A DNA stretch of 14,049 nucleotides from Candidatus Zhuqueibacterota bacterium (lineage in GTDB: Bacteria; BS750m-G25), in the NCBI GenBank assembly GCA_016783505.1, contig JADHWK010000056.1, positions 1 through 14,049 on the forward strand, in the 5' to 3' direction. Positions 1-14,049 of the stretch are shown here, in pieces (the first letter of the stretch is position 1; each line of letters begins with the position of its first letter). The notes under the pieces were generated by a model. It was not told where the DNA came from. It saw only the letters and a list, made by a program, of their open reading frames with translations, and ran no database searches. Both the position numbers and the translations under genes were made by a program.

Positions 1-1
1 T

Positions 2-130
2 TTTCACCACGAAATCTATTTCGGCACCGGAAAACCTTTGCCTGAGCACCCTCAACAGGGGGCTAGTCAATAAAATGTCCCCTATGGAACTTAAGCGAAG
101 AATCAGAATTTTTTTGGGTGCTGTTACCAT
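2..130 (-). CDS. Glycosyltransferase family 9 (LPS heptosyltransferase-like), N-terminal fragment
   Basis: Reading leftward from an ATG at 130, 43 codons stay open to the window edge, so only the N terminus is present. The peptide has a short basic lead, then ILILRLSSIGDILLTSPLLR (residues 8-27), the classic N-terminal strand and Gly-Asp loop of ADP-heptose:LPS heptosyltransferases (WaaC/WaaF/WaaQ, GT9, GT-B fold). Family members transfer heptose onto the lipid A-inner core on the cytoplasmic face of the inner membrane. It lies 81 bp downstream of apbE on the same strand. The Shine-Dalgarno is weak, so the exact start is less certain than the identity. Which sugar or acceptor it uses cannot be told from this fragment. 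Confidence 0.8.
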   Translation of the reverse strand, partial: MVTAPKKILILRLSSIGDILLTSPLLRVLRQRFSGAEIDFVVK

Positions 131-211
131 AATAAATATTTTATCCCATTAATGATGAAGCGGAATGTCCAAACTAAAACTCGATCTTCCTGAAATTCTA
201 TAAACATTTCT

Positions 212-1264
212 TTATTTTGCTGAAGGTGAGTATTTAATCTTCCCCCGCAGTCCCGATGAAACCAGGGTTTTAAGGCTGTCGCCCTCCTGATAGATGATGA
301 TACCCTCCAGATCGGGTGATTTTTCTATCAGCCGCACACCAATCTGGGGACCCATCACAAAGACCGCTGTAGCCCAGCCGTCGGCCTCGGTAGCGCTGGG
401 GTGGAGCACGGTGACGCTCACGCACCCCCTCGCCGGGTAGCCGGTTCTGGGATCCAAAACGTGATGATACCTCCGGCCACCGGAGATGAAATACCGCTCG
501 TAATCCCCGGAGCTAGCCACCCCGCCGGATGAAAGGGGAATCGTACCGTAGATCGAATCCTGGGAACGGGGATGACGGATGGCAATTCGCCATGGCTCAC
601 CCTCGCCCCTTTCCCCCAACACTTTCAAATCCCCCCCGATCTCAACGATGGCTGAGGTGATGCCCTCCTGGGCGAGCACTTCAACCGCCCGATCGATGGC
701 ATACCCCTTGGCAATCCCCCCCAGATCAATCCCCATTCCCGGTTCTTTTAAAAAAATGTTGTCTCCCGAGGTTCCGACCAACCGGTACCCGACCCGGCTC
801 AGAAGCCCGGATAACCGTCCACTGTCGGGAACGGTCAGGTTTGGGGACTGAAAATCCCATTCACGCATAAGGGGGGCCACGGTGACGTCAAAAGCCCCAT
901 TCGTCTTCTCCGATATATTCAGGGACTTCGCCATCACCTCAATTAAATCAGGTCCCATCCGAACCCATCCCCGACCTGCTCGCTGGTTAATTTCATGAAC
1001 CAGGCTGACTCCGGAATAAGTGCTCATCAAACTGTCAATTCGGGCTATTTCTGAAAATGCCCTTACCACCGCTTTTTCCAACTGGCGGTGACCCAAATCC
1101 CTATCATAGATGGATACGGTGACGAAGGTACCCATCAAAATCCGGGTTCGTTGATAAGGCTTCGTCAAACGGTCGGGGGTGCAATTCCCCCCCATGAGGA
1201 GAAAAAAAAGACAAAGAACGAATTTTCCTCTTTGTCTCCTTTCTAAAAATTTCTGAACGCTCAC
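212..1264 (-). CDS. apbE: FAD:protein FMN transferase (ApbE family)
   Basis: ApbE enzymes use FAD and Mg2+ to attach FMN covalently to a threonine of exported flavoproteins such as RnfG/RnfD or NqrB/C subunits, outside the cytoplasmic membrane. Hallmarks seen: GIDLGGIAKGYAID at residues 178-191, EIGGDL at 208-213, SSGDYERYF at 251-259, HVLDPRTGYP at 268-277 and ATEADGWATA at 291-300. The length of 350 aa is normal. A hydrophobic stretch at about 14-27 ending in a Cys at 28 looks like a signal peptide or lipoprotein signal, but the residues before Cys (GGN) are not a textbook lipobox. The start is GTG with no strong Shine-Dalgarno, so the N terminus is uncertain. No flavinylation target is in this window. 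It sits between the GT9 gene and the polyprenyl synthase gene, separated from the latter by 266 bp containing an inverted repeat. Confidence 0.93.
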   Translation of the reverse strand: MSVQKFLERRQRGKFVLCLFFLLMGGNCTPDRLTKPYQRTRILMGTFVTVSIYDRDLGHRQLEKAVVRAFSEIARIDSLMSTYSGVSLVHEINQRAGRGWVRMGPDLIEVMAKSLNISEKTNGAFDVTVAPLMREWDFQSPNLTVPDSGRLSGLLSRVGYRLVGTSGDNIFLKEPGMGIDLGGIAKGYAIDRAVEVLAQEGITSAIVEIGGDLKVLGERGEGEPWRIAIRHPRSQDSIYGTIPLSSGGVASSGDYERYFISGGRRYHHVLDPRTGYPARGCVSVTVLHPSATEADGWATAVFVMGPQIGVRLIEKSPDLEGIIIYQEGDSLKTLVSSGLRGKIKYSPSAK

Positions 1265-1364
1265 CTGGCTTAACCCGTTCCTTACACCAACATCCTTATC
1301 TTATTCCAGATTATTATGGTCGATTCATATGTAATGAGTTCTGAATTTACTATTGTTGATAATA

Positions 1365-1455
1365 GAATGAATTCACTGGGAATTATAGTAATGGTGGTAA
1401 TGGTTGGAGTAAGAGTATATTCCCATTATTACCATCATGTCCAGTGAATCTATTC
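1365..1455. repeat. 91-bp imperfect inverted repeat, MITE-like or long hairpin
   Basis: The 15-nt outer arms (1365-1379 and 1441-1455) match at 13 of 15 positions; the core is TTCACTGG / CCAGTGAA. A second inner pair of arms (AATGGTGGTAATGG against CCATTATTACCATC) gives a long imperfect stem with a loop of roughly 20 nt. It occupies the gap between the polyprenyl synthase stop and the apbE start. No U-run follows the stem, so it is not an obvious intrinsic terminator. A small non-autonomous repeat or an RNA processing hairpin are both possible. Confidence 0.5.
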
Positions 1456-1530
1456 ACGGCGTCCTCTATACAGCCGGTTATAAGAAGATGTCAAAACCCA
1501 GTTGTCGGAGCGAAGTTAGTTGGAACGGCA

Positions 1531-2502
1531 CTAACCATGTCGGGTGATAGCGAAGGTGACGAAGTTCTCTAAGGCCTTCTTATAGGGGGAATCCGGGCAA
1601 TCAGAAAGATGAGAAATGGCCTGTCCTGCATATTGTTGGGACTTCTCGGTGGCGTATTGGATACCCCCTTTCTCCTTTACCCAGGCGACAATCTCTTCCC
1701 GGCGACTACCGTCTGTCCCCTTCTTGAGCCAGCCAAGAACCCGGCTACGCTCCTTGGGCCTGGCCTCAGACATGGCATGGATGAGGGGTAGGGTCAATCC
1801 GTTGTTCCCCAGATCACTACCCACCGGTTTTCCCATCTTTTCTTTGGTCCCGATCAAATCCAGTATATCATCCCGAATTTGATAGGCCATCCCCAGGCAC
1901 TCGCCGTATTTTTTAAGCCCCAGACACCGGTCATCATCAGCAACGACTACGGCACCCCCCAGCTCACAGGAGGCGGAAATCAAGGCTGCGGTTTTGTCGG
2001 AAATCATATTTAAATAGGCCTCTTCAGACAAATCCAACCTTCGGTTCCCCATGATCTGATTAAGCTCCCCCTGACTCATCCGTCTGGCCGCCTGGGAGAG
2101 GATTTCAAAAACCCGAAAATCACGAACGTCTAGCATGGCAGCCAGGCACTTTGAAAGGATATAATCGCCCAGCAATACGGACACCTTATTCTTCCATCTG
2201 GCGTTAACCGAGGGCATTCCCCGCCGCACTTGGGATTCATCCACCACATCATCATGGATCAGGGTAGCGGTGTGAAGGAGTTCAGCGATGATGGCCACCC
2301 GAAAGCTGTTTTCGTTCACCCCCCCACACAGGTGGCTGCAAAGCAGGGTCAGGGTGGGGCGAATCCGCTTCCCCCGCCTTAAAAATCCATATTTTATGAC
2401 CCGGTCAACTATGAAGATATTCGACTTCAAGGTATTCTCGAATTCCTTGTTGAAACGTCGCATCTCCTTGCTGACAACCGACCGAATCTTTTGCAGGGTC
2501 AT
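1531..2502 (-). CDS. ispB: Long-chain polyprenyl diphosphate synthase (IspB/HepS-2-like)
   Basis: This is a trans-prenyltransferase that elongates an allylic diphosphate with isopentenyl diphosphate units, normally to make the quinone side chain. Seen: GKRIRP at 44-49, first aspartate-rich motif DDVVD at 84-88 followed by the RR pair, and second motif DDILD at 211-215. The residue five before the first motif is Ala (HTATLIHDD), the small residue expected of long-chain (about C35-C50) enzymes rather than FPP/GGPP synthases. The length of 323 aa fits. In the helix after the second motif the usual lysine of the G-K-x-T-L-P segment is replaced (NNGLTLP), a modest oddity. GAGGG lies about 7 nt before the ATG. 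Product length and quinone type are inference; a role in undecaprenyl synthesis is unlikely because that enzyme is from the cis family. Confidence 0.9.
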   Translation of the reverse strand: MTLQKIRSVVSKEMRRFNKEFENTLKSNIFIVDRVIKYGFLRRGKRIRPTLTLLCSHLCGGVNENSFRVAIIAELLHTATLIHDDVVDESQVRRGMPSVNARWKNKVSVLLGDYILSKCLAAMLDVRDFRVFEILSQAARRMSQGELNQIMGNRRLDLSEEAYLNMISDKTAALISASCELGGAVVVADDDRCLGLKKYGECLGMAYQIRDDILDLIGTKEKMGKPVGSDLGNNGLTLPLIHAMSEARPKERSRVLGWLKKGTDGSRREEIVAWVKEKGGIQYATEKSQQYAGQAISHLSDCPDSPYKKALENFVTFAITRHG

Positions 2503-2768
2503 CCCCTTACCCTCAGTAAATAATGGTTACATAACGGGCAAAGTATCAGCCACCGAAAACAAGATACAACGGAATGGTTGATTTTCGAAAACATTGTATA
2601 AACTCTCAAATCTCAAATTTGTCGAACAGCTTTTTCGGTTGGCTGCTTACAATCATTGTCGCTTTACAAAACGTAAAGGTAGTACATGTCAGCCTCAGAC
2701 TATTTAACAGGGTGAAGATCAATGTAAACCAGACAACGAATAAAAAAGAACAAGCGGGTTAGGAATTC

Positions 2769-2797
2769 ATTCTTCACATGATAGCATGTGAGAGAAT
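2769..2797. repeat. Hairpin, ATTCT-CACATG stem
   Basis: Arms ATTCTTCACATG and CATGTGAGAGAAT pair over about 11 bp with a small asymmetric bulge and a 4-nt ATAG loop. No clear T-run follows on either strand, so a terminator role is possible but not shown. It lies some 230 bp beyond the stop of the CrtC-like gene. Confidence 0.4.
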
Positions 2798-2907
2798 AGG
2801 TTATTCTCAAGGAACGCGCATTATATGTTACTTTCTATGTACGGCAAGTATTATGATGATTCTTATGGCCTTTTGCCACACAATCTGTCAAGAATGAAGA
2901 CCTGACC

Positions 2908-2918
2908 CCGTTGCTTTC
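2908..2918 (+). repeat. 11-bp direct repeat CCGTTGCTTTC, copy 1
   Basis: An identical 11-mer is present at 4237-4247 in the same orientation. This copy is preceded by AAGACCTGACCC, and the other by AATTCAGTCCCCATT. The two copies bracket the CrtC-like gene. The GACCTGACCCC context resembles sequences I associate with ends of REP-associated (IS200-like) transposase elements, but no transposase is visible here. Confidence 0.35.
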
Positions 2919-3026
2919 ATTTAATTACCTAAGGAAGTCCCCAACTAACACACAAGCGATCCATTCCAGGGCATCGAAGGCCTTCTCCTGTTTAATGAGA
3001 TGCCCCCATTATCAGGGCAAATTTTA

Positions 3027-4103
3027 TTATTGAGTTAATGGTACAAATATTACAAACTCGTTGAGAGCATTATTAGAGAAAGTATTTGCAAATAAATGGT
3101 CATTCATTTTAATCGTCCCGTGAAAACTGTTTAATCGACGGTAATAGTGAGTGGAAATACCGCTTGTAACATCATTGGTGATATTCGCCTCAAGGACATT
3201 TTCAATGTCAAGTTGACAGGAAACTTCAACGTTGTTTTCTTTTCCGCTAAAAAAGATATGATTTGGTATATTGTCGCCAGTTTCCGGGTAAATCACATAA
3301 TCGCTTAGTTCACATTGCATATTGTTGGAGGCAAATATTACCTCTCCATCCTTGGCAAGATATAATGATGGTTGAGCCTTGCCGCTGTCCTGATCCATGA
3401 GCCAGCCATAAACATAAGTATATTTTTCATCATACATGCGTCCCCAGCCCCAGCCATTAAAACAATTAAACATATCGGTATCTCCCCAGTTGTGATCGTG
3501 GTAACCCTCTCCACTAACTTCAATTTGCTTGCCATCGATCCAGATTTTGCCCTGCACATCCCCTCTTGGAATGGCATTGACCCAACCCTGTTTTCCGGAA
3601 TCATTATCAACTATAAGACCACTCTCAGACCATTTCCAGGGCGGAACAGTTCTTCTGAATGTTAGTTCCGCGCCAAGATCCGAGGTATGCATTGATAACA
3701 GGTACATATCGCCTTCCTGACGAAGATAATCATTTCCCATTACAACATCACATTTTTCTATACTGGCAGAACATTCACTTTCGTCACGTATTTCGATGCC
3801 TCGAGCTTTTGTGCCATCTGGACGATATATGTCTATTATTACAAGGGGAATATGTACAGGACCAACCCTGTTGCGCAATGAGTATGTAAGAGCACAGGTG
3901 TAGCCATTATCAAACTGGGTGTCCAAATACCACCATTCAAAGTAGTTCTCAGTATCGTAAGGATGAAGGGCATCATCGGAATCCTTAAATCCCCCGGGCG
4001 GAGTTAAATTTGGAAATATTGGGGAATCATTACTGTCAGCACACCCGGATATTGTTATTGCAATAGATATTAAAACTATCACAAAAATGCATTGTTTTCT
4101 CAT
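3027..4103 (-). CDS. CrtC/AttH-type lipocalin-like lipoprotein
   Basis: The start is set at the ATG at 4103, because GGAAGGAGG lies 7 nt upstream and a lipoprotein signal follows at once. An upstream in-frame ATG at 4196 would add 31 non-signal residues. The 358-aa product has a hydrophobic stretch (7-18) and lipobox ISGC with Cys21, so it is probably an exported lipoprotein. FEWWYLDT (55-62) and the strongly conserved YHDHNWG (201-207) mark the hydroxyneurosporene synthase/AttH superfamily, a double lipocalin-like beta-barrel fold that includes carotenoid 1,2-hydratase. Most members outside carotenoid clusters have no known substrate. No carotenoid genes are in the window, so the enzyme activity should not be transferred. 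It is flanked by AT-rich DNA and an 11-bp direct repeat. Confidence 0.85.
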   Translation of the reverse strand: MRKQCIFVIVLISIAITISGCADSNDSPIFPNLTPPGGFKDSDDALHPYDTENYFEWWYLDTQFDNGYTCALTYSLRNRVGPVHIPLVIIDIYRPDGTKARGIEIRDESECSASIEKCDVVMGNDYLRQEGDMYLLSMHTSDLGAELTFRRTVPPWKWSESGLIVDNDSGKQGWVNAIPRGDVQGKIWIDGKQIEVSGEGYHDHNWGDTDMFNCFNGWGWGRMYDEKYTYVYGWLMDQDSGKAQPSLYLAKDGEVIFASNNMQCELSDYVIYPETGDNIPNHIFFSGKENNVEVSCQLDIENVLEANITNDVTSGISTHYYRRLNSFHGTIKMNDHLFANTFSNNALNEFVIFVPLTQ

Positions 4104-4236
4104 TACAACACCTCCTTCCAATTTATTGACTTTTAACACAAATATGGATTCTTCCGAGATCACCAATTTTCTCAGCTTTCCCCAACACTTCTCCATTCTT
4201 CACCGCAAGAGTTTGGGGAAGAATTCAGTCCCCATT

Positions 4237-4247
4237 CCGTTGCTTTC
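4237..4247 (+). repeat. 11-bp direct repeat CCGTTGCTTTC, copy 2
   Basis: It is identical to 2908-2918. It lies about 130 bp upstream of the start of the CrtC-like gene. Confidence 0.35.
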
Positions 4248-4545
4248 GGTTTTCATTTTTATATTTCCACCTTGGTTTTCGACTATATTTTTTGATATTA
4301 CGTCTTGTTATTAAAATCCTATGGAAAAACTGTTGCGAAGGGTTTTAGCCTTTCGCTCAACGTGGAAAGTTGGGTGTATGTCTTCATATGATTTTGGACT
4401 CGACATGCGAAAATATACAAGAGACCTTTCACATTTGCATAGAGTATCAAGCCGCAACATTCAGGTTAGATCATATCCTGTGGTCATTTGATCAAACTCG
4501 AAATCTGGCTTGCACTCTGACGCTGCCCGATCAGGTGAAGCGGTG

Positions 4546-4683
4546 GTTATACGCCGTTGATTAGTACTGATTTCAAAGCCTTGTTCCATTATTTTATCAA
4601 TTAGCGATTTGTTACTTAATCCGCTCTTCAACAAACAAAAAGGCATTTTCTTTTTGGGTCAGTTTGATGCGCGGGTTATACGC
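4546..4683 (-). other. Degenerate attC site of cassette 3
   Basis: On the minus strand the first box GCGTATAAC occurs at 4683-4675 and again at 4554-4546. The first copy extends to TAGCGTATAAC, the exact reverse complement of the 11 bases at the start of cassette 3. The inner segment after the second copy (TTCACCTGATC, then GCGTCAG) resembles the inner arms of the attC at 13177-13248. A clean closing GTTRRRY box is not found, so the site is rearranged or partly deleted, and its exact limits are uncertain. Confidence 0.5.
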
Positions 4684-4735
4684 TAACAAAATTTCCGCTT
4701 TTATTACAGTGATTACATTACACTCAACCTATAAG

Positions 4736-5368
4736 TTACTCGCTCAATTTAAATGGCGGATACTGGTCGGTAGTCAACAGGAAAGCATATGCGCTCACTC
4801 TGAGTGACCACCTTATGACACCAACTACGAAATCGAACAAACCTCTGGGATAATTACCAGTAAACAGTATGGCAAACCAAGAAATGATTGTGCAAATCGC
4901 TACAGCGATATAAAGAAAACAGAGAATAATCAAGTGCGGAATGGCCAAAAACCACTTCACAAGGGGCATTCCACGGTGAAGCTCTGCTTTTGCATTAGGA
5001 TAAGGTATTTCAATGTGAACCGCTTGTTCTTCATCTGTTGAAGGGTATTCATGTCTGAGCAGCAATAAATAGGAAAAAACCCTCGTACTAAACTTGGTTA
5101 GAGAAACATTCCAGTCAAACCACCACTTAGGATACTTTTTCCGGAAAAGAATCATTAATAGCGTCGGGACAAATACAAACCCACCGCCGTAGCAAATACA
5201 TTTACAGCCTTGTACAGAGTTTGTTTCATTATGACCACCGATAAGTAAAGCAAAGATGATCAAAATAGGGATGACAGTAAAAATCCGGAAAAAAGTAGTA
5301 AGCTTGTCAGCTCGTTCAGAGTAATCAATACTCAAACTGACAGGGTATTGCTCTTTCGCTTCTGCCAT
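4736..5368 (-). CDS. DUF4389 multi-pass membrane protein (cassette 3)
   Basis: The 210-aa product has at least four hydrophobic segments, near residues 26-44, 58-72, 95-102 and a long block 137-170. The DUF4389 hallmarks are the paired blocks WWFDWNVSLTKFSTRVFSYLLLL and GLFDFVVGVIRWSLRVSAYAFLL, each followed by a YP dipeptide (EYPSTDEE and QYPPFKL), showing the internal duplication typical of the family. The function of DUF4389 is unknown; it is an inner-membrane protein. GGGAGG lies 7 nt before the ATG. The gene begins 74 nt after the cassette boundary at 5442 and ends about 50 nt before the attC box at 4683, the compact layout of an integron cassette. The promoter is probably external or weak. 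Confidence 0.82.
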   Translation of the reverse strand: MAEAKEQYPVSLSIDYSERADKLTTFFRIFTVIPILIIFALLIGGHNETNSVQGCKCICYGGGFVFVPTLLMILFRKKYPKWWFDWNVSLTKFSTRVFSYLLLLRHEYPSTDEEQAVHIEIPYPNAKAELHRGMPLVKWFLAIPHLIILCFLYIAVAICTIISWFAILFTGNYPRGLFDFVVGVIRWSLRVSAYAFLLTTDQYPPFKLSE

Positions 5369-5433
5369 TGCTAAACCTCCCGTGTATAATTTATAATCAT
5401 ATAATCAGTAATATATTCTTCAACAGATAACTA

Positions 5434-5570
5434 GCGTATAACGGCTATTGCTCAGTTGCCGCCGACATTTATGCACAGAGCTTTAGGAATAACACAAAAC
5501 GTTACTAACAATTAAAAACTCCGAAATTGTGCCAGAGCGAGGCGGTCAACTGCAACCACTGGTTTAGACC
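5434..5570 (-). other. attC recombination site of cassette 2
   Basis: Read on the minus strand, the site opens with GTCTAAAC (5570 side) and closes with GTTATACGC (5442-5434). Its inner arms are GGCGGTCAACTG (plus 5541-5552) and CAGTTGCCGCC (plus 5453-5463), complementary except for one extra base. An unpaired base of this kind is the feature that lets integron integrase choose the recombined strand. The 137 bp length is within the known attC range. The opening box has an extra A relative to the consensus. Confidence 0.75.
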
Positions 5571-5612
5571 AACATATAGATATTATAATACTTATATACT
5601 ATTTCCAATAAG

Positions 5613-6458
5613 TTAAAACCTTAATGAACCACCTAATGCTTCGTACACATCCAAAACATTTTTTAAGGCGGTTATTTCCAAGCGATCAATATCAAAATCT
5701 TTATGATAATTTCTTCCGTTGTATCTCACTATTGCAGATTTATTTGAAATAATCGCTTTAATCATATTATAAATATAAGAATTAACAGAAGTATCATACC
5801 ATTCCCATGTTCTACCCCCTCCACTATCTCTTTTGATTTCTCCGTATGAGGGGGCAATAGTAAATGATTTATCGCCAACTTTTATAATGTAACTTTGAAT
5901 AAATAACCAATCACCAGATGTAAACTGAATCCTAAACCGTAACCATGGATTTGATAACTTTCTTTTGCCAATATATAAAAAGAAGCCAAAATAATCAGTG
6001 TGTTCCGTTGTAGTTTTATCACGATAAAAAGTAACTCCTTGAATATCATCATAGCTTTTTCTCATTTTACTTGTAGCATTGGCTAATCGTTGTTTCTCTT
6101 TTTGTATTCTTAGTCTTTCTGCTCTTTCTTCAGCAGCTTTTTCTTTTTTTAATGCTTTCTCAGCTTTAGAAATGAGTATTTTCCCTTTTTCCGCTTCAGG
6201 TGATCCAGGATGTTTTTCGAATAAATTATTTAACACTTCAATAGTTTTATTGTAATCTTTATCGATGAATGAGTTTTCTGCTATTTTGTATAGCCTTTCA
6301 GCGCCAAATTTCAACTCTTCAATTTCTGCTTTCAATTTTACATTTTCTTTTTTTAGTTTATCATGTTCTGATTGTGAAGGGCCACAGTTTAACAATATCA
6401 ATCCAAATGTAAAAATATATAGAATCCATTTCATTTGATCTCTCATGTTAATAAACAT
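5613..6458 (-). CDS. Exported coiled-coil/TPR-like protein (cassette 2)
   Basis: I do not recognise the family. The N terminus has a hydrophobic segment (11-24) ending in LLNC with Cys25 followed by GPS, a probable signal peptide and possibly a lipoprotein, though the lipobox is not standard. Then come a short Lys/Glu coiled coil (30-60), a TPR-like helical pair (about 57-108, with DYNKTIEVLNNLFEKHPGS), a highly charged helix (about 107-135) and a C-terminal globular domain (140-281) rich in aromatics, beta-type residues and Gly. The architecture recalls YbgF/CpoB-like envelope proteins but with a different C terminus. In-frame ATGs at 6458, 6446 and 6434 are all possible starts; AAGGG abuts the first and lies 12 nt before the second. 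It is AT-rich compared with the core genes, fitting foreign origin, and lies inside cassette 2. Confidence 0.75.
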   Translation of the reverse strand: MFINMRDQMKWILYIFTFGLILLNCGPSQSEHDKLKKENVKLKAEIEELKFGAERLYKIAENSFIDKDYNKTIEVLNNLFEKHPGSPEAEKGKILISKAEKALKKEKAAEERAERLRIQKEKQRLANATSKMRKSYDDIQGVTFYRDKTTTEHTDYFGFFLYIGKRKLSNPWLRFRIQFTSGDWLFIQSYIIKVGDKSFTIAPSYGEIKRDSGGGRTWEWYDTSVNSYIYNMIKAIISNKSAIVRYNGRNYHKDFDIDRLEITALKNVLDVYEALGGSLRF

Positions 6459-6509
6459 CCCTTATTTTTTAATTTGAAAATTTTGTTTATCAACACAAAA
6501 TTCTATATG

Positions 6510-6566
6510 GCCTAACGATTTGCATCAGCGGCGCGTTTGCGTCCGTTGCATACAGTTGTTAGCGCC
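6510..6566 (-). other. attC recombination site of cassette 1
   Basis: On the minus strand it opens with GGCGCTAAC (6566-6558) and closes with the consensus box GTTAGGC (6516-6510). Between them ATGCA and TGCA and the GC-rich pieces CGGACGC and GCGCCG pair, leaving extra unpaired bases and a short AAAC loop. At 57 bp it is one of the short attC types. The opening box is the exact complement of GTTAGCGC at 7170-7163, where cassette 1 starts. Confidence 0.85.
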
Positions 6567-6601
6567 GTATGGTTCCGGCTAGTCAATCACATCAACCCAG
6601 T

Positions 6602-7123
6602 TCACCTCTTGCGAAGCCGCGGTATCCACATTGGCACTTCCCGCATGTACTGCTCATACTCCTCGCCAAAGCGCGCAAGCAGCAGCCTTTCCTCGTAGTG
6701 CGAGATGTAATGCAAGAACCTGATCGCAATAATCCACACCACTGCAGCAGCCAATGATATACTCAGCATCAGAAGACCAAGATAAAGCAGAATCTCGCTC
6801 AGGTATACTGGATGCCGAACGACATTGAATACGCTCTCTCTGATCACGCCGGGCTTCTCCCCCTCCTTGCCGAACACGATAGACAGGCCCGTTCTCGCCA
6901 GGTAGCCCGAAAGAATCAACAGAACGACTCCAGAATGTATTTTGACGCCAAGTGGCACGTACTGGTTGAGGAACGTCGTGTACTTGAGAAAGAATGTATC
7001 TGCTATCCACGTAGCCGCAAATAGGCAGGCCAGCACTATCTGTCCGGCATCGCCAACTGCATGCTCGCCGGTAAGATCGTCCCGCTGTTGTTGTACTTTC
7101 TTCTGCTTATGCTGGTAAGCCAT
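6602..7123 (-). CDS. Isoprenylcysteine carboxyl methyltransferase-like membrane protein (cassette 1)
   Basis: The 173-aa protein has hydrophobic helices near 28-45, 59-82 and 108-135. The C-terminal signature of the ICMT/PEMT-type SAM-dependent membrane methyltransferases is clear: RHPVYLSE (103-110), then EERLLLARFGEEYEQY (144-159) and VPMWIP (163-168). Eukaryotic ICMT methylates prenylated cysteine. Bacterial homologues mostly have unknown substrates, perhaps lipids or small molecules, so only the enzyme class is supported. AAGGA lies 6-7 nt before the ATG at 7123. The gene starts 47 nt inside the cassette boundary at 7170 and ends about 36 nt before its attC, a textbook cassette. It does not look truncated, although the N terminus is short and basic. 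Confidence 0.87.
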   Translation of the reverse strand: MAYQHKQKKVQQQRDDLTGEHAVGDAGQIVLACLFAATWIADTFFLKYTTFLNQYVPLGVKIHSGVVLLILSGYLARTGLSIVFGKEGEKPGVIRESVFNVVRHPVYLSEILLYLGLLMLSISLAAAVVWIIAIRFLHYISHYEERLLLARFGEEYEQYMREVPMWIPRLRKR

Positions 7124-7162
7124 GTCATTTCCTTTCCCGCCCCCTGTTTGATGAAGGAATGC

Positions 7163-7170
7163 GCGCTAAC
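7163..7170 (-). other. Cassette start boundary (GTTAGCGC)
   Basis: GTTAGCGC read on the minus strand is the exact complement of the first box of the attC at 6566. It marks the insertion point of the first cassette downstream of the DUF3307 gene. No full attC or recognisable attI lies just upstream, so insertion may have occurred at a secondary GTT site. Confidence 0.65.
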
Positions 7171-7361
7171 CTAGGTTTCAGTATACTAATACAAAACGCA
7201 AACACGGCTAAAACAAAACCTTAAATAGATTCAAGTTTCTAGTTGCAAGGCAACTTGGGTGTGCAAAGTCCTCTTTATTTCTAAACCAAGGCACAGCGTA
7301 GGTTCTTTCTTTATAAACCCCCAAACCATAGAAAATTGCCCCGAATCTCCTTGGTTATGTT

Positions 7362-8084
7362 CTAATAAATATACCGCCTTAAGGCGAAGCCCACCACAAG
7401 GGAAAGCAAAACGGAGGTAGCCACTTTGACCTTAATCGGAAGGCCATTTTTGAATGAATCCCGGGCCAGAATATAACGGGGAAGATAGGTCAGAATAACC
7501 AGCAGGTAAAACCAATTCCCGAGCAGAAAGGCGACCGTCATGACCAGTCGCTCAAAATATCCCAACAACTTCTTTTTCATCCTAGGAAAGGCTACCGGCG
7601 ACTGCTCGGGGTCAGCGGATCGCTGGGAAACCCACAGTTGCATGTAAAAAACCCATATCGTCCCGCCGAAAACTGAGATAATGAACCCAGAGAGAATAAT
7701 GAGAACGGAAGTATTGTAAAGGGGTGACAAATCGGACAATGGATAGGAGGGCTGGTAGAACTGGACGATACATAAAATTACCGTAATGTGAAGAAATTGG
7801 TCTAGAATAAAAAAGAAAATGTCATCTTTCAAATACTTGCTAGTTATAATAAGCTTGGATTTATCAATGATGAGGTGGGAAACCAGTTTAACCAGAAGCA
7901 CCAGCCAAAAGGCGCCCAACGTGAGGTAGGGAAAGCAGACCGCAGCAGTAACCCCGGTCACGATACCACAATGGAGCAATACCCCATATGGGTGCTGGGA
8001 TTTTACCCGGAAGACAAAGTCGGTCTGAAGGGGAAAATCAGCAATAAGGTGAGCCAGAAGGAGAAGCCAGAAGAAGTTATCCAT
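7362..8084 (-). CDS. DUF3307 family membrane protein
   Basis: The 240-aa product has about five or six hydrophobic segments. The conserved polar residues of DUF3307 are present: H12-x3-D16 with Q20 (HLIADFPLQTDFV), HLIIDKSK near 72-79 and FFILDQFLHI near 90-99, a set of His/Asp residues suggesting a metal-dependent membrane protein. Its role is unknown; some relatives are described only as membrane proteins near regulators or phage defence genes. It starts 25 nt after rplI stops, so it is probably co-transcribed with the ribosomal protein cluster. No good Shine-Dalgarno precedes the ATG, suggesting translation coupled to rplI or weak expression. After its stop lies an 8-bp inverted repeat (7284-7291 / 7349-7356) of doubtful meaning. 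Confidence 0.85.
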   Translation of the reverse strand: MDNFFWLLLLAHLIADFPLQTDFVFRVKSQHPYGVLLHCGIVTGVTAAVCFPYLTLGAFWLVLLVKLVSHLIIDKSKLIITSKYLKDDIFFFILDQFLHITVILCIVQFYQPSYPLSDLSPLYNTSVLIILSGFIISVFGGTIWVFYMQLWVSQRSADPEQSPVAFPRMKKKLLGYFERLVMTVAFLLGNWFYLLVILTYLPRYILARDSFKNGLPIKVKVATSVLLSLVVGFALRRYIY

Positions 8085-8109
8085 TATTAGCTAAACTAAT
8101 ACAATATTT

Positions 8110-8556
8110 CTATTCTTTCACCACCCATACTTTAACCTTCGCTTCCACCTGCGGATGGATCTTGATAGGAACCGTATACACCCCCAGAGCCTTGATGGGC
8201 TCTTCTAACTCTATCTTTTTCCGGTCCACTTGAAAGCCCTGCTCCGCCAGCGCTTCGCTGATGGTCTGGGGGATCACTGCCCCAAACATCCTATCCTCCT
8301 CACCCACCGGGACAGGAATAGTGACCGAGGCCTTCTCAATCGCTTCAGCCATCCGACGGGAAGCTCTCAGGTCCCGGTTTAACTTTAGGGCCTCTTTTTT
8401 CTTCATCTCTTCATAAATACGGAGGTTGCCCTTCGTCTCCTTAAAGGCCAACCCCCTTGGAATAAGATAGTTACGGGCGTAGCCGTCCTTCACGCTAACC
8501 ACTTCCCCCAACCTGCCCAACCCATCCACATCCACCTTTAGAATTACTTTCATCAT
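8110..8556 (-). CDS. rplI: 50S ribosomal protein L9
   Basis: L9 binds 23S rRNA at the base of the L1 stalk and helps maintain reading frame. The N-terminal domain is diagnostic: MKVILKVDVDGLGRLGEVVSVKDG then YARNYLIPRGLA. A long Lys/Glu helix (about 43-75) and the C-terminal RNA-binding domain ending in VKVWVVKE follow. The length is 147-148 aa, normal for the family. GGTGA lies 5 nt before the ATG at 8556 and 8 nt before the adjacent ATG at 8553. The longer open frame to 8610 adds residues foreign to the family and is rejected. The gene is separated from rpsR by 328 bp of repeat-rich DNA, unusual for this operon. Confidence 0.96.
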   Translation of the reverse strand: MMKVILKVDVDGLGRLGEVVSVKDGYARNYLIPRGLAFKETKGNLRIYEEMKKKEALKLNRDLRASRRMAEAIEKASVTIPVPVGEEDRMFGAVIPQTISEALAEQGFQVDRKKIELEEPIKALGVYTVPIKIHPQVEAKVKVWVVKE

Positions 8557-8632
8557 ACGAATCACCATAGGATACACAATAAAAGACAAGCGTTTTTCAC
8601 GAAATGACAAAATCGAACGTAGGGGCTAGGCC

Positions 8633-8812
8633 CCAATTGGAATAATGGAACAATGGAAGGATGCCCCAAGGCCCGTATGGGGAAGAATGGGTATCTCCAA
8701 CCTTCCAGCATTCCCTACGGGCTGCAGGCCAACATTCCCCTACAGGTCTTGCCTGCCCGGCCAGGGGGACAGTATTCCCCCACAGGTCTTGGAACAATAT
8801 TCCATCACTCCA
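8633..8812. repeat. Repeat-rich insertion in the rpsR-rplI gap
   Basis: The stretch begins with GGAATAATGGAACAATGG (from 8639) and ends with ATTCCATCACTCCA (to 8812), inverted ends of the same sequence class that bounds the element at 10135-10465. The 12-mer CAATATTCCATC is shared exactly between 8795-8806 and 10176-10187. Inside are a hairpin pair GCCCGTATGGGGAA / TTCCCTACGGGC (about 8671-8721) and an internal duplication (see 8733-8791). No coding frame inside is convincing. It looks like a small non-autonomous element, now decaying. Confidence 0.5.
8733..8791. repeat. Internal direct duplication, CATTCCCCTACAGGTCTTG
   Basis: The 19-mer at 8733-8751 is repeated at 8773-8791 with two differences, 40 bp apart. 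The spacer contains GGGGGACAGTATTCCCCC, itself a hairpin. This duplication makes the gap between S18 and L9 genes structurally complex. Confidence 0.55.
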
Positions 8813-8856
8813 GAAATTTTGGAATTAAATAACACTAATATTTTCATAAAATTTTA

Positions 8857-8872
8857 TCCCGCATGTGCGGGA
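8857..8872 (-). terminator. Perfect GC hairpin after rpsR, possible attenuator
   Basis: TCCCGCATGTGCGGGA is a perfect palindrome 12 nt past the rpsR stop. On the minus strand it is followed by TAAAATTTT, only a weak U-tract. It could attenuate read-through from rpsR to rplI or be the end of the neighbouring repeat. Confidence 0.4.
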
Positions 8873-8884
8873 CAAGACATTGGG

Positions 8885-9106
8885 TTATCTCGCCTGTATA
8901 TCAACAAAAGGCAACAGGGCCAGATGTCTAGCATGCTTGATGGCCTTGACCAATTGTCTCTGATGCTTGGTGCAGGTTCCCGAAATCCGAGCTGGAATGA
9001 TCTTGCCCGTATCGGTCGTAAATTTGAACAGACGCTTTTTATCCTTGTAATCAACCTCCCTGATGCTCTCTTCACAAAACCGGCAGATGCCCTTGCGATA
9101 GTTCAT
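8885..9106 (-). CDS. rpsR: 30S ribosomal protein S18
   Basis: S18 pairs with S6 on the platform of the small subunit and binds 16S rRNA. Diagnostic features: CRFC near the N terminus, DYKD, the I-P-A-R-I-S-G-T-C-T-K-H-Q-R-Q-L core, and KHARHLALLPFV at the C terminus. CRFC plus the later GTCTKH gives three Cys and a His, a plausible zinc-binding (C+) form. The length of 73-74 aa is standard. Two ATGs abut; AAGGGG favours the second (9106) by spacing. It starts about 10 nt after ssb stops, in the usual rpsF-ssb-rpsR order. Confidence 0.97.
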   Translation of the reverse strand: MNYRKGICRFCEESIREVDYKDKKRLFKFTTDTGKIIPARISGTCTKHQRQLVKAIKHARHLALLPFVDIQAR

Positions 9107-9118
9107 CATAACCCCTTA

Positions 9119-9649
9119 TTAAAATTCCAAATCCTTGTAGCCGAAATCGAAATTCTCCTTTTCGTCAGGCTGATTTTCAGCTTCAGCAATCACAGCTTCG
9201 CTGGGTGCCTTCTTTTTCAAGCTCTCCTCGGTAGGGGTCTTTTCCCCCTCCTCAGCGGACTTACCTTCTTCAGGCCCTTCCTCATCAACATGCTCGATCA
9301 CTTCTCTCCTGTCCAGAAACTGGATCCTCCGGGCTTTTATCTCCACGATATTGCGGTTGTAACCGTCAGGAGTTCTCCAATTCCGACTCTGCAGCTCCCC
9401 TTCCACTAATACCGCGCTTCCCTTTTTGATACTCTCAGAACAGCTCTCAGCCAATTTATGCCAGGCCACTACCCCGATAAAACAGACCTCCTCCCGCCAA
9501 CCCCCTAAATTGTCCTTAAATTTACGGTTATTAGCGATGGTAAAATTGGCCACAGGAACCCCGGCCAGGGTTTTTCTACAACTGGGATCTCGGGTGAGAT
9601 TTCCAGCGATACAGACATAATTGATGTCTGGCATCTTAATGTTGACCAT
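9119..9649 (-). CDS. ssb: Single-stranded DNA-binding protein
   Basis: The N-terminal OB fold (about 8-112) shows the family landmarks: AGNLTRDP, VANFTIANNRKF, W-x-E-E-V-C-F-I-G-V-V-A-W-H-K-L-A-E and KKGSAVLVEGEL followed by RNWRTPDG. The tail (115-176) is acidic, rich in Glu/Pro/Lys and low in structure. The usual C-terminal tip DDDIPF, which docks partner proteins, is altered here to YKDLEF: still acidic and Phe-terminated but weaker. GAGGGG precedes the ATG closely. It protects single strands in replication, recombination and repair. The spacing of 11 nt from rpsF and 9-12 nt to rpsR indicates one operon. Confidence 0.96.
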   Translation of the reverse strand: MVNIKMPDINYVCIAGNLTRDPSCRKTLAGVPVANFTIANNRKFKDNLGGWREEVCFIGVVAWHKLAESCSESIKKGSAVLVEGELQSRNWRTPDGYNRNIVEIKARRIQFLDRREVIEHVDEEGPEEGKSAEEGEKTPTEESLKKKAPSEAVIAEAENQPDEKENFDFGYKDLEF

Positions 9650-9660
9650 TTTCCCCTCAA

Positions 9661-10053
9661 TTAATCAACTTCTGTCTTTTTTAAAGCCGGCTCCTCGGTG
9701 ATAACCCCAACCGCTTCGGCCGGTTTCTCTTCCTCGGTTTTTTCAGCCGCCACCTCACCGGCTTTTTTAACGGATATGCTCAGGGTTAAATACCGAAAGA
9801 TGGCGTTGTTTAATTTGAAGTGCCGTTCCAGTTGGACGATCAGCCCCCCGGGGACCTTGAATACAATGTTTACATAATAGCCGTATTGCTTCTTCTCAAT
9901 TTCATAAGCCAGTCTTTTTTTACCCCACTTGTCAATGGTGAGGTCCTCGCCGCCATTCTTCAGTATAAAATCAACCACCCCGTTAAGGGTTGTCTCAATT
10001 TTTTCGTCCTTCAGCAGCGGATCAATGATAAAGGTGGTTTCATAAGTACGCAT
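9661..10053 (-). CDS. rpsF: 30S ribosomal protein S6
   Basis: S6 forms a heterodimer with S18 on the 16S rRNA central domain. RTYETTFIIDP at the start, the DKWGKKRLAYEI strand, YGYYVNIVF and the FKLNNAIFRYLTL block are family hallmarks. Residues beyond about 95 form a Lys/Glu/Ala extension ending near 130, longer than the E. coli core though such tails are common. GAGGG lies 6 nt before the ATG at 10053; a TTG directly upstream (10056) is not needed. It is the first gene of the rpsF-ssb-rpsR-rplI cluster. Upstream is a 490-bp stretch with a decayed element, so the operon promoter must lie within or just below that element. Confidence 0.96.
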   Translation of the reverse strand: MRTYETTFIIDPLLKDEKIETTLNGVVDFILKNGGEDLTIDKWGKKRLAYEIEKKQYGYYVNIVFKVPGGLIVQLERHFKLNNAIFRYLTLSISVKKAGEVAAEKTEEEKPAEAVGVITEEPALKKTEVD

Positions 10054-10134
10054 CAATGTCCCTCACTTTTAACTGACATTTAATTTCTTGTAACAGTTTA
10101 GCCGTATTAAGCCAGCCGGCGCCATATGGCATAA

Positions 10135-10465
10135 TGGAGTGTTGGGATGTTGGAGTATTGGTGAGAAATGAACTTCAATATTCCATCTTGGATCGTATTT
10201 ATTGCGAAGGGCGTTTACTCCAACCATAGTTATCACGACTTTTCATCATAGGCTACATTCGATTCTTTGATTATCAGGGTGTCAACCCAATTGCCTGTGC
10301 TGAGATTCGTTTCAGTTCATAGGGGAACTACCGGAATATCTGACAGGTCATGACGTAGAGTTTGATAGCATCTTGCCAAACAATTAGTTGCTGATAACCC
10401 CGATTCTTATTCTTCCGTGTCATTCAGGACTCCTAATTCCATTACTCCATCACTCCATCACTCCA
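10135..10465. mobile_element. Decayed four-helix-bundle (IVS-type) element with terminal inverted repeats
   Basis: The 27-nt ends at 10135-10161 (TGGAGTGTTGGGATGTTGG...) and 10439-10465 (CCATTACTCCATCACTCC...) are inverted copies matching at 22 of 27 positions. The right end is a tandem of the 8-mer CTCCATCA. Between them lies a broken gene for a four-helix-bundle protein of the 23S rRNA intervening-sequence family. Intervening sequences of this kind are known inside 23S rRNA genes bounded by pairing ends; here a copy sits between rpsF and hppA. Mobility is inference. It fills the 490-bp gene-free gap between rpsF and hppA. Confidence 0.6.
10233..10423 (-). pseudogene. Four-helix-bundle protein (23S rRNA intervening-sequence type), broken
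   Basis: From the ATG at 10423 the frame reads YQQLIVWQDAIKLYVMTCQ and IFR (codons 10-31), meets TAG at 10328-10330, then continues in frame with FPYELKRISAQAIG. After that a +1 shift is needed, giving VDTLIIKESNVA before TGA at 10233. The LIVWQDAIKLY and FPYELKRIS segments are characteristic of helices 1 and 2 of the IVS four-helix-bundle family (about 115-125 aa when intact). Less than half of the protein remains recognisable. The stop and frame loss show it is no longer functional. Intact relatives form pentameric helical bundles of unknown function. Confidence 0.65.
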
Positions 10466-10543
10466 AGTAAAGAAACAGTAACAATTTCTGTTCCCCTGCA
10501 TATTTTATTTTTAGTTCTTCGATCTTTGGCATTTTTTCTCTTA

Positions 10544-12589
10544 TCAGATCAACCCGGAAAACCCGGCCAGCACCGGGGCAAACACTAAGGCGATGATGGA
10601 CATTAGCTTGATCATGATGTTCAGTGAGGGGCCGGAGGTATCCTTCATGGGGTCTCCCACCGTATCGCCCACCACCCCCGCCTTATGGGCCTCGGATCCT
10701 TTTCCCCCAAAATTCCCCTTCTCGATCCATTTCTTGGCGTTATCCCAGGAACCTCCGGCGTTGGCCATGGTGATGGCCAGGATAAACCCCGTGGCAATAG
10801 CCCCGATCAAAAACCCGGCTAATGCCTTGGGACCTAAGAGGAAACCCACCACGATGGGGGAAATAACCGTCATCAGGCCTGGGGCTAGCATCTCCCTAAG
10901 GGCCGCTCGGGTGCATATATCAACGCAGCGACTGTATTCCGGCCTGGCCTTCCCCTCCATGAGACCCTTGATCTCCCGAAACTGTCTTCGAACCTCATTG
11001 ATAATGGCAAACGATGTCCGGCCTACTGCGGTCAGGGTCAACGAGCAGAAGACTGCGGGCAGCATAGCCCCGATGAAAAGCCCGGCAATAACCCTGGCAT
11101 CCAGCAAACTGACCTCAGCCACCTGGATGTGGGCGGCTTTAGTGTAGGAGAGCATCAGGGCCAGGGCGGTTAAAGCTGCAGCCCCGATGGCAAATCCCTT
11201 CCCGGTGGCGGCGGTGGTATTACCCAGGGAGTCTAAGGCGTCGGTCCGCTCCCGGATCTCCGGGGGCAGCCCCACCATCTCCACGATCCCGCCGGCATTA
11301 TCGGCCACCGGTCCGTAGGCGTCGGTGGCTAAGGTGATCCCCAGGGTGGACAGCATACCGATGCCGGCGATGGCCACCCCATAGACATCGGCCAGTTGGT
11401 AGGCCAGTATCACCGCCCCAGCTACAAGCAGGATGGGGGGTAAGGTACTGAACAGTCCGTTGGCAAACCCCCGCACGACGGTGGTTCCCGCCCCGGTCTG
11501 CGCCGCCTCGGCAATCCTACGGGTGGGACCGTAAGCATAGGAGGTAAAATAATTGGTGCTTTCCCCGATAATCACCCCGGCCACCAATCCGGTAAGCACC
11601 GCCCAGAAGACCTTTAGATCAACTTTCAGCAGATAAACGGCCAGAAAGGAAAAGCCTGCGGTAAGAATAGAAGCCGAAAAGGTCCCCCGCCTTAAGGCTC
11701 CCAGTAAGGCCCCCATGTCCGGTTTTGTTCCCACCCGGACCAAAAAAGTACCAATGATGGAAGCGATGATCCCACCGGCAGCCACCATCATGGGGAGAAA
11801 CCAGGCCACCTGCTCGTCAGGCACCAGGGGGTTTCCTTTGTTTACGGCTGGGAGCAGGGCTACAATGGCCAGGGTCATGGTGGCGATGATGGAATCCACG
11901 TAGGACTCAAACAGATCGGCCCCCATGCCGGCCACATCCCCCACGTTATCCCCCACGAAATCGGCGATCACCGCGGCATTGCGGGGGTCGTCCTCGGGAA
12001 TACCCTTTTCCACCTTCCCCACCAGATCGGCGCCCGTATCAGCCGCCTTGGTGTAAATACCCCCGCCCGCCCGGGCAAAGATAGCCACCGACGAAGCCCC
12101 GAAACCAAAGCCCGGAATAATGGACAAAAAATTGACATGCCCATGAAAGGCAAAGTAAAGCATGCTCAAACCGAGAATTCCGATGGAGACCACACACATC
12201 CCCATTACCGCTCCCCCCCGAAAGGAAACCCGCAGTCCCTCGTTCAAGCTCTGCTGGGCCGCGGCTGCCGTCCGCGAGTTGGAGCGGACGGCCATTCCCA
12301 TCCCAATGTATCCGGCCAGGGCCGAACAAACCGCCCCGAAGACAAAGGCCAGCGCCACCCACCATCCCAGCTTGGGAATCAATCCCAAAACAAGCCCAAC
12401 TACCACCACAAACAAGGCCAGGATACGATATTCCCTGCCTAGAAAGGCCACCGCCCCCTCCTGGACAGCCGCCGATATCTCCCTCATCTGATCAGAACCC
12501 TGATCCTTCTTCAGCACGGCGAAGATCAGATAAGTAGCAAAGATTAGTCCCAAAATTCCGGAAAACACAGCATAAAAGACCGGATCCAT
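10544..12589 (-). CDS. hppA: K+-dependent membrane-bound pyrophosphatase (ion pump)
   Basis: This enzyme couples hydrolysis of pyrophosphate to H+ and/or Na+ export across the inner membrane. The 681-aa polytopic protein has the family catalytic loops: GGGIYTKAADTGADLVGK (175-192), EDDPRNAAVIADFVGDNVGD (199-218), DAYGPVADNAGG (423-434) and DTVGDPMKDTSGPS near the C terminus. Position 460 is Ala and 463 is Gly (GNTTAATGKG), the signature of the K+-dependent subfamily rather than K460/T463 of K+-independent pumps. The gate glutamate is in DLFESY (E228), the position found in Na+-pumping and some H+-pumping K+-dependent enzymes, so ion choice is open. GGAG lies 8 nt before the ATG. It appears monocistronic, preceded by an AT-rich 100-bp stretch. 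Confidence 0.96.
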   Translation of the reverse strand: MDPVFYAVFSGILGLIFATYLIFAVLKKDQGSDQMREISAAVQEGAVAFLGREYRILALFVVVVGLVLGLIPKLGWWVALAFVFGAVCSALAGYIGMGMAVRSNSRTAAAAQQSLNEGLRVSFRGGAVMGMCVVSIGILGLSMLYFAFHGHVNFLSIIPGFGFGASSVAIFARAGGGIYTKAADTGADLVGKVEKGIPEDDPRNAAVIADFVGDNVGDVAGMGADLFESYVDSIIATMTLAIVALLPAVNKGNPLVPDEQVAWFLPMMVAAGGIIASIIGTFLVRVGTKPDMGALLGALRRGTFSASILTAGFSFLAVYLLKVDLKVFWAVLTGLVAGVIIGESTNYFTSYAYGPTRRIAEAAQTGAGTTVVRGFANGLFSTLPPILLVAGAVILAYQLADVYGVAIAGIGMLSTLGITLATDAYGPVADNAGGIVEMVGLPPEIRERTDALDSLGNTTAATGKGFAIGAAALTALALMLSYTKAAHIQVAEVSLLDARVIAGLFIGAMLPAVFCSLTLTAVGRTSFAIINEVRRQFREIKGLMEGKARPEYSRCVDICTRAALREMLAPGLMTVISPIVVGFLLGPKALAGFLIGAIATGFILAITMANAGGSWDNAKKWIEKGNFGGKGSEAHKAGVVGDTVGDPMKDTSGPSLNIMIKLMSIIALVFAPVLAGFSGLI

Positions 12590-12688
12590 TTCATCTACTC
12601 CACTTAAACCTTTACTTTAAAGAAATCATATATTTTTAATAAGTTTTGGAAATTGCGAGTTATTTGAATAATATATCATCTATCAATC

Positions 12689-13063
12689 CTAAAATTCAGT
12701 AAACTCTCTTCTCTTAAGTCCTGATAGATCTAAGGTGCCATCCTTTGGGTTGGGAATTATCTCCCACTCCTCCATAGTCAAAGCACCAATAAGAACATCA
12801 ATCACCTTTCCATCCACTTTTCCCACCTCATCAATAGGTATTACTTCAGTATGAAATACAAGCCCCTCGATTCTTCCTTCAACTGAACAATATTCCTTTA
12901 CCTCAATTTTTCTTCCGCCTAATGCTATTTTATAAGACTCGGATAAGGTACGGATAGGGACACTTTCTAAAAGCCGACTTGAAACATAGGTATGCATTGA
13001 GCCAGTATCAAATAATGTCTTAGCCTTTTTACCTTCAATTTCTATCTCTTTTAAAATCCCCAT
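12689..13063 (-). CDS. Retropepsin-like aspartic protease family protein
   Basis: The 124-aa protein has the single-domain retropepsin layout: catalytic LFDTGS at 17-22 (Asp19), a beta-rich centre with a flap region around GG 49-50, and the second signature VLIGALTMEEW (90-100, hydrophobic-hydrophobic-Gly). It would need to act as a homodimer. No signal peptide is seen, so it is probably cytoplasmic. The start is taken at 13063, because GGAGG lies 5 nt upstream; an ATG at 13075 overlaps that site and is less likely. Only one base separates it from the stop of the 29-codon ORF upstream. The substrate is unknown; clan AA proteins of this kind are widespread but poorly characterised. Confidence 0.82.
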   Translation of the reverse strand: MGILKEIEIEGKKAKTLFDTGSMHTYVSSRLLESVPIRTLSESYKIALGGRKIEVKEYCSVEGRIEGLVFHTEVIPIDEVGKVDGKVIDVLIGALTMEEWEIIPNPKDGTLDLSGLKRREFTEF

Positions 13064-13064
13064 C

Positions 13065-13154
13065 TTAACCTCCATTGTAAAGATCAGGAGCTACTTTTTC
13101 CAGACGATCTCTATTGGCTTTTCTGTTTTTCAAAATTTCTTTTACATTGCCCAT
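13065..13154 (-). CDS. Small 29-aa ORF translationally coupled to the retropepsin gene
   Basis: An ATG at 13154 is preceded by AAGGA with 6-nt spacing and opens a 29-codon frame: MGNVKEILKNRKANRDRLEK then VAPDLYNGG, ending TAA. The peptide is basic and helical in character. Its last sense codons (GGA GGT) form the Shine-Dalgarno of the following protease gene, and the junction is TAA-G-ATG, so the two are almost certainly co-translated. I know no named family. A partner or regulator of the protease, or a leader peptide controlling it, are both possible. Confidence 0.6.
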   Translation of the reverse strand: MGNVKEILKNRKANRDRLEKVAPDLYNGG

Positions 13155-13176
13155 ATAAAATCCTTATTATTAGGAC

Positions 13177-13248
13177 ATATAACGACCAATCTCACCTGAC
13201 GCTATGGAGCGCAGCGGAAAATCGGTCAGGTGGAGCGCCTTGTTAGCC
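13177..13248 (-). other. attC site behind the DUF1566 gene
   Basis: Read on the minus strand it opens with GGCTAAC (13248-13242) and closes with GTTATAT (13183-13177), a valid GTTRRRY box. The inner arms CACCTGAC (plus 13193-13200) and GTCAGGTG (plus 13225-13232) pair perfectly over 8 bp, with a 24-nt variable centre. It lies about 118 bp after the DUF1566 stop in cassette orientation. The cassette's own start box would lie beyond the window. An 8-bp hairpin ATTATGCG / CGCATAAT (13253-13279) lies just before it. Confidence 0.75.
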
Positions 13249-13252
13249 CTCC

Positions 13253-13314
13253 ATTATGCGACAAACGCCTCCGCATAATTCTTTCTACAAGAAGCAGTCA
13301 AGTACAACTTCTTG
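13253..13314 (-). other. Two hairpins between the DUF1566 stop and its attC
   Basis: ATTATGCG / CGCATAAT (13253-13260, 13272-13279) and CAAGAAG / CTTCTTG (13288-13294, 13308-13314) are perfect short stems. Neither is followed by a convincing U-run on the minus strand. They may be weak terminators or protect the transcript end inside the cassette. Confidence 0.4.
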
Positions 13315-13366
13315 GTAGGCATTGATATTTTGCTCACAACTTTTTCTGCACATCCATTTCCAAAAA

Positions 13367-14026
13367 TCACCGTACTACCCGAACCCAAGCGTTGTAGCTA
13401 TCCGGCTCTAAGTTGAGCATTCCGTCGTAGAAATAGAGCATCCATATTCGACCGTCAGTAGCGCGATCTGACGTCCATATGAAATTTATGCCACGCTCGA
13501 ATTCCGGATCGATGTGAAAGCGGTCATATGCTTGCGGCTCCATCAATGACATGGCCTCTTCGACAGTCGGTAAACGCCAGTCATTGAATCCTGCGAACTT
13601 TTCGGCATTTATGCGATGGACGTATTGTTCCGCATCTGCAAATGTCATTCGATCTGATGAACCACCCTTCTCCCACATTAGACCAGTGGCGGCGTCAAGC
13701 AGTATTACAGCGTTATCTCTAATCTGAGACTCATACCGGTGTGCGATACCCTTTCCGCTTGGATTCCACCTTTTTTCGTAAAACCCATGTTTTGCGAGAA
13801 GAACTTTAACCACATCGCTCGAAAGAATCTTTGGTTTATGCCGCAGAGTAACAACGGCAGGCCTATCGGAGAAAAAGCCTTGTATCTGTTTAATGATTTT
13901 ATGGGTAGCATCTGTAAAACTAGATATGGCTATGATGGTTATTCCAAAAACAATAAGTATGGCCACTACGCGGTTATTCTTTAATAGAGTTATGATGTTA
14001 TCTACTTGAGTTTTTTGTTCTGACAT
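13367..14026 (-). CDS. Membrane-anchored DUF1566 (Lcl-type) protein
   Basis: The start is chosen at the ATG at 14026, because AAGGAG lies 6 nt upstream; an in-frame ATG at 14047 would add seven residues lacking such a site. The 219-aa product has an N-terminal membrane helix (about 18-36), then a segment with LRHKPKILSSDVVKVLLAKHGF, and a C-terminal DUF1566 domain: TGLMWEKGGS, the conserved FNDWRLPTVEEAMSLM, IWTSD and a closing VRVVR. DUF1566 folds are C-lectin-like and are found on exported proteins of unknown function. The globular part is predicted to be periplasmic. A trailing attC site marks this as an integron cassette gene. Confidence 0.83.
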   Translation of the reverse strand: MSEQKTQVDNIITLLKNNRVVAILIVFGITIIAISSFTDATHKIIKQIQGFFSDRPAVVTLRHKPKILSSDVVKVLLAKHGFYEKRWNPSGKGIAHRYESQIRDNAVILLDAATGLMWEKGGSSDRMTFADAEQYVHRINAEKFAGFNDWRLPTVEEAMSLMEPQAYDRFHIDPEFERGINFIWTSDRATDGRIWMLYFYDGMLNLEPDSYNAWVRVVR

Positions 14027-14049
14027 AACGCTCTCCTTGAAATACACCA

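Follow-up and report, generated by a model that had tools for sequence, protein, structure and literature searches.

A probable decayed integron platform beside the rpsF-ssb-rpsR-rplI genes, one of several in a Candidatus Zhuqueibacterota genome

We observed three head-to-tail gene cassettes on the minus strand, at 4.5-7.2 kb of the analysed DNA stretch of 14,049 nt (the window) and beside the genes rpsF-ssb-rpsR-rplI. We characterized the locus as a decayed integron platform that would have kept an attI-like site and the three cassettes and lost intI, being one of several such platforms in the genome; we put the probability of this reading at about three in four.

The window comprises the entire contig C73, from a 2.51 Mb assembly with 89 contigs and 59.9% completeness. 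The gene order on its minus strand is hppA, rpsF, ssb, rpsR, rplI, DUF3307, the three cassette genes, CrtC-like, polyprenyl synthetase and ApbE. The genome with the closest HppA match (L013) has no rpsF-rplI cluster; genomes L011 and L046 have the cluster without cassettes, and the DUF3307 gene is present in L011 as well. The best HppA matches (81-82%) are in metagenome-assembled genomes named Thermodesulfobacteriota and Pseudomonadota, the remainder being mostly in Chloroflexota. Positions 1-139 of the window overlap the right end of contig C17 (8780-8918) over 139 bases, thus the two contigs probably join; C17 bears two further attC-like sites.

Cassettes and attC sites of the window

The integron integrase IntI catalyses recombination at the G^TT of two partners, attI and the attC bottom strand in its folded form. 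An inserted cassette begins with the end portion of R', and the R'' of the same cassette complements that start. The anatomy of the window, listed below in the order of the minus strand, fits this mechanism.

7166-7210, minus strand: left border resembling attI; it is the conserved tail of a repeat found elsewhere in the genome (GCCGTGTTTGCGTTTTGTATTAGTATACTGAAACCTAG^GTTAG) and stops at the G^TT crossover of cassette 1
7163-7170, minus strand: start box of cassette 1, GTTAGCGC, exact complement of the R'' of attC1
6602-7123, minus strand: cassette 1 gene, 173 aa membrane methyltransferase-like protein of the isoprenylcysteine/phospholipid methyltransferase group (ICMT/PEMT); PF04191 26.9 bits, above cut-off
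6509-6565, minus strand: attC1, canonical; R'' GCGCTAAC, R' GTTAGGCC (6509-6516), the latter being the start box of cassette 2
5613-6458, minus strand: cassette 2 gene, 281 aa lipoprotein with lipobox LLNC, weakly BamD/YfiO-like
5435-5570, minus strand: attC2, long, canonical except for a mutated R''; its R' GTTATACG (5435-5442) starts cassette 3
4736-5368, minus strand: cassette 3 gene, 210 aa DUF4389 membrane protein; PF14333 64 bits
4656-4685, minus strand: 5' half (R''-L'') of the cassette 3 attC, CGTATAAC-9 nt-AAACTG-A-CCC; box 4675-4682
4527-4553, minus strand: second R''-L'' half-site in direct orientation, CGTATAAC-CACCGCTT-CACCTG-A-TCGG; box 4546-4553

For the identification of attC sites we collected a training set from integrons of other genomes and from plasmids. 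The collected sites have a common layout: R'' (8 nt), ∼9 nt, L'' (6 nt), an unpaired A and an inner stem, then L' (6 nt), 8-12 nt and R' (8 nt). Covariance model R1 was built from this set, with zero sequence from the studied genome; model R2 was built from the same set together with sites from other contigs of the studied genome, the window sites being held out. A strict scan for the attC layout was run with controls of 1.27 Mb of bacterial DNA and 0.84 Mb of Markov-shuffled window sequence. Layout scores of 16 or more did not occur in the 2.1 Mb of controls; a score of 15 was reached 10 times in the 1.27 Mb bacterial control.

The site attC1, with its hairpin of L'', A bulge and L', topped the window ranking with R1 (21.4 bits, E = 0.004) and was found with R2 as well (E = 0.0033); its layout score is 15. 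The score of attC2 is 16 (L''/L' 6/6, inner stem 4/4), a value unmatched in any control; both covariance models missed this site because its R'' is mutated (GGTCTAAAC, with GGCCTAAC expected). Thus attC1 rests on the covariance models and the box match, while attC2 rests on the layout scan. The two sites, ∼1 kb apart, have the R''-L''-L'-R' arrangement with an extrahelical base; the third site fails this layout. In its region (4546-4683) we saw two R''-L'' half-sites forming a direct and not an inverted repeat, and found no L' or R' after the half-sites at 4546-4553 and 4675-4682. An Rfam search at gathering thresholds gave no match, and the exact pattern GCGTATAAC...GTTATACGC is absent from the genome. 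Scan matches inside rpsF (9662-9812) were taken as chance.

An earlier note, made from the letters alone, had described three units, each with a gene and an attC-type site. This description stands for attC1 and attC2 (the latter with its mutated R''), but not for the third attC, which dissolves into the two half-sites. The covariance check proposed for the three sites gave, accordingly, a match at 6509-6565, whereas 5435-5570 was found only by the layout scan and 4546-4683 gave nothing. It had also been stated that each start box complements R'' of its own unit, with matches over 8 and 11 bases for cassettes 1 and 3. Both of these matches are exact (8/8 for cassette 1; 11/11 for the cassette 3 box GTTATACGCTA against R'' at 4675), while the cassette 2 box GTTAGGCC agrees with the R'' of attC2 at only 6/8 positions. 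As background, an exact 8-base R'' partner occurs at 4.9% of random GTTR sites. Since the R'' box at 4675 pairs with the start of cassette 3 over 11 bases, we consider cassette 3 to be real and its site to be decayed.

NCBIfam matches of the cassette 1 protein were all below cut-offs, and the protein had no match in the plasmids searched. The protein most closely related to that of cassette 3 (53% identical) is encoded in genome G237 outside any cassette; therefore, it provides no cassette kinship. The earlier characterization of the cargo as membrane or envelope proteins rather than resistance genes was fair for the methyltransferase-like membrane protein, the lipoprotein and the DUF4389 membrane protein. 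With no resistance gene among the cassettes and a location beside a ribosomal-protein cluster, the locus is not a mobile resistance integron.

A further attC, missed earlier, was detected near the end of the contig (17.7 bits with R1; 23.0 bits with R2, held out).

13367-14047, minus strand: Lcl_C domain gene preceding this attC; PF07603 75.9 bits; its start box lies past the contig end
13176-13249, minus strand: further attC, GGGCTAAC ... CACCTG-A-CCGA ... CAGGTG ... GTTATATG

Between this site and hppA, positions 12689-13075 encode a small retroviral-type aspartyl protease-like protein with no attC after it.

The left border is a dispersed repeat

Copies of the 45 bp that precede the first start box of the window are present in contigs C77, C69 (twice), C37 and C11, a recurrence unnoticed in the earlier note; in three of these four contigs, border copies directly precede other cassettes. 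The window and C77 have 46 bp in common at 93%, with homology ending at GTTAG and 36 of 38 positions identical over the tail; weaker similarity of the window border extends to 7275. A hidden Markov model built without the window copy finds the window border with E = 1.2e-8, the match ending at the crossover.

We also built a repeat model, R3, from border copies with contig C44 left out. In C44, its two top-scoring matches (E = 1e-4 and 0.0035) fall on the pair of sites located after intI remnants, and both stop at the crossover. These sites, 127-bp copies of each other with 89% identity, also end at GTT and are attI by position. An exact 8/8 R'' partner follows six of the eight elements (window, C77, C37, C11 and both in C44), to be compared with the 4.9% background; in the first C44 copy, however, this partner lies directly against an intI fragment, which calls for caution on that match. 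Both C69 copies have no attC behind them; therefore, the element can exist without cassettes, or the cassettes there have decayed. Upstream homology among C77, C69 and C37 covers 170-375 bp, exceeding the usual attI, and the repeat has inverted arms (TTTATACGRCC/GGTCGTATAAA). The border repeat probably served as attI.

Another family of borders, characterized by a 32-bp palindromic core (CCTAAACGCCGTGTTATAACACGGCGTTTAGG), is present in C53, C13 (twice), C23, C72 and C37 and, in weaker form, in C30. Its copies also end at GTTAG before genes, several of which are cassettes (repeat loci L193, L191, L192, L188, L189 and L190). The core was not found in 371 other genomes with up to three mismatches allowed, nor was the exact palindromic core found in viral contigs. 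Only a stretch common to both families, TTTATACGGCC...GCCGTGTT, suggests that they could be kin.

Integrase remnants

No protein of the studied genome (59.9% complete assembly) matched TIGR02249 above the cut-off, and C73 had no match to this model; for comparison, 53 of 386 other genomes have a match above the cut-off. A tblastn search with IntI gave no match in the window. The C44 contig carries an IntI remnant in which residues 1-72 and 280-321 (L100 numbering) are fused in different frames, overlapping by ∼11 nt, and ∼207 residues between them are missing; in comparison with full-length IntI the N-terminal part is 62-65% and the C-terminal part 88% identical. A second intI fragment in the same contig (C44:5314-5365, 52 bp) is 98% identical to the first. 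A third remnant, at 8958-9128 of C11 (E = 1.8e-6), has 74% DNA identity to the C44 remnant and precedes the attI-like element across the contig ends. The ends of C11 (L227, 9.3 kb), positions 1-111 and 9231-9341, are identical, as in a circle or in an assembly broken at a repeat.

The remnants in C44 and C11 were the only IntI sequences found, and none of them is a functional intI; no intI remnant was seen at the window, C77 or C37. An intact intI may be located elsewhere in the genome, because the assembly is only ∼60% complete.

Other arrays in the genome

Sites resembling attC were found by R1, R2 and the layout scan on C2, C13, C17, C30, C37, C39, C44, C53, C73 and C77. At E ≤ 1, R2 gave 12 matches in the studied genome, four of them outside the training set, versus two in 20 integron-free genomes (∼45 Mb); R1 alone gave six matches at E < 1. 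Adjacent boxes chain at 7-8 of 8 positions in C39, C44, C13 and C53. Two cassettes in C53 (L168, 5694-6811) are situated between the genes of V-ATPase subunits B and D. All intI remnants, attI-like sites and cassettes of C44 share one orientation. The genome-wide search proposed in the earlier note for intI and more attC was thus productive for attC-like sites (on at least 10 contigs), whereas intI appeared as broken remnants only (C44, C11). A weak attC-like match in C85 failed the layout check.

Some of the cargo deserves mention. The entire C39 contig (L165, 6.1 kb) is an array with four attCs, mostly of lipoprotein genes together with a gene for a PIG-L family deacetylase. Cassettes of C44 (L149; 7819-8850 and 8943-10241) carry genes for a DNA methyltransferase (PF01555) and a DUF2130 protein, cargo of a kind that recalls defence genes.

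Discussion

In the reading that we prefer, decay of an integron platform, an IntI-family integrase, with G^TT of attI and folded attC as crossover points, would have loaded the cassettes singly while active, and its subsequent loss would have frozen the array. Later the R'' of attC2 would have mutated, and the far end would have lost the L'-R' half of attC3. The integrase that loaded the array was probably the genome's own IntI; an intact copy is probably no longer present, and its loss would have stranded the arrays. The observations agree with two histories: intI was lost from each of several full platforms, with remnants left in C44 and C11, or copies of attI spread and were served in trans. 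We lean to decayed platforms; because the window, C77 and C37 keep no trace of intI, these loci do not choose between the two. The idea of a distributed integron, where one integrase acted in trans on many scattered chromosomal attI sites, each building an array beside housekeeping genes, is tentative and rather unlikely.

Cassettes could also have been put by IntI into a non-classical chromosomal site (attG), giving a cluster that never had its own attI or intI. IntI is known to carry out such insertion (Loot et al. 2024, as cited in PMC12901181 and PMC12444791), multi-locus clusters are known in Xanthomonas (PMC12444791), and the arrays seen here are at many unrelated loci, including the one between the V-ATPase genes. 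However, attG sites should be unrelated, while the left borders fall into two repeat families, one with copies in the window, C77, C37, C11 and C44 and the other with copies in C53, C13, C23, C72 and another C37 site; we regard off-target insertion as improbable. Little credence is also given to a border that is an unrelated intergenic repeat (MITE-like, with hairpins) beside which cassettes begin by chance, the window then being an ordinary cassette cluster. The inverted arms, the 170-375 bp of upstream homology and the two C69 copies without attC would agree with such a repeat, but its homology stops at the G^TTR crossover, the very point from which the start box is cassette-specific, and in C44 and C11 the element comes after intI remnants. 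That there is no integron at all, the boxes and hairpins having arisen by chance, we consider next to impossible. The failure of attC3 and the E-value of 0.75 that attC1 receives in a genome-wide search with the independent model R1 could be read in this way; yet chance origin is already refuted by the controls, in which no layout score of 16 or more was seen, and it would not account for box chaining in several contigs or for the existence of IntI remnants.

The earlier note had classified the array as a CALIN, a cluster of attC sites lacking an integron-integrase by the IntegronFinder definition; one proposal regards clusters of this type as degraded integrons (PMC9024848). The definition applies to the window, with at least two attC close together with cassette genes and no intI nearby. 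The classification is incomplete, however: the window has an attI-like left border common to other arrays and one attC reduced to its 5' half, and the genome holds further arrays and intI remnants. In Xanthomonas, dispersed CALINs are found at several chromosomal loci off the canonical platform, and integron activity has been lost gradually (PMC12444791); here arrays are also at several chromosomal loci, but their left borders are repeat copies and no complete platform was found. In chromosomal integrons of Treponema, intI and cassettes have the same orientation, and integron loss with remnants is described (PMC3607928). The co-oriented intI remnants, attI-like sites and cassettes of C44 are similar to these, whereas the studied genome has several attI-like sites at several loci and intI in fragments.

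CALINs, their dispersal and integrase loss are thus already known (PMC9024848, PMC12444791, PMC3607928), as is attG insertion, as cited in PMC12901181 and PMC12444791. In the open-access literature searched, we found no report of a genome in which attI-like borders are repeated at several loci. The usual picture of an integron is one integrase, one attI and one array. In this genome, repeated attI-like borders with arrays occur at several loci together with broken integrases only, and the gene-capture system looks stranded. It would lend itself to studying how integron platforms are multiplied, dispersed and lost, and it also raises the question of whether stranded arrays retain useful genes once the integrase is gone.
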